Of a stretch of DNA of 64,000 nucleotides, positions 1 through 64,000 are shown in pieces (the stretch's first letter is position 1; the number at the start of each line of letters is the position of its first letter). The translations under genes were made by a program, and so were the position numbers. The notes under the pieces were generated by a model that had not been told where the DNA came from, did no database searches, and was given only the letters and a program-made list of their open reading frames with translations. Source of the stretch: an uncultured Eubacteriales bacterium (GTDB lineage Bacteria; Bacillota; Clostridia; Oscillospirales; Acutalibacteraceae); NCBI GenBank assembly GCA_951801675.1, contig CATONX010000001.1:1-64000 (forward strand), read 5' to 3'.

Positions 1-47
1 TTACTGACAAGATTGATTCCGCTTCCGGTTTCGATCTTGTCCTATAT

Positions 48-123
48 TCCTCAATAGCTCAGTTGGTAGAGCATGCGGCTGTTAACCGCAGGGTCGTTGG
101 TTCGAGTCCAACTTGAGGAGCCA
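48..123 (+). tRNA. tRNA-Asn (anticodon GTT), CCA encoded
   Basis: A complete 76-nt cloverleaf. The acceptor arm TCCTCAA (48-54) pairs with TTGAGGA (113-119), followed by discriminator G120 and an encoded CCA (121-123). The D-arm AGCTCAGTTGGTAGAGC and the T-arm GGTTCGAGTCC are canonical. The anticodon loop CTGTTAA gives anticodon GTT at 81-83, which decodes Asn. A rho-independent terminator follows directly. Confidence 0.97.
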
Positions 124-129
124 GAAAAG

Positions 130-160
130 GCACCAATGATATCATTGGTGCTTTTTGTTT
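130..160 (+). terminator. Terminator after tRNA-Asn
   Basis: A perfect inverted repeat GCACCAATGAT / ATCATTGGTGC is followed by CTTTTTGTTTT. This is a classic intrinsic terminator seven bases after the tRNA CCA end. Confidence 0.9.
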
Positions 161-290
161 TATTTCTATATAGTCTAGACATTTTCTGAAGCTTAAAACC
201 TTGTTCTATTTAATGGTAAGTGTAGAAGCATGGTGTTTTCCCCAGAATCTTTTCAAACGTGTCTATTCTATTTTTGCGAGGGGAATTCTT

Positions 291-704
291 ATGACGGCGC
301 CTGCTTCGCTGGAATCGGTCCAGGATTGGACAACGAGATTGATTGCTATCTGCCTTCAAAAGAAAGGGGCATATATAGATCACCCTTTCGGACTGGATTC
401 TACCATTATAAAAGTAGAAGGCCGGATTTTTGCGCAGTTTTTTCAGCTGAGAGGACAAGCTTGTGTGACGCTCAACTGTGATCGGATGTCGGGTGACTTT
501 TATCGGCAGTTGTACGAAGGCATTGTCGTGAGAGGGTATCATTGTCCCCCGGTGCAGCAGCCCTATTTTAATACGATGCCCCTGTCCGGCCAAGTACCCT
601 ATGACACCGTCTTGAAAATGATTGAGCACAGCTATACAACAGTTGTGGGAAAGCTGCCGAAATACAAGCAAAAGCGTTTGCTAGAGCAGAACTCATCATT
701 TTAG
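291..704 (+). CDS. MmcQ/YjbR-family protein (DUF419)
   Basis: A 137-aa protein. The reading frame opens earlier (201), but ATG 291 is preceded by GAGGGG eight bases upstream and matches the family N-terminus. Family-typical features are HPFG with a following KVEGRIFA-type strand, an LNCD strand, the GYH core and the C-terminal HSYTTVVGKLPK helix. MmcQ/YjbR proteins have a CyaY-like alpha/beta fold and may bind DNA; the cellular role is unsettled. It appears to be a single-gene unit, convergent with the large esterase gene to its right. Confidence 0.85.
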   Translation: MTAPASLESVQDWTTRLIAICLQKKGAYIDHPFGLDSTIIKVEGRIFAQFFQLRGQACVTLNCDRMSGDFYRQLYEGIVVRGYHCPPVQQPYFNTMPLSGQVPYDTVLKMIEHSYTTVVGKLPKYKQKRLLEQNSSF

Positions 705-742
705 CGCATAGTGTTTCTTATCACTCCTTGCCGATTTTCCTT

Positions 743-790
743 TAAAAGAAAACCCCCTGTACCGGCCTTCGAATAGGCCGAGACAGGGGG
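743..790 (-). terminator. Terminator of the first esterase gene
   Basis: CCCCCTGT (753-760) pairs with ACAGGGGG (783-790), with an inner GGCC/GGCC pair. Read on the minus strand the stem is followed by TTTTCTTTTA, so it ends transcripts of the 809-4264 gene. Confidence 0.85.
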
Positions 791-808
791 GGTACGATTC
801 TTTGAAGG

Positions 809-3800
809 TTATCTTTTTACAACAATGCCTACCGTCTGGGTGGACTTTGTGAAGACGCGGTCTGCGGAGGCAACTCCCACCTGGAAGTCACGTGTGCCTG
901 CAGAGCCAACACTGACCACATAGGACCAGATGCGCGTATCGCCTTCGTCCTCATACGTGCAGCTGAGCGGCGCAAGGCCCATTCCGCTTTCATTAAAGAG
1001 GCGGACATACTCGGTGTACCGGTTGGTCTTAAAGGTAACGGTGAAGGGTTCATTTGCCTTGGTAGAACCAGGAGCCGAAACACCGTATAGCTTCGCTTTT
1101 CCAGTCGGTGCGTTGTTGATCTTGAAATCAACCGTCAGGCCGGTGTCATACCCGTCCACAAACACCTTCAGGCTGCGGTCGCCCTTGGTAGCCAGAGAGA
1201 AAGTCAGCGTCCAGGTAATGGTGCCGTCCGGGTTTTCCGTCTTGCTGCGGGTGGTGGCAAGGCCATAACCGGCTTCGCTGACCAGATAGGGCTTTTCGAT
1301 GCCGGCATTGGTATTGATGGTGACGGTGATGGTTCCATTCGGCTCGTACATAGCCTTGTCGCTGGAAGCAGTAACCGCCAGATCCAGATTGTCGATGGCC
1401 TGCTGCAGCGCCGCGATTAAGGGAGCCACATTGACCTGCAATGCGTCGGGATCCGTCAAGGCCCTCCTAAGGGTAGCCAGGGCGTTTACAACGGCTCCGG
1501 CGGATTCCGGGGTGAACATTTCGGGAATGATGGAGTCAAGCTGGTTTTGCACTTCCTCTGCCTTGTCCCGGTTGGCCAGAACCTTGTCGGAGAAGCCCTC
1601 CAGGCCCAAGTCTGCAAAGCCGTCCGCGACGATGCGGGCAAAGAAGGAAGAACCCTTGCCTTCGAAGGGATGAACGCCGTCTGCCGTGATGACGTTCTCC
1701 AGCAGCCAAGTTACGCCCTTTTCCTGATAAAGCTGATAGGTAACCTCATTGAGGTCAAAGCAGGGAATGCCCATTTCCGCAGCCACATCCCGGGTCGCTT
1801 GGGCGTATTCAGGGAAGGAACGCGGAATTTCTTCGTCGGGCAGGAAGGGGCGCAACGGGTAGCTGGTGTCCTTAGGATCGTTTTCATTGAAGTTGCGGAT
1901 GTGGGACATGACGGTGATCAGAATCGGAGTTGCACCGCGGTCCAGAGCACCCTGAGCTGCCGTGCGCAGGAATTCCTTGAATTGAGGAACGGTGGAGTAC
2001 CGGCCGGCGTTGGTGGCGTTTTTATCGTTGTGGCCGAACTGGATAGCCAGATAATCGCCGGGCTTAATGGTGGTAAGCAAGGGATCCATCACATTGTCCG
2101 CTTCAAAGAAGCCGCGGATACCGCGTCCGGCGATGGCACGGTTGTCCACATTGATGCCGGTCAGGTAATCAGCGATATGGCCGCCCCAGCCCTGATACCG
2201 CTGGTTGTCAATGCCCACCGCGCCGGCTTTGCTGGTAACAGTGGAATCACCAATGATGTACAGAGTAGGCGTATCGCCCGCCGTGCGCGGCTCCATAGGA
2301 GTAATTTCGATGGCGTTGACCTTGGCGTTGTTTCCTAAGAAGCTGATTTCCAGCACGCCGTTGACAATGGCCACCGGATAAGAAGCAGAGTTAAAAGAAC
2401 CGGCGTTAACGTTTCCGGCCCGCTTCTTGGCGGCGTTATTCATGGTGTAGCCTACGTTAGAGGCTTCCTGGGCGTCGCCGGCGGTTACTTTCACCATATA
2501 GTCGCCTGCCGGCAGCTTTACGGAGAACTTGGCGCCGGTAACGGTGACAAAGTCGGAAGTAAGGGCGTCCTCGGTCCCGCGATCCGCGTCGGCAACCGTG
2601 GATTCCACGGAGAAGCCGTAGGCCGCATTGCCGGTGAATTTGTCCGCCGCAGTCACTTTGGTGTAACCGTCGGCTGTTGCACCGGAACCGAAGTCAAACT
2701 TATAGGTATTGGTAGCGGAAATCAAGTTCTGAATGGCGGTTTCGATGGCGACCTTGGCTGCGTCTGCATCGCTGCGGGTCTTTGTCAGCGCATGGTCCAC
2801 CACGTCCTGTCCCTGCGCCAGCGCAGAGGCCAGGTCGGAATAGGACGCCGCCGTCCAGTCGTTGGGATCAAGAGCGGCTCCCTTTGCCATGGCGGCTTGC
2901 AGAGTGCGTGTGGAAATGGGCTTTGCGGTGACGCCCTCGGTCAGCGTACCGGTGGCATAGGCGGCAAGGCCGGTGTCCGCCTTGGAAAGCAGGTAAGAAA
3001 GCTGGCCTGCGGCCAAGGTAGCGGCCGCGCCGTCTCTAAAATGGGTGCAATCGTCGGAAACTTCCGCCTTATAGCGGGCCCAGCCGATGTAGTTATAGTA
3101 TTCGATGGTGTAGTAGTTGAACTCCACCAGCTCCACGTCCTGCTCCGCAGCCAGCTCCCGCTGGGCGTCGGTCCAGGCTTGGAAGGAGTTGAGGAAGGTG
3201 TTCCCCTCCACTTTGTTGCCGTTTTCGGTAAAGCCCCGGTTGGGAGGCGTCACCAGAATCGGAGTAGCGCCGAACGCACGGACAGCGTCTACATACTTGG
3301 CCAGCCACTCCTTGAACTCCGCCGGATTGGAATACCGGTTGGGACGAACAGGTGTGCAGTCGTTATGGCCGAACTGGATGAGCACATAGTCGCCGGGTTT
3401 TAAGTTGAGCAGGACGCTGTCGTTGAAAAGTCCGTCGGCCAGGTAATCACGCGCCGACTTGCCGCCCATGGCGGTATTGTTGACAAAGACCGCGTCGGTC
3501 ATGAATTGGGCCAAATGGTTGCCCCAGCCAGTTTCCGGCTTGTTGGTGGCAGAACCATAGGCAGTGGAATCGCTGCACACATAAACCGTGGGCTTGATAC
3601 CCGCAGTCCCCTGGGATGCGGAGGAAACTTTGGTGACCTCTACCGCATTGAGGCGGGAGTTGGTGCCGGTCAGTTCAATGGTCAGCTGCCCGTCATAAAC
3701 CGCCACCTGCTTGGTAGTCTCACGGAATTCGCCCGCCTTTGTGGTACGCGCGCCCTTGGGAACCGAGCTTTCATTGGGCAGAGAGGTATAATAAGGTGCG

Positions 3801-4264
3801 AAGGAACGCATATCCTCGACGATGGCGCCGGAAACGGTATCCTCGCTGTAATCACCCTGGATGGTTTTCACGGTGTAAATGCCGTTGGGCACATCCAGGA
3901 CAAAGGTGGGATAAGAGTAATGAATGTAGTTGCCGTCCTCGGCGTTTGTCGGCGCGATGATGTCCGCGCCGTCCTGGACGGTGTTGCCGGTGACCCAGTC
4001 GGACCGCAGAGCGTCCGTATTGGCGCGGTCGCCTGCGGTCACGGTGATGCGCTCATCGTTGAGCCAGCCGTAACCGGTTGTCCCGTTGTAGACCGTTTGC
4101 GGGGAAACCTTCGTGTAGCCGGCCTCCACCGCGCTGTCGGCAGTGCCGAAGTCAAACTTCGCGCCGGTGAAGGTGTCGTCGGCAGCCAAAGCGCCCATGG
4201 CGGGGACCAGGCTGAGCAGCAGGGAAAGGACCAGCGCAAGTGCCAGAGATTTTCGAGCTTTCAT
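809..4264 (-). CDS. Secreted multidomain protein with two SGNH/GDSL esterase domains (rhamnogalacturonan-acetylesterase-like)
   Basis: A 1151-aa protein. I start at ATG 4264 (MKARKS) because the paralogue has the same start with the same AAGGAG-N12-ATG spacing; the open frame runs further upstream. Domain order: signal peptide (about 1-27); beta-sandwich, carbohydrate-binding-like domain beginning KFDFG (35-215); SGNH domain 1 (225-430) with Ser233 in SDST, Asn301 in GHND and Asp405/His408 in DCTH; a helical linker; a second KFDFG beta domain (522-655); SGNH domain 2 with Ser674 in GDST, Asn746 in GHND and Asp862/His865 in DGVH; a FIVAR-like helical stretch; two C-terminal Ig-like domains. 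Both catalytic sets look intact. By family it should remove acetyl groups from pectin or hemicellulose outside the cell. No LPXTG anchor is visible. Monocistronic, with its own promoter and terminator. Confidence 0.88.
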   Translation of the reverse strand: MKARKSLALALVLSLLLSLVPAMGALAADDTFTGAKFDFGTADSAVEAGYTKVSPQTVYNGTTGYGWLNDERITVTAGDRANTDALRSDWVTGNTVQDGADIIAPTNAEDGNYIHYSYPTFVLDVPNGIYTVKTIQGDYSEDTVSGAIVEDMRSFAPYYTSLPNESSVPKGARTTKAGEFRETTKQVAVYDGQLTIELTGTNSRLNAVEVTKVSSASQGTAGIKPTVYVCSDSTAYGSATNKPETGWGNHLAQFMTDAVFVNNTAMGGKSARDYLADGLFNDSVLLNLKPGDYVLIQFGHNDCTPVRPNRYSNPAEFKEWLAKYVDAVRAFGATPILVTPPNRGFTENGNKVEGNTFLNSFQAWTDAQRELAAEQDVELVEFNYYTIEYYNYIGWARYKAEVSDDCTHFRDGAAATLAAGQLSYLLSKADTGLAAYATGTLTEGVTAKPISTRTLQAAMAKGAALDPNDWTAASYSDLASALAQGQDVVDHALTKTRSDADAAKVAIETAIQNLISATNTYKFDFGSGATADGYTKVTAADKFTGNAAYGFSVESTVADADRGTEDALTSDFVTVTGAKFSVKLPAGDYMVKVTAGDAQEASNVGYTMNNAAKKRAGNVNAGSFNSASYPVAIVNGVLEISFLGNNAKVNAIEITPMEPRTAGDTPTLYIIGDSTVTSKAGAVGIDNQRYQGWGGHIADYLTGINVDNRAIAGRGIRGFFEADNVMDPLLTTIKPGDYLAIQFGHNDKNATNAGRYSTVPQFKEFLRTAAQGALDRGATPILITVMSHIRNFNENDPKDTSYPLRPFLPDEEIPRSFPEYAQATRDVAAEMGIPCFDLNEVTYQLYQEKGVTWLLENVITADGVHPFEGKGSSFFARIVADGFADLGLEGFSDKVLANRDKAEEVQNQLDSIIPEMFTPESAGAVVNALATLRRALTDPDALQVNVAPLIAALQQAIDNLDLAVTASSDKAMYEPNGTITVTINTNAGIEKPYLVSEAGYGLATTRSKTENPDGTITWTLTFSLATKGDRSLKVFVDGYDTGLTVDFKINNAPTGKAKLYGVSAPGSTKANEPFTVTFKTNRYTEYVRLFNESGMGLAPLSCTYEDEGDTRIWSYVVSVGSAGTRDFQVGVASADRVFTKSTQTVGIVVKR

Positions 4265-4313
4265 CTTCCTTTGCATCTCCTTCTTCTGGTTTGTTACAAC
4301 AGGTGATACCATT

Positions 4314-4342
4314 ATGATAATAAAAATTTTGCGCAGAGTCAA
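4314..4342 (-). promoter_or_regulatory. Sigma-A promoter of the first esterase gene
   Basis: On the minus strand TTGACT (4342-4337), a 17-bp spacer and TATCAT (4319-4314). Each box matches consensus at 5 of 6 positions. The predicted leader to ATG 4264 is about 45 nt. It lies between the terminator of the upstream paralogue and this gene, so the two esterase genes are separate transcription units. Confidence 0.75.
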
Positions 4343-4446
4343 TGAAAAAACGGAAAAAACGCACAAGAAATTCCAAAATTTATAAGAAAGATACATCTGT
4401 TTCGCCTGGAAATGACAAAATTTCTGTCTATACAAGTGCTTTTTAT

Positions 4447-4489
4447 AAAAAAAGCCTCCGGCGCTGGCGGGGTGGCCAACACCGGAGGC
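4447..4489 (-). terminator. Terminator of the second esterase gene
   Basis: GCCTCCGG (4454-4461) pairs with CCGGAGGC (4482-4489). On the minus strand the stem is followed by seven T residues (4453-4447). Confidence 0.88.
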
Positions 4490-4512
4490 AAAGAAGGAAG
4501 GAGAAACGAATG

Positions 4513-7500
4513 TTATCTGCGCACTTGGATGGATAGGATCTGACGGGATTTTGTAAAGACGCGGTCTGCCGCCGCAACGCCGGCCTGGAATTCACGGTTG
4601 CCCACGGAGCTGACACTGGTCACATAGGTCCAGACGCGTACGCCGTTCACATCCTCGTAGGTGCAGCTGATGGGAGCAAGACCCACGCCGTTTTCATTGA
4701 AGAGACGGACATATTCCGTATGGGTGTTCGTCTCGAAGGTAACGGTGAAGGATTCGTTGGCCTTTGCCGTGCCGGGAACGCTCACAGAATAGAGCTTCGC
4801 CTTGCCGGTGGCAACGCTGTCGATCTTGAAGCTGACGGCTACGCCGGTGTCTTCGCCATCGGCATAGACCTTCAGGGTACGGTTGCCCTTGGTGGCCAGG
4901 GAGAAGGTGAGGATCCAGGTCTTGGTACCGTCCCCATTGTCAATCATCTCACGGCCGGTAGCCAGGCCCTTGCCGGACTCGCTGACCAGGTACGCTTTTT
5001 CTACCGTGTCGGGGGTGTTAATAGTAACGGTGATGGTCTCGTTGGGCTCATACTGCTCCTTATCCGCAGAAGCGGTGGTCTCAGGCAGCACAGCGTTGAG
5101 ACTGTAAATTTCCACGCCGTTTAATTTCATCAGGAAGCCCGGGAACTCCAGGTTCAGCTGGCCGTCGGTCACTTCCACGAGGAAGTAGTTCTCGCTGTAG
5201 CTTCCGCCGACGCAGTTGAAGGAGGTGTTCAGGTTGATGCCTTCGGCGTAGACGCCGCCGCTGGACGCGTCGGACGCATCACCTTGGATGGTGTGCACCA
5301 GGTACTTGCCGTTGGGCAGGTCCACCTTGAATTCCGGATAGATGCTGCCGTTTCTGGTGACCTGGAAAGCGCCCTCGGCAAAGTCGCTGTACAGCGCATC
5401 GGAAGTGGCACGGTCGCTGTCGGTGACCGCGACGGAATCCGACCAGCCGTAGCCCAGTTCCGGGGTATAGAGAGTGTCGGCGGTTACGCCGGTGTAGCCA
5501 ATTCTCACCGCACCGGAGCCGAAGTCAAAGAAATAAGTGGCGTCCACGATGGATCTGGCGCGATTGCCAGCCTTTTCTAAGGAGCTGTAGGCTGCATTGT
5601 AATCGTCCGCCGTGGCGCTGGGGTCAGCAAGAACTGCCGTAGCAGCGTTCAGGGCGTTTTCGACTCTTGCAACGTCGGATGCGTCGAGAGTTTCGATACG
5701 CATGCCTCTCCACTGCTCAAACGAAGTCTTCGCTAGAGTGACCAGGTCGAGAAGCTTGGTGTACTCGGCAGAAGCCGTCTTGGGCAGGGTCAGAGTGCTG
5801 GAAGCAACCGACACGCCCGCGTCGTTGTAAGCGAGGATGGAGAAATCGTAGCTTTCGCCGGCGGTCAGGCCGGTAATGGTAGCCTGGGGATACACGACAC
5901 CCGCGTATTCCTTCCACTCGGAAGCGGAGGACGCCTTATAGCGCACCACATAGTAATCCGCGTCGTCCTGGTCGTCCCAGGTGATGGTGGCGCTGGTGCC
6001 GGTGGATTCCTTAGCGTAGAGGCCGGAGGGCTTCACAGGAACTTCGGTGGCAACCGCCTTGGGCGTGTAGCCCGCTGCCAGCTTGCTGTCCAGCTTCGCC
6101 ATTTCGGAAGCAATGTAGGACGCGACTACATCCGCGCCGTAGGTCTGCAGATGGACGCCGTCGGAAGCGCCGTTTTCATAAGAGCTGCCGGTGAAGATAC
6201 CGGGCTGTACAAATAAGTACATCGCCTGGCTGCGGATGGTGCCAAGGCTGCCGGTCAGGTCGGTGGTATACTGGAAGTTGTCGATGAAGGCAACGCCCTT
6301 TTCTTCCGCGACCGCCTTGAGGGCGTTTCGCATGTTGTTCAGAGCCCGGTAATCCTGCGAAGAGGTGCCTACGTTCTGACGCACGGAGGCGGTGGAGGAA
6401 ACCAGGATCGGGGTGGCGCCGCGCTGAATCGCGCCGTCCACATACTGACGCACCAAAGCCTTCCAGGCGTCGGTGCTGCCGGTGGTCTTTTCATTGAAGC
6501 CGAAGTTGTACACCAGGTAATCGCCCGGCTGGATCTGCTCCAAGACCATTTCCAGACGGCCTTCCTTGATGTTGCGGTCGGCGGTACGGGCGCCGATGGC
6601 CCAGTTTTCCACATTGATTTTCTCGCCGTCGAAGTAGCCCGCCAGCATCTGGCCCCAGCCGCGCTGCGGGTCATTGAACTGGGCGTAGCTGTCGGCAACC
6701 GAGTCGCCCACGACATAAACGGTGGGGATATTGCCCGCGTTGCGCGTAAACTGCCGGGTTATCTCGATGCCGTTGATCTTAGCGCCGGAGGCGGGGAAGG
6801 TAATGGTCATCTGGCCGTCGTAGACGGAGACGGTGAAGGTTTCATCGTAGTATTCCCCGGCCGCCACGTTGAGCACGTTGTTGGCCACGTTGTTCCAGCC
6901 GCGGCGCACTTGGCGCGGTACGTTTTCAATGGTGTAGCGCACGGCGGTAGCGGCGGAGGCGTCACCGGAAAGAATACGTACGTCATATTCGCCGTTGGGC
7001 AGGTCCACGACGAAGGTCTGGTTTGCACCAGTGGTCTGCACAAAGTCCGATTTGAGCGCATCGTCGCCGCTACCCGCCACCGCGTTTACGCCGGTGGTGG
7101 TCCAGCCGTAGCCCTTGGCCGCGTCGTATGCGTCGTTCGTGACCTGGGTGTAGCCGCTGGCGATGGCGCCAGAGCCGAAGTCAAACTTCTCGGCAACGCC
7201 CGGGCCCATTTTGCCGGTGGCGTAGGGAGCCAGGCCGGTGCTCGACTTGGAGATCAGATAAGAAAGCTGGCTTGCGGCAAGATCGGCGGCGGGTCCGTCC
7301 TTAAAGTGGGTGCCGTCGGTGGAAACCGACGCGTAGAACTCGTCGCAGCCGATGTAGTTATAGTATTCGATGGTATAATAGTTGAATTCGATCAGCTCCA
7401 CACCCTTTTCGGCGGCCAGCTCCCGCTGGGCGTCGGTCCAGGCTTGGAAGGAATTTAGAAAGGTGGTACCGGGGGTGGTATACTTACCGCCGGTGATCAT

Positions 7501-8550
7501 GTTGCCGTTTTCCGTATAGCCGCGGTTGGGGGGCGTAACGAAAATCGGGGTGGCGCCGAAGGCGCGCACGGCGTCCACATACTTGGCCATCCATTCCTTG
7601 AACTCGGCGGGATTGGAATAGCGGTTGGGACGGCTGGGGGTGCAGTCGTTGTGACCAAACTGGATCAGCACATAATCGCCGGGCTTCAGCTTGGTCATAA
7701 CGTTGTCGTTGAAAAGGCTGTCAGCCAGATAGTCACGGGCCGACTTGCCGCCCATAGCGGTGTTGTTGACGATCACGTCGTCGGTCATATAGTCGGCAAT
7801 ATGGTTGCCCCAGCCGGTTTCCGGCTTATTAGTGGCGGAACCATAAGCAGTGGAGTCGCTGCAGATGTAAACGGTGGGTTTAGCGCCGGCAACGGCTTCC
7901 GATGCAAAGGAAACCTTGGTGATCTCTACCGCGTTGAGGCGGGAGTTGGTGCCGGTGAGCTCGATGGTCAGCTGTCCGTCATAGACGGCCACCTGCTTGG
8001 TGGTCTCCTTAAAGGAACCCGCAGCAGTGGTGTTGACGCTGGTGGGGATCGAACTGGTGTTGGGCAAGGACTTATAATAGGGTGCGAACGCACGCATGTC
8101 CTCGACAATGGCGCCGGTGACGGTAGACGTGTTATAATCGCCCTGGATGGTCTTTACCGTATAGATGCCGTTGGGCACGTCCACTACGAAGGTCGGATAG
8201 ACGAAGTGAATGTAGTCGCCGTCCTCATTCTTAGCGGGTGCGGTGATGTCCGCGCCGTCCTGGACCGTGTTGCCGGTAACCCAGTCGGACTTCAGGGCGT
8301 CTGCGTTGCCGCTGTCGCCCGCGGTCACCTCAATGCGGGCATCGTTGCGCCAGCCGTAGCCGACCGACGGATCGTAGACCGTTTGGGGGGTGACCTTCGT
8401 GTAGCCGTTTTCCAATGCGCTGTCAGCCGTGCCGAAGTCGAACTTCGCCTGGGTAAAGGTCTCGTCATAGGCGAATACGCCCATGGTGGGGACCAGGCTG
8501 AGCAGCAAGGAAAGGACCAGCACGAGAGCCAGGGATTTTCTTGCTTTCAT
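4513..8550 (-). CDS. Secreted multidomain protein with two SGNH domains, Fn3 and Ig-like modules (paralogue of 809-4264)
   Basis: A 1345-aa protein starting at ATG 8550 with AAGGAG 12 nt upstream, exactly as in its paralogue. Domain order: signal peptide (1-27); KFDFG beta domain; SGNH 1 with SDST near residue 233, GHND, and a DGTH catalytic Asp/His; a second KFDFG beta domain; SGNH 2 with GDSV, FGFNE and DGVH; fibronectin type III domain (PSGLYAKE...TITGL); helical stretch; a third FDFG beta domain; two Ig-like domains nearly identical in plan to those of the paralogue. In SGNH 2 the usual GHND block is FGFNE, so the oxyanion Asn is kept but its neighbours changed, which may mean a different substrate or weak activity. 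Probable extracellular carbohydrate esterase. Confidence 0.87.
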   Translation of the reverse strand: MKARKSLALVLVLSLLLSLVPTMGVFAYDETFTQAKFDFGTADSALENGYTKVTPQTVYDPSVGYGWRNDARIEVTAGDSGNADALKSDWVTGNTVQDGADITAPAKNEDGDYIHFVYPTFVVDVPNGIYTVKTIQGDYNTSTVTGAIVEDMRAFAPYYKSLPNTSSIPTSVNTTAAGSFKETTKQVAVYDGQLTIELTGTNSRLNAVEITKVSFASEAVAGAKPTVYICSDSTAYGSATNKPETGWGNHIADYMTDDVIVNNTAMGGKSARDYLADSLFNDNVMTKLKPGDYVLIQFGHNDCTPSRPNRYSNPAEFKEWMAKYVDAVRAFGATPIFVTPPNRGYTENGNMITGGKYTTPGTTFLNSFQAWTDAQRELAAEKGVELIEFNYYTIEYYNYIGCDEFYASVSTDGTHFKDGPAADLAASQLSYLISKSSTGLAPYATGKMGPGVAEKFDFGSGAIASGYTQVTNDAYDAAKGYGWTTTGVNAVAGSGDDALKSDFVQTTGANQTFVVDLPNGEYDVRILSGDASAATAVRYTIENVPRQVRRGWNNVANNVLNVAAGEYYDETFTVSVYDGQMTITFPASGAKINGIEITRQFTRNAGNIPTVYVVGDSVADSYAQFNDPQRGWGQMLAGYFDGEKINVENWAIGARTADRNIKEGRLEMVLEQIQPGDYLVYNFGFNEKTTGSTDAWKALVRQYVDGAIQRGATPILVSSTASVRQNVGTSSQDYRALNNMRNALKAVAEEKGVAFIDNFQYTTDLTGSLGTIRSQAMYLFVQPGIFTGSSYENGASDGVHLQTYGADVVASYIASEMAKLDSKLAAGYTPKAVATEVPVKPSGLYAKESTGTSATITWDDQDDADYYVVRYKASSASEWKEYAGVVYPQATITGLTAGESYDFSILAYNDAGVSVASSTLTLPKTASAEYTKLLDLVTLAKTSFEQWRGMRIETLDASDVARVENALNAATAVLADPSATADDYNAAYSSLEKAGNRARSIVDATYFFDFGSGAVRIGYTGVTADTLYTPELGYGWSDSVAVTDSDRATSDALYSDFAEGAFQVTRNGSIYPEFKVDLPNGKYLVHTIQGDASDASSGGVYAEGINLNTSFNCVGGSYSENYFLVEVTDGQLNLEFPGFLMKLNGVEIYSLNAVLPETTASADKEQYEPNETITVTINTPDTVEKAYLVSESGKGLATGREMIDNGDGTKTWILTFSLATKGNRTLKVYADGEDTGVAVSFKIDSVATGKAKLYSVSVPGTAKANESFTVTFETNTHTEYVRLFNENGVGLAPISCTYEDVNGVRVWTYVTSVSSVGNREFQAGVAAADRVFTKSRQILSIQVRR

Positions 8551-8716
8551 CGTTGTTTGCATCTCCTTATACATTTTTTCCGACCCTTCTAATGGGAAAC
8601 ATCATGCGGCCTTGCACAAAGAGACCGCCGGTGTGGCAGGACTGCGCATCCCTCCTTTCGGCAATCTACACAGAACCAGGTACGCAGAACAAAAGAAAAT
8701 GATCGGTTCTTTTCTA

Positions 8717-8745
8717 ATCTTAACCGGTGCACGGGACAAAATCAA
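8717..8745 (-). promoter_or_regulatory. Possible promoter of the second esterase gene
   Basis: On the minus strand TTGATT (8745-8740), 17-bp spacer, TAAGAT (8722-8717). Each box matches 4 of 6 positions. It would leave a leader of about 160 nt in which I see no recognisable riboswitch. It is the best candidate in the 8551-8966 intergenic region, not a certain call. Confidence 0.35.
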
Positions 8746-8773
8746 GCAAATTCAACAAATTTACATATAGAAA

Positions 8774-8800
8774 ATGTACAGACAATTATTTTTTGTACAT
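8774..8800. promoter_or_regulatory. 7-bp dyad in the divergent intergenic region
   Basis: ATGTACA (8774-8780) and TGTACAT (8794-8800) form a perfect inverted repeat with a 13-bp AT-rich centre. It lies between the divergent esterase (minus) and SLOG (plus) genes and could be an operator. The rest of the 416-bp gap holds only the two candidate promoters. Confidence 0.35.
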
Positions 8801-8875
8801 AAGCCGTCAAATTTCTCACATTTGCGTATCGGGAAAGAAAAACTGCAAAAAAACAAAAAGGGAAAGGACAGGGCC

Positions 8876-8904
8876 TTGATTTTAAGAGGCAATCGTGGTA
8901 AATT
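8876..8904 (+). promoter_or_regulatory. Possible promoter of the SLOG gene
   Basis: TTGATT (8876-8881), a 17-bp spacer and TAAATT (8899-8904). Each box matches 4 of 6 positions. The leader to ATG 8967 would be about 55 nt. Confidence 0.4.
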
Positions 8905-8966
8905 GAAAAAGTATCGAACGTAAGTTTGAAAACCTTTGATTTTGATTGCATGTAAGGAGTAGAACC

Positions 8967-9452
8967 ATGGAATACAGCAAAGAGCAATGCTGCTGCTTTA
9001 CCGGTCACCGCCGTGTGCCGGGTGAGCAGGTCATCGAGATCAAACGCCGGCTGGAGGACATTATGGAAGAACTGATCGGCCGGGGAGTGGAGTGCTTTTG
9101 GTTCGGCGGCGCTTTGGGCTTTGACACCGCCGCGGCGCTGACCGCCCTGACCTTGCGGGAGCAATATCCCTTTATTAAGGTGATTCTGGTCCTCCCCTGC
9201 CGCAACCAATCCAGCGTCTGGCGGCAGCCGGATGTGGACGTGTACAACTGGATCATCTCCCAGGCGGACGAAATCATCTACACAGCGGACGACTATGACC
9301 CCGGTTGTATGCACAGGCGCAACCATTACCTGGTGGACCACTGCACATTTTGTGTCTATTATCTCACTCAGCAGCGGGGCGGTACGTTTGCCACCGTCAA
9401 ATACGCCCGCAGCCGGGGCCTGACTCTGATTCCGGTGGCCGAAGGTTTCTGA
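8967..9452 (+). CDS. SLOG-domain protein (DUF1273/YpsA-YoqJ type)
   Basis: A 161-aa protein starting at ATG 8967, with GTAAGGAG upstream. The N-terminal CCFTGHR motif, the GGALGFD nucleotide-loop motif (about residues 50-56) and the later LVLPC strand are hallmarks of the SLOG (SMF/DprA-LOG) Rossmann fold in the DUF1273 family. Such proteins are thought to bind nucleotides or nucleotide-derived ligands; the B. subtilis relative YpsA has been linked to cell-division phenotypes. The in vivo ligand is unknown. It appears to be first in a short plus-strand unit with the metallophosphoesterase. Confidence 0.85.
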   Translation: MEYSKEQCCCFTGHRRVPGEQVIEIKRRLEDIMEELIGRGVECFWFGGALGFDTAAALTALTLREQYPFIKVILVLPCRNQSSVWRQPDVDVYNWIISQADEIIYTADDYDPGCMHRRNHYLVDHCTFCVYYLTQQRGGTFATVKYARSRGLTLIPVAEGF

Positions 9453-9503
9453 TGCGCCCGAAGCCAAAGTGTGGTATCCTAGAACGCAAAAGGAGTAGCC
9501 CGG

Positions 9504-9584
9504 ATGCGATGGCAAAAGGGCAAAACGTCTCCCGCCCCGTCCGGCGGGCATAAGGTACCTAAAGAAAAGGAGGGCGAAGGATGA
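9504..9584 (+). CDS. Possible 26-aa small protein or leader peptide
   Basis: ATG 9504 follows AAAAGGAG at good spacing and opens a 26-codon frame. It ends in TGA overlapping the ATG of the next gene (ATGA at 9581-9584). The peptide is basic and Pro/Gly rich, with no transmembrane segment. The strong ribosome site and exact ATGA overlap suggest translational coupling to the metallophosphoesterase; I know of no family for it. Confidence 0.35.
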   Translation: MRWQKGKTSPAPSGGHKVPKEKEGEG

Positions 9585-10459
9585 AGGAAGCCGTATGGAT
9601 TGCGGCGGGCGTGTTGGTTCTTTGTGCGCTCGTTTTCTTCTGCTGGTATCAGAACAACGGCCTGTCGGTGACCCGGTACCGGTTAAAGGGAATGCGGGTG
9701 ACCCGGCCGATGAAGATGGTGCACCTGTCCGACCTGCATTCCAAGCGCTTCGGGAGGGACAATGAGAAGCTTCTGGCCCTGGTGTCCGACTGCAGTCCAG
9801 ACCTGATCGCCATCACCGGCGACTTGATCGACGACAGCGACCGGGACTTCTGCCGCACCGCCCAAATCATCGGGCGGCTTTGCGGACTGGCGCCGGTGGT
9901 CTGCATCCCCGGCAACCATGAGCACCGATCACAGGACTATCTTTCGATTCTGGAGGCTGTCCGCCAGGAAGGGGCGTTGCTGCTGCAAAACGAGCAGGCT
10001 TCCCTGACGGTGGCGGGCACCCAGGTAACCGTGCTGGGCCTGGAGGAACGGCAGGGGACCTACCGCTCCTACCGGAAAATGCGCCAGGGCAAGTACCGAT
10101 ACCGGGACTATTCGGAGCAGTTTCACACCCTATCCCAAAAGCCGGGGCTGCGCCTGGTTTTGTGCCACTACCCGGAGAACTTCGCCATGACCGGGGATAA
10201 GGCCTATTGCCGGTACGACTTTGATCTCCAGCTGTCCGGCCATGCCCACGGCGGCCAGTGGCGGTTCCCGTTTGTGGGCGGGCTTTACGCGCCCGGGCAG
10301 GGGATCTTCCCTAAGTATGTAAACGGCGTATTCGGAGACCATCCCAAAATGGTGGTCAGCCGGGGCCTGGGGCCCAGCTCCTTTCCCCTGCGCCTCTTTA
10401 ACCGCCCGGAGGTAGTGGAAATTACCCTGACAAACGACCTGGAGGAAGCCGGGAGCTAG
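9581..10459 (+). CDS. Membrane-anchored metallophosphoesterase (YaeI/YkuE-like)
   Basis: A 292-aa protein whose start follows AAAGGAGGGCGAAGG. Residues 5-22 form one hydrophobic N-terminal anchor. The calcineurin-like metal-site motifs appear in order: DLHS (about 50), GDLID (87), GNHEH (112), CHYP (193) and GHAHGGQW (218). The family hydrolyses phosphate esters with two metals; YkuE/YaeI members act at the outer face of the membrane on lipid-like substrates, which is inferred here only from the anchor and family. It probably shares a transcript with the SLOG gene. Confidence 0.88.
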   Translation: MKEAVWIAAGVLVLCALVFFCWYQNNGLSVTRYRLKGMRVTRPMKMVHLSDLHSKRFGRDNEKLLALVSDCSPDLIAITGDLIDDSDRDFCRTAQIIGRLCGLAPVVCIPGNHEHRSQDYLSILEAVRQEGALLLQNEQASLTVAGTQVTVLGLEERQGTYRSYRKMRQGKYRYRDYSEQFHTLSQKPGLRLVLCHYPENFAMTGDKAYCRYDFDLQLSGHAHGGQWRFPFVGGLYAPGQGIFPKYVNGVFGDHPKMVVSRGLGPSSFPLRLFNRPEVVEITLTNDLEEAGS

Positions 10460-10532
10460 GCAGGGATACCAGCAAGGCAGTGCAGCGGATTCTCGGACCA
10501 CTTTTATGAAACCAATGGACGCAGAAAAGTAA

Positions 10533-10571
10533 AACAGAGGGGAGAAATCATTTCGATTTCTCTCCTCTGTT
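10533..10571. terminator. Hairpin terminator after the metallophosphoesterase gene
   Basis: A 17-bp stem AACAGAGGGGAGAAATC / GATTTCTCTCCTCTGTT with one G-T pair. The plus-strand tail TATTAAAG is poor in U; the minus-strand tail TTACTTTT is somewhat better, so it could act in both directions. Confidence 0.6.
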
Positions 10572-10650
10572 ATTAAAGCCGAGATAGGCCACCGGGTCCA
10601 ATCGCTCAAAAGGCACCGCTAAGCCTGCCGGCCAAAACCAAACGGTACAT

Positions 10651-10679
10651 AAAAACGCCCGGGGAAGAGACCCCGGGCG
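10651..10679 (-). terminator. Terminator of the DUF134-Mrp-NifX operon
   Basis: CGCCCGGGG (10656-10664) pairs with CCCCGGGCG (10671-10679). On the minus strand it is followed by TTTTTATG. Confidence 0.9.
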
Positions 10680-10687
10680 CCTGCATT

Positions 10688-11083
10688 TTATTCCGCCTCG
10701 TGGTGATGGCCGCAGCCGCCAGTGCCGCAGGTATGTTCCCCGCCTTCGTGGTGGTGGTTGCATTGGCCCGCCGGGTTATCGGCAAGCTCCCCGGCCAGAT
10801 AGGCCTGCACCGCGTCGTCGGTGGAACCGCTTGCCCCGGCCACCAGCGCAATGCGGTTAGAAGCCAGCGCCTGCCGGGCGCCCGCGCCGATGCCGCCGCA
10901 GATGAGCACCGTGACGCCGTTTGACGCTAAGAGGCCCGCCAGCGCCCCGTGGCCGTTTTCCCCCGCGTCCAGCACCTGCTTGCGCACCACCTGCCCGTTC
11001 TCCGCCTCATAGAGGGCGAACTGCTTGGTTTTCCCGAAATGCTGAAAAATTTGGCCGTTCTCAGCCGTTACCGCGATTTTCAA
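10688..11083 (-). CDS. NifX/NifB-associated (dinitrogenase Fe-Mo cofactor family) protein with His-rich tail
   Basis: A 131-aa protein. Residues 1-100 match the small NifX-like fold (MKIAVTAENG..., HFG motif near 15-17, ICGGIGAGA near 60) that binds iron-sulfur or metal cofactors. The C-terminus is a His/Cys-rich tail with HHH, CGTGGCGHHH and two Cys, unlike NifX itself and typical of stand-alone clostridial members. It is last in an operon with Mrp/NBP35 and DUF134, so a role in Fe-S or metal-cluster handling rather than nitrogen fixation is likely. No nif genes are in view. Confidence 0.85.
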   Translation of the reverse strand: MKIAVTAENGQIFQHFGKTKQFALYEAENGQVVRKQVLDAGENGHGALAGLLASNGVTVLICGGIGAGARQALASNRIALVAGASGSTDDAVQAYLAGELADNPAGQCNHHHEGGEHTCGTGGCGHHHEAE

Positions 11084-11104
11084 TGTCTCGTCCGCTTCCT
11101 TTCC

Positions 11105-11941
11105 TTATTTGCGTGCCTCAATGGCGTCAGCCGCACCGTTTAACCATTCCCCTTGGAAGGACTCGATGTCCCCCGCGTCGCAGAGCTTGGCAATGTCCGG
11201 ATTCAAAGGCAGCCGGCCCAGCACCGTAAGGCCGTTCTTCGCCGCCGCCTCGTCTAGGTGGCTTTCCCCGAACACAAAGAGCTTCCTGCCGCAGTCAGGA
11301 CATTCCACATAGCTCATGTTTTCCACCACGCCCACAATCGGGATGTTCATGGTTTTGGCCATGTTGACCGCCTTCTCCACGATCATGCCCACCAGCTCCT
11401 GGGGCGAGGTGACAATTACAATCCCGTCGAGCGGGATGGACTGGAACACCGTCAGCGGCACGTCGCCGGTTCCCGGAGGCATGTCCACAAACATGTAGTC
11501 CACGTCCTCCCAGATCACGTCCGTCCAGAACTGCTTGACCGCCCCCGCAATGATCGGGCCCCGCCAAACCACCGGCTCGGTTTCGTCGTTCAGCAGCAGG
11601 TTGATGGACATAATGTCCACCCCGGTCTTGGTGCGGGAAGGGAGCATCCCCGCCGGGATGGCCTTCGCCCGCTCCTTGATGCCGAACACCTTCGGAATGG
11701 ACGGGCCGGTAATGTCCGCGTCCAGCACCGCCGTGTGGTATCCTTTGCGGTTTAAAAGCACCGCCAGCATGGAGGTGACCAGGGACTTGCCCACGCCCCC
11801 CTTGCCGCTTACCACCCCAATGACCTTTTTAATCCGGCTCATCTCATGGGGCTTTTCCAAAAAATCCTTCGGGTCCGCCTGCCTGGAGGGGCAAGCCTCC
11901 CCGCAGCTGGAACAATCGTGGGTGCAGTTTTGTTCGCTCAT
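11105..11941 (-). CDS. Mrp/NBP35-type P-loop ATPase, Fe-S cluster carrier
   Basis: A 278-aa protein. ATG 11941 overlaps the stop of the DUF134 gene (ATGA) and follows AAAGGAG. The frame stays open upstream but that part lies inside the DUF134 gene. Near the N-terminus is a Cys cluster (CTHDCSSCGEAC). The deviant Walker A is GKGGVGKS (about residue 50), with DADITGPS, the DMPPGTGD switch and a C-terminal CPDCG pair that binds a bridging cluster. Mrp/ApbC/NBP35 proteins assemble and transfer [4Fe-4S] clusters in the cytoplasm. Confidence 0.93.
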   Translation of the reverse strand: MSEQNCTHDCSSCGEACPSRQADPKDFLEKPHEMSRIKKVIGVVSGKGGVGKSLVTSMLAVLLNRKGYHTAVLDADITGPSIPKVFGIKERAKAIPAGMLPSRTKTGVDIMSINLLLNDETEPVVWRGPIIAGAVKQFWTDVIWEDVDYMFVDMPPGTGDVPLTVFQSIPLDGIVIVTSPQELVGMIVEKAVNMAKTMNIPIVGVVENMSYVECPDCGRKLFVFGESHLDEAAAKNGLTVLGRLPLNPDIAKLCDAGDIESFQGEWLNGAADAIEARK

Positions 11942-12300
11942 TTGTCTGACAACTCCTTTTGTGTTTCCTCGTGAAACCGGCACTTCTTGCACCGAAAGAC
12001 GCACGCGCATCCGGTTTTAGCCACCTCGTAGTGGCCGCCCTCGATCACAAGGGTGTCGCCTCCGCACAGGGCCTTGGCCGTGTGAAACCGGGCGGCGTAA
12101 AGAATGCGCTGGAAGGTGCCGCGGGACACGTTCATCCGTTTGGCGGCGCTGTCCTGTTCGAGCCCTTCCAGGTCGCACAGCCGCAGCGCCTCCAGTTCCT
12201 CCACCGAAAGGGCGACCCTGCCCCCGCTTTTCGGCTCCGGCGTGAACACCCGCGCCCTCGGCTCGGCGCACACCCGCCGGCATTTGCTGGTTCTGGGCAT
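11938..12300 (-). CDS. DUF134 (UPF0251) helix-turn-helix protein with Cys cluster
   Basis: A 120-aa protein; AAAGGAG sits seven bases before ATG 12300. Features are the PRTSKCRRV start, LSVEELEALRLCDLEGL, and a sigma-like HTH (QDSAAKRMNVSRGTFQRIL, about 50-68). The tail CACVFRCKKCRFH carries four Cys suited to bind an Fe-S cluster or metal. It is first in an operon with Mrp and a NifX-like protein. It is probably a metal- or redox-sensing regulator, perhaps of its own operon, whose promoter carries a perfect palindrome; that link is inference. Confidence 0.85.
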   Translation of the reverse strand: MPRTSKCRRVCAEPRARVFTPEPKSGGRVALSVEELEALRLCDLEGLEQDSAAKRMNVSRGTFQRILYAARFHTAKALCGGDTLVIEGGHYEVAKTGCACVFRCKKCRFHEETQKELSDK

Positions 12301-12350
12301 ATCGGCTCCTTTCTATTAAGTATGGTATAACCAAAGAGAGATGAAAAAAT

Positions 12351-12394
12351 AACGTGCATATGCTCATAAATAGTATAATGAGCATATGCACGTT
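12351..12394. promoter_or_regulatory. Perfect 17-bp inverted repeat (operator) over the DUF134 promoter
   Basis: AACGTGCATATGCTCAT (12351-12367) and its exact complement (12378-12394) are separated by 10 bp that hold the -10 box. Each arm contains the self-palindrome GCATATGC. One arm exactly fills the spacer between -35 and -10. It could also fold as an RNA hairpin, but the embedded promoter points to a repressor or sensor site. Confidence 0.8.
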
Positions 12395-12400
12395 TGTCAA
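12372..12400 (-). promoter_or_regulatory. Strong sigma-A promoter of the DUF134-Mrp-NifX operon
   Basis: On the minus strand TTGACA (12400-12395), a 17-bp spacer and TATACT (12377-12372). The -35 is perfect and the -10 matches 5 of 6. The leader to ATG 12300 is about 65 nt and begins inside the downstream arm of the inverted repeat. Confidence 0.85.
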
Positions 12401-12413
12401 GAGGAAAGGGAAA

Positions 12414-12644
12414 TTACCGGCTCTTATTATAAAGGTATCCGCATGCGATGGTCAGCTGCTCATCCATGCAGGTGATGATTTGATGCAGAATCGCGTAATC
12501 TTCTGAAGAAAGCTTTCCGCGCAGGCGGGCCAGCAAGGCCATTTTCGTCTGCTCAAGCCGGATAAAGCTCACATCCTTGCGGACATCTTCTTCTAATATT
12601 TTATAAATGCAGTCAATAGAATTATTGGGTTGCGTGTAATACAT
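12414..12644 (-). CDS. Small helical protein of unknown function, divergent from XRE regulators
   Basis: A 76-aa protein starting at ATG 12644, with GAGGTGG five bases upstream; an in-frame GTG at 12653 overlaps that ribosome site and is less likely. The sequence is soluble and mostly helical (EEDVRKD, RLRGKLSSEDYAILHQIITCMDEQL). Its size, helical pattern and position resemble the DUF6809-like gene at 60996-61280, also divergent from an XRE array, but similarity is too low to claim by eye. It is transcribed from a near-consensus promoter. Confidence 0.7.
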   Translation of the reverse strand: MYYTQPNNSIDCIYKILEEDVRKDVSFIRLEQTKMALLARLRGKLSSEDYAILHQIITCMDEQLTIACGYLYNKSR

Positions 12645-12663
12645 ATAGCCCACCTCATTGGTT

Positions 12664-12692
12664 ATTATAGCTTATATATAAGCGATATTCAA
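12664..12692 (-). promoter_or_regulatory. Promoter of the 12414-12644 gene with a palindromic spacer
   Basis: On the minus strand TTGAAT (12692-12687), 17-bp spacer and a perfect TATAAT (12669-12664). The spacer contains the 14-bp perfect palindrome GCTTATATATAAGC (12670-12683), a likely repressor site. Confidence 0.82.
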
Positions 12693-12704
12693 GCGTTTTG
12701 TCCT

Positions 12705-12726
12705 ACGATACAATACAAAGTATCGT
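12705..12726 (+). promoter_or_regulatory. Dyad before the first XRE gene
   Basis: ACGATAC (12705-12711) and GTATCGT (12720-12726) form a perfect 7-bp dyad with an 8-bp centre, ending 11 bp before ATG 12738. A weak promoter TTGTCC-N17-TATCGT (12699-12727) overlaps it, consistent with autoregulation by the small XRE protein. Confidence 0.45.
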
Positions 12727-12737
12727 GAGGTGGGAAG

Positions 12738-12962
12738 ATGATTGTTTACACGCCATTTTGGGATACGCTTAAAAGAAAAAAGGTTACTGGCTACGCCCTA
12801 ATGAAACAGCATAACGTGGGCAACGGAACTCTTTATCGCATGCGTCATAATAAACCGCTTTCCACGAACACCATCAACGACTTATGTAAAATTTTAGACT
12901 GTAAGGTAGAGGATGTTCTTCTTTATTTACCAGATAGTGAAAATGAGAATGAGAATGAATAG
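12738..12962 (+). CDS. Small XRE/Cro-C1 helix-turn-helix regulator (copy 1)
   Basis: A 74-aa protein preceded by GTGAGGTGGGAAG. It is little more than one HTH domain: W8-DTL, GYALMKQHNVGNGTLYRMR (recognition helix about 25-38), then LSTNTINDLCKILDCKVEDVLLYLPD. This matches the HTH_26-type small Cro/C1 proteins (YozG-like). It is a near copy of the 13262-13480 gene. A promoter with a dyad lies directly upstream, so negative autoregulation is plausible. Confidence 0.88.
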   Translation: MIVYTPFWDTLKRKKVTGYALMKQHNVGNGTLYRMRHNKPLSTNTINDLCKILDCKVEDVLLYLPDSENENENE

Positions 12963-12995
12963 CCAGAGCTGTAATAGGCGCTGGCTATTTTATTC
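12958..12995 (+). terminator. Weak terminator after XRE copy 1
   Basis: AATAGCCAG (12958-12966) pairs with CTGGCTATT (12981-12989), followed by TTATTCT. A similar hairpin follows copy 2 near 13476-13510, so it was duplicated with the gene. Confidence 0.55.
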
Positions 12996-13012
12996 TCTAG
13001 AGGGGGATGACC

Positions 13013-13237
13013 ATGGATTATCGTGACCGGTTTCGTCGGCTGAGGATTGAGCACGACTTAGACCAGAAGGATATTGCCAGGATCTGCAATGTCTCCCCTC
13101 AACTTGTCAGCCATTGGGAAACGTATAAAAGGCATATGACCGTTGATACCGTGATTGCTTTGTGCCGATACTTCCAGGTTTCCGCTAATTATATTCTCGG
13201 TATTCCTGATTATCCCTATCCGAAGGGCGAGAGATAG
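13013..13237 (+). CDS. Small XRE-family helix-turn-helix regulator
   Basis: A 74-aa protein. AGGGGG (13001-13006) is six bases from ATG 13013; an ATG at 13007 is too close to it. A canonical Cro/C1 HTH runs RLRIEHDLDQKDIARICNVS-PQLVSHWE, followed by MTVDTVIALCRYFQVSANYILGIPDYP. The tail motif FQVSANYILG matches the four XRE proteins near 61.4-62.4 kb. It sits between the two copies of the duplicated XRE gene. Confidence 0.88.
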   Translation: MDYRDRFRRLRIEHDLDQKDIARICNVSPQLVSHWETYKRHMTVDTVIALCRYFQVSANYILGIPDYPYPKGER

Positions 13238-13261
13238 AAAAAGTTCGGGCGAGGTGGAAAA

Positions 13262-13480
13262 ATGATTGTTTATGCCCCATTTTGGGATACGCTCATGCAA
13301 AAGGGGATTTCTGGTTATGCCCTGATGAAACAGCATAATGTGTGCAACGGAACTCTTTATCGCATGCGTCATAATAAACCGCTTTCCACGAACACCATCA
13401 ACGACTTATGTAAGATTTTAGACTGTAAGGTAGAGGATGTTCTTCTTTATTTACCGGATAGTGAAAATGAGAGCGAATAG
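13262..13480 (+). CDS. Small XRE/Cro-C1 helix-turn-helix regulator (copy 2)
   Basis: A 72-aa protein preceded by GAGGTGG four bases before ATG. From GYALMKQHNV to LPDSENE it is almost identical in amino acids and DNA to the 12738-12962 gene; differences cluster in residues 5-16 (MQKGISG versus KRKKVTG) and in one loop residue. The HTH is intact. It appears to be a recent tandem duplicate with a partly altered N-terminal helix. Confidence 0.88.
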   Translation: MIVYAPFWDTLMQKGISGYALMKQHNVCNGTLYRMRHNKPLSTNTINDLCKILDCKVEDVLLYLPDSENESE

Positions 13481-13535
13481 CCAGAGCGGTAATGGGCGTT
13501 GGCTGTTTTATATATCCGAAGGACGAGAGATAAAA

Positions 13536-13577
13536 GAAAAAGTAGCCAGCGTCTTTGTAAACGCTGGCTATTCTTAT
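13536..13577. terminator. Bidirectional terminator
   Basis: TAGCCAGCGT (13543-13552) pairs with ACGCTGGCTA (13561-13570). The minus-strand tail CTTTTTCTTTT is strong and ends the dehydratase operon. The plus-strand tail TTCTTATAT could end the XRE transcripts. Confidence 0.88.
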
Positions 13578-13596
13578 ATATGTATATTTCGGCCGC

Positions 13597-14919
13597 TCAC
13601 CTTGCCGCCGCCGGTTCCTTTTTCACCGGGGCCGCCGCGGGCACCTCCTGCGCGCTTCCCTTGAGCCACTCCTGGAGCTCCTCCTTGGCTACCGACAGCA
13701 TCAGCTTGATGCGGTTTTCCTGGTTTACCTTGGTGGCCGAAGGGTCGTAGTCGATAGGCACGATGTTCGCATCCTCGTGCAGGCTCTTGATTTTGCGGAT
13801 CATTCCCTTGCCGCAGATGTGGTTGGGCAGGCAGCCGAAGGGCTGGGTGCACACAATGTTCGGATACCCGGACTCGATGAGCTCCAGCATTTCGCCGGTC
13901 AGAAGCCAGCCCTCGCCCATCTTGTTGCCGTACCCGATGACGCCCTTCACCAGCTCCTTGACATGCAGGTACGAGCCGGGCGGGGTGAACTGGGGATAAG
14001 GCTTGACCGCGTCGATGAGGATCTGTTCGGTTTTCAGCAGGTAGTTCATCAGGAAGTTGACCAGGGCGTATTTGGCCTTGCTCCCGCCGTACAGCTTGAT
14101 GTCCTCGAGCCGGTTGTCGCACTTGAAGAGCATGAAGCCCATCAGCCCCGGCACGTTCACCTCGCAGTCCTGCGAGGCCAGAAACGCTTCCAGGTTGTTG
14201 TTTCCAAGCCTAGAGTACTTGATGTAGATTTCGCCGACCACGCCCACCTTCACCTTGGGCACCCGATTGACCAAAATCTCCGAAAAATCCTTGACAATGG
14301 CCTCTACATTGGCACGGAGCTCTTTGATGGACTTGCCTTCTCCGGCGCTAATCTGGTCGGACAGGGTTTTCACCCACCGGTCCACCAGCGCTTGGCTTTC
14401 CCCAGGATTGACCTCGTAGGGCTTCACCTGGTTTTGCAAAAGCATCATCGCGTCGCCGTAGACCAGACACGCCAGCAGCTTGCGGATTAACGTCAGCGTC
14501 AGCTTGAAGCCGGGGCTTTTCTCCAGCCCCGAAGGGTTTAAAGAAATCACCGGGATGTCCCCATACCCCGCCTTGCGCAAGGCCTTGCGCAGCAGGTGAA
14601 TGTAGTTGGAGGCCCGGCAGCCGCCGCCGGTCTGGGTGATGATGAGGGCGGTGCGCGAAAGGTCGTACTTGCCGGAATTCAGCGCGTCGATAAACTGGCC
14701 GATGACCAGCAGCGCCGGGTAGCACGTGTCGTTATGGACGTATTTGAGCCCTTCCTGCACGATGTTCGGCCCGTCGGACGTAAGCAGAACCATGTTGTAC
14801 CCTTCGTGGTTGAACACGTTCTTGAGAAGCTCGAAGTGGATGGGCAGCATCATCGGAATCAGGACGGTGTAATTCTTCTTCATTTCCTTGGTAAAGGGAA
14901 TACGCTGGGGGATGGGCAT
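13597..14919 (-). CDS. 2-hydroxyacyl-CoA dehydratase-like protein (C-terminal part of the activase-related family)
   Basis: A 440-aa protein from ATG 14919, chosen because AAAGGAG lies 11 bases upstream. The same frame is open to an ATG at 14952, immediately after the TAA of the upstream gene. Hallmarks are FTKEMKK near the start, NDTCYPALLVIGQ, TGGGCRASNY and CTQPFGCLPNH, with conserved Cys for a [4Fe-4S] cluster. The tail is Ala/Pro rich. In many Clostridia this module is fused to the C-terminus of the preceding activase protein, giving one chain of about 1400 aa; here it is a separate gene. Substrate unknown. Confidence 0.85.
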   Translation of the reverse strand: MPIPQRIPFTKEMKKNYTVLIPMMLPIHFELLKNVFNHEGYNMVLLTSDGPNIVQEGLKYVHNDTCYPALLVIGQFIDALNSGKYDLSRTALIITQTGGGCRASNYIHLLRKALRKAGYGDIPVISLNPSGLEKSPGFKLTLTLIRKLLACLVYGDAMMLLQNQVKPYEVNPGESQALVDRWVKTLSDQISAGEGKSIKELRANVEAIVKDFSEILVNRVPKVKVGVVGEIYIKYSRLGNNNLEAFLASQDCEVNVPGLMGFMLFKCDNRLEDIKLYGGSKAKYALVNFLMNYLLKTEQILIDAVKPYPQFTPPGSYLHVKELVKGVIGYGNKMGEGWLLTGEMLELIESGYPNIVCTQPFGCLPNHICGKGMIRKIKSLHEDANIVPIDYDPSATKVNQENRIKLMLSVAKEELQEWLKGSAQEVPAAAPVKKEPAAAR

Positions 14920-14952
14920 AGGTAAGTCAGCTCCTTTCGGGAGGTTGGACAT

Positions 14953-17850
14953 TTATCGGTCCTTAAGGGCGGCGAACAGGCTGCGAAGCCGGATCTTGAC
15001 CGCGCCCAGGTTGGTGATTTCGTCGATCTTGATCTGGGTGTAGATTTTCCCCTCGTCCTCGAGGATTTCCCGCACCTCGTCGGTGGTGATGGCGTCCACG
15101 CCGCAGCCGAAGGAAACCAGCTGCACCAGGTTCATGTCCGGCTTGTCCGCGATGTAGCGGGCCGCCGCGTACATGCGCGAGTGGTAGGTCCACTGGTTTA
15201 GCACCCCGGTGGGGAACTTTTCCACCTGGTCGCTCACCGCGTCCTCGGTGACAATGGCCGCGCCGAAGGAGGCGATCAGCTTGTCGATGCCGTGGTTGGT
15301 TTCCGGGTCCAAGTGATAGGGCCGCCCGGCCAGCACGATGATCTGCCGGCCTTCCCCGCGGGCCTTTTCAATGATCTCCCGCCCCTTGTTACGCACCTTT
15401 TGCAGATACGCGTCGTGCTCCGCGTAAGCGAGCTTGCAGGCAGCCTTGACCTCCTTTAAGGTCAGGCCCTCAAAGTGCCGGGAGAGCACCTCCAACAGCT
15501 TCCCCGGGAACTCCTTTCTGCGGTGGATACCCAGGTAGTCGTCAATAAAGGTGACCTTTTTCAGTTCCCCCATGTTGGCCCCGATGACCTCCGGGTAGTA
15601 GGCCACCACCGGGCAGTTATAATGATTGTCCCCCAAGTGCTCGTCCAAGTTATAGGTTAGGCACGGGTAGAAGATGGTCCCAACCCCTTCGTCCAGCAGC
15701 GCCTGTACATGGCCGTGGATCAGCTTTGCCGGGAAGCAGACGGTGTCCGACGGGATGGTGTGCTGCCCTTTTAAGTACAGCGCCCGGTTGGAGGCCGGGG
15801 AGGTCACCACCTCAAAGCCCAGCGTGGTGAACAGCTTGTGCCAGAAGGGGAGAAGCTCGTACATGTTAAGCCCCATGGGGATGCCGATTTTGCCTCTGGA
15901 GCCCTGGACCTGCTGGTATTCGTCTAAAAGCTGGCGCTTGTATTCGTAAAGGTTGAGCCCTTCGTCGGTTCCCTTTTTGGTCACCGGTTTTTCGCACCGG
16001 TTGCCGCCGATGAACTTGCGCCCGCCTGCAAAGGTGTTGACCGTCAGGCGGCAGTGGTTGGAGCACAGGCCGCAGGAAACCACGCTGACCTTGTGGGTAA
16101 AGCCCTTGAGCTCCTCGAGGGAAAGCAGGCTGCTCTTGCCGGTGGACTGTTTTTTCGCGTACAGGGCCGCCCCGTAAGCGCCCATCAGCCCGGAAATGGT
16201 GGGGCGCACCACCTGTACCCCCAGCTCTAACTCAAAGGACCGCAGCACCGCGTCGTTTAGGAAGGTGCCGCCCTGGACCACAATGTGCTCTCCCAGCTCC
16301 TGGGGAGTGGTGGCCCGGATGACCTTATACAGCGCGTTTTTCACCACGCTCACCGAAAGGCCCGCCGAAATGTCCTCAATGGTGGCCCCGTCCTTCTGCG
16401 CCTGTTTGACCGAGGAATTCATAAACACCGTGCACCGGGAGCCTAAGTTCACCGGATGCTTGGCGAACAGCCCCTTCCTCGCAAAATCCGCAATGGAGTA
16501 GCCCAGGGCGTTTGCAAAGGTCTGCAAAAAGGAGCCGCAGCCGGAGGAACAAGCCTCGTTTAGGAAAATGTTGTCGATGGCGCCGTTTCGGATTTTGAAG
16601 CATTTGATGTCTTGCCCGCCGATGTCGATGACAAAGTCCACATCCGGCATAAAGCGTTTGGCCGCGGTAAAATGAGCCACCGTTTCCACAATGCCGTTAT
16701 CCACCCGGAAGGCGTTTTGAATCAGGTCCTCGCCGTAGCCGGTGACCGCGCTCGACGCGATCCGAATGCCCGGATGCTTTTCGTAAAGCCCCAGCAGAAA
16801 TTCCCGCACCAGCGGCACGGGATTGCTGGAATTGGGCTGGTAGCTGGAATCGAGCAGCTCCCCGTCCTCGCCCAGGACCACGGTTTTCAGTGTGGTGGAG
16901 CCCGCGTCGATGCCGATGTAAACCGGCTTTTGATAGGTGCTAAGGTCGGCCGTCTTCACCGTTGCCTTCTCATGCCGGGCGACGAACTCCTCATATTCCG
17001 CCTCATTGGTAAACAAGGGCGGGTTTGCCGCAAAATTCCCCGAACCCGTGTAATGGGCCACCGCCTGTGCCGCGTCCGGAAGGTCGATTTCTTCCTCAGC
17101 GCTCAAAGCCGCGCCCAGCGCCACATAGTAAAGAGAGTTTTCCGGGCAGATGCCCTGTAGCCCCAGGGTATTATCGAAGCTTTTTCGCAGCTCGGACAAA
17201 AAGGTGAGAGGCCCGCCCAGATAAAGAACCTTGCCGTTAATGTCCCGCCCCTGGGCCAGGCCCGCGATGGTCTGGTTGACCACGGCGGAAAAGATGCTCG
17301 CGGAAATGTCGTTTCGCTGGGCCCCCTGGTTTAAAAGAGGCTGAATGTCCGACTTGGCGAACACCCCGCAGCGGGAGGCGATGGTGTAGATTTTGTCGTA
17401 GGACTTGGCCGCCTCGTTCATTTCGTCCAGGGAAATGTTCAAAAGGGTGGCCATCTGGTCGATGAAAGCGCCCGTGCCTCCCGCGCAGGAGCCGTTCATG
17501 CGCACCTCGGTGCCGCCGGTGAGGAAGAGGATCTTCGCATCCTCCCCGCCCAGCTCCACAATCACGTCCGCGTCGGGTATGTACGTCTTCGCCGCGATGC
17601 GGGTGGCGAACACCTCCTGAATAAAGGGAAGCTTCGCGCTTTCCGCCACGCCCATGCCCGCCGAGCCGGACACGGCCACCATGGCTTTTCTCCCGTGCAC
17701 CACCTGTTCTCCCAAGGACGTTAGAATCTCCGCCGCCTTTTCGACAATCTGGGAATAATGGCGTTCATAGGAATGATAGACGATTCTATTTTCTTCGTCG
17801 AGCACCACGCATTTGATGGTGGTCGACCCAATGTCCAATCCGATTTTCAA
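14953..17850 (-). CDS. Double BadF/BcrA-type ATPase activase plus DUF2229 protein
   Basis: A 965-aa protein. Two activase domains of the ASKHA fold follow each other: domain 1 begins GLDIGSTTIK (residue 4) with GGEDAKIL and GGTGAFIDQ; domain 2 begins GIDAGSTTLK (about 315) with GGQDIKCF and SSGCGSFLQT, the Cys that holds the bridging [4Fe-4S] cluster. A DUF2229 region follows (CGLCSNHCRLT, GIPMGLNMYELLPFW, DTVCFPAKLIHGHV). Such activases use ATP-driven electron transfer to start radical dehydration of 2-hydroxyacyl-CoA or related reductions; the substrate is not shown here. The start overlaps the MarR gene stop (ATGA), and the stop TAA abuts the next frame. Confidence 0.9.
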   Translation of the reverse strand: MKIGLDIGSTTIKCVVLDEENRIVYHSYERHYSQIVEKAAEILTSLGEQVVHGRKAMVAVSGSAGMGVAESAKLPFIQEVFATRIAAKTYIPDADVIVELGGEDAKILFLTGGTEVRMNGSCAGGTGAFIDQMATLLNISLDEMNEAAKSYDKIYTIASRCGVFAKSDIQPLLNQGAQRNDISASIFSAVVNQTIAGLAQGRDINGKVLYLGGPLTFLSELRKSFDNTLGLQGICPENSLYYVALGAALSAEEEIDLPDAAQAVAHYTGSGNFAANPPLFTNEAEYEEFVARHEKATVKTADLSTYQKPVYIGIDAGSTTLKTVVLGEDGELLDSSYQPNSSNPVPLVREFLLGLYEKHPGIRIASSAVTGYGEDLIQNAFRVDNGIVETVAHFTAAKRFMPDVDFVIDIGGQDIKCFKIRNGAIDNIFLNEACSSGCGSFLQTFANALGYSIADFARKGLFAKHPVNLGSRCTVFMNSSVKQAQKDGATIEDISAGLSVSVVKNALYKVIRATTPQELGEHIVVQGGTFLNDAVLRSFELELGVQVVRPTISGLMGAYGAALYAKKQSTGKSSLLSLEELKGFTHKVSVVSCGLCSNHCRLTVNTFAGGRKFIGGNRCEKPVTKKGTDEGLNLYEYKRQLLDEYQQVQGSRGKIGIPMGLNMYELLPFWHKLFTTLGFEVVTSPASNRALYLKGQHTIPSDTVCFPAKLIHGHVQALLDEGVGTIFYPCLTYNLDEHLGDNHYNCPVVAYYPEVIGANMGELKKVTFIDDYLGIHRRKEFPGKLLEVLSRHFEGLTLKEVKAACKLAYAEHDAYLQKVRNKGREIIEKARGEGRQIIVLAGRPYHLDPETNHGIDKLIASFGAAIVTEDAVSDQVEKFPTGVLNQWTYHSRMYAAARYIADKPDMNLVQLVSFGCGVDAITTDEVREILEDEGKIYTQIKIDEITNLGAVKIRLRSLFAALKDR

Positions 17851-18353
17851 AAGGAACCCTCCGTTATCCTGCGAGTCTCCTGTGCCGCATTCCCTTCCCC
17901 GCTGCTGGTCAGAGCCATGCGGGTGCGGTGGAACAGGTCGTTGAGCTTCGTCAGTCCGTCAATGATGATCTGCTTGTCCTGGGGAGAAACAAAGTCCGCC
18001 AGCTCCTGCTGCTTTTTGAGCATCCGTTCCTCTGCGGCCGTGGTCAGGCGGATACCCGCGTCGGTCAGCTCGATATGGACCCTTCGCTGATCTTCGCTGT
18101 CCCGTATTCGCCGTACTAGGCCGCTTTTTTCCAGCCGGTTGCAGATGGTGGAGATGTTGCTCGCCGGCATCTCCATCTGCTCGCTTAGACGGCACACCCG
18201 GGTAGGCCCCCGCCGAAACAGCTCAATGAGCACCAGCGCCTGGCTGGTGGAGAGCCCTAGAGGCTGAAAATTCTGGTTCATGACATGCGCCATCTCCAGA
18301 TTGATGCTGCGCATCAGAGTGCGTATGGTGTTATTGAAAAGGATGGTATCCAA
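17847..18353 (-). CDS. MarR-family regulator
   Basis: A 168-aa protein. It begins at TTG 18353 with GAGAGGG nine bases upstream; no ATG in frame has a better ribosome site. The winged helix is visible: STSQALVLIELFRRGPTRVCRLSEQMEMPASNISTICNRLEKSGLV followed by the wing RDSEDQRRVHIELTDAG (DxRxxxxxLTxxG type). It is first in an operon with the activase and dehydratase genes (ATGA overlap), so it probably controls them in response to a ligand, possibly an aromatic or acyl compound. A palindrome lies just downstream of its -10 box. Confidence 0.92.
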   Translation of the reverse strand: MDTILFNNTIRTLMRSINLEMAHVMNQNFQPLGLSTSQALVLIELFRRGPTRVCRLSEQMEMPASNISTICNRLEKSGLVRRIRDSEDQRRVHIELTDAGIRLTTAAEERMLKKQQELADFVSPQDKQIIIDGLTKLNDLFHRTRMALTSSGEGNAAQETRRITEGSF

Positions 18354-18392
18354 TGGCTATAACCCTCTCTAGCGTTGATGGCAAAATAATTC

Positions 18393-18416
18393 TTATGGAA
18401 ATAATTATTGGAATAA
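18393..18416. promoter_or_regulatory. Palindrome likely bound by the MarR protein
   Basis: A 24-bp near-palindrome with core AATAATTATT (18400-18409) and outer TTAT/ATAA arms. It begins just downstream of the -10 box of the MarR promoter and covers the expected start site, as usual for MarR autorepression. Confidence 0.6.
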
Positions 18417-18418
18417 CA

Positions 18419-18446
18419 ATTTTACCTCTTTTTTTGCAAAAGTCAA
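18419..18446 (-). promoter_or_regulatory. Promoter of the marR-activase-dehydratase operon
   Basis: On the minus strand TTGACT (18446-18441), a 16-bp spacer and TAAAAT (18424-18419), each 5 of 6 to consensus. The leader to TTG 18353 is about 60 nt. Confidence 0.78.
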
Positions 18447-18530
18447 TACGATTCGCGTCTTTGGAAGCAATTCACAGAGATTTTACATTCCTCCTGCCAA
18501 GGCCGTGTACCCTGCCTCGTCCGGCAACAC

Positions 18531-18570
18531 CAAAGAAGACGCCGCCGGCTCAAAAACCGGGGCGCCTTCT
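18531..18570 (-). terminator. Hairpin downstream of the spoIIID 3' half
   Basis: GAAGACGCC-G-CCGG (18535-18548) pairs with CCGG-G-GCGCCTTC (18557-18569), with one mismatch. On the minus strand it is followed by TTTGG. It lies 25 bp past the spoIIID stop and would end the rejoined spoIIID transcript. The rest of 18354-18593 holds the MarR promoter region. Confidence 0.6.
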
Positions 18571-18593
18571 TCCTTTTGTCTCGATACGCTTGC

Positions 18594-18739
18594 CTATTCC
18601 TCGGTGTGCAGATACTTGCGCTTGGTTGCCATACCGCCGCGGATGTGCCGTTGGGCTTTGTTGGTTTCCAGCACCTGCTTGACTTCCTTGTAGAGCATGG
18701 GATTTAATCTTTTGAGCCGGTCGGATACGTCTTTATGTA
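18594..18739 (-). pseudogene. spoIIID: spoIIID, 3' half (codons 38-84), cut off by the intervening element
   Basis: Read on the minus strand from the core, the frame gives HKDVSDRLKRLNP, then YKEVKQVLE and RHIRGGMATKRKY, ending at TAG 18596-18594. This is the unmistakable C-terminal half of SpoIIID, the mother-cell DNA-binding regulator of sporulation, whose family motif here is HLRGGxATKxKY. There is no usable start codon before an internal ATG at 18698, so this half cannot make SpoIIID alone. The missing N-terminal half is at 46316-46465 in the same orientation. Excision of the element joins CAT (His38) to AAA (Lys39) in frame. It is not a decayed gene: no stop or frameshift lies in it. Confidence 0.93.
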
Positions 18740-20232
18740 TGGTTGTGGGGATTGGGAACGGTTTGGGCCGCAAAAGAGGAGAGAAGCACCGTTATCTGTC
18801 CGTCCGGCTCTACCGTAATGCCGTCTACGGTTTCTCTGAGCAGGGCGTTGGTCAGGTTTTCGGGCAAAAGGAGCAGGGCGGGCGCAAAGGCGGAAAGGGG
18901 AGGGGGTTCCTCTCCTTTGTCAAACGCCTCCAGGCGGTGATTGACTTTTGCAAGCTCCTCCTGGACCCGGGCGAGCTTATCTCTTAGCTCCTCTATGTCA
19001 ATCAGATCGTTTTCGTATAGAGTAAGGAGCTTTTCCCGGCTGCGTGCGAGCCGCTTTGCTTCCCTTTGCTCCGCTTCCCGGTCCGCGACCTCTGCGCCGC
19101 TTGCACAAAGCCGCAGAAACTCCTGCCGAATGCGTTGTGCCGCGTTCGGAACGGTTTGGACAAAGGAAAGAAGGTAGCCCGCAATCCCCTGCAAAAGCGC
19201 CCCCTCATCCACTGTGACGGTGTTCGGGCAGCTGCTTGCCCCGTCGGCGTTTCGCTTGGCGCACACCCAGCGTACATAGGTGTTCTGATAGGTGCGGCTC
19301 AGGCGGCGAAAGGACCGGCCGCACACCCCGCAGGTGAGCAAAGCGCTCAAAGGATGGGCGCAATTTTGCCGCCTGCCCTCCTCGAGCTGTCTCACCCGCC
19401 GCCCCGCCGCCGCCTTCTGGGCCAGGAGAAAAACCTCGTCCTCCACAATGCGAAGCCTCGGCCGCTCGGCCACCAGCCACTCATCCGGGTCCCGGCCCCG
19501 CCGCTGGCCGGTGAGAAAGTCGGTCACCTCCTCCTTGCCGTTTAGCACCCGCCCAGTATACAAGGGATTCTTCAGAATTCGGGACACGGCCGTTTGGCTG
19601 AAGGCGCAGCCCCGCTTGGTGCGGGCCCCCTGGGCATTGAGCAAAGCCGCAATCCTTCCCGCGCCGTAGCCTTCCTGGGTGTACAGAGCAAAAATACGCC
19701 GCACCACCGCCGCCTCAGCGGGGTTGACTGCCAGATCAAAATAGTCTCCGTTTTTCTTATCGTAGCCGTAAACCAGGTTCGGCACCCGCCCTTTCTCGGC
19801 ATTGAGCCGCTTGCCGAACTTGACGCGCTTGGAGGTGTTCGCGCTTTCCTCCTGGGCCAGCGCCCCGAACACCGTCAGGACGAATTCGGAGTTGCCCAGC
19901 ACCGTCTGGCTGGAGGTCAGGAAAAACGTGTCGATGCCCATGGCCTTGAGTGCCCGGGTGCTTTGCAGCAGGTCTACCGTGTTGCGGGCGAAGCGGCTGA
20001 TGTCCTTGACCGCCACCAGATCGAAGGCTCCCGTCTTCGCATCCTCAAGCAGGCGCAGAAACGCCCGCCGGTTTTTGGTTTTCGTGCCGGAAATCCCTTC
20101 GTCCGCATAGATGCCCACCAGGATATGTCCGTTTTTGCGGGCGAACTCTTCGAAAAACGCCTTCTGTGCCTGCAGGCTGTTGAGCTGGTCTTCCTTGTCG
20201 GTGGAAACCCGGCAGTAAGCGGCCACGCGCAT
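18733..20232 (-). CDS. Large serine recombinase (SpoIVCA/skin-type site-specific integrase/excisionase)
   Basis: A 499-aa protein with GGGAGAGGG before ATG 20232. N-terminal resolvase domain (1-150): YCRVSTDKEDQ with nucleophile Ser10, IYADEGISGTK, DLVAVKDISRFARN. The recombinase domain (about 160-270) includes GYDKKNGDYF and SQTAVSRILKNPLYTGRV. A zinc ribbon follows (CGVCGRSF..., later Cys pair), then a long coiled coil (370-440). It cuts and rejoins DNA through a Ser-linked intermediate. Its stop codon TAA is formed by the left core, so the gene ends exactly at the element boundary. The place and type make it the enzyme that excises the element from spoIIID. I saw no convincing sigma-E promoter upstream; no separate directionality factor was identified. 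Confidence 0.94.
   Translation of the reverse strand: MRVAAYCRVSTDKEDQLNSLQAQKAFFEEFARKNGHILVGIYADEGISGTKTKNRRAFLRLLEDAKTGAFDLVAVKDISRFARNTVDLLQSTRALKAMGIDTFFLTSSQTVLGNSEFVLTVFGALAQEESANTSKRVKFGKRLNAEKGRVPNLVYGYDKKNGDYFDLAVNPAEAAVVRRIFALYTQEGYGAGRIAALLNAQGARTKRGCAFSQTAVSRILKNPLYTGRVLNGKEEVTDFLTGQRRGRDPDEWLVAERPRLRIVEDEVFLLAQKAAAGRRVRQLEEGRRQNCAHPLSALLTCGVCGRSFRRLSRTYQNTYVRWVCAKRNADGASSCPNTVTVDEGALLQGIAGYLLSFVQTVPNAAQRIRQEFLRLCASGAEVADREAEQREAKRLARSREKLLTLYENDLIDIEELRDKLARVQEELAKVNHRLEAFDKGEEPPPLSAFAPALLLLPENLTNALLRETVDGITVEPDGQITVLLSSFAAQTVPNPHNHT
18734..18761. repeat. Left attachment site: core TATGTA plus attP arm
   Basis: The core TATGTA (18734-18739) is followed inside the element by a 22-bp arm (18740-18761, from TGGTTG to GAACGG). 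Its reverse complement matches the arm at 46329-46350 at 15 of 22 positions, including CCGTTCC at the outer end and CCA at the inner end. Together they would form a large-serine-recombinase attP. The arm also encodes the last residues of the recombinase. Confidence 0.85.
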
Positions 20233-20407
20233 GTTGTCCCTCTCCCTTCGCTTGGATATGCAGTCAGCAGTCCCTGGGACATGCCTATGCGCCGCCCAGC
20301 CCGGTTATGTGAGCGGTGGAACATTCACGTAAAAGACGGTGGGAGAAGGGAAAAGAAAAAATAGAAGGAGGTTCTGGCAATACCAGGAAGAAAGGGCCGG
20401 GTTAGCG

Positions 20408-20436
20408 TTGACTTATTCGGCAGAAAAATCTATAAT
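20408..20436 (+). promoter_or_regulatory. Strong sigma-A promoter of the polysaccharide operon
   Basis: TTGACT (20408-20413), a 17-bp spacer and a perfect TATAAT (20431-20436). The leader to ATG 20492 is about 50 nt. It implies vegetative expression of the element's cargo. The 20233-20407 stretch between it and the recombinase shows nothing else I can name. Confidence 0.85.
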
Positions 20437-20491
20437 AATAAAGAATATTGTCAAAAAGCCGTTGGAAACCAACATAGATAAGAGGAATGGT

Positions 20492-21622
20492 ATGAGCAAG
20501 CGTATTTTTTTATCTTCTCCCACCATGCATGGAGAGGAACAGCGTTATATCAAAGAGGCGTTTGACACCAATTGGGTGGCGCCGCTGGGAACCAATGTGG
20601 ACGAATTTGAAAAGGAACTGGCGTCTTATGTAGGGGTGGGCCATGCGGCCGCGCTGAGCGCGGGGACCGCGGCGCTCCACCTGGCCATGAAGCTGGCAGG
20701 CGTTGCCGACGGGGACGTGGTCTTTTGCTCGGATTTGACCTTTGCCGCCACGGTAAACCCGGTCTCCTATGAAAAGGGCGTGCAGGTCTTTCTTGACAGT
20801 GAGGAAGACAGCTGGAATATGGACCCGAAGGCCCTGGAAAGGGCATTTGAAAAATATCCCAACCCCAAGGCGGTCGTGCTGGTCAACCTATACGGGACTC
20901 CTGCCAAGCTGGACGTGATCCGAGACATTTGCAGCGCCCACCAGGTCCCGTTGATTGAAGACGCGGCGGAGAGTCTGGGCGCCGTCTATCACGGCAAGCA
21001 GACCGGAACCTTCGGAACGTTCGGCGTTTTTTCGTTTAACGGCAATAAGATCATCACCACTTCCGGCGGTGGGATGCTGGTGTCCGAGGACGCGGCGGCC
21101 ATCGAAAAGGCCCGGTTCTGGGCCACCCAGTCGAGAGATCCGGCCCGCCATTATCAGCACAGCGAGATTGGATACAATTACCGCATGTCCAACATTGTCG
21201 CGGGCATCGGCCGCGGGCAGCTCAAGGCGCTCGACCTGCATATCCAGAAGAAAAAAGCCATTTACGAGACTTATAAGAATGAGCTCGCCACCCTCCCAGG
21301 GGTTCGGATGAATCCTTATCTGCCCGGTTCCGCGCCCAACTTCTGGCTCTCCTGCATGACCATTGACCCCGCCTCCAAGGTAACCCCCTTAGACGTGATG
21401 GTGGCGCTCGAACAGGAGAACATCGAATCCCGCCCCATCTGGAAGCCCATGCACATGCAGCCGGTGTTTGCGGAGCATGACTTTATTCAGGCGGCCGATG
21501 GGACCCCGGTGAGCGAACGGATCTTTGAGCGGGGCGTCTGCCTGCCTTCCGACGTGAAGAACACCGAAGAGGATATGGAAAGAATCATCGGGATCATCAA
21601 GGGCCTTTTTGCCGGAAGATAA
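20492..21622 (+). CDS. DegT/DnrJ/EryC1/StrS (PglE-like) sugar aminotransferase
   Basis: A 376-aa protein. ATG 20492 follows AAGAGGA; the longer frame from 20339 spans the promoter and is rejected. The start MSKRIFLSSPTMHGEE, the SAGTAALHLA block, DAAESLGA and the PLP lysine in NGNKIITTSGGGML match PglE, which aminates the 4-keto group of UDP-2-acetamido-2,6-dideoxy sugars. The substrate-side motif ESRPIWKPMHMQ is also kept. It is first in the polysaccharide operon. The product would be a UDP-4-amino sugar for the repeat unit; the NeuD/PglD-like acyltransferase at 40330 could acylate it. Confidence 0.9.
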   Translation: MSKRIFLSSPTMHGEEQRYIKEAFDTNWVAPLGTNVDEFEKELASYVGVGHAAALSAGTAALHLAMKLAGVADGDVVFCSDLTFAATVNPVSYEKGVQVFLDSEEDSWNMDPKALERAFEKYPNPKAVVLVNLYGTPAKLDVIRDICSAHQVPLIEDAAESLGAVYHGKQTGTFGTFGVFSFNGNKIITTSGGGMLVSEDAAAIEKARFWATQSRDPARHYQHSEIGYNYRMSNIVAGIGRGQLKALDLHIQKKKAIYETYKNELATLPGVRMNPYLPGSAPNFWLSCMTIDPASKVTPLDVMVALEQENIESRPIWKPMHMQPVFAEHDFIQAADGTPVSERIFERGVCLPSDVKNTEEDMERIIGIIKGLFAGR

Positions 21623-21694
21623 AAACCAGTTGCGCAACCTCGGAGAAGAAACGCGGCGTTTCTCCAAATTTCGATCACGTTTAGGAGCGTGTCC

Positions 21695-22852
21695 ATGAAA
21701 AAACTCTGCATCATTACCACGGTATCCATGACACTGGAATCCTTTGTACTCGATGGCGTCAAGGCACTGCACGAAACCCACCCGGACTGGGAGATTACCT
21801 TTGTCTGCAGCCACGACGAGCGGTTTGCGGCTTCCCTCCCGTCCTATATCCGGTTTTGTCCCATCAAAATGGAACGGGGTGTGAGCCTGTCTGGCCTGGC
21901 TGCGGTTTCCCAAATGAAACAGCTTTTTCGCAGGGAACGGTTCGATTTGGTCCAGTACGCCACGCCCAATGCTTCTTTGTACGCTTCCATCGCGGCCAAG
22001 CGAAATAAGGTCCCGGTGCGGCTCTACTGCCAGTGGGGCATCCGGTATGTGGGATTTGAAGGGTTCAATCGCCGGGTCTTTCAAGTCCTGGAAAAGACCG
22101 TCTGCCGCAATTCCACCCACATCCGGGCGGTTAGTTTTCTGAACAAGCGGTTTGCGGTGGAGGAGGGACTCTACCCGGAGGAAAAGGCGGTGGTCCTGGG
22201 TCAGGGCGGCACCATCGGCGTGGATTTAGAGGAATATATTCTTGCTCCGAAAAAGGAATGGCGGACGAAAATCCGCAGCACCCGCTGTCTGGGAGACGGC
22301 GTGGTGTTCGGCTTTGTCGGCCGCATATCCAGGGACAAGGGGAGCGAAGAGCTTTTGCAGGCGTTTCGCGCCATTCATGAGCTCGATCCCACCACGAAAC
22401 TGTTGATGGTAGGAACCTTTGAGGCGGACGAGAGCATGGACCGAGAGGTGCTCGATTGGGCGCAAACCTGCCCGGACGTGGTGTTTACCGGCCCGGTGGA
22501 CAAGCATGACCTGCGCGAGTATTACGCGGCCATGGACGTATATGTGCACCCCTCCTACCGGGAAGGCTTCGGTATGGTGCTGCAGGAGGCGGCCGCCATG
22601 GAATGCGCCATTGTTACCACCGACATTCCCGGTGCGTCGGAGGTAATGGAGGAAGGAATCTCCTGCCTGCTGGCAAAACCCAGAGACAGCGAAAGCTTGC
22701 AAAGCCAGATGACGGCCTTTTTAAAGGATTCCCGCCTGCGCAGCCGGTTTGGAAAGCAGGCCCGGCTTCGGGTGGAAACCTATTTTGACCGCAGGCGTAT
22801 GATTGCGCAACAGTGCAGGGAATACGAAAGACTGCTGGAGGAAACGACATGA
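21695..22852 (+). CDS. Glycosyltransferase, GT4/GT1 family (GT-B fold)
   Basis: A 385-aa protein; TTAGGAG is seven bases before ATG 21695. The C-terminal half has the usual donor-binding signatures: FGFVGRISRDKGSEELLQAF, then HPSYREGFGMVLQEAAAMECAIVTTDIPGASE (EX7E motif). The N-terminal half binds the acceptor. It adds one sugar to the lipid-linked repeat unit on the cytoplasmic face. The specific linkage cannot be read from the sequence. Its stop overlaps the next start (ATGA). Confidence 0.9.
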   Translation: MKKLCIITTVSMTLESFVLDGVKALHETHPDWEITFVCSHDERFAASLPSYIRFCPIKMERGVSLSGLAAVSQMKQLFRRERFDLVQYATPNASLYASIAAKRNKVPVRLYCQWGIRYVGFEGFNRRVFQVLEKTVCRNSTHIRAVSFLNKRFAVEEGLYPEEKAVVLGQGGTIGVDLEEYILAPKKEWRTKIRSTRCLGDGVVFGFVGRISRDKGSEELLQAFRAIHELDPTTKLLMVGTFEADESMDREVLDWAQTCPDVVFTGPVDKHDLREYYAAMDVYVHPSYREGFGMVLQEAAAMECAIVTTDIPGASEVMEEGISCLLAKPRDSESLQSQMTAFLKDSRLRSRFGKQARLRVETYFDRRRMIAQQCREYERLLEETT

Positions 22853-23652
22853 TGAAATTGATGCTGCTGACGGCGGACCCCGTGTTCGCCGCGCAGGCGC
22901 AGGACGCCGGGGTAGACCGGATTTTTCTCGATTTGGAATACATCAATAAGATTGAACGGCAGATGGGGCGCAACACGGTCATTTCCCACAACTCGGTGGA
23001 GGATGTGGCGAAGCTGCGCCGGGTGCTTGACCGGTCGGATCTGCTGGTGCGGGTCAACCCCATCAACCCCAACCTGAAGGCGGAAGTGGACCGGGTGATT
23101 GCCGACGGGGCGGACATCGTCATGCTCCCCATGGTTATCGACGCGGACGACGCCCAGCGGTTTGTGGAAATGGTAGGCGGCCGGGCCAAGGTGTGTCTGC
23201 TGCTGGAAACCGCGCAGGCGCTCGTGCGCATGGACAGCATCCTGGAGGTACCGGGTGTGGAGGAAATCTACATTGGCCTCAACGACCTGCACATCAGCTT
23301 GGGGCTTAGGTTCATGTTTGAAACCTTGAGCGGCGGGATTGTGGAATATATGGCAAATAAGGCGAAGGCCAAAAGCATTCCCTTCGGTTTCGGCGGCATC
23401 GCCAAGATCGGGGAAGGAATGCTTCCCGCCGACTATATCTTAGGCGAGCACTACCGCATCGGCTCCACCAGCGCCATCTTGTCGCGGACCTTCCGCAACG
23501 AAACCGGCGGCGTCCACGACCCGCTCGACCTGAAGACGGAAATCCAAAAGATTCGCGCACGGGAACGGGAAGTCGCATCCTGGACGCCGGAGCAGTTTGA
23601 GGAAAACCGGCTTTTCGTGCGCGACTGTGTGAATAAAATTGTGAACGGGTGA
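22849..23652 (+). CDS. HpcH/HpaI-family aldolase (citrate-lyase-beta-like)
   Basis: A 267-aa protein starting at the ATGA overlap 22849. The TIM-barrel pattern of the family is visible: FLDLEYINK near the start, LVRVNP, DIVMLPMV, VCLLLET and the YIGLNDLH metal-site strand. The fold normally makes or cleaves C-C bonds with pyruvate or oxaloacetate using a divalent metal. In this operon, directly followed by a 2-hydroxyacid dehydrogenase, it may build an unusual hydroxy-acid substituent for the polymer rather than serve catabolism. That role is inferred from position only. Confidence 0.8.
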   Translation: MMKLMLLTADPVFAAQAQDAGVDRIFLDLEYINKIERQMGRNTVISHNSVEDVAKLRRVLDRSDLLVRVNPINPNLKAEVDRVIADGADIVMLPMVIDADDAQRFVEMVGGRAKVCLLLETAQALVRMDSILEVPGVEEIYIGLNDLHISLGLRFMFETLSGGIVEYMANKAKAKSIPFGFGGIAKIGEGMLPADYILGEHYRIGSTSAILSRTFRNETGGVHDPLDLKTEIQKIRAREREVASWTPEQFEENRLFVRDCVNKIVNG

Positions 23653-23657
23653 CAAGC

Positions 23658-24581
23658 ATGTTCGTTTTAAGTGAGATTGATCTGCCGGGGGCGGGGCCGG
23701 AGCTTACCATAGAAAAGATTACCCGCAAGGAACTGGCGTCATATAACCAAAAGGCCCGGGTGGAAGCCATCGTGGGCAGCCGGGCGATGGCCATCGACGC
23801 GGCGTCCATGGAGCTGCCGGCGTTACAATTCGTGCAGCTGACCAGCGCCGGGTTCGACGGGGTGCCGCTCAAAGAATACGCGGCCAAAAAGGTCCTGGTG
23901 GCCAACGCCGGCACCGTATACAGCGTGCCCATCGCGGAAACGGTGGTGTACGGCATGCTTCAGATGGCAAAGCGGTACCGCAAAAACCCCAACTCCCACC
24001 GGCTGCGCCTGACCCGGGGCTACCGGTATCTCACCGAGCTTGCAGGCAAGACGGCGGTGATTCTGGGTGCTGGCAGCATCGGCACCGAGGTTGCCAAGCG
24101 CCTTTCGGGCTTTGGGATGACCATCTGGGGGTATGACCCCTATTGCCCCGAAAAGCCGGAATACGAGACCCTGTTCCGGGACCTTTCCTCTCTCAAAAAG
24201 GCCCTGCCACAGGTGGATTTCGTCATATCCACCCTGCCGGACAACGAGGAGACGCGGGGCATGATTGACAAAACATTTTTGGATTGTCTAGAACCGAAGG
24301 CGGTTTTGGTCAACGTGGGGCGCAAGGCGGTCATCCAGCAGGAGGACCTGTATGCGGCCCTGAAAAGCGGACGGCTGGGCGGCGCGGTGCTCGACATGTT
24401 CGAGGTATTCCCAAACCCGGTTACCAACCGGTTTCGCCGGTTGAAAAACACCATTGTCCTGCCGGGGGTGGCCGCCATCTCCCAGGAATCTCAGCAGAGA
24501 AGAAACGATCACATTCTCAGGAACCTGGCCCTGGCCGGGCGGGGGGAAGAACCCGCCTATCTCATCAACAAGGAGAAGTGA
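23658..24581 (+). CDS. NAD-dependent D-2-hydroxyacid dehydrogenase family protein
   Basis: A 307-aa protein from ATG 23658. A GTG at 23649, overlapping the previous stop, is an equal alternative because neither has a strong ribosome site. The Rossmann core reads VILGAGSIGTEVAKRL with DPY after strand 2, then STLPDNEETRGMI, LVNVGRKAVIQQEDL and GGAVLDMFEVFP. The Arg/Glu part of the catalytic triad is recognisable (GR, E of FEVFP). The usual His after the C-terminal PH motif is not evident: the equivalent stretch reads LPGVAAIS, so activity may be altered. It is coupled to the HpcH-like aldolase. Confidence 0.82.
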   Translation: MFVLSEIDLPGAGPELTIEKITRKELASYNQKARVEAIVGSRAMAIDAASMELPALQFVQLTSAGFDGVPLKEYAAKKVLVANAGTVYSVPIAETVVYGMLQMAKRYRKNPNSHRLRLTRGYRYLTELAGKTAVILGAGSIGTEVAKRLSGFGMTIWGYDPYCPEKPEYETLFRDLSSLKKALPQVDFVISTLPDNEETRGMIDKTFLDCLEPKAVLVNVGRKAVIQQEDLYAALKSGRLGGAVLDMFEVFPNPVTNRFRRLKNTIVLPGVAAISQESQQRRNDHILRNLALAGRGEEPAYLINKEK

Positions 24582-24584
24582 CCG

Positions 24585-25553
24585 ATGTTTTTCAGTGTGA
24601 TCATTCCGGTCTATAACGCCCAGAGCTATCTCCCCACCTGTGTGGACAGTGTGCTTCATCAGGAATTCGCGGACTTTGAGGTGATCCTGGTGGATGACGG
24701 TTCCACCGACCAGAGCGGCGCCCTTTGCGACCAGTACGCAGGGAAGGATGGGCGCGTAACCGTGCTGCACAAGGAAAACGGTGGCCAGTCCACCGCCCGC
24801 AATCTGGGGCTTCGCGCGGCAAAGGGGAACTATGTGGTTTTTCTTGACAGCGACGATTTTATCACCACGCCCCGGTTCTTCACCGACCTTCATGAGAAGG
24901 CGGAAAAAGACCCGGACCTGATTTTGTATAAATATCAGAAATATTTTGAGGACAAGGGCCTTTTGGACTGTACGTTTTCCTTTGCCGGCATCCCGGACTT
25001 CCAAAAGCAGGAGGACACCATCCTCGAGCTGGTCAAACGGGACGCTTTCTTCTGCTCCGCCTGGAGCAAAAGCGTCAAGCGCAGCCTCTTGCAGGAGAAC
25101 CGGTTCTATTTCGACGAAACCCTTTCCTGCGAGGACATGGACTGGTATTACCAGGTCCTGTCCCAAGGGACGCGCATCGCCCTGCTGGACCAATCTTATA
25201 TCGCCTACCGCCAGCGGCCGGGTTCGGTGACGGCGGTGGTGAAGGAAAAGACCATCGCGGACTTTATCCGGGTGCTGCAGAACTGGTCGGGCAGGTTTCA
25301 AAAGGAACTGACGGGAGAACGCCAGCGCGTCATGCTTCAGTCCCTGACCAAGCTCTATTGCAACCTGCTGGTGGCCTTTGTGCGCTACCAGGGGGAGAAC
25401 CGGAAGGAATACCGGGAGGAAATCAAGGCGTTGGCCTTCTTATTTCAGTATGACGAAAATGCCCGCGCCGGGAAGTTTGCGAAAATCTACCGTTTGGCCG
25501 GCTTCGGCGGCCTGCTGCGGTTTTTGAAGCTTGCCGACCGCGTGAGAGGATAG
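24585..25553 (+). CDS. Family 2 glycosyltransferase
   Basis: A 322-aa protein; AAGGAG lies nine bases before ATG. The GT-A domain begins FSVIIPVYNAQSYLPTCVDSVL, with VDDGSTDQSG, ARNLGL and the DXD-type FLDSDDFI (about residue 90). A downstream CEDMDW block matches the ED motif of the catalytic base. It transfers one nucleotide sugar residue to the growing repeat unit. No membrane segment is present. Confidence 0.92.
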   Translation: MFFSVIIPVYNAQSYLPTCVDSVLHQEFADFEVILVDDGSTDQSGALCDQYAGKDGRVTVLHKENGGQSTARNLGLRAAKGNYVVFLDSDDFITTPRFFTDLHEKAEKDPDLILYKYQKYFEDKGLLDCTFSFAGIPDFQKQEDTILELVKRDAFFCSAWSKSVKRSLLQENRFYFDETLSCEDMDWYYQVLSQGTRIALLDQSYIAYRQRPGSVTAVVKEKTIADFIRVLQNWSGRFQKELTGERQRVMLQSLTKLYCNLLVAFVRYQGENRKEYREEIKALAFLFQYDENARAGKFAKIYRLAGFGGLLRFLKLADRVRG

Positions 25554-25560
25554 ATGGAAC

Positions 25561-26880
25561 ATGACAAACCCATTGCCAAAGGTACTGGTCGCCTCCACGA
25601 ACGCCTGGAGGGACAATACGGGGATCAGCACGCTCATTGAGCTGTTCAAGGTCTGGGACCCGGACCGTCTCGCCCAGGTGTATACCCGTTCGGCCTTGCC
25701 CAAAACGGCCGTCTGCCGCCGCTTCTTTCAGATTTCGGAAAGCGCGGTGGTGCGCAGCCTTCTGCGCCGGGGCACCGTCACCGGAAAACAGGTGGAAAAC
25801 GAGACCGGGGAGACAAATGAACAAGCGAAAAAGGAGCAGGCCGCCGAACAGCGCCTTTACGGAAAAGCCCGTAAGAAGCAGTCCTGGTTTCTCAGCTGCT
25901 GCCGGGAGCTGGTGTGGAAGCTCGGAACATGGAAAACCCCGCAGCTGGACGCGTTTGTGAAGGATTTTTCGCCGGACGTACTGTTTTTACCCATTTATCC
26001 TACCGTTTACATGGGCCGGCTGCAAAACCATCTTTTGAAAACAACAGGGAAGCCCGCCGTCTGTTATTTAGCCGACGATAACTATACGTATAAACCCTGC
26101 GGGAAGAACGTGTTTGCCTATGTGCACCGGTTTTTCCTGCGCCGGCAGGTCAAGCGGGTGGTGGAGCGGTGCGAGAGGATGTTCGTCATCGCGCCCAAGC
26201 AGAAAGAGGAATACGACCGGATTTTCGGGGTGGACAGCATTGTGCTGACCAAGGGGATTGATTTTACCAAGGTGAAATTCGAGCCTCACGAGCTGTCCGA
26301 CCCCATCCGCATGGTTTATACCGGCAAGCTGATCATCGGCCGTTGGCGGTCGTTGGCGGCTATTGCCGAAGCGCTGGGGGAGGTCAATCAAGACAGAACC
26401 CGGATGACCCTGGACATTTACACCACCGATTCGCTCACCCCGGAGCAGGCGCAGGCGCTCAACCGAAACGGCTGTGCCGTGCGGGGCGCGTTGTCCTTAA
26501 GCGAGGTTATGGAGGTGCAGCGCCAGGCGGATATTCTCGTTTTCGTGGAAAGCCTCAGCCCCAAGGAGTGCATGAGCGCGCGGCTTTCCTTTTCCACGAA
26601 AATCACCGATTATCTCAAAAGCGGGAAATGTATTTTCGCTGTGGGCGTTCCCGAAATTGCACCCATTGATTACTTTTTGCGGGAAGGATCGGCCTGCGTC
26701 GCCTCCAGCAAAGAGGAAATCGGCCAGAAGCTGCAGGCCTTGTGCCGAGAGCCCCAGCGCATTCTTGAATACGGCCGCTTGGCGTTCCAGTGCGGGGAAC
26801 GAAACCACGCCCAGGAAAAAGTGGCCCAAACACTCACCGAGACGATTACAGAGGTAAGCCGCCATGCAAACCATCACTAG
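25561..26880 (+). CDS. Glycosyltransferase-like protein (GT4 superfamily)
   Basis: A 439-aa protein that begins seven bases after the previous stop. The start VLVASTNAWRDNTGISTLIELF and the second-half block RMVYTGKLIIGRWRSLAAIAEAL, with LTKGIDF before it and a C-terminal DYLKSGKCIFAVG stretch, fit a GT-B glycosyltransferase. The EX7E motif is not clearly present. A charged insertion (about 75-110) is unusual. The stop overlaps the next gene by 17 bases. Confidence 0.78.
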   Translation: MTNPLPKVLVASTNAWRDNTGISTLIELFKVWDPDRLAQVYTRSALPKTAVCRRFFQISESAVVRSLLRRGTVTGKQVENETGETNEQAKKEQAAEQRLYGKARKKQSWFLSCCRELVWKLGTWKTPQLDAFVKDFSPDVLFLPIYPTVYMGRLQNHLLKTTGKPAVCYLADDNYTYKPCGKNVFAYVHRFFLRRQVKRVVERCERMFVIAPKQKEEYDRIFGVDSIVLTKGIDFTKVKFEPHELSDPIRMVYTGKLIIGRWRSLAAIAEALGEVNQDRTRMTLDIYTTDSLTPEQAQALNRNGCAVRGALSLSEVMEVQRQADILVFVESLSPKECMSARLSFSTKITDYLKSGKCIFAVGVPEIAPIDYFLREGSACVASSKEEIGQKLQALCREPQRILEYGRLAFQCGERNHAQEKVAQTLTETITEVSRHANHH

Positions 26881-27925
26881 AAACATCTACCATTCCTTGG
26901 ACGTGGCGAAATTCGTCTGCGCGCTGCTCATCATCGCCGCGCATTTCGCCAGCGAACAGGGCCATTTCCCCACCATGATCGACTACGGCTTTTCCATCTA
27001 TATCATCGCCGTACCCTTTTTCTTCTGCTGCAGCGGCTTTTTGTTTTTTGATAAACTGTCCCGTTTGGCAGAGCCGGCGGACCGGAAGGCCTACTTCGTC
27101 AAGTATATCAAGCGCATCCTGCTCATGTACCTGGTCTGGAGCGCCATCTATTTCGTTTTTGTAGCTGCTGGCTGGATCATCAAAGGCGTGAGCGCGCAAG
27201 AGGTGCTCCGCTACCTGCATACCTCCTTGCTTTTTTCCACCTACGCGACCATCTGGTTTCTGCCGGCCCTGGCGGTGGGAGTTGCCATGGTGTATTTTTT
27301 GCATAAAGTCTTGTCCATCGAATGGATTTTTGTGATTTCCCTGGTCTTTTATGTGATCGGCACCTTCGGCTATTCCTACGCGCCCGCTCTGGACGGGGTC
27401 CCCGCCTTGCGGGAGGCCTACCGGGTGTATGACGCTATTTTCATCTCCAGCCGGAACGGGGTGTTCCACGGCTTTCCGCTGATCGCCATGGGAGCACTGG
27501 TCGCCAAGCGGCGAAACACCGCTCCGGAAAAGAAAAAAAGAGGGGCGTTCTATCTGGCCGGCGTCCTGATTTTCGGCGTGGGCGTGGTGGGGGAAGCCTT
27601 CTGGGTCAAGCAGCAGTTTAACCCCACCGGAATGGATACCATCTTTCTACTGTTGCCTTTCACCTATTTTTTGATACAATGGTTGCTGACGGTTCCGTTA
27701 AAGGACCGCAAGATTTACACCCTGATGAGAAACACAAGCCTGCTGATGTTCGTCAGCCAGCGGCTTTTCCTGTCCGCGCTTCCTTCGGTGTTCCCGGCAG
27801 TGTTCCGGGTGCTGTGGAGCAACTCCTATGTGGGCCTTTTTTTGACGCTGGCGCTGGTGACGGGCTTCTCGGTACTGATCGTCAAGCTGACCCCGCGGCT
27901 GAAATTTTTGAAGGTGCTGTGGTAA
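26864..27925 (+). CDS. Membrane acyltransferase, family 3 (OafA/YrhL-like)
   Basis: A 353-aa protein starting at ATG 26864 with GAGGTAAG upstream. About ten hydrophobic segments are spread over its whole length. The N-terminal YHSLDVAKFVCALLIIAAHF carries the conserved R/K-x10-H arrangement, and PFFFCCSGFLFF is a family signature. Acyltransferase-3 proteins O-acetylate or O-acylate exported polysaccharides in the membrane. It lies inside the glycosyltransferase operon with overlapping genes. Confidence 0.88.
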   Translation: MQTITRNIYHSLDVAKFVCALLIIAAHFASEQGHFPTMIDYGFSIYIIAVPFFFCCSGFLFFDKLSRLAEPADRKAYFVKYIKRILLMYLVWSAIYFVFVAAGWIIKGVSAQEVLRYLHTSLLFSTYATIWFLPALAVGVAMVYFLHKVLSIEWIFVISLVFYVIGTFGYSYAPALDGVPALREAYRVYDAIFISSRNGVFHGFPLIAMGALVAKRRNTAPEKKKRGAFYLAGVLIFGVGVVGEAFWVKQQFNPTGMDTIFLLLPFTYFLIQWLLTVPLKDRKIYTLMRNTSLLMFVSQRLFLSALPSVFPAVFRVLWSNSYVGLFLTLALVTGFSVLIVKLTPRLKFLKVLW

Positions 27926-27928
27926 TCT

Positions 27929-29188
27929 ATGAAGAACAACGTCTTATTTGTCACCGGCTGCTATCCCAAGGACACCGACGAGTTTGTGGTCGATTCCAAG
28001 GTCATGCCTCAGAACGCCGCGAACGTGCTGTCCTGGCGCTTAATCGAAGGGTTTGACGCGAATATTCCCGGCCGCCTGACGGTGCTGACCTGCCCGTTCA
28101 TCGGCTATTATCCCAACATGTACAAAAAGCTTTGGATCCGCAGCCGCAAATGGGCCCACGACGGCGAACACCCCTGCGATACCCTGCTGGGCTTTCTCAA
28201 TCTCAAGGGCCTGGAAACTTACATCAAAAGCGTGCGCATCTACCGGTTTGCAAAGAGGTGGTACGGGCAGGCGCAGGAGAACCGCAACCTGCTTTTTTAC
28301 AGCCACTATGCCGGGTTCATGCGGGCGGCGGGAAAGCTCAAGAAAAAGCTCCCCGGCCTTACCTTGACCTGCCTGGTCACCGACATGAACGAGCTCGACG
28401 AGCGCAAGGATTTGCAGGGATTCAAGGGCAAGCTGAAAGGTCTGCCCCGGAAAATCATGATCGACACCACTTATAAAAATCTGAAATACATCGATTCTTT
28501 TGTGCTGCTGGCGGACAAGATGAAAGAGCCGCTCAAGGTGGGAGACCGTCCTTATGTGGTGGTGGAGGGAATTGCCAACACACAGCTTGCTCAAGAAGGA
28601 TCCGCCCCTGCGGGAGAAGACCGCTTTCCCAAAGAGGAAAACGAATTTCGCGTGGTCTATACCGGCACCCTGCACAAGCGGTACGGCTCGGTGATGCTTA
28701 CCGAGGCCTTTTCCCGAATCACCGACAAAGCCATCCACCTGTATCTATGCGGCGACGGGGACGGGCGGGAGGAGGTCAAGGCCAACGCGCAGAAGAATCC
28801 CAATGTCCACTATCTGGGGGTTTTGAAGCACGAGGACGCCATTCGCCTGCAGGCGAGCGCCGATTTGCTTGTGAACTCCATGCCGGAGTTCGGCATCCAC
28901 ACCGCCCTTTCTTTCCCGTCGAAAACGATGGAATATATGATTTTAGGCAAACCGGTGGCCTGCTTCAAGGTACGGGGAATCCCCGACGAGTACGACGGCT
29001 ATCTGGACTATTTTGAAGAAGAAACGCCGCAAGCCATGGCCGAAAAGATCATGGAGCTCAAGGCAAAAGGCCAAGAGACTCTCGCGCAGATGGGAAGAAA
29101 GAACCAGGAATTCGTCCTTGCCCATAAAAATCCCAAAACCCAGGTAGCCAAAATCCTGGATCTGTGGGGCGTTTTTCACGACCAATGA
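27929..29188 (+). CDS. Family 4-type glycosyltransferase
   Basis: A 419-aa protein starting three bases after the acyltransferase stop. The N-terminal LFVTGCYP and the C-terminal donor half with FRVVYTGTLHKRYG, LYLCGDGDGREEV and FPSKTMEYMILGKPVACFKVRGIPDE are typical of GT-B enzymes acting on wall or capsule polymers. Donor and acceptor are not predictable by eye. Confidence 0.86.
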   Translation: MKNNVLFVTGCYPKDTDEFVVDSKVMPQNAANVLSWRLIEGFDANIPGRLTVLTCPFIGYYPNMYKKLWIRSRKWAHDGEHPCDTLLGFLNLKGLETYIKSVRIYRFAKRWYGQAQENRNLLFYSHYAGFMRAAGKLKKKLPGLTLTCLVTDMNELDERKDLQGFKGKLKGLPRKIMIDTTYKNLKYIDSFVLLADKMKEPLKVGDRPYVVVEGIANTQLAQEGSAPAGEDRFPKEENEFRVVYTGTLHKRYGSVMLTEAFSRITDKAIHLYLCGDGDGREEVKANAQKNPNVHYLGVLKHEDAIRLQASADLLVNSMPEFGIHTALSFPSKTMEYMILGKPVACFKVRGIPDEYDGYLDYFEEETPQAMAEKIMELKAKGQETLAQMGRKNQEFVLAHKNPKTQVAKILDLWGVFHDQ

Positions 29189-29243
29189 ATGCGTTAGCCT
29201 TCAAAGGGTCAATAGAGAGGGGTCTATCAGAGAGGAAACCGCA

Positions 29244-30434
29244 ATGAAAGATATTTTGATCGTTTATTCTAAGATGGTGGTGGGAGGCAGCACCACAAGC
29301 CTGCTTTCGCTCTTAAATGGGATCGATTACAGCAAATACCGGGTCGACCTTCTGCTTTATGACAATGGCGGCGACCTGCAGTCCTTTATAAATCCCAACG
29401 TCAATGTGCTGCCCCAGGCGAAGGATAGCACCCGTCCCCTTGTAAAGCTCAGTAACCCCTCCTTCTGGATCCATCTTCAGAAGGCAAGGCGGCTGAGCCA
29501 TAAATACAAGAATAAGCTCATAAATGCCCAGATTATGTCCAAGTACGAGGCGCTCGCCTGCGGGCGGCCCCGCAAGGAATACGACGTGGGGATCAGCTTC
29601 CTGGAATTCTGGCCCACCGAGTACCTTTGCCGCCGGGTCAGGGCGAAGCGGAAGATCGGCTGGATTCACATTGACATCAAGGAGGCGGGGCTGCGAAAGG
29701 AACTCAGTCGGTCGGTCTTTTCCCTTCTGGACCAGGTGGTGCTTGTTTCCGACCCCTGCTTGCAGAACTTTGTGAGCCTTTACCCGGAATTTCGTCAGAA
29801 AGCGGTTTGCATGGAAAACATCCTAAGCCAGAAAACCATCCGGGAGATGGCGGCTCGTCCGCTGGCGGAACCGCTTCCCCTGGATCCAAACGACTGCAAC
29901 CTGGTCACCGTCTGCCGGGTGGCCTTCGTGTCCAAAGGGCTCGACCGTGGGGTCGCTGCTTTCCTGCGCCTCAAGAAAGAAGGCCGGCTTACGGGTCTAC
30001 GCTGGTTTGTCATCGGAGACGGTCCGGACCTGCCGAGACTCAAGGAGATGATCCGGGACAATGGGCTCGAGCAGGAGATTATCCTTTTGGGCCAGCAGAT
30101 TAATCCCTGTCACATTGAAAAATATATGGATGTTTTTTTCCTTCCGTCCCGGTATGAGGGAAAGCCCATGGCTGTCACCGAGGCGCAGATGCTGGGCCTG
30201 GTGCCGGTGGTCAGTAATTATTCCTCTGCCAAAAGCCAGGTCAGCCATGGAGTGGATGGGGTGATTATGGAGAACAGCGACGATGCTCCTTACCATACCC
30301 TGCGTGCGCTTTTGGACGGGAAGCTTGATCTGGCTGGAATGAAGGAAAACGTACAGAAAAATGACTATTCGAACACCGAAGAAATCCAACGATTTTATGA
30401 GATGGTAGAGCCGGATGCCGGTTTGTGCCCATAA
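29244..30434 (+). CDS. Family 4-type glycosyltransferase
   Basis: A 396-aa protein; AGAGAGGAAA precedes ATG 29244. The N-terminus has VGGSTTSLLSLLNGID, the Gly-rich start of GT4 enzymes. The C-terminal half has VTVCRVAFVSKGLDRGV, FVIGDGPDLPRLKEMI and FLPSRYEGKPMAVTEAQMLGLVPVV, the EX7E motif region. It is the fifth glycosyltransferase of the operon, so the repeat unit probably has at least five sugars or branches. Confidence 0.9.
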   Translation: MKDILIVYSKMVVGGSTTSLLSLLNGIDYSKYRVDLLLYDNGGDLQSFINPNVNVLPQAKDSTRPLVKLSNPSFWIHLQKARRLSHKYKNKLINAQIMSKYEALACGRPRKEYDVGISFLEFWPTEYLCRRVRAKRKIGWIHIDIKEAGLRKELSRSVFSLLDQVVLVSDPCLQNFVSLYPEFRQKAVCMENILSQKTIREMAARPLAEPLPLDPNDCNLVTVCRVAFVSKGLDRGVAAFLRLKKEGRLTGLRWFVIGDGPDLPRLKEMIRDNGLEQEIILLGQQINPCHIEKYMDVFFLPSRYEGKPMAVTEAQMLGLVPVVSNYSSAKSQVSHGVDGVIMENSDDAPYHTLRALLDGKLDLAGMKENVQKNDYSNTEEIQRFYEMVEPDAGLCP

Positions 30435-30457
30435 CACAAAGGAGGTAGGAAAACAAC

Positions 30458-31927
30458 GTGCCAAAACGCAGTAAGCTTGTCCTGGATTTTCCTCTGTTCT
30501 TTCAGCTGATTATTACCTTGCTTTCCGTGTATGTTCTTTTTGATACAGGGAAATCCTTCAACGGGGTGGTTACGCTTGTTTTGAGCAGTGTGGCGGTGTC
30601 ACTTCTCCTGATCGTGCTCAGGCAGCGGCGGGTTTTCACCCTTTATTTCTGCTTTATGCTGTTTCTGGCGCTGTTCCACTTTGGGCAGCTGGTGCTGTAT
30701 GTCTTCGGCGCCCGCGTGGACACCTCCTTTTCCTACGATCTCATGAACCTATATAGCAGCTACGATTTGCAAAGGACGCTCCTGTTCTGTCTGGTGGCGT
30801 TCAACGTGATGAACTTATTTGGAATGCTTTTGCTGCAGCGCAGAAGGAAAACGCCGCCCATGGACACCGCTAAAAAAGAGGCCCAGGGTCTTAACGACCA
30901 AAGAGGGCAGATGGTCTATCGGTTCGGCCTTGTCCTGTTTGTGATCCTGCTCATCCCGGTCCTGATCTACGACGTGCAGATGATTACCTCCGCGTCGCAG
31001 GTTGGCTACCTGGCCAAGTATACCACCGATACCGGCGTCTTTGGTGATCTGGAGGTTTACTTTTCCGCGGCAATTCTCTGTATGCTGGTGACGGCCAAAA
31101 ATCAGAACCGTCCCTGGAAGGGAATCTATTACTATGCATTGCTCCGGGTCCTTGTCCTGATGCTGCTGGTGGGCAACCGTGGCAATATGCTCATTACCGC
31201 CATATTGTACATTTACGCCAAGCACTGGTTTATCAAGCCCTATACCAGGAAAAACTGGCTTTCGGTTGGAGCGATCTGCATCGGCGTGGTGGTGCTGATG
31301 CCCTTTATCGCCTTTATTCGCGGAAAGACCAGCGAACTTGGTTTCTGGGAATATTTGAGCACCAACAATCCGGTGACCCAGTTTCTTTCCGAATTCGGCT
31401 CCACGCTGGTCACCCCTGTTTTATCCTTTCAGTATGTGGATTCCTTCGGCTTCTTGGGAGGAAAATCGTTCCTGGGCGCCTTGGCGGTCTTGATTCCGTT
31501 CTCCAATGTGCTTTTTGGCGGGATTAAGCAGTACATGTCCGTGGGCGTGCTGCTAAACCCGTATGCGCCGGCGGTAGGAGCGCTGGGCGGCTCGGTTTTT
31601 GCGGAGCTTTACATCAACTTCGGGTGGGCCTCGCTGGTGCTGGCTGGTTTGTTCGGGCTGGGCATTGCGAAGATCTCACAGGTGCTGGAAAACGGCGTCG
31701 ATGGCAACCATCCGTTGCTGTCGAGTATGCTGCTGTATTTTTCTTACGGCATCCTTTTGTATGTAAGAGGCGGCTTTTTGGATATTGTCCAGGTCGGTAA
31801 GCGGGTGCTCTATCTATGCATTGTGTTCTATTTGTTTAAAAACCTGGTGAGCAGAAGAAACCGTAGCCGTCTAAGCGGCGAGGAAGAGGAAGGAAGTGAC
31901 GGCCTTGAGCCGTATCAGTCTGATTAA
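30458..31927 (+). CDS. Wzy-like O-antigen/capsule repeat-unit polymerase
   Basis: A 489-aa protein starting at GTG 30458, with AAAGGAGG 12 bases upstream. Ten to twelve transmembrane segments run through it, with a larger extracellular loop in the second half (about 295-370). The pattern, size and position beside glycosyltransferases and a flippase fit Wzy polymerases, which join lipid-linked repeat units outside the membrane. Sequence conservation is always low in this family. Its end overlaps the next start by 32 bases. Confidence 0.82.
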   Translation: MPKRSKLVLDFPLFFQLIITLLSVYVLFDTGKSFNGVVTLVLSSVAVSLLLIVLRQRRVFTLYFCFMLFLALFHFGQLVLYVFGARVDTSFSYDLMNLYSSYDLQRTLLFCLVAFNVMNLFGMLLLQRRRKTPPMDTAKKEAQGLNDQRGQMVYRFGLVLFVILLIPVLIYDVQMITSASQVGYLAKYTTDTGVFGDLEVYFSAAILCMLVTAKNQNRPWKGIYYYALLRVLVLMLLVGNRGNMLITAILYIYAKHWFIKPYTRKNWLSVGAICIGVVVLMPFIAFIRGKTSELGFWEYLSTNNPVTQFLSEFGSTLVTPVLSFQYVDSFGFLGGKSFLGALAVLIPFSNVLFGGIKQYMSVGVLLNPYAPAVGALGGSVFAELYINFGWASLVLAGLFGLGIAKISQVLENGVDGNHPLLSSMLLYFSYGILLYVRGGFLDIVQVGKRVLYLCIVFYLFKNLVSRRNRSRLSGEEEEGSDGLEPYQSD

Positions 31928-32474
31928 GAATGTGATCCGGATGGCCGGCTGGAAGCTTCGGTATGGTAAGCGGCTGTCCGGCAGTCTGGTTCAGAATTTT
32001 GGGAAACGCTCTTCCATCGAAATACATAAAAACGGCCGTCTGACCCTGGGAAAGGCCATTTTTTCCCGGTCGAATACGGTGATCGTAGTCGCCGGGAACG
32101 GATCTTGTACCATTGGGAATAACGTCTATTTCAATAATAACTGCGCGGTGACGGCCATGGAGGAAATCGTGATTGAGGACCGGGTCACGATTGGAAATAA
32201 TACGGTAATTGTGGACCATGACCATGATTACCGCAATCAGGAAGCCGGGCACGTGGTTTGCAGCAAGGTCTCGATCGGCGCAAACACTTGGATCGGCGCC
32301 AACTGTGTCATTCTTCGGGGCTGCCAGATTGGGCGCGACTGCGTCGTGGCGGCCGGCTCTGTGGTCATGGGCAGCATCCCGGATCACACCATTTATTATC
32401 AGAAACGAGAAACGGTATGTAAGCCATACGATAAGCAAGAGCAAAAAAAGGAAGAGCTGGTGCAAGCACGTTAG
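31896..32474 (+). CDS. Left-handed beta-helix acyltransferase (hexapeptide family)
   Basis: A 192-aa protein beginning at GTG 31896 (GAGGAAGGAA upstream), inside the end of the polymerase gene. Hexapeptide repeats run through CTIGNNVYFNNNCAV, VTIGNNTVIVDHDH and VSIGANTWIGANCVILRG, with the catalytic-type His in DHDHDY. Family members O- or N-acetylate sugars of capsules. The following 186 bp (32475-32660) carry no clear gene. Confidence 0.88.
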   Translation: MTALSRISLIKNVIRMAGWKLRYGKRLSGSLVQNFGKRSSIEIHKNGRLTLGKAIFSRSNTVIVVAGNGSCTIGNNVYFNNNCAVTAMEEIVIEDRVTIGNNTVIVDHDHDYRNQEAGHVVCSKVSIGANTWIGANCVILRGCQIGRDCVVAAGSVVMGSIPDHTIYYQKRETVCKPYDKQEQKKEELVQAR

Positions 32475-32660
32475 GGAAGCGCGGATGCAGCAAGGAAGAA
32501 GTAAGATGATGGAAGGGAAAGCCGCCTGCATCGCCATCGAGCGGGATGCGTCCTTTTTTCGGGGAAGCTTATGCGGAAAGAAACCGGATTCCGGCCGCTT
32601 TGGCGATTGCTTTGCGCGAAACTGCAAACCAGATAAGGAATGGATAGAAAGGAAGAGCAA

Positions 32661-33866
32661 ATGAAGAAAATAGGGATTTTGACGACCTATTATTCTGAAA
32701 ACTACGGTGCGGCACTGCAGGCATATGCGCTGCAGAAAGCACTCGAGTCGATGAACTGCGATGTGGAACTGATTCGATACCGAAATTTACATACCACCCG
32801 ATATATCCTCGATGCGCATAAAGAAAGCATCCGGCAGGAGCCGTTCTTCCATATGGTGAAACGAAGAGCGAAGAATTTAAAGGTAAAGCTTATCGGCACT
32901 GGAATCAGAACAGAGGATCGCCAGGTCCGGAAAGCGGCGTTTGACCGGTTTATTGCGCAATTTTTGCGATGCGGGAAGGAGCAATTCTCTTCACCCGAGG
33001 AATTCAAGACGTTTGCCGCGTCCAGTGAGGCGGAGTATGATCTTTATATATGCGGCAGCGACCAGGTATGGAATCCGCAAGTCCATCATTTTGATCCGGT
33101 GTATTTGCTGGATTTCCAAAGCCGTGCCAAACGGGTTTCCTATGCGCCCAGTATTGCCGTCAACAAGCTCAGCGATGCGGAAACCAAACGCCTCGCTGCC
33201 TCTGTAGGCAAACTGGATCAGATTTCCGTACGGGAAAAGGATGCCGTAACTCTCCTGTCGCCCCATCTTCCGAAAAAACAGGTGCGTTTGGTGGCGGACC
33301 CCACTTTTCTGCTTAACCGGGAAGCCTGGCAAAGCCTCGCAAGCAATACCCATCTTCCGGAATCCTATATTTTAGTCTATATGCTCGAATACAATTCCTT
33401 TCCCAAGGATGCCGTTCGCATGATCAACGACTATGCCCGCACCCATCATACTCAAATTATTTGCCTGCCCTATACCAAAATTCGGTTTGGACGCGGGATC
33501 AAGGCGGAGATGCGCTATGATGTGGCGCCCAATGATTTCATTGCGCTGCTTGTGCACGCCAAATGCGTTTTTACCAATTCGTTCCACGCTACCGCCCTTT
33601 CCATCAACAACAACAAGGAATTCTATGTTTTTCTGCAAAGTTCCGAGAAGATCAACATTCAATCCCGGATCCATAACCTCTTGGAAACGTTTCATCTGCA
33701 AAAACGGGGAATTCACAGTGCCTCGGACTATTATGGGAATACCCAGGCAATCCAATACGATGAGGCAAACGAAAAAATCGAAGAACTGCGCCAGGATGGA
33801 TTCGCCTATTTAAAGACATGCTTGGATGGCTGTTCGTGCGAGGGGCCTGATTGTAGGGATGAATAA
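32661..33866 (+). CDS. Polysaccharide pyruvyl transferase family protein
   Basis: A 401-aa protein. ATG 32661 follows AAAGGAAGAG; the longer frame from 32640 includes that ribosome site. Family signatures are ILTTYYSENYGAALQAYAL, CGSDQVWNP, VSVRE-like ISVREKDAVTLL and TNSFHATALSI. CsaB/WcaK-like enzymes add pyruvate ketals from phosphoenolpyruvate to sugars; many clostridial members stand beside an FrhB-like Fe-S protein, as here (35367). The ketal may anchor S-layer proteins or charge the polymer. Confidence 0.9.
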   Translation: MKKIGILTTYYSENYGAALQAYALQKALESMNCDVELIRYRNLHTTRYILDAHKESIRQEPFFHMVKRRAKNLKVKLIGTGIRTEDRQVRKAAFDRFIAQFLRCGKEQFSSPEEFKTFAASSEAEYDLYICGSDQVWNPQVHHFDPVYLLDFQSRAKRVSYAPSIAVNKLSDAETKRLAASVGKLDQISVREKDAVTLLSPHLPKKQVRLVADPTFLLNREAWQSLASNTHLPESYILVYMLEYNSFPKDAVRMINDYARTHHTQIICLPYTKIRFGRGIKAEMRYDVAPNDFIALLVHAKCVFTNSFHATALSINNNKEFYVFLQSSEKINIQSRIHNLLETFHLQKRGIHSASDYYGNTQAIQYDEANEKIEELRQDGFAYLKTCLDGCSCEGPDCRDE

Positions 33867-35370
33867 AACAAAAAAATTCGTGCTAAATGCCTCATTCAGT
33901 GCCCTGCAGCAGGTGCTGACGATGATTGTCGGGCTGATTACCCCACGCATCATGCTGCAATTTTACGGTTCGGAAATCAACGGCCTGGTCACTTCTATTA
34001 CCCAGTTCATTTCTTATTTTTCCCTAATTGAGGCAGGACTTTCCGGCGCAGCGGTATATTCGTTATATAAGCCGCTGGCAAATCAGGATGTAAAAGGCAT
34101 CAACGGCATTGTATCCGCCGCCAAACGAACCTATACAAAGCTGGGATTTGTCTTTTCCGGCCTGACGTTGCTGCTGGCCGCGATCTATACCAGCATCATA
34201 ACCGTGCAGGGCCTCACGTTTACGGAGATTTTTGTGCTGATTCTGGTCATGGGCGTTTCCGGCGCCATGGAATTTTTTACAATGGCGAAATATCGGGTTC
34301 TCTTCACCGCCGATCAGCGGCAGTACATCCTCTCTTTTTCCACGATGGTCGGAATTGTCCTAAATACCGTTATTATCGCGGTCTGTGCGGTCAGTCATAT
34401 GAACATCGTATGGCTCAAGGCTATTGCCGTATGCTCGGTGTTTGTCCGGTCGGCGATTTTAGCGGGTTATATGCGAAAGCGCTACAAATACGTGGACTTT
34501 AAGGAAAAGCCCAATATGAAGGCGCTGGACAAGCGGTGGGACGCCCTTTACATGCAGATCCTTTGGAGTTTGCAGTCGGGCGCGCCCGTGGTGCTGGCGA
34601 CTGTCTTTACCAATATGGTGCAGGTCAGCATTTATTCCATCTATAATATGGTGATCCTAGGGATCAACAATGTCGCATCCATCTTTATGTCGGGACTGCA
34701 AGCCGCCTTTGGGGATATTTTGGCCAAGGGAAACAAGGAGCACCTGCAAAAGATTTACGGGCAGTTCCAGTTCGCGTTTTATTCCATACTATCGGTTTTA
34801 TATTCGGTTACGGCGGTTATGTATATGCCGTTTATCCACAACTACGTTGCCAATCTGTCCGATTCGGATATCTATATTCTCCCCACCTTCGGGGTTCTGT
34901 TTTTTATCAACGGCCTGCTGTTTGCAGCGAAGACGCCGCAGGGCATGATTACCATTGCGGCCGGCATGTACCGGGAAACCCGGTGGCAGACCAGCATCCA
35001 GGCGGGAATCTTGGTGGTTGGCGGTGTCATTTTGACTCCCTTGCTTGGACTCAATGGAACGCTGCTTGCGGCAATTGCGTCCAATCTGTACCGCTTGATT
35101 GATTTTGTGATCTTCGTGTCCAAGCACATAACGAGCATGAAAATTTGGGATACAGTGGTACATCTGATTCGCATGGCCGTGCAAATCATCCTTGTGTTTG
35201 CAGTTTTTTGGTTTGTTGCATTGCCCAACGACGGTTATGGGCAGTGGCTGCTCAGCGCTTGCATCGTTTTGGCGGTTTCCGTGGCGATTGTGCTGCTGAG
35301 CGCTGTGATTTTCAATAGAAAGGATTTGAAGGAGCTGTTTAGCCGCGTCAAAATGGTAATAAAAAGATGA
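33859..35370 (+). CDS. Wzx-type polysaccharide flippase
   Basis: A 503-aa membrane protein with twelve or more hydrophobic segments. I start at ATG 33859, which overlaps the previous stop by eight bases; ATG 33826 is an alternative, and neither has a strong ribosome site. The opening NASFSALQQVLTMIVGLITPRIMLQFYG and LVTSITQFISYFSLIEAGL are typical of the MATE/PST superfamily. It should flip lipid-linked repeat units to the outer face for the polymerase at 30458. Confidence 0.88.
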   Translation: MNKTKKFVLNASFSALQQVLTMIVGLITPRIMLQFYGSEINGLVTSITQFISYFSLIEAGLSGAAVYSLYKPLANQDVKGINGIVSAAKRTYTKLGFVFSGLTLLLAAIYTSIITVQGLTFTEIFVLILVMGVSGAMEFFTMAKYRVLFTADQRQYILSFSTMVGIVLNTVIIAVCAVSHMNIVWLKAIAVCSVFVRSAILAGYMRKRYKYVDFKEKPNMKALDKRWDALYMQILWSLQSGAPVVLATVFTNMVQVSIYSIYNMVILGINNVASIFMSGLQAAFGDILAKGNKEHLQKIYGQFQFAFYSILSVLYSVTAVMYMPFIHNYVANLSDSDIYILPTFGVLFFINGLLFAAKTPQGMITIAAGMYRETRWQTSIQAGILVVGGVILTPLLGLNGTLLAAIASNLYRLIDFVIFVSKHITSMKIWDTVVHLIRMAVQIILVFAVFWFVALPNDGYGQWLLSACIVLAVSVAIVLLSAVIFNRKDLKELFSRVKMVIKR

Positions 35371-36536
35371 TTCATGTCTATGATGGGAAAAAAACGTGTA
35401 CCGGCTGCGGCCTTTGCGCGTTTGTGTGCCCCAAAAAAGCGATTGCCATGGAACCGGATGAAGAAGGTTTTTTATATCCGCGTATTGATACAGACCGGTG
35501 TGTGGATTGCGGGCTTTGCCGCAAACGCTGTCCCAACCAGCCGGATAAAATAGAGAAACAGCGGCATCCCCTTTCCAGCCTGGCTGCCAAAAACAGCGAT
35601 CAGGTCCGTGAAAACAGCAGCTCGGGAGGAATATTTACCGCTCTTTCGGATACGATGCTGCAAGAGGGCGGCGTGGTGTTTGGTGCTCAATTGATGGAGG
35701 ACGGACAGGTTTGCCACACCATGGCTGCAACGGCGGACCAGCGGGACCGCATGCGGGACTCAAAGTATGTCCAGAGTGACATTACCAGTTGTTTTGATGC
35801 GATCAGCCAAGCGCTGGCGGCGGGAAAAACCGTGTTGTTTGTGGGAACCCCATGCCAGACGGCGGCGGTCGGCGCCGCTTTCCCCAATGACAGGAAGGCG
35901 TCCAAGCTGCTATTGTGCGACCTTGTCTGCCATGGAGTTCCAAGCCCACGGGTCTTTTCCGCTTACCGGCAGCAGCTTCTAAAGGAGCAGAGCGGTGCGG
36001 TAAAGGGCCTTGCTTTTCGCAGCAAGAAGGCGGGCTGGAGCTGCCGGGCGGTCACCATTGAAACGGGCGGCGGCGAAAAGTCGTCCTTTTTGCTGGACGA
36101 CCGGTACTTCCGCTTATATTTTGCCGGCCTGATTACGAGACCCTGCTGTCATGCTTGTATCTATACCAATCTCCACCGTCCCAGCGACATCACCATAGGG
36201 GACTGCTGGGGAGAAGCTGTCCGGGATTTGTCCATTTATGACGAATTGGGCCTTTCTCTTGTGTTGATCCACACGCAAAATGGAATGGACCTGTTCGGGA
36301 AAGCGCAGAAATCCATTTCGTGTGAGGAGATCCGCCTCAGGGACTTTATGCAGGAGCAGCTGCAAAAGCCGAGCCGGGCGGGAGAATCCCGTGCGCAGTT
36401 CTGGAAAGAGTTTCAGAGCAAATCGTTTAAGAAAGTACTGCAAAAGTATACCCTAACCGGGTTCACCGGGAAGGTACACCGAGTATCGGGCGCAGTCCAG
36501 CGCCTGTTGAAAAACAAGGAGGGCAATCATGCATAA
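35367..36536 (+). CDS. FrhB-like protein with two [4Fe-4S] ferredoxin motifs
   Basis: A 389-aa protein; ATG 35367 overlaps the flippase stop (ATGA). The N-terminus has two CxxCxxCxxxC motifs (CTGCGLCAFVCP and CVDCGLCRKRCP). The rest matches the coenzyme F420 hydrogenase/dehydrogenase beta-subunit family: SSSGGIFTALSD, GTPCQTAA, CDLVCHGVPSPRVF. In capsule clusters it travels with pyruvyl transferases; its reaction there is not established. F420 use is not implied by the sequence alone. Confidence 0.9.
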   Translation: MIHVYDGKKTCTGCGLCAFVCPKKAIAMEPDEEGFLYPRIDTDRCVDCGLCRKRCPNQPDKIEKQRHPLSSLAAKNSDQVRENSSSGGIFTALSDTMLQEGGVVFGAQLMEDGQVCHTMAATADQRDRMRDSKYVQSDITSCFDAISQALAAGKTVLFVGTPCQTAAVGAAFPNDRKASKLLLCDLVCHGVPSPRVFSAYRQQLLKEQSGAVKGLAFRSKKAGWSCRAVTIETGGGEKSSFLLDDRYFRLYFAGLITRPCCHACIYTNLHRPSDITIGDCWGEAVRDLSIYDELGLSLVLIHTQNGMDLFGKAQKSISCEEIRLRDFMQEQLQKPSRAGESRAQFWKEFQSKSFKKVLQKYTLTGFTGKVHRVSGAVQRLLKNKEGNHA

Positions 36537-37587
36537 CAATTCCATGTTCAAAGGGAAAACCCTGCTGATTACGGGCGGCACCGGTTCTTTCGGCAATGCG
36601 GTGCTCAACCGGTTTTTGACCACCGATATCGGAGAAATCCGCATTTTCTCCCGGGATGAGAAAAAGCAGGACGATATGCGCCATACCTACCAGTCCAAGT
36701 ATCCCCAGTATTCCGACAAAATCAAGTTTTATATCGGCGATGTGCGCGACATCCAAAGCGTGAAAAACGCCATGCACGGAGTGGATTTCATTTTCCACGC
36801 CGCCGCTCTCAAGCAGGTCCCGTCCTGTGAGTTTTTCCCCATTGAAGCGGTGAAAACCAACGTGTTCGGCACTGAAAACGTGCTGACCGCGGCCATCGAG
36901 GCGGGGGTGCGCAAAGTCATCTGCCTGTCCACCGACAAGGCCGCCTATCCGGTCAACGCCATGGGAACCTCCAAGGCCATGATGGAAAAGGTGTACATTG
37001 CCAAGTCCAGGACCATTCCCCAGGATAAGACCCTGATTTGCGGAACCCGGTACGGAAACGTCATGTGCTCGCGCGGCTCGGTCATTCCCCTTTTCATTGA
37101 GCAGATCAAGAAAGGCCTGCCTCTCACCGTGACCGACCCGGCCATGACCCGCTACATCATGAGCCTGGAGGAAGCGGTAGAGCTGGTTTTGTATGCGTTC
37201 GAGCATGCCAACAGCGGGGACATTATGGTGCAAAAGGCTCCGGCCTGCACCATCGGGGACCTGGCCCAGGCGGTCAAGGAACTGTTCCATGCCGACAATG
37301 AGATTAAAGTCATCGGCATCCGCCACGGCGAAAAGATGTACGAAGCGCTCCTGACCAAGGAAGAGTGCGCCAACGCCGTGGACCTAGGGGATTTCTTCAA
37401 GGTGCCGGCGGACAAGCGGGACCTTAACTACGATAAGTATTTCAACGAGGGCATCCACGGAAGCGGCATGAAATACGAGGAATACACCTCCAGCAACACC
37501 AATCAGCTGAATGTGGAGCAGATCAAGGAAAAGCTGCTGAGTTTGAGCTATATCCAGAAGGAGCTGGCGGAATGGGAGGCACGGTAA
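36529..37587 (+). CDS. capE: UDP-GlcNAc 4,6-dehydratase/epimerase (CapE/FnlA)
   Basis: A 352-aa protein with AAGGAGG six bases before ATG 36529. The Rossmann start LLITGGTGSFGNAVL is followed by FHAAALKQVPSCEFFP and the STDKAAYPVNAMGTSKAMMEK block, where MGTSK replaces the usual YxxxK. This is a hallmark of the CapE/WbjB group, which dehydrates and epimerises UDP-GlcNAc as the first step to UDP-L-FucNAc. The next two genes complete that pathway (CapF, CapG). It might also supply a keto sugar to the PglE-like aminotransferase. Confidence 0.92.
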   Translation: MHNNSMFKGKTLLITGGTGSFGNAVLNRFLTTDIGEIRIFSRDEKKQDDMRHTYQSKYPQYSDKIKFYIGDVRDIQSVKNAMHGVDFIFHAAALKQVPSCEFFPIEAVKTNVFGTENVLTAAIEAGVRKVICLSTDKAAYPVNAMGTSKAMMEKVYIAKSRTIPQDKTLICGTRYGNVMCSRGSVIPLFIEQIKKGLPLTVTDPAMTRYIMSLEEAVELVLYAFEHANSGDIMVQKAPACTIGDLAQAVKELFHADNEIKVIGIRHGEKMYEALLTKEECANAVDLGDFFKVPADKRDLNYDKYFNEGIHGSGMKYEEYTSSNTNQLNVEQIKEKLLSLSYIQKELAEWEAR

Positions 37588-37644
37588 CCGGCTGCTGTGT
37601 GCAAAGGATACCGTCCCGGCAAGGAAGAGAGGAACGAAGGTAAG

Positions 37645-38784
37645 ATGAAGGTATTGATTACGGGCGCAAACGGCTTTATCGGGAAAAACCTGATTGCCGA
37701 GCTCGAAAACATCCAAAGCGGGAAGAGCAGGCAAAGTAGCCTTTCCTCCCTCACTCTTTATGCATATGACATGGACACCGACCCCAAACTGCTCGACGGG
37801 TTCTGCGCGGACTGCGACTTTGTTTTTCACTTGGCCGGCGTCAACCGTCCCAAAGAGCAAAGCGAGTTCATGCAGGGAAATTTCGGGTTTACCTCCACCC
37901 TGCTCGATACCCTCAAGCGCCACAAAAACGCCTGCCCGGTGATGCTCGCCTCCTCCACCCAGGCCGCGCTTGACAATCCCTACGGCCATTCGAAGAAGGC
38001 AGGGGAGGATCTGCTGTTTGCTTATGGAAGGGAAACCGGCGCGAAGGCGCTGGTGTACCGGTTTCCAAACGTGTTTGGCAAATGGTGCCGGCCCAATTAT
38101 AACAGCGCCGTGGCCACCTTCTGCCACAACATTGCCCGCGGCCTGCCCATCACCGTCAATGACCCCACCGTTTCGATGACCCTGGTGTATATCGACGATG
38201 TGGTTTCAGAGCTCATCCACGCCCTGGAGGGGAAGGAAACCCGGGACGGGGATTTCTGCAAGGTGCCGGTGGAGCACTCTGTAAAGCTCGGGGAGATTGT
38301 GGACTTGCTTTATTCTTTCAAGGAGAGCCGGGAGACCAAAAACGTCCCCAACATGGCGAACCCTTTTGAAAAGAAGCTCTATTCCACCTATTTAAGCTAC
38401 CTGCCGGAAGATCAGTTCAGCTATCCGCTGAAGATGAACGTGGACGACCGGGGTTCCTTTACCGAAATTCTGCGCACGCCCGACCGGGGCCAGTTTTCCG
38501 TGAATGTCTCCAAGCCCGGCATCACCAAGGGCAATCATTGGCACCATACGAAGAACGAAAAGTTCGTGGTGGTCAAAGGGGAGGGCCTGATCCGGTTTCG
38601 GAAAATCGGCAGCGAGGAGATCGTGGAATACCGGGTGTCGGGGGACAAAATCGAAGTGGTGGACATCCCCACCGGCTACACCCACAGCATCGTCAACGTG
38701 GGGGATACCGACCTGGTCACCTTCATGTGGTGCAACGAATGCTTCGATCCGGAGAAGCCGGATACGTATTTTCTGGAGGTATAG
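37645..38784 (+). CDS. capF: CapF/FnlB bifunctional UDP-sugar epimerase-reductase
   Basis: A 379-aa protein from ATG 37645 (GAAGG upstream). The N-terminal SDR domain begins VLITGANGFIGKNLI, with FHLAGVNRP and NPYGHSKKAGE (YxxxK). The C-terminal cupin (about 255-379) shows TKGNHWHHTKNEKFVVVKG with metal-binding His and ends FDPEKPDTYFLEV. This two-domain build is specific for CapF, which turns the CapE product into UDP-2-acetamido-6-deoxy-L-talose. It lies between capE and capG. Confidence 0.94.
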   Translation: MKVLITGANGFIGKNLIAELENIQSGKSRQSSLSSLTLYAYDMDTDPKLLDGFCADCDFVFHLAGVNRPKEQSEFMQGNFGFTSTLLDTLKRHKNACPVMLASSTQAALDNPYGHSKKAGEDLLFAYGRETGAKALVYRFPNVFGKWCRPNYNSAVATFCHNIARGLPITVNDPTVSMTLVYIDDVVSELIHALEGKETRDGDFCKVPVEHSVKLGEIVDLLYSFKESRETKNVPNMANPFEKKLYSTYLSYLPEDQFSYPLKMNVDDRGSFTEILRTPDRGQFSVNVSKPGITKGNHWHHTKNEKFVVVKGEGLIRFRKIGSEEIVEYRVSGDKIEVVDIPTGYTHSIVNVGDTDLVTFMWCNECFDPEKPDTYFLEV

Positions 38785-38787
38785 GGC

Positions 38788-39915
38788 ATGTCCAAATTGA
38801 AGCTGATGACCATCATGGGGACCCGGCCGGAAATCATCCGGCTGAGCGCGGTGCTCAAATGTGCCGACCGGTACTTTGACCATATTATGGTGCATACCGG
38901 GCAGAACTGGGATTACACCCTCAACGAGATTTTCTTTCAGGATTTAGGGCTGCGCAAGCCGGACTATTATCTGGACAGCGTGGGAAAGGACCTGGGCGAG
39001 ACCATGGGAAACATCATCGCCAAGTCCTATGACGTGCTCAAAAAGGAACAGCCGGACGCGCTGCTGGTGCTGGGGGACACCAATTCCGCCCTGTCCGCCA
39101 TCAGCGCCAAGCGGCTGAAAATTCCGATTTTTCATATGGAGGCGGGCAACCGCTGCTGGGACTGGAACGTGCCTGAAATGGTCAACCGCACCATCGTCGA
39201 CCACATTTCCGACATAAACCTTCCCTATACCGAACACAGCCGCCGCTATCTTCTAAGCGAAGGGGTGGACGGCAAAACCATCTTTGTCACCGGCAGCCCC
39301 ATGAGCGAGGTGCTGCGGGACCATGCGGCGAAGATTGCGCAGAGCGACGTGCTCGATCGGCTGGGGCTTACCCCCAAAGGCTATCTTCTTCTTTCCGCCC
39401 ACCGGGAGGAGAACATCGATAACGAAGCGCATTTCATCAGCCTGATGACCTCCATCAACCACATTGCCCAAACGTATCAGATGCCGGTCATCTATTCCAC
39501 CCATCCCCGCAGCCGCAATATCATTGAAAAGCGGGGCTTTCAGTTCCACCCGCTGGTGCAGAGCATGCAGCCCTTCGGCTTTTTGGACTACAACAAGCTC
39601 CAGCAGAACGCCTACTGCGTGCTGTCCGACAGCGGGACCCTCAGCGAGGAAAGCGCCCTGCTGCATTTCCCCGCCGTGCTCATCCGCACCTCCACCGAAC
39701 GCCCGGAGGTGCTCGACAAGGGCACTATCGTGGTCGGCGGCATCCAGGGAGAGGATGTGGAGCAGGCCATGAACCTGGCGGTTTCCATGTTCGAAAACGG
39801 CGAGGAGACGATTTTAGCGGAGGATTACGCGGACACGAACGTGTCGGTAAAGGTGATCAAGATTATCCAAAGCTATGCGAAAATCGTCAATCTTACCACT
39901 TGGAGAAAAGAATAA
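38788..39915 (+). CDS. capG: CapG/FnlC UDP-N-acetyl-6-deoxy-talosamine 2-epimerase (UDP-L-FucNAc forming)
   Basis: A 375-aa protein starting three bases after capF. Family motifs are MTIMGTRPEIIRLSAVL, VHTGQNWDYTLNEIFF, VLGDTNSALSA, HMEAGNRCWD, SAHREENID and LSDSGTLSEESALL. It is a UDP-GlcNAc 2-epimerase homologue; with CapE and CapF upstream it most likely makes UDP-L-FucNAc. It is the last gene of the operon. Confidence 0.93.
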   Translation: MSKLKLMTIMGTRPEIIRLSAVLKCADRYFDHIMVHTGQNWDYTLNEIFFQDLGLRKPDYYLDSVGKDLGETMGNIIAKSYDVLKKEQPDALLVLGDTNSALSAISAKRLKIPIFHMEAGNRCWDWNVPEMVNRTIVDHISDINLPYTEHSRRYLLSEGVDGKTIFVTGSPMSEVLRDHAAKIAQSDVLDRLGLTPKGYLLLSAHREENIDNEAHFISLMTSINHIAQTYQMPVIYSTHPRSRNIIEKRGFQFHPLVQSMQPFGFLDYNKLQQNAYCVLSDSGTLSEESALLHFPAVLIRTSTERPEVLDKGTIVVGGIQGEDVEQAMNLAVSMFENGEETILAEDYADTNVSVKVIKIIQSYAKIVNLTTWRKE

Positions 39916-39933
39916 GGCGGACCTTCGTCCGCC

Positions 39934-40083
39934 CTAGTTCGCACCGGCCGGCCCGCCGCCTTGAGGGGGCCGGCCGTTTTCCCGGTTTTGGGCCAGCCTT
40001 GCGCAAAGGTGAATGAGAAACCGCACGGTGTCCTTTTCTGTATTCGGATTCTCAAAACGGATGGATAGGGGTTGGTTTTTCAT
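39934..40083 (-). CDS. Possible 49-aa protein of unknown function inside the element
   Basis: On the minus strand ATG 40083 is preceded by a strong AAAGGAGG at eight bases and opens a 49-codon frame ending at TAG 39936-39934. The N-terminal part (SIRFENPNTEKDTVRFLIHL) has a strand-plus-amphipathic-helix pattern. The C-terminal third is encoded by the terminator hairpins and is of low complexity. It resembles short uncharacterised clostridial proteins only in a general way. It occupies the 39916-40329 gap together with the promoter of the next genes. Confidence 0.42.
   Translation of the reverse strand: MKNQPLSIRFENPNTEKDTVRFLIHLCARLAQNRENGRPPQGGGPAGAN
39945..39980 (+). terminator. Terminator of the capsule operon
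   Basis: CGGCCGGCCC (39945-39954) pairs with GGGCCGGCCG (39967-39976), followed by TTTT. A smaller hairpin GGCGGAC-CTTC-GTCCGCC (39917-39934) comes just after the capG stop and may help. Confidence 0.7.
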
Positions 40084-40260
40084 GAGGCTCCCCTCCTTTG
40101 TCCCATATCTATTCGGACAAGCCTGCAAAATATGCAGCGCCATAAGCGGACAATGGGAAAATGCCCCTCTAAGAACCGGTTATCGGAAGAAAAATATCCC
40201 TGCGTACAAGGAAATTTGCGCCGGGATTTTCTGCTGTTTTTCGAAAGAAGCGGGTTTTCA

Positions 40261-40290
40261 TTGACGAAGGGCCTTTCTTTGCCTTACAAT
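40261..40290 (+). promoter_or_regulatory. Promoter of the acyltransferase-flippase pair
   Basis: TTGACG (40261-40266), an 18-bp spacer and TACAAT (40285-40290). Each box matches 5 of 6. The leader to ATG 40330 is about 35 nt. Confidence 0.75.
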
Positions 40291-40329
40291 AAAAGTTATG
40301 ACATATCATACCTAGAGGCGGGTGATTGG

Positions 40330-40935
40330 ATGAACCAGGTTCTTATTCTAGGCGCCGGAGGCCACGCGAAAGTGGTGGCTGACCTTGTGGAGCTGGCCGG
40401 ATACACAGTCGCCGGGTTTCTGGATGACCATCCGGCTGGGCCCAGCGTCTTCGGAAAGCCGGTGCTTGGGCCCATTGCGGATTGTCTTCGTTATCCGCAG
40501 CACGCTTTTGTCATCGGCATCGGCAGCAATCAGGTCCGCCGGGAGCTGGCCGCACGTTATCCCCTTCGCTGGATTACCGCTGTGCATCCCAAGGCCGTGG
40601 TGGCCCGGGACGCGGTGCTGGGTCCGGGTACGGTGGTGATGGCCAATGCCGTCATCAATCCCACAGCGGCGGTGGGCGCGCACGCCATCGTCAATACCGG
40701 CGCCATCGTGGAGCACGACAACGTCATTGGGGACTTTGCCCATCTTTCGCCGGGCTGCGCGTTGGGCGGCACGGTCACGGTCGGGGCAGGCACCCATGTG
40801 GGCATCGGCGCCTGTGTGCGCAACAACATCCGTATCGCACCGGACTGCGTGGTTGGCGCGGGTGCCGTGGTGGTAGCGGACCTGTCACAACCGGGAACCT
40901 ATGTGGGCTGCCCGGCGAAGCTGCTGAAAAAATAA
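40330..40935 (+). CDS. NeuD/PglD-like sugar O- or N-acyltransferase
   Basis: A 201-aa protein; GAGG lies 11 bases before ATG 40330. The N-terminal nucleotide-sugar-binding half begins QVLILGAGGHAKVVADLVEL and FLDDHP. The C-terminal half is a left-handed beta helix with VIGDFAHLSPGCALGG; His in INTGAIVEHDNVIGDFAHL is in the catalytic position of PglD. It would acylate the 4-amino group made by the PglE-like aminotransferase, or O-acylate another sugar. Confidence 0.9.
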   Translation: MNQVLILGAGGHAKVVADLVELAGYTVAGFLDDHPAGPSVFGKPVLGPIADCLRYPQHAFVIGIGSNQVRRELAARYPLRWITAVHPKAVVARDAVLGPGTVVMANAVINPTAAVGAHAIVNTGAIVEHDNVIGDFAHLSPGCALGGTVTVGAGTHVGIGACVRNNIRIAPDCVVGAGAVVVADLSQPGTYVGCPAKLLKK

Positions 40936-40952
40936 GGAAAAGAGGCGGACGT

Positions 40953-42362
40953 GTGGGACGCAGTAAGTATCAATATTTGGTTAAGAATATCGGCCTGTTT
41001 ACCCTGAGCAGCTTTGCGACGAAGATTTTGTCCGCCCTGCTGCTGCCCCTCTACACCACCTTTTTGGTGGACGAGCAGTTCGGCAGCATCGATGTTATCT
41101 ATGTCACCGTAACCCTGCTCATCCCCATTCTGACCCTGAGTATCCACGATGGGGTGCTGCGGTTCGCCATGGACCAGTGTGAGGACAAAAAGAAGGTCTT
41201 TTCCCTGGGAATGGAGGTCACGGTGGCCGGCTGTGTGCTGCTGACCCTGCTTATGCCGGTCTATGGGCAGATTTCCACGTTTGCCGATTTTAAGTTTCAC
41301 TTTCTGGCGCTTTACATTGTCTCTGCCTTCAACTCGATCTTTGCCAACTTTGCCCGCACGGTAGATCAGGTCAAACTCATCACCATCAGCTCCATCGCCG
41401 CCTCAGCCGTCACCATGGGGCTCAATGTCTTTCTCATTGCCGGGCCGCCCCGCATGGGGGTGGACGGCTACCTGTTCTCCATGATTGTCGGCAATCTGGT
41501 GGGCTGTGTGATTTACTTTTTCTTCGGGCGGATGTACCGGTATTTGACCTTGCAGGGGTTTGACAAGGCCCTTTTCAAACGGATGATCCTCTACAGCATC
41601 CCCCTTATCCCGAACCATCTTTTCTGGCTGATCAATTCCAGCCTGGACCGGTACTGTCTGACGGCCATCACCGGTCTTGCGGCCACCGGCCTTTACGCCC
41701 TGGCCAGTAAAATCCCCACCCTTCTTAACACGCTGACATCGATTTTTCAGCAGGCCTGGAGCATTTCCGCCATCAAAGAGTACCAGACCGAGGAGGGGGA
41801 GCGGTTCTTCTCCAGCATCCACCGGATTTTCAGTTACGTGATGCTGCTCAGTTCTTCCCTCCTGGTAGCGCTCTGCCAATACTTGGCGATGTTCTTTTTC
41901 CAGGGGGAAAACTATCAGGCCTGGTCTTTGATCCCTCTTTTGGCCCTGGCCTTCTATTACAGCTCTCTCAATTCCTTTCTGGGCTCAGTCTATACCGCCA
42001 CCAAACGGACCAAATCCCTCTTTGTTACCACTGCCGCCGGCGCGGGGGTCAATGTGGCCTTCAACCTCCTGCTTATTCCCTTCTTCGGTCCCTACGGGGC
42101 GGCGGTTGCCACCTGCCTGAGCCACTTTGCGGTGTGGCTGGCGCGCTCGATTACTTCTCGAAAAATCATCCGCATTCAGGTGGATTATAAGCGGATGATC
42201 CCCTCTCAGGTTCTGCTTGTTTTGCAGGTAGGGCTGATGACTGCTCAAACCGGCATCCTCTGGTCTGCCGGTATCTTCGTTGCCATTTTCCTACTAAACC
42301 TTTCCACCTTCAAGCAAGCCAAGGATTTTCTCAAGTCCCGCCTGAAAAAGCGCGCACGGTAA
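40953..42362 (+). CDS. Second polysaccharide flippase (PST/MATE family)
   Basis: A 469-aa membrane protein. GTG 40953 follows AGAGG at seven bases. The frame stays open far upstream into the acyltransferase gene, but that part is out of frame with real coding and is rejected. It begins with basic KYQYLVKNIGLFTLSSFATKILSALLLPLYTTFL, the usual first helix of Wzx-like transporters, and has about twelve to fourteen hydrophobic segments. It exports a lipid-linked glycan. The element thus carries two flippases, in separate transcription units. Confidence 0.88.
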   Translation: MGRSKYQYLVKNIGLFTLSSFATKILSALLLPLYTTFLVDEQFGSIDVIYVTVTLLIPILTLSIHDGVLRFAMDQCEDKKKVFSLGMEVTVAGCVLLTLLMPVYGQISTFADFKFHFLALYIVSAFNSIFANFARTVDQVKLITISSIAASAVTMGLNVFLIAGPPRMGVDGYLFSMIVGNLVGCVIYFFFGRMYRYLTLQGFDKALFKRMILYSIPLIPNHLFWLINSSLDRYCLTAITGLAATGLYALASKIPTLLNTLTSIFQQAWSISAIKEYQTEEGERFFSSIHRIFSYVMLLSSSLLVALCQYLAMFFFQGENYQAWSLIPLLALAFYYSSLNSFLGSVYTATKRTKSLFVTTAAGAGVNVAFNLLLIPFFGPYGAAVATCLSHFAVWLARSITSRKIIRIQVDYKRMIPSQVLLVLQVGLMTAQTGILWSAGIFVAIFLLNLSTFKQAKDFLKSRLKKRAR

Positions 42363-42403
42363 CGGGGAAGCCTTGCGATGAGGGACGCCTTGCCTGCAAC
42401 CGC

Positions 42404-42447
42404 ATAAAAAACGCGCCTCCTGGCTCATTCCAGGAGGCGCGTTTTGT
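42404..42447. terminator. Bidirectional terminator between convergent genes
   Basis: AAAACGCGCCTCCTGG (42407-42422) pairs with CCAGGAGGCGCGTTTT (42430-42445), a 16-bp stem flanked by A and T runs. It ends the flippase transcript (plus) and the cysK-rhomboid transcript (minus). Confidence 0.92.
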
Positions 42448-42457
42448 TAACCCCTTG

Positions 42458-43108
42458 TTATCGGAAGTTATTCTTGCGAAATTGCCGGCGGGTTTTGCTG
42501 TATTTGATCTGCTGACGGACGGTACGGAAAAAGTCGCCGCCGAAGAACAAGAGTACGTTCAAAAGGGACATGAGGATGGACACTCGCAGCGGCCAGGTTC
42601 CCAGGATGAGAACCACCACAAAGTAGACCGCGTCCAGAATGGCCAGGTACTTGACCTTGATGGGAATCAGGAAGAACAGCATCACCTGAACGTCCGGATA
42701 CACCGCCGCAAAGGCCAGGAACAAGGAAAGGTTTAAAAAAGAGTTGGTGGCCGAGCCGGTAAACAGCGCGCCGAGAATGGTGCCCAACACCCCTACCAGA
42801 TAGAAAAAGGTAAACTTGAAGGTGCCCCATTCCCGTTCCAGCAGGTTGCCGATTAAGCAGTAGAAATAAAGGCTGAAAAGAATCCAGATGGGCGAGCTGC
42901 TTGGCGGCAGGATCAGAAAGGAGAGAAGCCGCCAGACCTGCCCTTGCGCCACCAGCCCCATGTCCAGGTACAGATACGAAGAGATCCCCAGGTCCGGCCG
43001 GACAAATTCCACCAGGAACACCGCCAGCATCAGGGCGGAAAGAATGTACATCAGATAGGGGATACCGATGCGCCCGCATTTTCGTTCCAGCTTGTTGAGC
43101 CAGTTCAT
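42458..43108 (-). CDS. Rhomboid-like membrane protein without catalytic residues
   Basis: A 216-aa protein with six hydrophobic segments. The layout and the loop motif WILFSLYFYCLIGNLLEREWGTFKFTFFYLVG are rhomboid/Derlin-like. The GxSG serine motif of active rhomboid proteases is missing (TGSATNSF stands near its place) and there is no His in the last helix (NVLLFFGGD). It is therefore probably a pseudoprotease that binds membrane proteins. It lies 31 bp downstream of cysK on the same strand. Confidence 0.8.
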   Translation of the reverse strand: MNWLNKLERKCGRIGIPYLMYILSALMLAVFLVEFVRPDLGISSYLYLDMGLVAQGQVWRLLSFLILPPSSSPIWILFSLYFYCLIGNLLEREWGTFKFTFFYLVGVLGTILGALFTGSATNSFLNLSLFLAFAAVYPDVQVMLFFLIPIKVKYLAILDAVYFVVVLILGTWPLRVSILMSLLNVLLFFGGDFFRTVRQQIKYSKTRRQFRKNNFR

Positions 43109-43139
43109 GTCGTCACGTCCTTTCGGTCAAAAGCGCCGT

Positions 43140-44069
43140 TCAGTCGGAGAACAAGGGGGTGCTGAAATAGCGCTCTCCCGTGTCCGGCAGTATGGTGACC
43201 ACCGTTTTCCCTTTCCCAAGCTTCCTTGCCAGCTTCAAGGCCGCCGCAATGTTCGAACCGCTGGAAATGCCGCAGAGTATCCCTTCCTCGCTTGCCAGCC
43301 GCTTGGCCGCGCCCAGCGCCTCCTCATCGGTGACGATGCACACCTCGTCGTAAATGGAGGTATTCAGGTTCTCCGGGATCAACCCGTCCCCAATGCCCAT
43401 TTGCAGATGAGTCCCGATGCTGCCGCCGGAAAGAATGGCGGCATTCTGGGGCTCCACCGCCCAAATTTCGATGCCCGCGTACTTCGCCTTCAGCGTTTCC
43501 CCGATGCCCGTGATGGTGCCGCCGGTTCCTACCCCGGAGCAGAAGCCGTCAATGGTGCAGCCCGCGTCCTCAATGATCTCCAGCGCCGTGTGCTCCCGGT
43601 GGACCTGGGGATTGTCGGGGTTTGTAAACTGCTGAGGGATGAACACCCGCGCATCCTCCTTGGCCATACGAAGGGCCGTCTGCATGCATTCCTCGATGCA
43701 CTTGCCGATGTCCCCCTCGTCGTGGATGAGGATGACCTTGGCGCCGTACTGGCTTACCAGCTTGCGCCGTTCTTCGCTGACCGAGTCGGGCATGATAATC
43801 CTTACCTCATAGCCCAGCACCGCGCCCACCAGGGCCACGCCGATGCCCTGGTTGCCGCTGGTGGGCTCCACCAGAATGGTGTCCGGCCCGATGAGACCCT
43901 TCTCCCGTGCTTTGGTAATCATGTTATAGGCAGTGCGGGTCTTGATGGAACCGCCGATGTTGACCGCCTCGTATTTCACCAGCACCTGCGCGTCCTGGGG
44001 CCCGGTCATTTTCTGAAGCCGGATGAGGGGAGTGCGGCCGATGGCCTGCAATATGTTCTCGTAAATCAA
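43140..44069 (-). CDS. cysK: Cysteine synthase (O-acetylserine sulfhydrylase)
   Basis: A 309-aa protein. It begins at TTG 44069 with AAAGGAGG nine bases upstream. Fold-type II PLP motifs: IGRTPLIRL, GGSIKTRTA with the PLP lysine, EPTSGNQGIGVAL for substrate, GTGGTITG binding the PLP phosphate, and GISSGSN. It makes cysteine from O-acetylserine and sulfide. It lies inside the spoIIID element, with its own promoter, and no cysE is in view. Confidence 0.94.
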   Translation of the reverse strand: MIYENILQAIGRTPLIRLQKMTGPQDAQVLVKYEAVNIGGSIKTRTAYNMITKAREKGLIGPDTILVEPTSGNQGIGVALVGAVLGYEVRIIMPDSVSEERRKLVSQYGAKVILIHDEGDIGKCIEECMQTALRMAKEDARVFIPQQFTNPDNPQVHREHTALEIIEDAGCTIDGFCSGVGTGGTITGIGETLKAKYAGIEIWAVEPQNAAILSGGSIGTHLQMGIGDGLIPENLNTSIYDEVCIVTDEEALGAAKRLASEEGILCGISSGSNIAAALKLARKLGKGKTVVTILPDTGERYFSTPLFSD

Positions 44070-44102
44070 GATCCGATTCCTCCTTTGGCAGATAACCTCT
44101 TT

Positions 44103-44131
44103 ATTCTAACGGAAATACGCCCAAACTGCAA
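44103..44131 (-). promoter_or_regulatory. Promoter of cysK
   Basis: On the minus strand TTGCAG (44131-44126), a 17-bp spacer and TAGAAT (44108-44103). The leader is about 30 nt. No T-box or SAM riboswitch is visible in the 44070-44304 stretch. Confidence 0.65.
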
Positions 44132-44299
44132 GGAGAAACCTCACCTTGAGCATGGGATGTTTAAGTCCGGATTATACCCGGCCGGGGGTATTTCTCCATT
44201 GTATGCAAAAATCCGCGAAAAGGACCATCCAGGCCGCCTTTTTTCCAGAAGAGCCCCGTCTCCCAGCCTTATAACCGGTTTAAAAAGGCTGCGGCAAAG

Positions 44300-44338
44300 A
44301 AAAAGCAAGGCCGGTAAAAGAACGCTCTCCGGCCTTGC
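44300..44338 (-). terminator. Terminator of proS
   Basis: GCAAGGCCGG (44305-44314) pairs with CCGGCCTTGC (44329-44338). On the minus strand it is followed by TTTTTCTTT. Confidence 0.88.
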
Positions 44339-44398
44339 CCCTATAACGAATGCCAGAAATTCAGGACATTCGCTTTTTTATGCATTCTTTGAAATTCC

Positions 44399-46141
44399 TT
44401 AGCAGCCCAGCGCCGCCAGCTGCTTGGCAATTTCGGCCTTGACCGCCTCTACCGCTTCGGTAAAATCCCGGTCGTCGCCGTACACAAGATCGGTGCGGAA
44501 GGTTTTCGTCCGGTCTGCAAACTCCACGGCATTTCGGCCGCAGGTCTTGGGGCTGACCACCAGGCGCAGCGGGCACCCCAAAAGGTCCGCATCCGAGAAC
44601 ATGGACCCGGCGCTTACCGCCCGGTCGTCATACAAAACTTCCACGCCGGCGGCCGTCAGCTGCCGGTACAGCTCATCCGCCACCGCCTGCACGTCGCCTT
44701 TGGAGGCGTTGAGCGCGCAAAGCTCCACCTGCCAAGGCGCGATGGACATGGGCCAGATGGGGCCGTAATCGTCGTGATGGGCCTCGCATACGGACGCGGC
44801 CAGCCGGCCCACACCGATGCCGTAGCAGCCCATAATGGGATGCTTGAGGGCGCCTTTTTCGTCCAGGTACTGCATGTTCATCGCCTTGGTGTACTTGGTG
44901 CCCAGCTGGAAGATGTTGCCCACCTCGATGCCGCGGCTGATGGTAAGGTGCGGCTTGCCGCAGGACGGGCAGATGCCGCCGGTATAGGCCTTTGCTACAT
45001 CCACGAACGCCACGTCCTTCAGGTCCCGCTTTAGGGAAAGGCCGCTGTAATGGTACCCGTCCTCATTGGCGCCGCAGTAAAGCATGTTGCAGCCCTCCAG
45101 GGACCGGTCCACCACTACCGTCACGTTTTCCGGCAGCCCGATGGCGCCGATGGAGCCGGGGACCAGGCCGGATTCGGCGGGGATGTCCTGCGCCGGATGG
45201 ACCTCACAGCCCAGGTAATTGCGCAGCTTCGTGACGTTGACCTCCAAATCGCCCCGCACGAAGATGACCACGTAAGAGTCGTCTTGGTTTTTCTGATAGA
45301 CCACTGCCTTGGCCGTCTGGGTGGGCTTTATGTGGGCGAATTCGCACAGGTCCTCAATGGTCTTGACTCCCGGCGTTTCGAACTTGGTCAGAGGCGCTTC
45401 CTCCACCGTCTCGTTTTCCACGATGCATTCCGCCGCTTCCATGTTGGCCCGGTAGCCGCAGTCGCCGCACAGCACGATGCTGTCTTCCCCGATGCCGGTC
45501 AGCAGCATGAACTCGTGGGATACGCTGCCGCCCATCATGCCGGAGTCCGACTTGACCGCCACCACCTCCGGCACCCCCGCCCTAGCGAAGATGCGGTTGT
45601 AGGCGTCCAGGCACTTGTCATAATACTCCTGCAAATCCTCCTGAGAGGTGTGGAACGAGTAGGCGTCCTTCATGGTGAACTCCCGCACCCGCACCAGGCC
45701 GCCCCGGCAGCGGGGTTCGTCGCGGAATTTCGTCTGAATCTGGTAAATCATGAACGGATAGTTCTGATAGCTGGTAGCCACATCTCTTGCCAAATGGACC
45801 GCTGCCTCTTCGTGGGTCATGCCCAGCACATTTTTCGCACCGCTGCGGTCGGCAAACCTGGCCATCTCACTGCCGATGCTGTCATACCGTCCTGACTCCT
45901 GCCAAAGGGTGGCGGGCATGACCACCGGGAACAGTACCTCCTGCCCGTCCAGTTTGTCCATTTCGTCCCGGATGATGGCTTCCACCTTCTTGGTAACGCG
46001 CCGCATAGGCATAAATAGGGAAAAGACACCGCTGGAAACCTGTTTGATATACCCGCCGCGAATCATCAAGATATGATTGGCAGTTTGGCAGTCTGCCGGC
46101 GTTTCTTTGAAACGCATGCCGAGCAGCTGGCTCATTTTCAT
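44399..46141 (-). CDS. proS: Prolyl-tRNA synthetase, bacterial type with editing domain
   Basis: A 580-aa protein from ATG 46141, with GGAGGAG nine bases upstream; the open frame to 46300 runs through a terminator and is not coding. Class II motifs are present: motif 1 region MRRVTKKVEAIIRDEMDKLDGQEV, motif 2 FRDEPRCRGGLVRVREFTMKDAYSFH, motif 3 GCYGIGVGRLAASVCE. An INS editing insertion lies between motifs 2 and 3 (about 225-390, including VYQKNQDD and the GSIGAIGLPEN segment), followed by an anticodon-binding domain. It charges tRNA-Pro in the cytoplasm. It lies just inside the right end of the spoIIID element, which is unusual for an essential gene. Confidence 0.96.
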   Translation of the reverse strand: MKMSQLLGMRFKETPADCQTANHILMIRGGYIKQVSSGVFSLFMPMRRVTKKVEAIIRDEMDKLDGQEVLFPVVMPATLWQESGRYDSIGSEMARFADRSGAKNVLGMTHEEAAVHLARDVATSYQNYPFMIYQIQTKFRDEPRCRGGLVRVREFTMKDAYSFHTSQEDLQEYYDKCLDAYNRIFARAGVPEVVAVKSDSGMMGGSVSHEFMLLTGIGEDSIVLCGDCGYRANMEAAECIVENETVEEAPLTKFETPGVKTIEDLCEFAHIKPTQTAKAVVYQKNQDDSYVVIFVRGDLEVNVTKLRNYLGCEVHPAQDIPAESGLVPGSIGAIGLPENVTVVVDRSLEGCNMLYCGANEDGYHYSGLSLKRDLKDVAFVDVAKAYTGGICPSCGKPHLTISRGIEVGNIFQLGTKYTKAMNMQYLDEKGALKHPIMGCYGIGVGRLAASVCEAHHDDYGPIWPMSIAPWQVELCALNASKGDVQAVADELYRQLTAAGVEVLYDDRAVSAGSMFSDADLLGCPLRLVVSPKTCGRNAVEFADRTKTFRTDLVYGDDRDFTEAVEAVKAEIAKQLAALGC

Positions 46142-46195
46142 CTGTATCCACTCCTCCGAATTTGGCCCAGCTGTGGCCGGGCGACATTTGCCCTC

Positions 46196-46201
46196 ATTAT
46201 A
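46196..46201 (-). promoter_or_regulatory. Extended -10 promoter of proS
   Basis: On the minus strand TGC-TATAAT, an extended -10 box, with a poor -35 (TTTCGC at 17 bp). The leader is about 50 nt, too short for a T-box. Confidence 0.6.
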
Positions 46202-46246
46202 GCACAATCTTTCCCAAAGCGAAAGAGGACGGGATGCAAGCAGGAG

Positions 46247-46296
46247 AAAAAGGCGGTATGCCGCTCCCGATCCTAGGAGCGGCATACCGCCTTTTT
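46247..46296. terminator. Strong bidirectional terminator between proS and the spoIIID 5' half
   Basis: AAAAAGGCGGTATGCCGCTCC is half of a 21-bp perfect stem (arms 46247-46267 and 46276-46296) that ends in five T residues on both strands. Read on the minus strand it stands 20 bp after the stop of the truncated spoIIID, so in the unexcised state the truncated message ends here and proS is insulated. Confidence 0.93.
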
Positions 46297-46315
46297 GCAA
46301 AGCAACCGTGTTTTA

Positions 46316-46465
46316 TTAGGGCTTTTTCCCGTTCCAGTTCGTTACATCCATATGTACAGTTGATTTTGAAATATCAAATTCCTTGGCGGCTGCGCGCACG
46401 GTCGCCTTATTTTCGAGGATATACACTCCCAGTTCCACTGCACGCTCTTCTAAAACGCCCTTCAT
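46316..46465 (-). CDS. spoIIID: spoIIID, 5' half (codons 1-38) plus 11 element-encoded codons
   Basis: A 49-aa frame from ATG 46465 with GGGAGG eight bases upstream. Residues 1-38 (MKGVLEERAVELGVYILE, then KATVRAAAKEF and DISKSTVH) match the N-terminal half of SpoIIID, including the HTH. After His38 the frame enters the element and ends with MDVTNWNGKKP and a stop at 46316, so the truncated product lacks the C-terminal basic region needed for DNA binding. The core TATGTA (46351-46356) lies across codons 37-39. Joined to 18734-18739 it restores VHKDVSDRL and an 84-aa SpoIIID (the B. subtilis protein is slightly longer). SpoIIID is a mother-cell regulator under sigma-E. Confidence 0.93.
   Translation of the reverse strand: MKGVLEERAVELGVYILENKATVRAAAKEFDISKSTVHMDVTNWNGKKP
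46329..46356. repeat. Right attachment site: attP arm plus core TATGTA
   Basis: A 22-bp arm (46329-46350, from CCGTTCC to CATCCA) lies inside the element next to the core TATGTA (46351-46356). It is the partner of the inverted arm at 18740-18761. Circularised, the two arms and core give a 50-bp quasi-palindrome, the expected shape of a serine-integrase attP. Confidence 0.85.
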
Positions 46466-46505
46466 GTAAAAAGCCTCCCTCGTAAAACTCGATGGTACTA
46501 TCCGA

Positions 46506-46534
46506 TATATATGCGATTGCCTGCGCCAAATAGA
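46506..46534 (-). promoter_or_regulatory. Possible sigma-E-type promoter of spoIIID
   Basis: On the minus strand TCTATTT (46534-46528), a 14-bp spacer and CATATATA (46513-46506). The -10 matches 6 of 8 positions of the sigma-E consensus CATACAHT and the spacing fits; the -35 fits poorly. No good sigma-A promoter is seen in this stretch. Confidence 0.3.
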
Positions 46535-46562
46535 CGGTTTTTGCGAAAAGGTTCGGTTTGAG

Positions 46563-46603
46563 AAAAAAGGAGGGGGACGGACAAAAGGTCCGTCCCCCTC
46601 CTT
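46563..46603 (-). terminator. Terminator of the CDP-sugar operon
   Basis: AGGAGGGGGACGGAC (46569-46583) pairs with GTCCGTCCCCCTCCT (46589-46603), perfect over 15 bp. On the minus strand it is followed by TTTTTTCTC. Confidence 0.93.
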
Positions 46604-46615
46604 CTAAGGATTTTC

Positions 46616-48436
46616 TTAATAGATATCGACGCACAGATTATAGAGTTGCTTGCTGCCATCAACAATGGCATACCCATCTGGCGCTGCGGAAGTATCCAAT
46701 GTGCGGTAGATAGTAACGCAATTTTCCATGTCGGAATCTTCCGAAAAGAAATTCAGAGAATATAACTTGCCTGGTTCAACTGTAATCGGCTCTGAGGAAA
46801 GCTTTGTATAGCTGTTATCTTTTATTTTGGAAACATTTATTTGAGTGGAATAAATAATTTTTCCAGTCTCAACATCTTCAATTTCCATAGTAAGGCTGGA
46901 TGTGTTAACACGTCCATAAGTGCCGAACTGTACACTTATTTCATTGATGGTATCCTTGTCGACAGAGAATACCTGGGATACTTCCTGCCCTGGATAAACT
47001 GGTCCGATAATATCGGCGGGGCTAGAGGAATAACCTGTGCCGGAGAAGGCAAGGGCGGGAGAACCCAGCGCGACGAAGAGACACAGAAACGCGGGAATTA
47101 CGAAGATACTTACACCTAAAATCATGCGGGTTCGAATGAGAGCCATATGCTTATCCAAGCTTTCCGTGAAATCCGCCTGTGTAAACTTTGGATGCTTAAA
47201 TAAACCAATCGCCAATAAGATACCTGAAAATGCCGACATAAGCATATCACGGTTTTGGATAATAAAAATATCTTTCATCATGACCTTGCGTCCAAGTGCT
47301 TCAGGAACGATGTTTTGAAAAATGCCAAAGATAAACAAGTGCTGGTCCACGTGTTTGACCCAGAAATTAACTGTAAACATAACAAACACGAGCATCAGAA
47401 GAATATCCACCGCCATAAAGATGTGGAATTTCTTATTGATGCATGCGCCCATTACCCAGAAAGGCACCGCCATAAGCAGCCACTGCGGATGCCACATGGA
47501 TAGGCCGAACACGAGGAACATCGTCAAATTGGCAAAATAGAGGAACCACCGAGCATAGTCCTCTTTGGAATCCAGATCTTTGAAATAGGCCCATGCACAA
47601 ATCGCAAGCCACAAAATAACAATCAGGCTGATGTGCTGAAATCCGGTGTCGATGGAAGCGTTGAAAATATAACCCGTTGCACCGAATCCCAAAACACCGT
47701 CTTGGAAAGCGGATGAAGGATAATAAATGAGCAGTTCCAGCGCGTAGGGAATTGCAACCAATGCAAGATTCCATAGGATTCGCCAAATCCTTTTTTCGCG
47801 CAGCAAAAGTAGCGGGATAAAGATGAGCAGTGAAAAATACTTAAAGGTAAAGGAAATACCAAAGAACAAAATGAATAGAAGGAGATTCTTGAGTTTTGGC
47901 TCCCGAAAATGCTTAAAATAAAAGTAAATACCCAACAGCATAAAAAATACGGTAAAAATATCGTATTGCCCGAAAATAAACTGGCTGAAAAAGCCGATCG
48001 GTGTTCCCAAAAAAACAAAAGCGCAAATTTTTGCTTTCTTCGAGCCGAATCCCAATTCCATTGCAATCTTATAAATCAAAAATGCAGATATTACGTAAAA
48101 TAAAGAGGGCAATGCTTTATACCACATTAGCGCTACATAAGGCACTTCCATGGAGGGAACCGGCAGCATGCCGAATAACTTAAGTGGAATATTCCAGATA
48201 GCAAATAGAATGTAAGAACTGGGCATGTAAGAATTACCGCCCATGTATTCAGCATTATAATCGTAAAAGTCTAAAAAATGGCCGTTTAAATAGGCGATGG
48301 AAGAGCTGCCAGTATGAATTAGGTCACTTTGCTGAAACGTCAAAAAACAAAAGCCGGCCAATACGAAGAAAATGACGTAATCCCATATGGTAAGTGGTTT
48401 TTCCGCTATGCTGATTCGTTTAAGTTTGTGATTCAT
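46616..48436 (-). CDS. GT-C-type membrane glycosyltransferase (GtrS-like role)
   Basis: A 606-aa protein; AAAGGAG is nine bases before ATG 48436, which overlaps the previous stop. Ten or eleven transmembrane helices (about 20-465) precede a soluble beta-rich C-terminal domain (about 490-606). The first outer loop carries YNAEYMGGNSYMPSSY, with acidic residues where GT-C enzymes hold the catalytic Asp/Glu. Such enzymes use polyprenyl-phosphate sugars at the outer face. With GtrA and a GtrB-like protein in the same operon it is the probable final transferase that decorates a surface polymer. Confidence 0.82.
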   Translation of the reverse strand: MNHKLKRISIAEKPLTIWDYVIFFVLAGFCFLTFQQSDLIHTGSSSIAYLNGHFLDFYDYNAEYMGGNSYMPSSYILFAIWNIPLKLFGMLPVPSMEVPYVALMWYKALPSLFYVISAFLIYKIAMELGFGSKKAKICAFVFLGTPIGFFSQFIFGQYDIFTVFFMLLGIYFYFKHFREPKLKNLLLFILFFGISFTFKYFSLLIFIPLLLLREKRIWRILWNLALVAIPYALELLIYYPSSAFQDGVLGFGATGYIFNASIDTGFQHISLIVILWLAICAWAYFKDLDSKEDYARWFLYFANLTMFLVFGLSMWHPQWLLMAVPFWVMGACINKKFHIFMAVDILLMLVFVMFTVNFWVKHVDQHLFIFGIFQNIVPEALGRKVMMKDIFIIQNRDMLMSAFSGILLAIGLFKHPKFTQADFTESLDKHMALIRTRMILGVSIFVIPAFLCLFVALGSPALAFSGTGYSSSPADIIGPVYPGQEVSQVFSVDKDTINEISVQFGTYGRVNTSSLTMEIEDVETGKIIYSTQINVSKIKDNSYTKLSSEPITVEPGKLYSLNFFSEDSDMENCVTIYRTLDTSAAPDGYAIVDGSKQLYNLCVDIY

Positions 48437-49406
48437 CAGAAATCTCTCCTTTTTCCTTGTTTTCATCCTTCTTATCAAAATTAAGCCGCTTTTCCTCGAT
48501 TACCAGCGGACGCTTCATAATCCGGGTATTCATATTAAGAATATATTCACCCAAAAATCCAATAAAGAAAATCTGCACCGAGCCCATCAAGAATACCCCA
48601 ATCAAGATGGGTGCGGTTCCGGCTGGGAAGGTATTCCAGAAAATCAGCTTTAGAACAAGATAGACCAAAGCAATGAGAAAGCTGATAGCGGAAAAAACAA
48701 AACCAATAATCGTCGCCAGCCGCAGTACCACCTTGGTATAGGAGGTGATGCTCAGCATGGCGGCATCGTAAAGCTTATAGAAATTATTGCTGGTTTTACC
48801 GGCCCGGCGTTTGGGCTGCTCGTAAGGAATTTCCTTTCGCTTATAACCAAGTTCCGCTACGATCCCTCGCAAGAACGGAGCCGGATCATCGAGATTTCGC
48901 AGAACCTCAATAAAATCCCGGTCATATAGTCCGGATCCGGTAAAATGTTCGATTTGTTCCACATCGGAAAGTCTTTTGATTATTTTGTAATAGCAGCTGC
49001 GCAGCCAATACATGAGCTTGCTTTCCTTGCTGCTGGTTTTGATCCCAATGACGATTTTGTAGCCGTTCTCCCACTCTTTTACATAACGGGGAATCATCTC
49101 CACTGGATCCTGAAAGTCCGCCACCATTTCAATCACGCAATCTCCCGTAGCCTGCAACATGCCGTAATAGGGGGAATTGAACTGGCCAAAATTGCGGGCG
49201 TTGAAAATCGCTTTGATTTTTGGATTCTCTTTGCACAGCTGCTCCAGAATTGGGCGCGTTTGATCCTTAGAGTCGTTGTCGATAAAGATGAGCTCATAAT
49301 CGTATTGGGACAGCTCCGTTTCAAGGATGGAGATAACGGCCTGACTAATGGGTTGGACATTGGCCTCTTCGTTGTAGCAGGGGATCAACACACTGATTTT
49401 TTTCAT
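48420..49406 (-). CDS. GtrB-like polyprenyl-phosphate glycosyltransferase (GT2)
   Basis: A 328-aa protein; ATG 49406 overlaps the upstream stop (ATGA). The GT-A start KISVLIPCYNEEANVQPISQAV, ELIFIDNDSKDQT and the DXD-like EMVADFQDP are those of the dolichol-phosphate-mannose-synthase group. Two C-terminal transmembrane helices (about 232-300) and a charged tail follow. It should load the special sugar on to polyprenyl phosphate at the inner face, for GtrA to flip and the GT-C enzyme to use. Confidence 0.92.
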   Translation of the reverse strand: MKKISVLIPCYNEEANVQPISQAVISILETELSQYDYELIFIDNDSKDQTRPILEQLCKENPKIKAIFNARNFGQFNSPYYGMLQATGDCVIEMVADFQDPVEMIPRYVKEWENGYKIVIGIKTSSKESKLMYWLRSCYYKIIKRLSDVEQIEHFTGSGLYDRDFIEVLRNLDDPAPFLRGIVAELGYKRKEIPYEQPKRRAGKTSNNFYKLYDAAMLSITSYTKVVLRLATIIGFVFSAISFLIALVYLVLKLIFWNTFPAGTAPILIGVFLMGSVQIFFIGFLGEYILNMNTRIMKRPLVIEEKRLNFDKKDENKEKGEISDESQT

Positions 49407-50341
49407 TGCCCGTATTCCTCCTCTTTTCGAATGGTTGCCCGGATCCCATCAGCAAAGGAGAAGGTTTCCGTATAATTTCCGGCTGTTAAAGCAAGCAATC
49501 GGTCAATCACCGGCTGGATGGACAAAGCGCCCTCTTTGGCCTGTACAAACGTGCCGTACTCCAATGTTCCACGTTCTCCTACCGTTTTTTTGACCTCTTC
49601 CACAAAGGAACGAAGGGGACGGGTATCTTTGCTGGCAATATTCACAATTTGCGTACATGGATCGGTCGCCTTTTTCGCGTGGCGGTATAACTGGAACACC
49701 GCGTTGACCGCATCGTCGATATACATGAAATTCCACAAATGCCGGCAGGCGCTCAGAGACACCGTCTGGTCTTTGCGCAGATCCCGGATCAGGGTGGAGA
49801 TGATCGACCAAGGATGGTCGCCATATCCATAAACACTGAAAAAGCGCAGATGGTAATACGTCAGGCCAAGCTGTCCGCATAAAGGCGCGGCTTTCTGATA
49901 AAATTCCAGCTTTGCCTTGCCGTATTCATTAATGGGATGACAGGTAAGTCCCTCGTCCATTTTTGACTCGGTTACGCCGTATTCCACACGAGAGCCTGCG
50001 TCCATGAACACCCGGCATCCCAGTTTCGCCGCGGCCCGGACGCAATCGAGCGAGCCTGCTACGTTTTGCGCTTGTACAGCAGGCGAGTCGATTTCTTCCC
50101 GGTTTACGCCTCCCCAGGCAAAGTGAAAAAATCCGTCCGCCTTTCCGATGAACGGCACGCAGTCGAGAACATTGGAGAGGCTGCAGGGAACCGTAATCAG
50201 GTTCTCATGGCGGGGAAGGGTATCTGCGTGCTTGGAACCGGGCCGGACCAGCGCGTAAACCTTCGCGCCGTTTTCCAGGAAAACACGAGCCAGATTGCTG
50301 CCTAGAAAGCCGGTGGCCCCGGATATTACAATATGATCCAT
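49403..50341 (-). CDS. NAD(P)-dependent sugar epimerase/reductase (SDR) 1
   Basis: A 312-aa extended SDR. The nucleotide site is VISGATGFLGSNL; the catalytic pair is Y and K in INEYGKAK; AGSRVEYG supplies the Ser region. It resembles the paralogue at 51527 (similar HFAWGG/HFGWDG, SVYGYGDHPWS and LWNFMYIDD blocks). It probably reduces or epimerises the CDP-linked keto sugar after branching, in the place that YerF-like enzymes hold. Confidence 0.87.
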   Translation of the reverse strand: MDHIVISGATGFLGSNLARVFLENGAKVYALVRPGSKHADTLPRHENLITVPCSLSNVLDCVPFIGKADGFFHFAWGGVNREEIDSPAVQAQNVAGSLDCVRAAAKLGCRVFMDAGSRVEYGVTESKMDEGLTCHPINEYGKAKLEFYQKAAPLCGQLGLTYYHLRFFSVYGYGDHPWSIISTLIRDLRKDQTVSLSACRHLWNFMYIDDAVNAVFQLYRHAKKATDPCTQIVNIASKDTRPLRSFVEEVKKTVGERGTLEYGTFVQAKEGALSIQPVIDRLLALTAGNYTETFSFADGIRATIRKEEEYGQ

Positions 50342-50346
50342 AGCGG

Positions 50347-51522
50347 TTATATCTCCTCAATATAGTTGCTGCGCAGCGTGAAGATGGAAGTATCGCTGCC
50401 GAAACGGGAACGGATAATTCCGGCAATTTCCTCCGTATAACCCGGAGCGACGATCAGAATCGCATCCACGGGATTTTTGAGGGCATCGTCCGGCGAGAGA
50501 ATTGGAAGATGAGAGGTAGGGGCAAACAGGCCTTGCTTAAAAGGAGCGGAATCAATAATATAAGCAATCTTTGCACCCAAACGGGTAGTGGCAGCCAAGG
50601 TAAAGCCCTGGTGGCTGGCGCCCCAAATGGCGAGCGCCTTCCCTTTTTGATGCAGGGAATCCACCAATTGGTCTACCTGTTGCTGGATCCGATCACGGCT
50701 TGCCTTTAATCCGGATACATCCACCGGTAGAAAGTGCGGATGCACCTGCGTGGATTTGGGAATCTTTCTGGCGATCATAGAAAGGGTGTCCCGGTTGATC
50801 ATTTCCTCCTCCAAGACACGGAATCCGTTACGTTCCAGCAAATAACGCAGAGTATCGAAGGTATAATACGCCAGATGGTCACGGATGAGCTCGTAATAGC
50901 CGTCGTGTTCCAGGATATACTCCAGGCTTGGGACCGTCAGCAGTCCGATGCCATCGTCGGCGAGATTCTCATAGATGCACGAAAGCATACCATTAGGATC
51001 GGGCTGATGCTCCAAAAAGTTAAAAGATAAAAATACATCGTAAGGCCCGCCTGGCAGCACAGTCGCCTCATTCTCGGCAAATCCTTCCCATACGGAAAGC
51101 CCCTCTGTCTGCGCAATCTCCACCAGATCCTTTTTATGTTCAATCCCGTAGGCGGACACCGGAAATTCTCGCAGCACCTGCAAAAACTCACCGCGGCCGC
51201 AGCCAATCTCCATAACCTTTTTCCCCTGGAGCCGGTAGGTTTCAATCAGGTGCGTATACTGGCGCCGGCGAAGCTCCACCATAGTTGTCGAGAATCCGCC
51301 CGAACGGATGACGTCCCGGTAGTAGGAAACTGGTTCGCAGGAAAATTGCGTCAGGCCACAAGACGGGCATTGGCACAGCTGCAAAGAAATCCCGGCGTCC
51401 TGCGCAAGCTGAGATTGGTTTGGAATGTCCTGCGCGGATGCAGGCATGTTATCCAAGGTCATGAGTACATGGCCTTCGAGCGGCGTATGGCAGAGAAGAC
51501 AAGCCTTACAGGTACTCGACAT
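50347..51522 (-). CDS. SAM-dependent sugar C-methyltransferase (TylC3/EvaC-like)
   Basis: A 391-aa protein. N-terminal zinc-site Cys pairs (CKACLLC, CQCPSCG); a methyltransferase domain with KVMEIGCGRGEFLQVL (about 100-115) and FLSFNFLEHQPDP; and the C-terminal domain typical of NDP-sugar C-methyltransferases (AIWGASHQGFTLAATT, YIIDSAPFKQGLFAP). These enzymes methylate carbon next to a keto group of deoxysugars. Together with the TPP enzyme it suggests a heavily branched sugar. Confidence 0.9.
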   Translation of the reverse strand: MSSTCKACLLCHTPLEGHVLMTLDNMPASAQDIPNQSQLAQDAGISLQLCQCPSCGLTQFSCEPVSYYRDVIRSGGFSTTMVELRRRQYTHLIETYRLQGKKVMEIGCGRGEFLQVLREFPVSAYGIEHKKDLVEIAQTEGLSVWEGFAENEATVLPGGPYDVFLSFNFLEHQPDPNGMLSCIYENLADDGIGLLTVPSLEYILEHDGYYELIRDHLAYYTFDTLRYLLERNGFRVLEEEMINRDTLSMIARKIPKSTQVHPHFLPVDVSGLKASRDRIQQQVDQLVDSLHQKGKALAIWGASHQGFTLAATTRLGAKIAYIIDSAPFKQGLFAPTSHLPILSPDDALKNPVDAILIVAPGYTEEIAGIIRSRFGSDTSIFTLRSNYIEEI

Positions 51523-51526
51523 AGTG

Positions 51527-52450
51527 TTATGCTCCTTCTATCATTTTTTTAATTCCTTCTTCGAAAGAAGTCGTAGGTCTCCATCCGGTAATACGCATGA
51601 CCTTGGTAATATCCGGAATCAAATTTGCCGGTCCCTCTGCATTTGCAGGACGTTGCGCGTACTGATAGGAGCCATGCCCCTTGCATAGGCGATGTATCGT
51701 TTCAATGTATTCCCGTAGCGGGCGGGTTTCCTCCGCAAGTCCGGCAAGATTATAAAGAACACCGTGGGCTGAGAGCGGCTCGGGATGAGAGAGCAGCGCC
51801 AGCAAACCCTGTGCAAGATCGTCGATATAAAGGTAATTCCATAACTGCGTACATTCTCCAAGCAGCATGGTGCCCCCCTCCATGAAGGTGCGAATGCAGC
51901 TTGGGACAAGGGAATAAGGATGATCCCCGGGGCCATAGACGCTGAAGATCCGAGTGTGTATGTAGTCCATTCCCAGTTGCTCACATTTTGGGATTGCCAA
52001 GCTGCAGAAGTCCACTTTCGCCTTTCCATACTCCGATACGGGATGGCAGGGCGTATTTTCCGACATGGGTTCCCGGCAGATACCGTACTCTGCCTGGGAG
52101 CCGCTGAAAAGAAAGCGTTTGCAGCCGAGCCGGGAGACTCCCTCGAGCACCTGCATCGAATCGGTGACGTTTTTTTGCTGAATGGAACGTTTGGTGCGGT
52201 TTTCGCTGCCAGCGCCATCCCAACCGAAATGCAGACAAACGTCACAAGGCTCGGTTACCGCCGCGTCGATCCTCGAAAATTGCTCTAAGGCAAGCGGAAG
52301 AACCGTTAAATTCGAGTATCCCTGCGGAAGCTTTCCAAGGTGAAGGGAATGAGGGCGTACAGCAGCGATGACGCGATGCCCTTGTTCGAGCAGCCGAACG
52401 ATGACAGGAACCGCCAAAAAGCTGGTAGCGCCGGTAACAATTACATTCAT
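51527..52450 (-). CDS. NAD(P)-dependent sugar epimerase/reductase (SDR) 2
   Basis: A 307-aa extended SDR. VTGATSFLAVPVI is the slightly altered nucleotide loop, and VSEYGKAK holds the YxxxK pair; FSGSQAEYG gives the Ser region. It is a clear paralogue of the 49403-50341 protein in several blocks. One of the two may reduce the branched keto group and the other epimerise. The gene sits between the TPP enzyme and the C-methyltransferase. Confidence 0.86.
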   Translation of the reverse strand: MNVIVTGATSFLAVPVIVRLLEQGHRVIAAVRPHSLHLGKLPQGYSNLTVLPLALEQFSRIDAAVTEPCDVCLHFGWDGAGSENRTKRSIQQKNVTDSMQVLEGVSRLGCKRFLFSGSQAEYGICREPMSENTPCHPVSEYGKAKVDFCSLAIPKCEQLGMDYIHTRIFSVYGPGDHPYSLVPSCIRTFMEGGTMLLGECTQLWNYLYIDDLAQGLLALLSHPEPLSAHGVLYNLAGLAEETRPLREYIETIHRLCKGHGSYQYAQRPANAEGPANLIPDITKVMRITGWRPTTSFEEGIKKMIEGA

Positions 52451-52487
52451 ACACGATTCCTCCTGCCTTTGGGGAAAGATCGGGAGA

Positions 52488-54305
52488 TTAATGGCCCAAT
52501 GTGGGGATCAGCATGTTTCGTTCCAGTTCCTCTTTTGGAAGGAACGGGGCCAGATCCTCCAGCGGCGCGGAAACCAGGGTGCCGTCCGCAAGGCGCTTGG
52601 TGGCGGATTTGGGTTCAAACTTTTGCTCCAGTGAAACAAACACCTCGCAGATAGCCGGGCCTTTCTGCGCCAAGGTTTCCTCGATGGCCTTACTAAGCTC
52701 CTCGTTGCTCTTTGCGCAGGTGTAGGGATAGCCGTAAGCCGGGGCAAGCTTGGACATGTCCGGGAAGCTCAGATCCCCGCTGTCCACGCCGATGCCCACC
52801 AGCGGCTCCCCGAAGAAGTTCTTCTGGGTCTGGCGGATGGAATGATAGCCCCCGTTGTTGATGAGGAAAATCTTTATGGGCATTTGGTGGTGGATGATGG
52901 TTTGCAGCTCCTGGATGTTCATCTGAAGGCTGCCGTCGCCGGTGACGCAGATCAGGTCCTGACTGTGGTCAGCCACGCAGGCGCCGATGACGGCGGGCAG
53001 ATCGTACCCCATGGAGGCGATGGCGGAATTGATGATGAACCGCTGGCCCTTCTTGATTTCATAGCCGTGGCTTCCTACCACGCAGGCGGAGCCGTTGCCC
53101 ACCACCGTGATCTGATTTTCCTTTAAGCGGCGGCTGAGTTCTTTGATCAGGCAGTAGACGTTGGCAAGCCCCTCTTGCTCATAGTGCTTTTTCTGCACCA
53201 CCGGATAGTCCCGCTTCCAGCTCTGGCAGCGGGAAATCCAGTCGGGCCCATGAAACAGGGGTTCTCCCCCGGGAAGAGCCGCGTCCAGCTTTTCGAGCAG
53301 GTCCTTGGCGTCGGCATGAACCGGCAGGTCCACATGCAGCGTGGGCTTTTTGAGTTCCTCGGCGTCCACGTCTTCCATAATCACATAGGCTTCTCTGGCC
53401 CAGGTCTGGTAGTTATACCCCACCTGGCGGATGCTTAGACGGCTGCCGATGGAGAGAACCAAGTCGCTGTTTTGCACGGCAAAGTTGCCCGCCCGGTCCC
53501 CCATGATGCCGCCCCGGCCCACGTACAGGGGATGGTCGTCGTACATGGCGTCGATGCTGTTCCACCCGGTGACCACCGGGATGCCCAGCTTTTCCACCAC
53601 CCGGCAGAAGGCGTCGAACCCGCCGGAGATGCGAATGCCGTTGCCCGCGTAAAAAACCGGGCGTTTGGCCTCCTTTACCTTTTGCAGGATGGTCGCAACC
53701 GTCTCCTTGCTCACCGGAGGAGGAAGCTCCTTTTCATATTCCTTGGGGTCGTACCCCTCCAAATCATCCGTTTCAATGTATCCGCCCTGGATGTTGAGCG
53801 GGATGTCCAGCCAGCAGGGACCTGGACGGCCGTGCTGGGCGATGAACAGCGCCTTTTCCAGACAATAGCGGATGCGCTTGGCGTCCACCACCATTTCACT
53901 GTATTTGGTCATGCAGCCGATGGCCTTGACGATGTCAAACTCCTGGTCCCCCATCGCCCGGATTTGAAGCCCCGTGCTGCGCGCAGTGGTATCGTACCGC
54001 ACCTGGCCGGAGAGAATGAGCATGGGAATGGAATCCAGATATCCCCCCAGCACTCCCGTGATGGCGTTGGAGCCGCCCGGGCCGGTGGTCACGCATACGG
54101 CCGCGATCTTATTGTGGATGCGCGCATAGCTTTCCGCCGCGATGGCACAGGCCTGCTCGTGGTGATTATAGATGCACGTGAGCCCTTCCTGGTGGCCCAA
54201 AGCGTCGTTTAAATGCATGGCGCCGCCGCCGGTGACGGTAAAGACGTGGGAAATCCCATGGCGCACCAGAAAATCGGAAATGTAGTTGGATACTTTGATT
54301 CTCAT
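52488..54305 (-). CDS. Thiamine-diphosphate enzyme, acetolactate-synthase-like (YerE-type sugar branching)
   Basis: A 605-aa protein. I start at ATG 54305 (MRIKVSNYISDFLVRHGI) where the family begins; its ribosome site is weak. Pyrimidine domain with the catalytic Glu in HHEQACAIAAESYAR; central domain; PP domain with the GDGSLQMNIQEL to NNGGYHS metal motif. Acetolactate synthases share this fold, but the neighbours are CDP-sugar genes. YerE of Yersinia is a related enzyme that adds a two-carbon acetyl unit from pyruvate to a CDP-4-keto-3,6-dideoxyhexose. That reaction is the most likely here; plain acetolactate synthase is the alternative. Confidence 0.85.
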   Translation of the reverse strand: MRIKVSNYISDFLVRHGISHVFTVTGGGAMHLNDALGHQEGLTCIYNHHEQACAIAAESYARIHNKIAAVCVTTGPGGSNAITGVLGGYLDSIPMLILSGQVRYDTTARSTGLQIRAMGDQEFDIVKAIGCMTKYSEMVVDAKRIRYCLEKALFIAQHGRPGPCWLDIPLNIQGGYIETDDLEGYDPKEYEKELPPPVSKETVATILQKVKEAKRPVFYAGNGIRISGGFDAFCRVVEKLGIPVVTGWNSIDAMYDDHPLYVGRGGIMGDRAGNFAVQNSDLVLSIGSRLSIRQVGYNYQTWAREAYVIMEDVDAEELKKPTLHVDLPVHADAKDLLEKLDAALPGGEPLFHGPDWISRCQSWKRDYPVVQKKHYEQEGLANVYCLIKELSRRLKENQITVVGNGSACVVGSHGYEIKKGQRFIINSAIASMGYDLPAVIGACVADHSQDLICVTGDGSLQMNIQELQTIIHHQMPIKIFLINNGGYHSIRQTQKNFFGEPLVGIGVDSGDLSFPDMSKLAPAYGYPYTCAKSNEELSKAIEETLAQKGPAICEVFVSLEQKFEPKSATKRLADGTLVSAPLEDLAPFLPKEELERNMLIPTLGH

Positions 54306-54581
54306 AAAAACCGCCGTTTCTCCAGCGACCGAGAGGATAAGGAAACCGACTGTCCCCGAGCCGCTGGAAAGGGACGGCGGTTTTTTTGCGCATAAAGACA
54401 CAAAGCGCAGCGGATGTGTCTGGGCATGGAAGGAGCCTTCGAAGAAGGGCTCCCGCCGTTTCTATGGCGTTTTTGCACGAAAACCCGGCCAATTTGCCGC
54501 AGAGTGGGGCAAAACAAACAGGGTCAAGACAAGCAGAGTGCCGAAAGGCTCTCAAAAGAGGCCCTTCGGCAGAGAAAACGG

Positions 54582-55013
54582 TTATTTAAACGCCCAGAAT
54601 TTGTTGAGCAAGAAATTTAACGGAATGGTCAAAAGCAGATTGATAATCGGCGCGATCATCTCGGACACATTCCAGTAATGCACCAGCACGAAAAGAAACC
54701 CGGTTCCCAGCAGGAAGGTGCTCCCATAGGAAACGAATACCTTGATGAAAGATTTGCCGTGCTTGCGGTCCTTTTTCTGAAAGACAAATTTGCTGTTCCA
54801 AATATAGGCGTTGATAACGCTGATGACGAAGCCCAGGGTGTTGGCCAGAATATAGTGCTCCACCCCAAAGAGCAGCACCACCGCGTAATAGACCGCCAGG
54901 CTGATGAGCGTGTTGGACACGCCCACCAGGCCGAACTTGACAAACTGCCAGACAAATCTCCAGAAATCTTCCTTGCTGTGGATATTACATCTGTCCAAGA
55001 GGCGCTTCATCAT
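54582..55013 (-). CDS. GtrA-family membrane protein
   Basis: A 143-aa protein with four transmembrane helices. ATG 55013 overlaps the upstream stop. QFVKFGLVGVSNTLISLAVYY, NTLGFVISVINAYIWNSKFVF and the C-terminal NFLLNKFWAFK are GtrA signatures. GtrA proteins are thought to flip polyprenyl-phosphate sugars. The gene is followed by 276 bp without an evident gene (54306-54581). Confidence 0.92.
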   Translation of the reverse strand: MMKRLLDRCNIHSKEDFWRFVWQFVKFGLVGVSNTLISLAVYYAVVLLFGVEHYILANTLGFVISVINAYIWNSKFVFQKKDRKHGKSFIKVFVSYGSTFLLGTGFLFVLVHYWNVSEMIAPIINLLLTIPLNFLLNKFWAFK

Positions 55014-56350
55014 GCCGTTACCGCTTCCTTGATGGTTTTGGCCATGTAGTCGATCATCTCATCGGTCATGCCCGGGTAAACGCCTACCCAGAAGGTGTCG
55101 TTCATGATCCGGTCGGTTTCCTTCAAGTCCCCGACAATGCGGTAGCCCCTGCCGGTTTTGCGCATCTCGTCAAAGCAGGGGTGTTTGGTTAGATTGCCGG
55201 CGAAGAGCATCCGCGTCTGCACGCCCTTGCTTTCCACATACTGCACCACCTGGTTGCGGTCCACCCCTTCCTTGCAGGTCAGGAGGAACCCGAACCAGCT
55301 GGGACGAGAATGCGCGCAGGCCTCAGGCAGAATCAGCTTGTCCGAAACGTCCTGCAGCGCCGCTTTGAGCCGGTCAAAATTATGCCGGCGCTTTTCCACA
55401 AAGGAGGGGAACTTTTTTAACTGGGCCACTCCCACGGCCGCCTGCATGTCGGTGGCCTTGAGGTTATAGCCGAAGTGGGAGTAGACGTACTTGTGGTCAT
55501 ATCCCAGCGGCAGCTCGCCGTACTGCTTGTCGAAGCGGTGCTGGCAGAGGTTGTCCCGGCCGGAGGGGCAGATGCAGTCTCGTCCCCAGTCCCGGAAGGA
55601 GCGGATGAGCTTATGAAGCAGCGGGTCGTCGGTATACACCGCGCCGCCTTCCCCCATGGTCATGTGGTGAGGGGGATAGAAGCTGGAGGTGCCGATGTCC
55701 CCGATGGTGCCGGTGAACTTTTCCACCCCATCGATGGTGTATTTAGAGCCCAGGGCGTCGCAATTGTCTTCGATGAGCCACAGGCCATGCTGGTCGCAGA
55801 ACTCCTTGACCGCTTTCAGGTCAAAGGGATTGCCCAGAGTATGGGCTGCCATGACCGCCTTGGTCTTGCCGGACAAGGCCTTCTCCAGCATGGACACGTC
55901 CAGGTTATACTGGGGGATGGTCATGTCGATAAAGACCGGGACGGCGCCGTACTGAATCACCGGGGCCACCGTGGTGGGAAAGCCCGCCGCCACCGTGATC
56001 ACCTCGTCGCCCGGGCGGATGGCCCGTTCGCCAAGAAGAGGGGAGGTGAGCGCCATGAAAGCGATCAGGTTTGCCGAAGAGCCGGAGTTGACCAGGGAGC
56101 AGTACTTAACGCCCAGGTATTCGGCAAACTGCGCCTCGAACTGGTCGGTATACCGTCCGGCGGTCAGCCAGAATTCCAGAGCGCTGTCCACCAGGTTGAC
56201 CATTTCTTCCTGGTCGTACACCCTGGAAGCATAGGGAATCCGCTGGCCCTCCTCAAAGGGCTTCTTCTGGTTGTGAAACCGGTCGCAGTACGCGGCCACC
56301 ATCTCTAAAATCTGTTCCTTTGCCTGTCCTTCGGTCTTATTTTCAAACAT
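55010..56350 (-). CDS. rfbH: RfbH: CDP-6-deoxy-4-keto-glucose 3-dehydratase (E1)
   Basis: A 446-aa aminotransferase-fold enzyme. In place of the PLP-binding Lys it has His in SFYPPHHMTMGEGGA, the hallmark of E1/DdhC enzymes that work with PMP. Cys of an Fe-S cluster stand in RDCICPSGRDNLCQHRF. It removes the 3-hydroxyl of CDP-4-keto-6-deoxyglucose, with a reductase partner (DdhD/RfbI type) that is not in the window. The product is the CDP-4-keto-3,6-dideoxy sugar of paratose, abequose and yersiniose pathways. Confidence 0.95.
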   Translation of the reverse strand: MFENKTEGQAKEQILEMVAAYCDRFHNQKKPFEEGQRIPYASRVYDQEEMVNLVDSALEFWLTAGRYTDQFEAQFAEYLGVKYCSLVNSGSSANLIAFMALTSPLLGERAIRPGDEVITVAAGFPTTVAPVIQYGAVPVFIDMTIPQYNLDVSMLEKALSGKTKAVMAAHTLGNPFDLKAVKEFCDQHGLWLIEDNCDALGSKYTIDGVEKFTGTIGDIGTSSFYPPHHMTMGEGGAVYTDDPLLHKLIRSFRDWGRDCICPSGRDNLCQHRFDKQYGELPLGYDHKYVYSHFGYNLKATDMQAAVGVAQLKKFPSFVEKRRHNFDRLKAALQDVSDKLILPEACAHSRPSWFGFLLTCKEGVDRNQVVQYVESKGVQTRMLFAGNLTKHPCFDEMRKTGRGYRIVGDLKETDRIMNDTFWVGVYPGMTDEMIDYMAKTIKEAVTA

Positions 56351-56353
56351 AGC

Positions 56354-57412
56354 TTACTCCTGTTCTCCATAAAATTCTGCGATCTGCTTTTGCATACAGG
56401 CGGACACGTCGCCGCCCGCCAAATACACCTTCGTCCACTCCACTGTCTTCTCCACCGCCTTCGCCACATGCCAGCGGGGCTTCCAGCCGAAGTCAGCCTT
56501 GAGCTTGGAGCAGTCGAGCTTTAAGAAATTGGCCTCGTGGGGGCCGCCTACCGACTTGTTGACCCATTTGACCCCGTTTCCCCACTTCTCGCAGAAAAGG
56601 GAAACCAGATCCCCGGTGGTGACGCAGTCGCATTCGTCTGGTCCTACGTTATAGTATCCCGCAAATTTTTCCATTTCATACTGCCGTTGCGCGATCATCA
56701 GATAGGCGCATAGCGGCTCGAGCACATGCTGGTAGGGGCGGGTGGAATGGGGGTTTCGCACCACGATGTCCTCGCCCTTTTCCACTGCGCGCACGCAGTC
56801 GGGGATAATGCGGTCGTTGGCAAAGTCCCCGCCGCCGATGACGTTGCCGGCCCGTGCGGTGGAGATGGCCACCCGCCCATCGGCAAAGAAGGAGTTTTTA
56901 TAGCTGTGGGTCACCAGCTCCGAGCAGGACTTGGAGTTGGAATACGGGTCGAAGCCGTCGAGGGGTTCGTTCTCCCGGTAGCCCCAAACCCACTCGTTGT
57001 TGTGATAGACCTTGTCGGTGGTCACGTTGAGGAAGGAAACCACGCTGTCGCTTTCCCGCACGCACTCGAGAATGTTCACCGTGCCCATCACGTTGGTTTC
57101 ATAGGTATAGACCGGTTCCTTATACGAATCGCGCACAATGGGCTGGGCCGCCAGATGCAGCACGATCTCCGGCCTCGCCATAGCGAACACCTCCCGCAGC
57201 CGGGGCAGGTCCCGGATGTCCCCGATGATAGAGACCATCTGCTCGGAAATGCCCGAGAGGTCGAAAAGATTGGGCTCGGTGGGAGGGACCAGGGAATACC
57301 CCGTTACCTTTGCGCCCGCGTCAATGAGCATTTTGCACAACCAAGTGCCCTTAAAACCGGTGTGCCCGGTGACCAGCACCTTTTTGTCCTTATAAAAAGA
57401 GGGATCAAACAT
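56354..57412 (-). CDS. rfbG: RfbG: CDP-glucose 4,6-dehydratase
   Basis: A 352-aa protein. ATG 57412 overlaps the rfbF stop by one base (TGATG). SDR motifs: VLVTGHTGFKGTWL, HLAAQPIVRDSY, TTDKVYHN and the catalytic Tyr/Lys in DPYSNSK; ARAGNVIGGGDFANDRIIPD is typical of the subfamily. It turns CDP-glucose into CDP-4-keto-6-deoxyglucose. Confidence 0.95.
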   Translation of the reverse strand: MFDPSFYKDKKVLVTGHTGFKGTWLCKMLIDAGAKVTGYSLVPPTEPNLFDLSGISEQMVSIIGDIRDLPRLREVFAMARPEIVLHLAAQPIVRDSYKEPVYTYETNVMGTVNILECVRESDSVVSFLNVTTDKVYHNNEWVWGYRENEPLDGFDPYSNSKSCSELVTHSYKNSFFADGRVAISTARAGNVIGGGDFANDRIIPDCVRAVEKGEDIVVRNPHSTRPYQHVLEPLCAYLMIAQRQYEMEKFAGYYNVGPDECDCVTTGDLVSLFCEKWGNGVKWVNKSVGGPHEANFLKLDCSKLKADFGWKPRWHVAKAVEKTVEWTKVYLAGGDVSACMQKQIAEFYGEQE

Positions 57413-58188
57413 CAATCGTTCCACACCTTCCACGGGGCGTGCCCGGACGCCCACATTTCTTCCAGCCGCATCTTATCCCGCTGGGTATCCATGCAGTGCC
57501 AGAAGCCGTCGTGCTTGTAGGCCATGAGCTGGCCCATGTTTGCCACCGTTTCCAGCGGCTCTTTTTCGAAAACCGTAGCGTCTCCCGCGATATATTGGAA
57601 AATTTCCGGGTTTAACACCATAAAGCCGCCGTTAATCAGGCTGCCGTCGTCCTTGGACTTTTCCCGGAAGGCGTGAATGGTATTGTCCCCGCCTACCTCC
57701 AGCACGCCGAACCGCTGGCCCGCGTTGATGGCGGTCATGGTGGCGATTTTGCCGTGGCTCTTGTGAAACTCCACCAGTTTGTTGATGTCCACATTGGACA
57801 CCCCGTCGCCATAGGTGAGCATAAAGGGCTCGTCGCCCACGTACTCCTGGATGCGCTTGACCCGCCCGCCGGTCATGGTGTTGAGCCCCGTGTCCACCAG
57901 CGTCACCTTCCAGGGCTCGGAGAAGTTGTTGTGCACCGTCATCTTGTTGTTGGCCAGATCAAAGGTAATGTCCGACGTGTGCAGAAAATAGTCGGAAAAG
58001 TACTCTTTGATCACATAGGCCTTGTAGCCTAAGCAGATGACAAAGTCGTGAAACCCGTAATGGGAATACTGCTTCATGATGTGCCACAAAATCGGCTGCT
58101 CGCCGATTTCGATCATGGGCTTGGGCTTTAAATGGCTTTCTTCTGAAATGCGCGTGCCGAACCCACCGGCCAAAATGACAACTTTCAT
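57412..58188 (-). CDS. rfbF: RfbF: glucose-1-phosphate cytidylyltransferase
   Basis: A 258-aa protein. VVILAGGFGTRISEESHLKPKPMIEIG is the nucleotidyltransferase signature; MLTYGDGVSNVDI carries the metal-binding Asp. WHCMDTQRDKMRLEEMW near the end is specific for the cytidylyltransferase group. It makes CDP-glucose from CTP and glucose 1-phosphate and opens the operon. Confidence 0.96.
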   Translation of the reverse strand: MKVVILAGGFGTRISEESHLKPKPMIEIGEQPILWHIMKQYSHYGFHDFVICLGYKAYVIKEYFSDYFLHTSDITFDLANNKMTVHNNFSEPWKVTLVDTGLNTMTGGRVKRIQEYVGDEPFMLTYGDGVSNVDINKLVEFHKSHGKIATMTAINAGQRFGVLEVGGDNTIHAFREKSKDDGSLINGGFMVLNPEIFQYIAGDATVFEKEPLETVANMGQLMAYKHDGFWHCMDTQRDKMRLEEMWASGHAPWKVWND

Positions 58189-58282
58189 CGGTTACATCCT
58201 CTCAATCCATCGTCCGGCGGGCCTGCCGCCCGGCCAGGTTTTCTTTGCCGTCGTTTTAAAGATAGGCGCAACAATACTCTAC

Positions 58283-58311
58283 ATTATACCATACCGTGCA
58301 ACTGGTGTTAA
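58283..58311 (-). promoter_or_regulatory. Promoter of the CDP-sugar/Gtr operon
   Basis: On the minus strand TTAACA (58311-58306), a 17-bp spacer ending in TGG, and a perfect TATAAT (58288-58283), also an extended -10. The leader to ATG 58188 is about 90 nt. The whole operon to the terminator at 46563 spans 11.7 kb. The rest of 58189-58472 shows nothing further. Confidence 0.85.
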
Positions 58312-58472
58312 GCGGCAAAGCGGAAACCATCTTCTACTTTGCGGCTGAAACATGGTGCCTTACCCATCAGAACCCCACAAATTTTGGGAAAACGGCACGA
58401 GGTTTTGCAGACGGGTTTTGCTTTTCTTAGAAAGAAGCACAAAAAGAACGGGGCGGTGAAAAATCAGAATAT

Positions 58473-59138
58473 TTACAAAATATTTTCAAATGGAACCACC
58501 GTCAGCCGGAAATCCGGGGGATCCTGGGCGGTGGCCGCCGTGAGCACCACACCGGGCCGGGGCAGAAGGCTTTGCAGGTGCAGATGGGACTGACGGTACC
58601 GGGCGGCGGCTGGGCGCAGGTGCTCATGCGCCACCGAGACGGAGGCAAGGCCGCCCGCAAGCCCGTCTCCCGCCCACTTGAGCACGCTTTCCTTTGCGGT
58701 CCACAAGGCGGTAAAGAACAAGTCCCGTTCCCGCCCTGCGAGGCTTTGCAGGTAGGTGTATTCGTCCGCAGCAAAGGTCCGTCTGGCTACTGGCAGCCGG
58801 GCCGGCCCCACTTCCTCCAAATCCACCCCAACCGGGCTTTTGTCCATAGCACAGGCCGCCCAGCTCCCGGAGTGAGACAGGGAAAAGTGAATCCCCGGAT
58901 GGCCGGGCAGATAGGGCTTGCCGTGGGCGCCGGCGGCAAAGGCGGCTTGCTCCGCCGCGATGCCCGCGCCCTTTAACGCATGGCGCAGCAAAAGCCCGGC
59001 CCCGGCGCTGCGGGCCCGGTCATCGGGCTTTTGAAGGCGGCCGAGGGATTCCCTTCGGCCCGGAGACAGGAAGGGAAGCGTAGAAGCGAGGGCCTCCTGC
59101 CGCAGAAGCGGGGAAACCTCCATCAGATAGACGTCCAT
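58473..59138 (-). CDS. Sfp-type 4'-phosphopantetheinyl transferase
   Basis: A 221-aa protein from ATG 59138, with AAGGAAGG ten bases upstream; an in-frame TTG at 59144 is too close to it. The three signature blocks are present: FSLSHSGSWAACA (P1b/P2), VGVDLEEV with the metal Asp and Glu (about 110), and FTALWTAKESVLKWAG (P3 W/KE). It transfers phosphopantetheine from CoA to acyl- or peptidyl-carrier proteins. No carrier-protein synthase is in the window. Confidence 0.92.
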   Translation of the reverse strand: MDVYLMEVSPLLRQEALASTLPFLSPGRRESLGRLQKPDDRARSAGAGLLLRHALKGAGIAAEQAAFAAGAHGKPYLPGHPGIHFSLSHSGSWAACAMDKSPVGVDLEEVGPARLPVARRTFAADEYTYLQSLAGRERDLFFTALWTAKESVLKWAGDGLAGGLASVSVAHEHLRPAAARYRQSHLHLQSLLPRPGVVLTAATAQDPPDFRLTVVPFENIL

Positions 59139-59406
59139 GAGCAAAGCGCCTTCCTTTCCTTTTTCTTTGTATTATAGCGGTCAAGGCCCATTCCCGTCAA
59201 CAAAAGGGGACCTTTTTCCCTGCAAAAAACATGGGCAAATTCGCTTTTTTCACGCAGAAAATCGGGAATTTCACCCCAAACCCCTCCAAATCCGTAGCAG
59301 AAGGGCGTTTTGCCGTTGAAAAATGTCCCCATGGGCTGGTAATTCGCCCGTTGCTGTGATAAAATATACTAATTTGGCAGAGAAACCTTTTACTATCGGA
59401 GGAACT

Positions 59407-61002
59407 ATGATTACCGTATCCAATGTCAGCTTAAATTTCAGCGGAACCAGCCTGTTTAAGGACGTGAATTTAAAGTTCACCCCGGAAAACTGCTATGGCA
59501 TCATCGGCGCCAACGGCGCGGGAAAGTCCACCTTCCTGAAAATCCTGTGCGGCGAATTGGAGCCGTCCACTGGCGAGGTGATCATCCCGCCCACCGTGCG
59601 CATGTCCGTCTTAAAGCAGGACCATTTCGCTTACGACGACTATTCCGTGCTTGACACGGTGATTCTCGGAACCCCCAAGCTTTATCAGATCATGAAGGAA
59701 AAGGACGCCCTCTATGAAAAGCCGGACTTCAGCGACGAGGACGGCATCCGCGCGTCCGAGCTGGAAACCGAGTTTGCCGAATTAAACGGCTGGGAGGCCG
59801 AGTCGGACGCGTCCAAGCTCATCCAGGGGCTGGGGCTGCCGGAATCGCTTTTGTACGCCCAGATGGAGGGTTTGACGGGAAAGGAAAAGGTCAAGGTGCT
59901 TTTGGCCCAGTGCCTCTTCGGAAACCCAGACATCATCCTCATGGACGAGCCCACCAACGGCCTGGACATCGACGCCATCGACTGGCTGGAAAACTTCCTC
60001 ATCGACTATCCCGGCACGGTGATCGTGGTCTCCCATGACCGGCATTTTCTCAACAACGTCTGCACCCACACGGTGGACATCGACTATACGAAGATCAAGA
60101 TGTACGTGGGCAACTACGATTTCTGGTACCAGTCCAGCCAGCTCATCCAGCGCATGATCAAGCAGCAGAACAAGAAGAACGAGGAAAAGGCCAAGGAGCT
60201 GCAAAGCTTCATTGAGCGGTTCTCGGCCAACAAGTCCAAATCCAAGCAGGCCACCGCCCGCAAGAAGCTTTTAGATAAGCTGACCATCGAGGAGATGCCC
60301 GCTTCCTCCCGCCGCTATCCCTTTATTGGCTTTGCCATGGACCGGGAGGCCGGCAAGGACATCCTGGCGGTGGACGGCCTTTCCAAAACCATCGACGGGG
60401 TGAAGGTGCTCGATTCCATCACCTTCCGGCTGAACAAGGGGGATAAGGTGGCCTTTGTGGCGGAGAACGAGATCGCCATGACCACTCTGTTTAAAATCCT
60501 CATGGAGGAGATGGAGCCGGACGAGGGTAGCTTTAAGTGGGGCGTGAGCACCACCCAGTCCTACTTCCCGCAGGACAATTCCAGGTTCTTCGACGGGTGC
60601 GACCTGTCCATTGTGGACTGGATGCGCCAGTACGCCAAGGACCAGACGGAAACCTATCTGCGGGGCTTCCTGGGCCGGATGCTTTTCTCCGGGGACGATA
60701 TCTTTAAGCCCGTGAAGGTCCTCTCCGGCGGGGAAAAGGTGCGGTGCATGTTTTCTAGGATGATGCTCTTCGGCTCTAATGTGCTGGTTCTCGACCAGCC
60801 CACCAACCACCTGGACCTGGAATCCATCACCGCGGTCAACAACGGCCTTTGCGACTTCAAGGGCAACATCCTTTTCGCGTCTCACGACCATGAGTTCATG
60901 CAGACGGTGGCAAACCGCATCATTGAGCTCGACGGGGAGAAAATCGACCGGGCGTGCACGTACGATGAATACTTAGAGTATAAAAAGGAACGAAATCAAT
61001 AA
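59407..61002 (+). CDS. ABC-F family ATPase (YbiT/YkpA-like) with degenerate second Walker A
   Basis: A 531-aa protein; GGAGG is four bases before ATG 59407. The first nucleotide domain has GANGAGKSTFL and DEPTNGLDID, but its signature is LTGKEKVKVLLAQ instead of LSGGQ. A charged linker (about 250-310) separates the domains. The second domain keeps LSGGEKVRCMFSRMMLFG and DQPTNHLDLES, but its Walker A reads VAENEIAMTTLFK, without the usual GK. No membrane domain is present. ABC-F proteins act on the ribosome in translation or antibiotic protection. Confidence 0.9.
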   Translation: MITVSNVSLNFSGTSLFKDVNLKFTPENCYGIIGANGAGKSTFLKILCGELEPSTGEVIIPPTVRMSVLKQDHFAYDDYSVLDTVILGTPKLYQIMKEKDALYEKPDFSDEDGIRASELETEFAELNGWEAESDASKLIQGLGLPESLLYAQMEGLTGKEKVKVLLAQCLFGNPDIILMDEPTNGLDIDAIDWLENFLIDYPGTVIVVSHDRHFLNNVCTHTVDIDYTKIKMYVGNYDFWYQSSQLIQRMIKQQNKKNEEKAKELQSFIERFSANKSKSKQATARKKLLDKLTIEEMPASSRRYPFIGFAMDREAGKDILAVDGLSKTIDGVKVLDSITFRLNKGDKVAFVAENEIAMTTLFKILMEEMEPDEGSFKWGVSTTQSYFPQDNSRFFDGCDLSIVDWMRQYAKDQTETYLRGFLGRMLFSGDDIFKPVKVLSGGEKVRCMFSRMMLFGSNVLVLDQPTNHLDLESITAVNNGLCDFKGNILFASHDHEFMQTVANRIIELDGEKIDRACTYDEYLEYKKERNQ

Positions 61003-61280
61003 TCTGGATTGAAATTTTGCTGGGAAAGCTCCCGAAACAGGGCGGCTGCCAGGGAAAAGCCCCGCTGAAAGTGGCGAAACTCGGAGCAGTCGATGAGGGC
61101 GATATAGGCGGTGGCAACCTCGTCGTAGAGGTCCTTTTCCGCTTCGTTGAGATGGACGAGCAGAGCATCTTCCTTCTCCATAAGCTGGCTGGAAAGCGCG
61201 CCGTAGCGGGAATCCCGCTTAAAATACCGGGTTTGCCCCATCACATTTCCATAAAACAGATCTTCCAGAATCGACGACAT
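60996..61280 (-). CDS. DUF6809-like small helical protein
   Basis: A 94-aa protein with AAGGAGG seven bases before ATG 61280. It begins MSSILEDLFYGNV and is helical to the end, with a long heptad-like stretch (LMEKEDALLVHLNEAEKDLYDEV). This pattern matches small clostridial DUF6809-type proteins of unknown function. Its 3' end overlaps the ABC-F gene by seven bases (convergent). It is divergent from the four-gene XRE array. Confidence 0.75.
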   Translation of the reverse strand: MSSILEDLFYGNVMGQTRYFKRDSRYGALSSQLMEKEDALLVHLNEAEKDLYDEVATAYIALIDCSEFRHFQRGFSLAAALFRELSQQNFNPDY

Positions 61281-61298
61281 AAAAAAGCCTCCTTAATT

Positions 61299-61339
61299 AA
61301 TCAGATTTGATTAATATCATTTTATAACCAAATCCGATT
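61299..61339. promoter_or_regulatory. Inverted repeat flanking the promoter of the DUF6809-like gene
   Basis: AATCAGATTTG (61299-61309) and CAAATCCGATT (61329-61339) match as inverted arms at 10 of 11 positions, with 19 bp between. They bracket the -10 box, a likely operator for one or more of the adjacent XRE proteins. Confidence 0.6.
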
Positions 61340-61347
61340 AAAGTCAA
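61319..61347 (-). promoter_or_regulatory. Promoter of the DUF6809-like gene
   Basis: On the minus strand TTGACT (61347-61342), a 17-bp spacer and TAAAAT (61324-61319). Each box matches 5 of 6. On the plus strand an extended -10 TGA-TAAAAT (61366-61374) may drive the XRE array. Confidence 0.8.
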
Positions 61348-61401
61348 GAGGCTGTAACTAGCTTATGATAAAATATAGGTAGCGTGTTAGGAGGCGAGAA
61401 G

Positions 61402-61653
61402 ATGTTACATTTGAGTCGGTTGCGTGAATTAAGAGAAGGACATAAGTTGACGCAGAAACAGGTTGGCGAATATCTGAAAACAACCCATCAATATTATTAT
61501 AAATATGAAAAAGGAATCTACCCTTTGCCGATTGAGCGCCTCTATCAATTGGCTGATTTCTATCAGGTTTCTACCGATTATCTTCTCGGCCGCACCGACG
61601 ACCCGACGCCACCCAAAGATGCAAGGCCGTACACCCCAGAGGAGAAAGAATAA
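61402..61653 (+). CDS. Tandem XRE regulator 1 of 4 (type A tail)
   Basis: An 83-aa protein; AGGAGG lies seven bases before ATG 61402. HTH: LRELREGHKLTQKQVGEYLKTTHQYYYKYEKG, then LPIERLYQLADFYQVSTDYLLGR. The tail TDDPTPPKDARPYTPEEKE is nearly the same, also in DNA, as in gene 3. The stop overlaps the next ATG (TAATG). Confidence 0.9.
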   Translation: MLHLSRLRELREGHKLTQKQVGEYLKTTHQYYYKYEKGIYPLPIERLYQLADFYQVSTDYLLGRTDDPTPPKDARPYTPEEKE

Positions 61654-61910
61654 TGGGACTTTTTATGAGGCGATTGTGCGAGCTTAGGAAAGAGCAAGGG
61701 TTTACCTTAAAGCAATTGGCACAGCTTCTGAATACTTCGATCCAATATTACCAGAAATATGAGAAGGGCTTACATCCATTGCCTGTTGAGCGCCTCTATC
61801 AGTTGGCTGATTTCTACCAGGTGTCGGCGGATTACATCTTGGGCCGGACTGATGACCCGACGCCGCCCAAAGATGCGAAGCCCTACGCGCCGGAGGAGAA
61901 GGCGAAATGA
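61653..61910 (+). CDS. Tandem XRE regulator 2 of 4 (type B tail)
   Basis: An 85-aa protein beginning at the TAATG overlap. HTH: LCELRKEQGFTLKQLAQLLNTSIQYYQKYEKG. The tail ADYILGRTDDPTPPKDAKPYAPEEK matches gene 4 almost base for base. It is coupled to gene 3 by ATGA. The DNA-recognition half differs from gene 1 while the C-terminal half is closely related. Confidence 0.9.
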   Translation: MGLFMRRLCELRKEQGFTLKQLAQLLNTSIQYYQKYEKGLHPLPVERLYQLADFYQVSADYILGRTDDPTPPKDAKPYAPEEKAK

Positions 61911-62161
61911 TGCTGCCAAAGAATCGCATGCGCGAGCTAAGAAAAGAGCGGAAATTGACCCAAAAAATAATAGCACAAATTCTTAAAACCAACGAACGGC
62001 AATATAGCCGCTGGGAAACGGGATTTACGGAAATTCCAGCTCACCACGTAGTATCCTTAGCTGATTTCTATCAGGTCTCTACCGATTATCTTCTCGGCCG
62101 CACCGACGACCCGACGCCACCCAAAGATGCAAGGCCGTACACCCCGGAGGAGAAAGAATAA
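61907..62161 (+). CDS. Tandem XRE regulator 3 of 4 (type A tail)
   Basis: An 84-aa protein with ATGATG at the overlap with gene 2. HTH: MRELRKERKLTQKIIAQILKTNERQYSRWETG, the most divergent recognition helix of the four (RQYSRWE instead of YYQKYE). From ADFYQVSTDYLLGR to the end it equals gene 1 except for silent changes. Confidence 0.9.
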   Translation: MMLPKNRMRELRKERKLTQKIIAQILKTNERQYSRWETGFTEIPAHHVVSLADFYQVSTDYLLGRTDDPTPPKDARPYTPEEKE

Positions 62162-62418
62162 TGGAGCTTTCTATGTATCGATTGCGGGAGCTTCGGAAAG
62201 GGCATGGCTTAACATTAAAGCAAATCGCAGAAATTTTGGGGACCTCAATTCAGCATTATCAGAAGTATGAAAAGGAAAAGACCATTCTGCCGATTAAACG
62301 CCTCTATCAGTTAGCCGACTACTACCAAGTGTCGGCGGATTACATCTTGGGCCGGACTGATGACCCGACGCCGCCCAAAGATGCGAAGCCCTACGCGCCG
62401 GAGGAGAAGGCGGAATGA
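62161..62418 (+). CDS. Tandem XRE regulator 4 of 4 (type B tail)
   Basis: An 85-aa protein starting at TAATG. HTH: LRELRKGHGLTLKQIAEILGTSIQHYQKYEKE. The tail VSADYILGRTDDPTPPKDAK is nearly identical to gene 2. It is last in the array; the hairpin-rich repeat island follows immediately. Confidence 0.9.
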   Translation: MELSMYRLRELRKGHGLTLKQIAEILGTSIQHYQKYEKEKTILPIKRLYQLADYYQVSADYILGRTDDPTPPKDAKPYAPEEKAE

Positions 62419-62480
62419 TTTTTTCTAAGATGCCTTTTCGTCGGCCCCTTCCGTTTGGTTTCAACCTGACTTCGTGTTCA

Positions 62481-62576
62481 TTTCTTTCGCGCCGCCGAAA
62501 GAAACGAACCAAAGAAAGGGCGGCTTAAGGGAGAAAAACGACGTAAAAATCGGGGGCAAGGTTTTTCTCCCTTAAG
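62481..62576. repeat. Composite intergenic repeat, copy 1 (hairpin A then hairpin B)
   Basis: Hairpin A is TTTCTTTCG / CGAAAGAAA (62481-62504, loop 6). After a 19-bp linker (CGAACCAAAGAAAGGGCGG) comes hairpin B, CTTAAGGGAGAAAAAC / GTTTTTCTCCCTTAAG (62524-62576, perfect 16-bp arms). Copy 2 lies inverted at 62710-62805 with the same spacing. Confidence 0.8.
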
Positions 62577-62709
62577 AATCCCTCTAGGCATTCAGCCGGG
62601 AATGTGAAATGAATTCACCACCTTCTCTACTCGCCATCTGGGATTGGTGATTCTATTTCACCAAATCTTATTCTCTTTCCCCTTGCCCTTCTCCGATCAG
62701 AGGGGGATT

Positions 62710-62805
62710 TTCAAGGGGGAAAAATAAGTGTCCCCGTTCCTAGCGTCTTTTTCCCCCTTGAACTGCCTTTTCTTTGGTTCGTTTCTTTTGGCAGCGCAAA
62801 AGAAA
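62710..62805. repeat. Composite intergenic repeat, copy 2 (inverted)
   Basis: Hairpin B is TTCAAGGGGGAAAAA / TTTTTCCCCCTTGAA (62710-62762, perfect 15-bp arms). After a 19-bp linker, whose reverse complement differs from that of copy 1 at two positions, comes hairpin A TTTCTTTTG / CAAAAGAAA (62782-62805). No gene is evident in 62419-63049. Confidence 0.8.
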
Positions 62806-62886
62806 TGAACAGCAAAAGAGCATTGGAAAGGTAGATTTCAAGGAGAAAAAGCGGATCTATTCTTACCGTTTCCCCTTCCCGCCGCC

Positions 62887-62912
62887 CTTTCTTTTGGCGG
62901 AGCAAAAGAAAG
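62887..62912. repeat. Hairpin A, third copy
   Basis: CTTTCTTTTG / CAAAAGAAAG with a 6-base loop, the same build as the other two. The flank to its right (GAGCAGCTAAAAG...) resembles that right of copy 2 (GAACAGCAAAAG...), so the family extends to this place. Confidence 0.7.
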
Positions 62913-63049
62913 GAGCAGCTAAAAGTCATTCGAAAACTTGATTTCAGAAGTAAAAGAAACGGCTTTTGGCCTGACAACAACACCTTTCGAGCACAAATCA
63001 GGAATAGCGCCCGCCCGCCTGCAAATCCTAGCAGCGGGAGGGCGTTTTC

Positions 63050-63253
63050 ATGATGTACCACGATTTGCAGGAGCTAATTCAGAACAGCCGGAGCAGCCGG
63101 GAATATTTCCCGTCTCTGCCGGTGAAAACCCAGTGCAGGCTGCATGACTATCACGACCATGTGCATTCGGCACAGGAGCTGCACCGGGCGGCCCGGGCAA
63201 TAGAGGACGTTGACCGGCTGGACCGTTTGGGCGGCTGGGACCAGGGGCGCTGA
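63050..63253 (+). CDS. Small protein of unknown function
   Basis: A 67-aa protein; GGGAGGG stands seven bases before ATG 63050 (a second ATG follows at once). The sequence MMYHDLQELIQNSRSSREYF, LPVKTQ and HSAQELHRAA suggests a small helical, His-rich soluble protein. I recall similar short conserved proteins in Ruminococcaceae but no function. Its own terminator overlaps its stop. Confidence 0.7.
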   Translation: MMYHDLQELIQNSRSSREYFPSLPVKTQCRLHDYHDHVHSAQELHRAARAIEDVDRLDRLGGWDQGR

Positions 63254-63269
63254 ACAGCGTCCCTTTTTT
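63244..63269 (+). terminator. Terminator of the 63050 gene
   Basis: GGGGCGCT (63244-63251) pairs with AGCGTCCC (63256-63263), with one G-T pair, followed by six T residues. Confidence 0.85.
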
Positions 63270-63282
63270 CTTTGCAGACGCG

Positions 63283-63325
63283 AAAACCCCCGGCGGAGTT
63301 AATCTCCGCCGGGGGTTGTTGTTTT
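63283..63325. terminator. Terminator of the hydrogenase gene (bidirectional)
   Basis: CCCCCGGCGGAG (63287-63298) pairs with CTCCGCCGGGGG (63304-63315). It is followed by TTTTCG on the minus strand and TTGTTGTTTT on the plus strand. Confidence 0.9.
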
Positions 63326-63340
63326 GCCGGAAAGGGACGC

Positions 63341-64000
63341 TTATTTGTAGCCTTTCTGCTCCTGATAGGAGGTGTGCAGCACTTCGTGAGCCACATGGCT
63401 TCCGGGCTTTCCGAGGAAGTCCTCATACACCTTCTGAATGGCGGGATTGTCGTGGGACTTGCGCAGGGCAAGACCCGCGTCCTCGTCGTAGAGGGCCTTG
63501 GCGCGCAGGGCACGCAGGTCCACATTGTTGCGCACCACCGCCGGCTGGATGGGCTGGCCGCCGCCGTTGACGCAGCCGCCCGGGCAGCACATGACTTCGA
63601 TAAACTGATAGTCCGCCTCGCCGCGCTTGATCTTTTCCAAAAGCTCGGCCGCGTTTTTCAGGCCCGATGCCGCCGCAACCTTGATGTTCAGGTCGCCCAC
63701 CTGGTAGGCGGCTTCCTTGATGCCCGCCGTACCGCGCACTTCCTTGAACTCCACCGGAGCGCCGGGATCGCCGGTGATCCACTCCGCCGCCGTACGCAGG
63801 GCCGCTTCCATCACGCCGCCGGTGGCGCCGAAGATGACGCCAGCGCCCGTGGCTTCGCCCAGGGGGCTGTCAAACGCTTCGTCGGGGAGATTTGCAAAGT
63901 TGATCTTCGCCTTTTTGATCATCCGGGCGAGCTCCCGAGTGGTCAGAGCGATATCCACATCCGGTACGCCCGCCGCCGACTGGTCGGCACGGCCCACCTC
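63341..64000 (-). CDS. [FeFe]-hydrogenase catalytic subunit, C-terminal part (cut by window end)
   Basis: The last 219 codons are visible; the start lies beyond 64000. The frame is open to the edge, so the GTG at 63997 is not a true start. Two H-cluster motifs are seen: FGATGGVMEAALRT (L2) and EVMCCPGGCVNGGGQP (L3), whose Cys bind the H-cluster. LTTRELARMIK and the C-terminal small-subunit-like tail (HEVLHTSYQEQKGYK) fit NADH- or ferredoxin-linked HydA/HndD types. It makes or uses H2 in fermentation. Confidence 0.95.
   Translation of the reverse strand, partial: EVGRADQSAAGVPDVDIALTTRELARMIKKAKINFANLPDEAFDSPLGEATGAGVIFGATGGVMEAALRTAAEWITGDPGAPVEFKEVRGTAGIKEAAYQVGDLNIKVAAASGLKNAAELLEKIKRGEADYQFIEVMCCPGGCVNGGGQPIQPAVVRNNVDLRALRAKALYDEDAGLALRKSHDNPAIQKVYEDFLGKPGSHVAHEVLHTSYQEQKGYK

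Follow-up and report, generated by a model that had tools for sequence, protein, structure and literature searches.

DUF134 as a probable autorepressor of a DUF134-Mrp-NifX operon, with a CATATG-centred operator pair at its promoter

The DUF134 protein is proposed here to be a dimeric autorepressor of the DUF134-Mrp-NifX operon, with a perfect inverted repeat at the promoter as its operator pair; comparing sequences across genomes, we put the probability of this reading at roughly 80%. Autoregulation by DUF134 had been suggested in the original prediction, and DUF134 emerged as the best candidate binder on the strength of covariation between its recognition helix and the operator, co-occurrence of operator and DUF134, and operators at NifX genes. 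Direct binding of DUF134 to the operators is strongly supported by these comparisons. Repression rather than activation, and the dimer state, we infer, repression because of the promoter geometry. Throughout, the window means the whole stretch of DNA that was analysed (64,000 nucleotides), and the coordinates of its relevant features are collected in Table 1.

Table 1. Promoter elements, operators and genes of the DUF134-Mrp-NifX operon in the window
Feature	Position	Strand	Details and source
-35 hexamer TTGACA	12395..12400	-	6/6
Operator 1	12378..12394	-	arm filling the -35/-10 spacer; core GAGCATATGCAC at 12380-12391 (+ strand)
-10 hexamer TATACT	12372..12377	-	5/6; within the inverted-repeat loop
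Operator 2	12351..12367	-	arm past the -10, over the predicted start; core GTGCATATGCTC at 12354-12365 (+ strand)
DUF134 (PF02001) regulator, 120 aa	11938..12300	-	proposed binder of both operators; Pfam, AlphaFold2, Foldseek
Predicted third HTH helix, residues 60-80	12061..12123	-	specificity residues G61 and R65
Cys tail C98-x-C100-x3-C104-x2-C107	11980..12009	-	possible metal or Fe-S site
Mrp/NBP35-type P-loop NTPase	11105..11941	-	PF10609, E 1.3e-88
NifX-like protein	10688..11083	-	PF02579 (Pfam)

Promoter, repeat and genes in the window

The perfect inverted repeat with arms of 17 bp that had been predicted is present; its arms are the two proposed operators, and its loop measures 10 nt. 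This repeat ranked second among the window's perfect inverted repeats with a gap of 3-20 nt, behind one of 21 bp, and the longest arm per shuffle was 9-12 bp in 20 dinucleotide shuffles of the window. Read on the minus strand, the order is TTGACA, arm, TATACT, ATTT, arm. The claim that one arm exactly fills the 17-bp spacer of TTGACA-N17-TATACT was found to hold for the arm 12394-12378, and the other arm (12367-12351) covers the predicted transcription start, as claimed; the start is expected at about 12365, roughly 7 nt past the -10. Each arm is an imperfect palindrome, GWGCATATGCWC, so that the arms also constitute a direct repeat at 26 bp, and the operon carries a CATATG-centred palindrome inside its own promoter. 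Further perfect hairpins of some length, which may be terminators, occur in the window at 46247-46296 (the 21-bp repeat), 46567-46603, 42408-42445 and 63285-63317. Next to the promoter there is a small duplication, in which near-identical HTH_26 genes (12738-12962 and 13262-13480) flank an HTH_3 gene (13007-13237).

DUF134 was assigned to DUF134 / UPF0251 by Pfam (PF02001 at 84 bits vs a cut-off of 27, E 1.1e-23). The Mrp reading frame opens at 12010, and its start is placed, as the probable one, at MSEQNC (11941). The Mrp protein matched the N-terminal part of NCBIfam MrpORP at 338 bits and the NifX-like protein the C-terminal part at 83 bits, both under the cut-off of 450.

The DUF134 structure was modelled using AlphaFold2 with a 25-sequence alignment (mean pLDDT 85.6), which gave helices at residues 33-44, 49-55 and 60-80. 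The top Foldseek matches of the model were region 4 of SigR, SigD, SigC and SigE, the SigE structure being one with -35 DNA. SigR region 4 (5fgm) superposed at 0.6 A over 46 columns with a probability of 1.00 and a weak E of 0.11, the best in that search, in which no match had E ≤ 0.001. Scores against the Pfam sigma region 4 families were under the cut-off both for PF08281 (25.0 vs 25.7 bits) and for PF04545 (22.4 vs 24.1 bits), and no solved structure matched DUF134 by sequence. The modelled DNA-binding fold resembles that of sigma-factor region 4, and DUF134 is not classed as a Sigma-70 region 4 member.

Of the 25 near relatives that were aligned, 13 have the full C-x-C-x3-C-x2-C tail, 22 have its CxxC half and all 25 have Cys 11; two loci (L208 and L209) are without the Cys tail and have kept the operator. 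DUF134 and NifX were found as one open reading frame at 1 of 32 named loci and 26 of 166 other loci, and the fusion was verified by Pfam (PF02579) in L003:1498-2259 and L205:2501-3295. These fused frames look as if regulator and sensor had been placed in one protein. Mrp or NifX lay on the DUF134 strand at 25 of the 32 named and 89 of the 166 other loci, many of the stretches being short. In a sample of the phylum, DUF134 scored above the cut-off in 260 of 398 genomes.

Operator conservation and covariation with the recognition helix

Thirty loci of the family served as the discovery set for CATATG, and later sets, some sharing genomes or genera with it, served as a check. CATATG was present within 150 bp upstream of DUF134 at 23/30 discovery loci and at 44/60 further family and order loci, for which 200 shuffles gave a mean of 3.6 and a maximum of 8 (one of 61 loci was omitted, its upstream region being too short). 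The phylum-wide set consisted of 75 fetched loci, mostly the best-scoring among the phylum matches; here CATATG was found at only 19 (shuffle mean 3.1, maximum 7), and the remaining 56 had none within 150 bp. CATATG was the most frequent of all 64 six-base palindromes in every set, by a narrow margin phylum-wide (19 vs 17 for TTTAAA), and in coding positions 31-180 of the same DUF134 genes it occurred at 0/30, 1/61 and 0/75. Inspection by eye showed variants such as CATAAG, flanked by TTC, in several promoters of the phylum-wide set. Three loci scored as misses in the order set (L050, L052 and L065) are second genes of NifX-DUF134 operons, with the operators before NifX.

A scan with the window's close clade yielded 32 named loci, of which 4 repeat loci of other sets. 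CATATG was found within 165 bp of the start in 28 of these, in 27 cases as GNGCATATGCNC. The expectation that the palindrome would recur upstream of DUF134 in relatives was thus borne out in the family, order and named sets, and far less often phylum-wide. Carriers of CATATG include Sporobacter termitidis, Lachnoclostridium phytofermentans and Merdimmobilis hominis, as well as MAGs titled Synergistaceae, Fibrobacter, Latescibacterota and Zixibacteriota; in an Omnitrophota MAG the operator reads GCACATATGTGC. Among the misses of the named set, L210 has GTGTGCATATGCACAC 238 bp above the start, which was probably called too far downstream, L212 has core variants by eye, and no operator was found at L207. 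At the fourth miss, L182, a relative from the window's genus, the operator is identical to window positions 12343-12406 at 64/64 bases and lies about 960 bp above the start. Between operator and DUF134 start, an insert of about 930 bp (L182:1548-2475, CAMLYM010000035.1) contains an Xre-like HTH frame and a second small frame (by eye), placed behind the operator. L006, of the same genus as the window, had been regarded as lacking the palindrome; a BLAST comparison placed it beyond an insert of about 930 bp, some 960 bp above the start, and the palindrome was present in 3/3 genomes of the window's genus examined.

Acetanaerobacterium elongatum again has a perfect 17-bp repeat, with other bases. 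In several species (L001, L002 and L191) the operator arms are perfect inverted copies with differing bases, a pattern hinting at copy correction between the two arms. Across these loci the conserved unit is each arm, a CATATG-centred palindrome, and the perfect repeat of 44 bp is a feature of certain species. The suggestion that the palindrome is a regulator's operator is supported, as is its conservation upstream of DUF134, and is modified in that the unit is the single CATATG palindrome, not the 44-bp repeat.

For the analysis of covariation, removal of 4 duplicates left 194 loci and removal of 3 identical upstream sequences left 191 distinct regions, 110 of which held the 151 CATATG sites at ≤ 165 bp. 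The third base after CATATG (+3) was C at 56/66 sites with R65 vs 1/85 without it (Fisher 9e-30, relatedness ignored). Mutual information, calculated using protein columns at least 80% filled, one site per locus and four flanking bases, was highest for residue 65 and base +3 and second for residue 61 and base +2, both residues being on the predicted third helix of DUF134. The window itself, with R65 and downstream halves CTC and CAC, follows the rule that pairs R65 with C at +3.

In a tree that was computed with the helix columns left out, and whose resolution is poor, R65 changes about five times; the independent R65 pairs number 1 on well-supported branches and 5 on all, too few for significance in a sign test, and residue 61 with base +2 did no better than residue 65 in the tree-aware test. 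The rule is broken in 8/110 loci. Arg arises at five places within a clade of 66 that contains all non-Arg proteins, and there L165 (TTC) and L134 (TCC) are Arg loci that follow the rule. The Arg loci L022, L025, L026 and L125 (CTC, CTC, TTC and CTC) also follow it, L048 (CCC) obeys it whereas its sister L004 (TAA) does not, and L126 agrees in 1/3 downstream halves.

Two other explanations of the repeat were weighed against these data. In the first, the repeat would be an operator serving a regulator other than DUF134, such as the product of the 79-aa frame at 12414-12653 or of one of the small HTH genes nearby at 12738-13480. Regulators commonly control adjacent genes, the repeat has three small HTH genes of the Xre type at a distance of about 340-1080 bp, and the L182 insert does hold another HTH gene. 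Yet at L182 the region corresponding to 12407-13531, with the HTH genes, does not align beside the operator while the operator is identical over 64 bp, and the operator both varies with the DUF134 recognition helix and accompanies DUF134 across genomes; this explanation is accordingly considered highly improbable.

In the second, to which even less weight is given, the repeat would be an intrinsic terminator of the upstream frame (12414-12653, minus strand), consisting of a 17-bp hairpin followed by TATTTTTT. The RNA fold of 12394-12301 reached -32 kcal/mol (z -7.7) and a T-run does follow the stem, but the loop is 10 nt and a terminator scan of 12200-12700 returned none. CATATG palindromes occurred at least twice in 38/110 loci and singly in 72/110, and the 72 therefore have no such hairpin; a terminator would also leave the covariation with DUF134 unexplained. 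Since transcription of DUF134 is expected to begin within the second arm, its mRNA cannot form the hairpin, and a hairpin in that mRNA was rejected as a candidate. The repeat may have a secondary role as a terminator, alongside the proposed role as DUF134 operator pair.

Promoter geometry and distribution of operators across genomes

Promoters of relatives were called with a finder that allowed spacers of 16-18 nt only and gave a small bonus for 17. Among the 143 sites for which a promoter was called, 131 fell on the -35, within the spacer or no more than 40 nt past the start of the -10, and 12 were upstream of the -35; 8 sites were without a call. Where the protein has Gly or Ala at 61 and Arg at 65 (the window's class), the centre of CATATG was 15 nt from the -35 start, i.e., mid-spacer, at 14/41 sites and at 41-42 in 16/41, and in the non-Arg class it was at +7 in 38/81, where TTGACA is one operator half; this geometry is partly circular, because spacers of 16-18 nt were imposed and TTGACA is part of the non-Arg motif. 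The mid-spacer placing of operator 1 is seen also in relatives of the window's class, and their second site has an offset similar to that of the window's operator 2. A single fixed helical phase for two dimers was considered and dropped, since most spacings ranged from 21 to 41 bp, eight of them being 26-27 bp. Binding would most probably result in repression, because at most such places it would compete with sigma and polymerase.

The position of operator 1 also bears on the possibility that DUF134 binds and activates in the manner of MerR, through spacer binding and promoter distortion. MerR dimers bind the centre of the promoter spacer, which is where operator 1 lies. MerR promoters have spacers of 19-20 bp, whereas the window has a 17-bp spacer, a perfect TTGACA and a second site over the start, and DUF134 had no MerR family match in Pfam or NCBIfam. 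Spacer lengths of relatives are uninformative here, the search having been limited to 16-18. Activation of this kind is thus judged unlikely, and repression by DUF134 is preferred.

The strict pattern of the non-Arg class, TGACATATGNCNNAAA, was sought in 197 genomes of the order, 55 of which have DUF134 at E ≤ 1e-8. It was present in 40/55 genomes with DUF134 vs 18/142 without (Fisher 8e-16), and the 197 genomes held 71 sites against a background of 24 sites for the backwards pattern. A smaller earlier run had given 20/20 genomes with DUF134 vs 2/20 without and 8 backwards sites in 40, its genomes having been chosen partly for known DUF134 promoters. In G009 the only site lies inside a gene. 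Of the 53 strict sites in genomes with DUF134, 30 are within 200 bp of the DUF134 match by coordinate. Thirteen more are before a NifX-DUF134 operon (3) or a DUF5320-DUF134 operon (1), about 250-390 bp ahead of a DUF134 gene (2), or before a NifX gene that forms a separate unit (7 sites, 5 genomes), which brings the sites at DUF134 or NifX units to 43/53. The other 10 are not clearly at either (NifX gene 354 bp on for 1, elsewhere for 9). None of the 18 sites in genomes without DUF134 was near NifX, Mrp or DUF134 in the stretch examined, which for G226 included a site at a contig end.

Because operators precede NifX genes in separate units, DUF134 probably acts outside its own operon too. The clear cases of unlinked NifX genes are G202, in which the operator-bearing gene is 21 kb inside a contig other than that of DUF134, and G259, in which it is on a short contig and DUF134 is 10 kb from the ends of its own; PF02579 was confirmed for both genes. 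G203 was set aside as such a case as both contigs end nearby, and in G218 and G244 the NifX gene adjoins DUF134 in the opposite direction. CATATG operators were seen right before PF02579 genes on contigs that differ from that of DUF134 in L246:1500-1960 and L254:1500-2091. At L245:1500-1875, a DUF5320 gene stands between a two-site operator and DUF134, and may be part of the DUF134 regulon. A site at position 1500 of L279 (G243:C10:5554-8569) is operator-like, with a second CATATG 23 bp away, and lies away from DUF134, NifX and Mrp, making it a possible further target.

Exact copies of GWGCATATGCWC number 6 in the window's genome. Beyond the promoter pair, three are inside reading frames (by eye, presumably rpsD-, recG- and pckA-like) and one is after a Crp/Fnr-like gene. 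Sites with one mismatch numbered 36 on one strand vs 11 for the backwards control; seven with intact CATATG were inspected, and two were at gene starts (C11:8130 and C18:47409). No wider regulon was seen among the exact sites and these seven. In the genomes of 24 relatives, TGDGCATATGCHCA was found at 19 places in 15 genomes, 15 of the places being at DUF134 promoters by coordinate; of the four others, three are in long reading frames and one is before a small HTH-like gene.

Proposed mechanism and relation to known systems

A DUF134 dimer would bind the CATATG-centred palindrome through a helix-turn-helix like that of sigma region 4, with recognition-helix residue 65 (Arg here) setting the base three positions outside CATATG, so that the preference between GTGCATATGCAC and TGACATATGTCA would switch with the residue-65 class. 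Of two such dimers, one would occupy the centre of the -35/-10 spacer and the other would cover the transcription start, about 26 bp further downstream; together they should exclude RNA polymerase, and DUF134 would therefore repress its own operon. Release would follow a metal or Fe-S related signal, read via the Cys tail and/or the NifX partner.

DUF134 has its best Foldseek matches, at weak E-values, in Sigma-70 region 4 and a Pfam Sigma70_r4_2 score just under the cut-off (25.0 vs 25.7 bits), and the non-Arg-class operator often includes TTGACA, as in TTGACATATGTCA. Unlike the Sigma-70 family, it is stand-alone, without region 2, recognises a palindrome and is proposed to be a repressor. 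A similar HTH was also matched in 7bhy (Foldseek rank 4, 0.8 A over 39 columns, weak E 0.17), the DNA-binding domain of DeoR of Bacillus subtilis, a known regulator; DUF134 has no sugar-binding domain, and in its place there is a Cys tail of short length or, in part of the relatives, NifX as a fused domain.

IscR-type proteins are autoregulated Fe-S repressors, and DUF134 would be comparable if its Cys tail carries a cluster, the first gene of an Fe-S operon then repressing that operon; there was no IscR/Rrf2 match for DUF134 in Pfam or NCBIfam. The operon also resembles the MrpORP / orange-protein (ORP) system of Desulfovibrio vulgaris in its Mrp/NBP35 ATPase and NifX-like ORP modules, which score under the equivalog cut-off. 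Desulfovibrio orp operons are described as sigma-54 controlled in PMC6345978. The window differs in that each module has its own gene and the promoter is of the sigma-70 type, with DUF134 operators.

A literature search under DUF134, UPF0251, COG1342, PF02001/pfam02001 and MrpORP found no function for DUF134. In the excerpts retrieved, DUF134, COG1342 or PF02001 is mentioned as a name in a table, as a predicted HTH in a halovirus protein and with a putative quadruplex motif, and UPF0251 as a mutated gene in a table.

One joint reading of these observations is offered tentatively, as possible rather than probable. DUF134 would be, family-wide, a stand-alone mimic of sigma region 4, and its operator in many relatives an inverted pair of -35 hexamers (TTGACATATGTCAA), with repression by capture of sigma's -35. 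The sensor would be the NifX that it controls, as the DUF134-NifX fusions suggest, and NifX load would set its own supply by feedback. The window's clade would have moved the operator into the spacer alongside the changes at residues 61 and 65.

Because the operator is defined, the specificity hypothesis concerns two residues and the targets are few (its own operon, Mrp and NifX), the function of DUF134 becomes directly testable. The uncharacterised DUF134 family is thereby tied to Fe-S and metal-cofactor carrier genes in anaerobes, and it appears to switch off such iron-sulfur and metal-cofactor carrier genes in many anaerobic bacteria.
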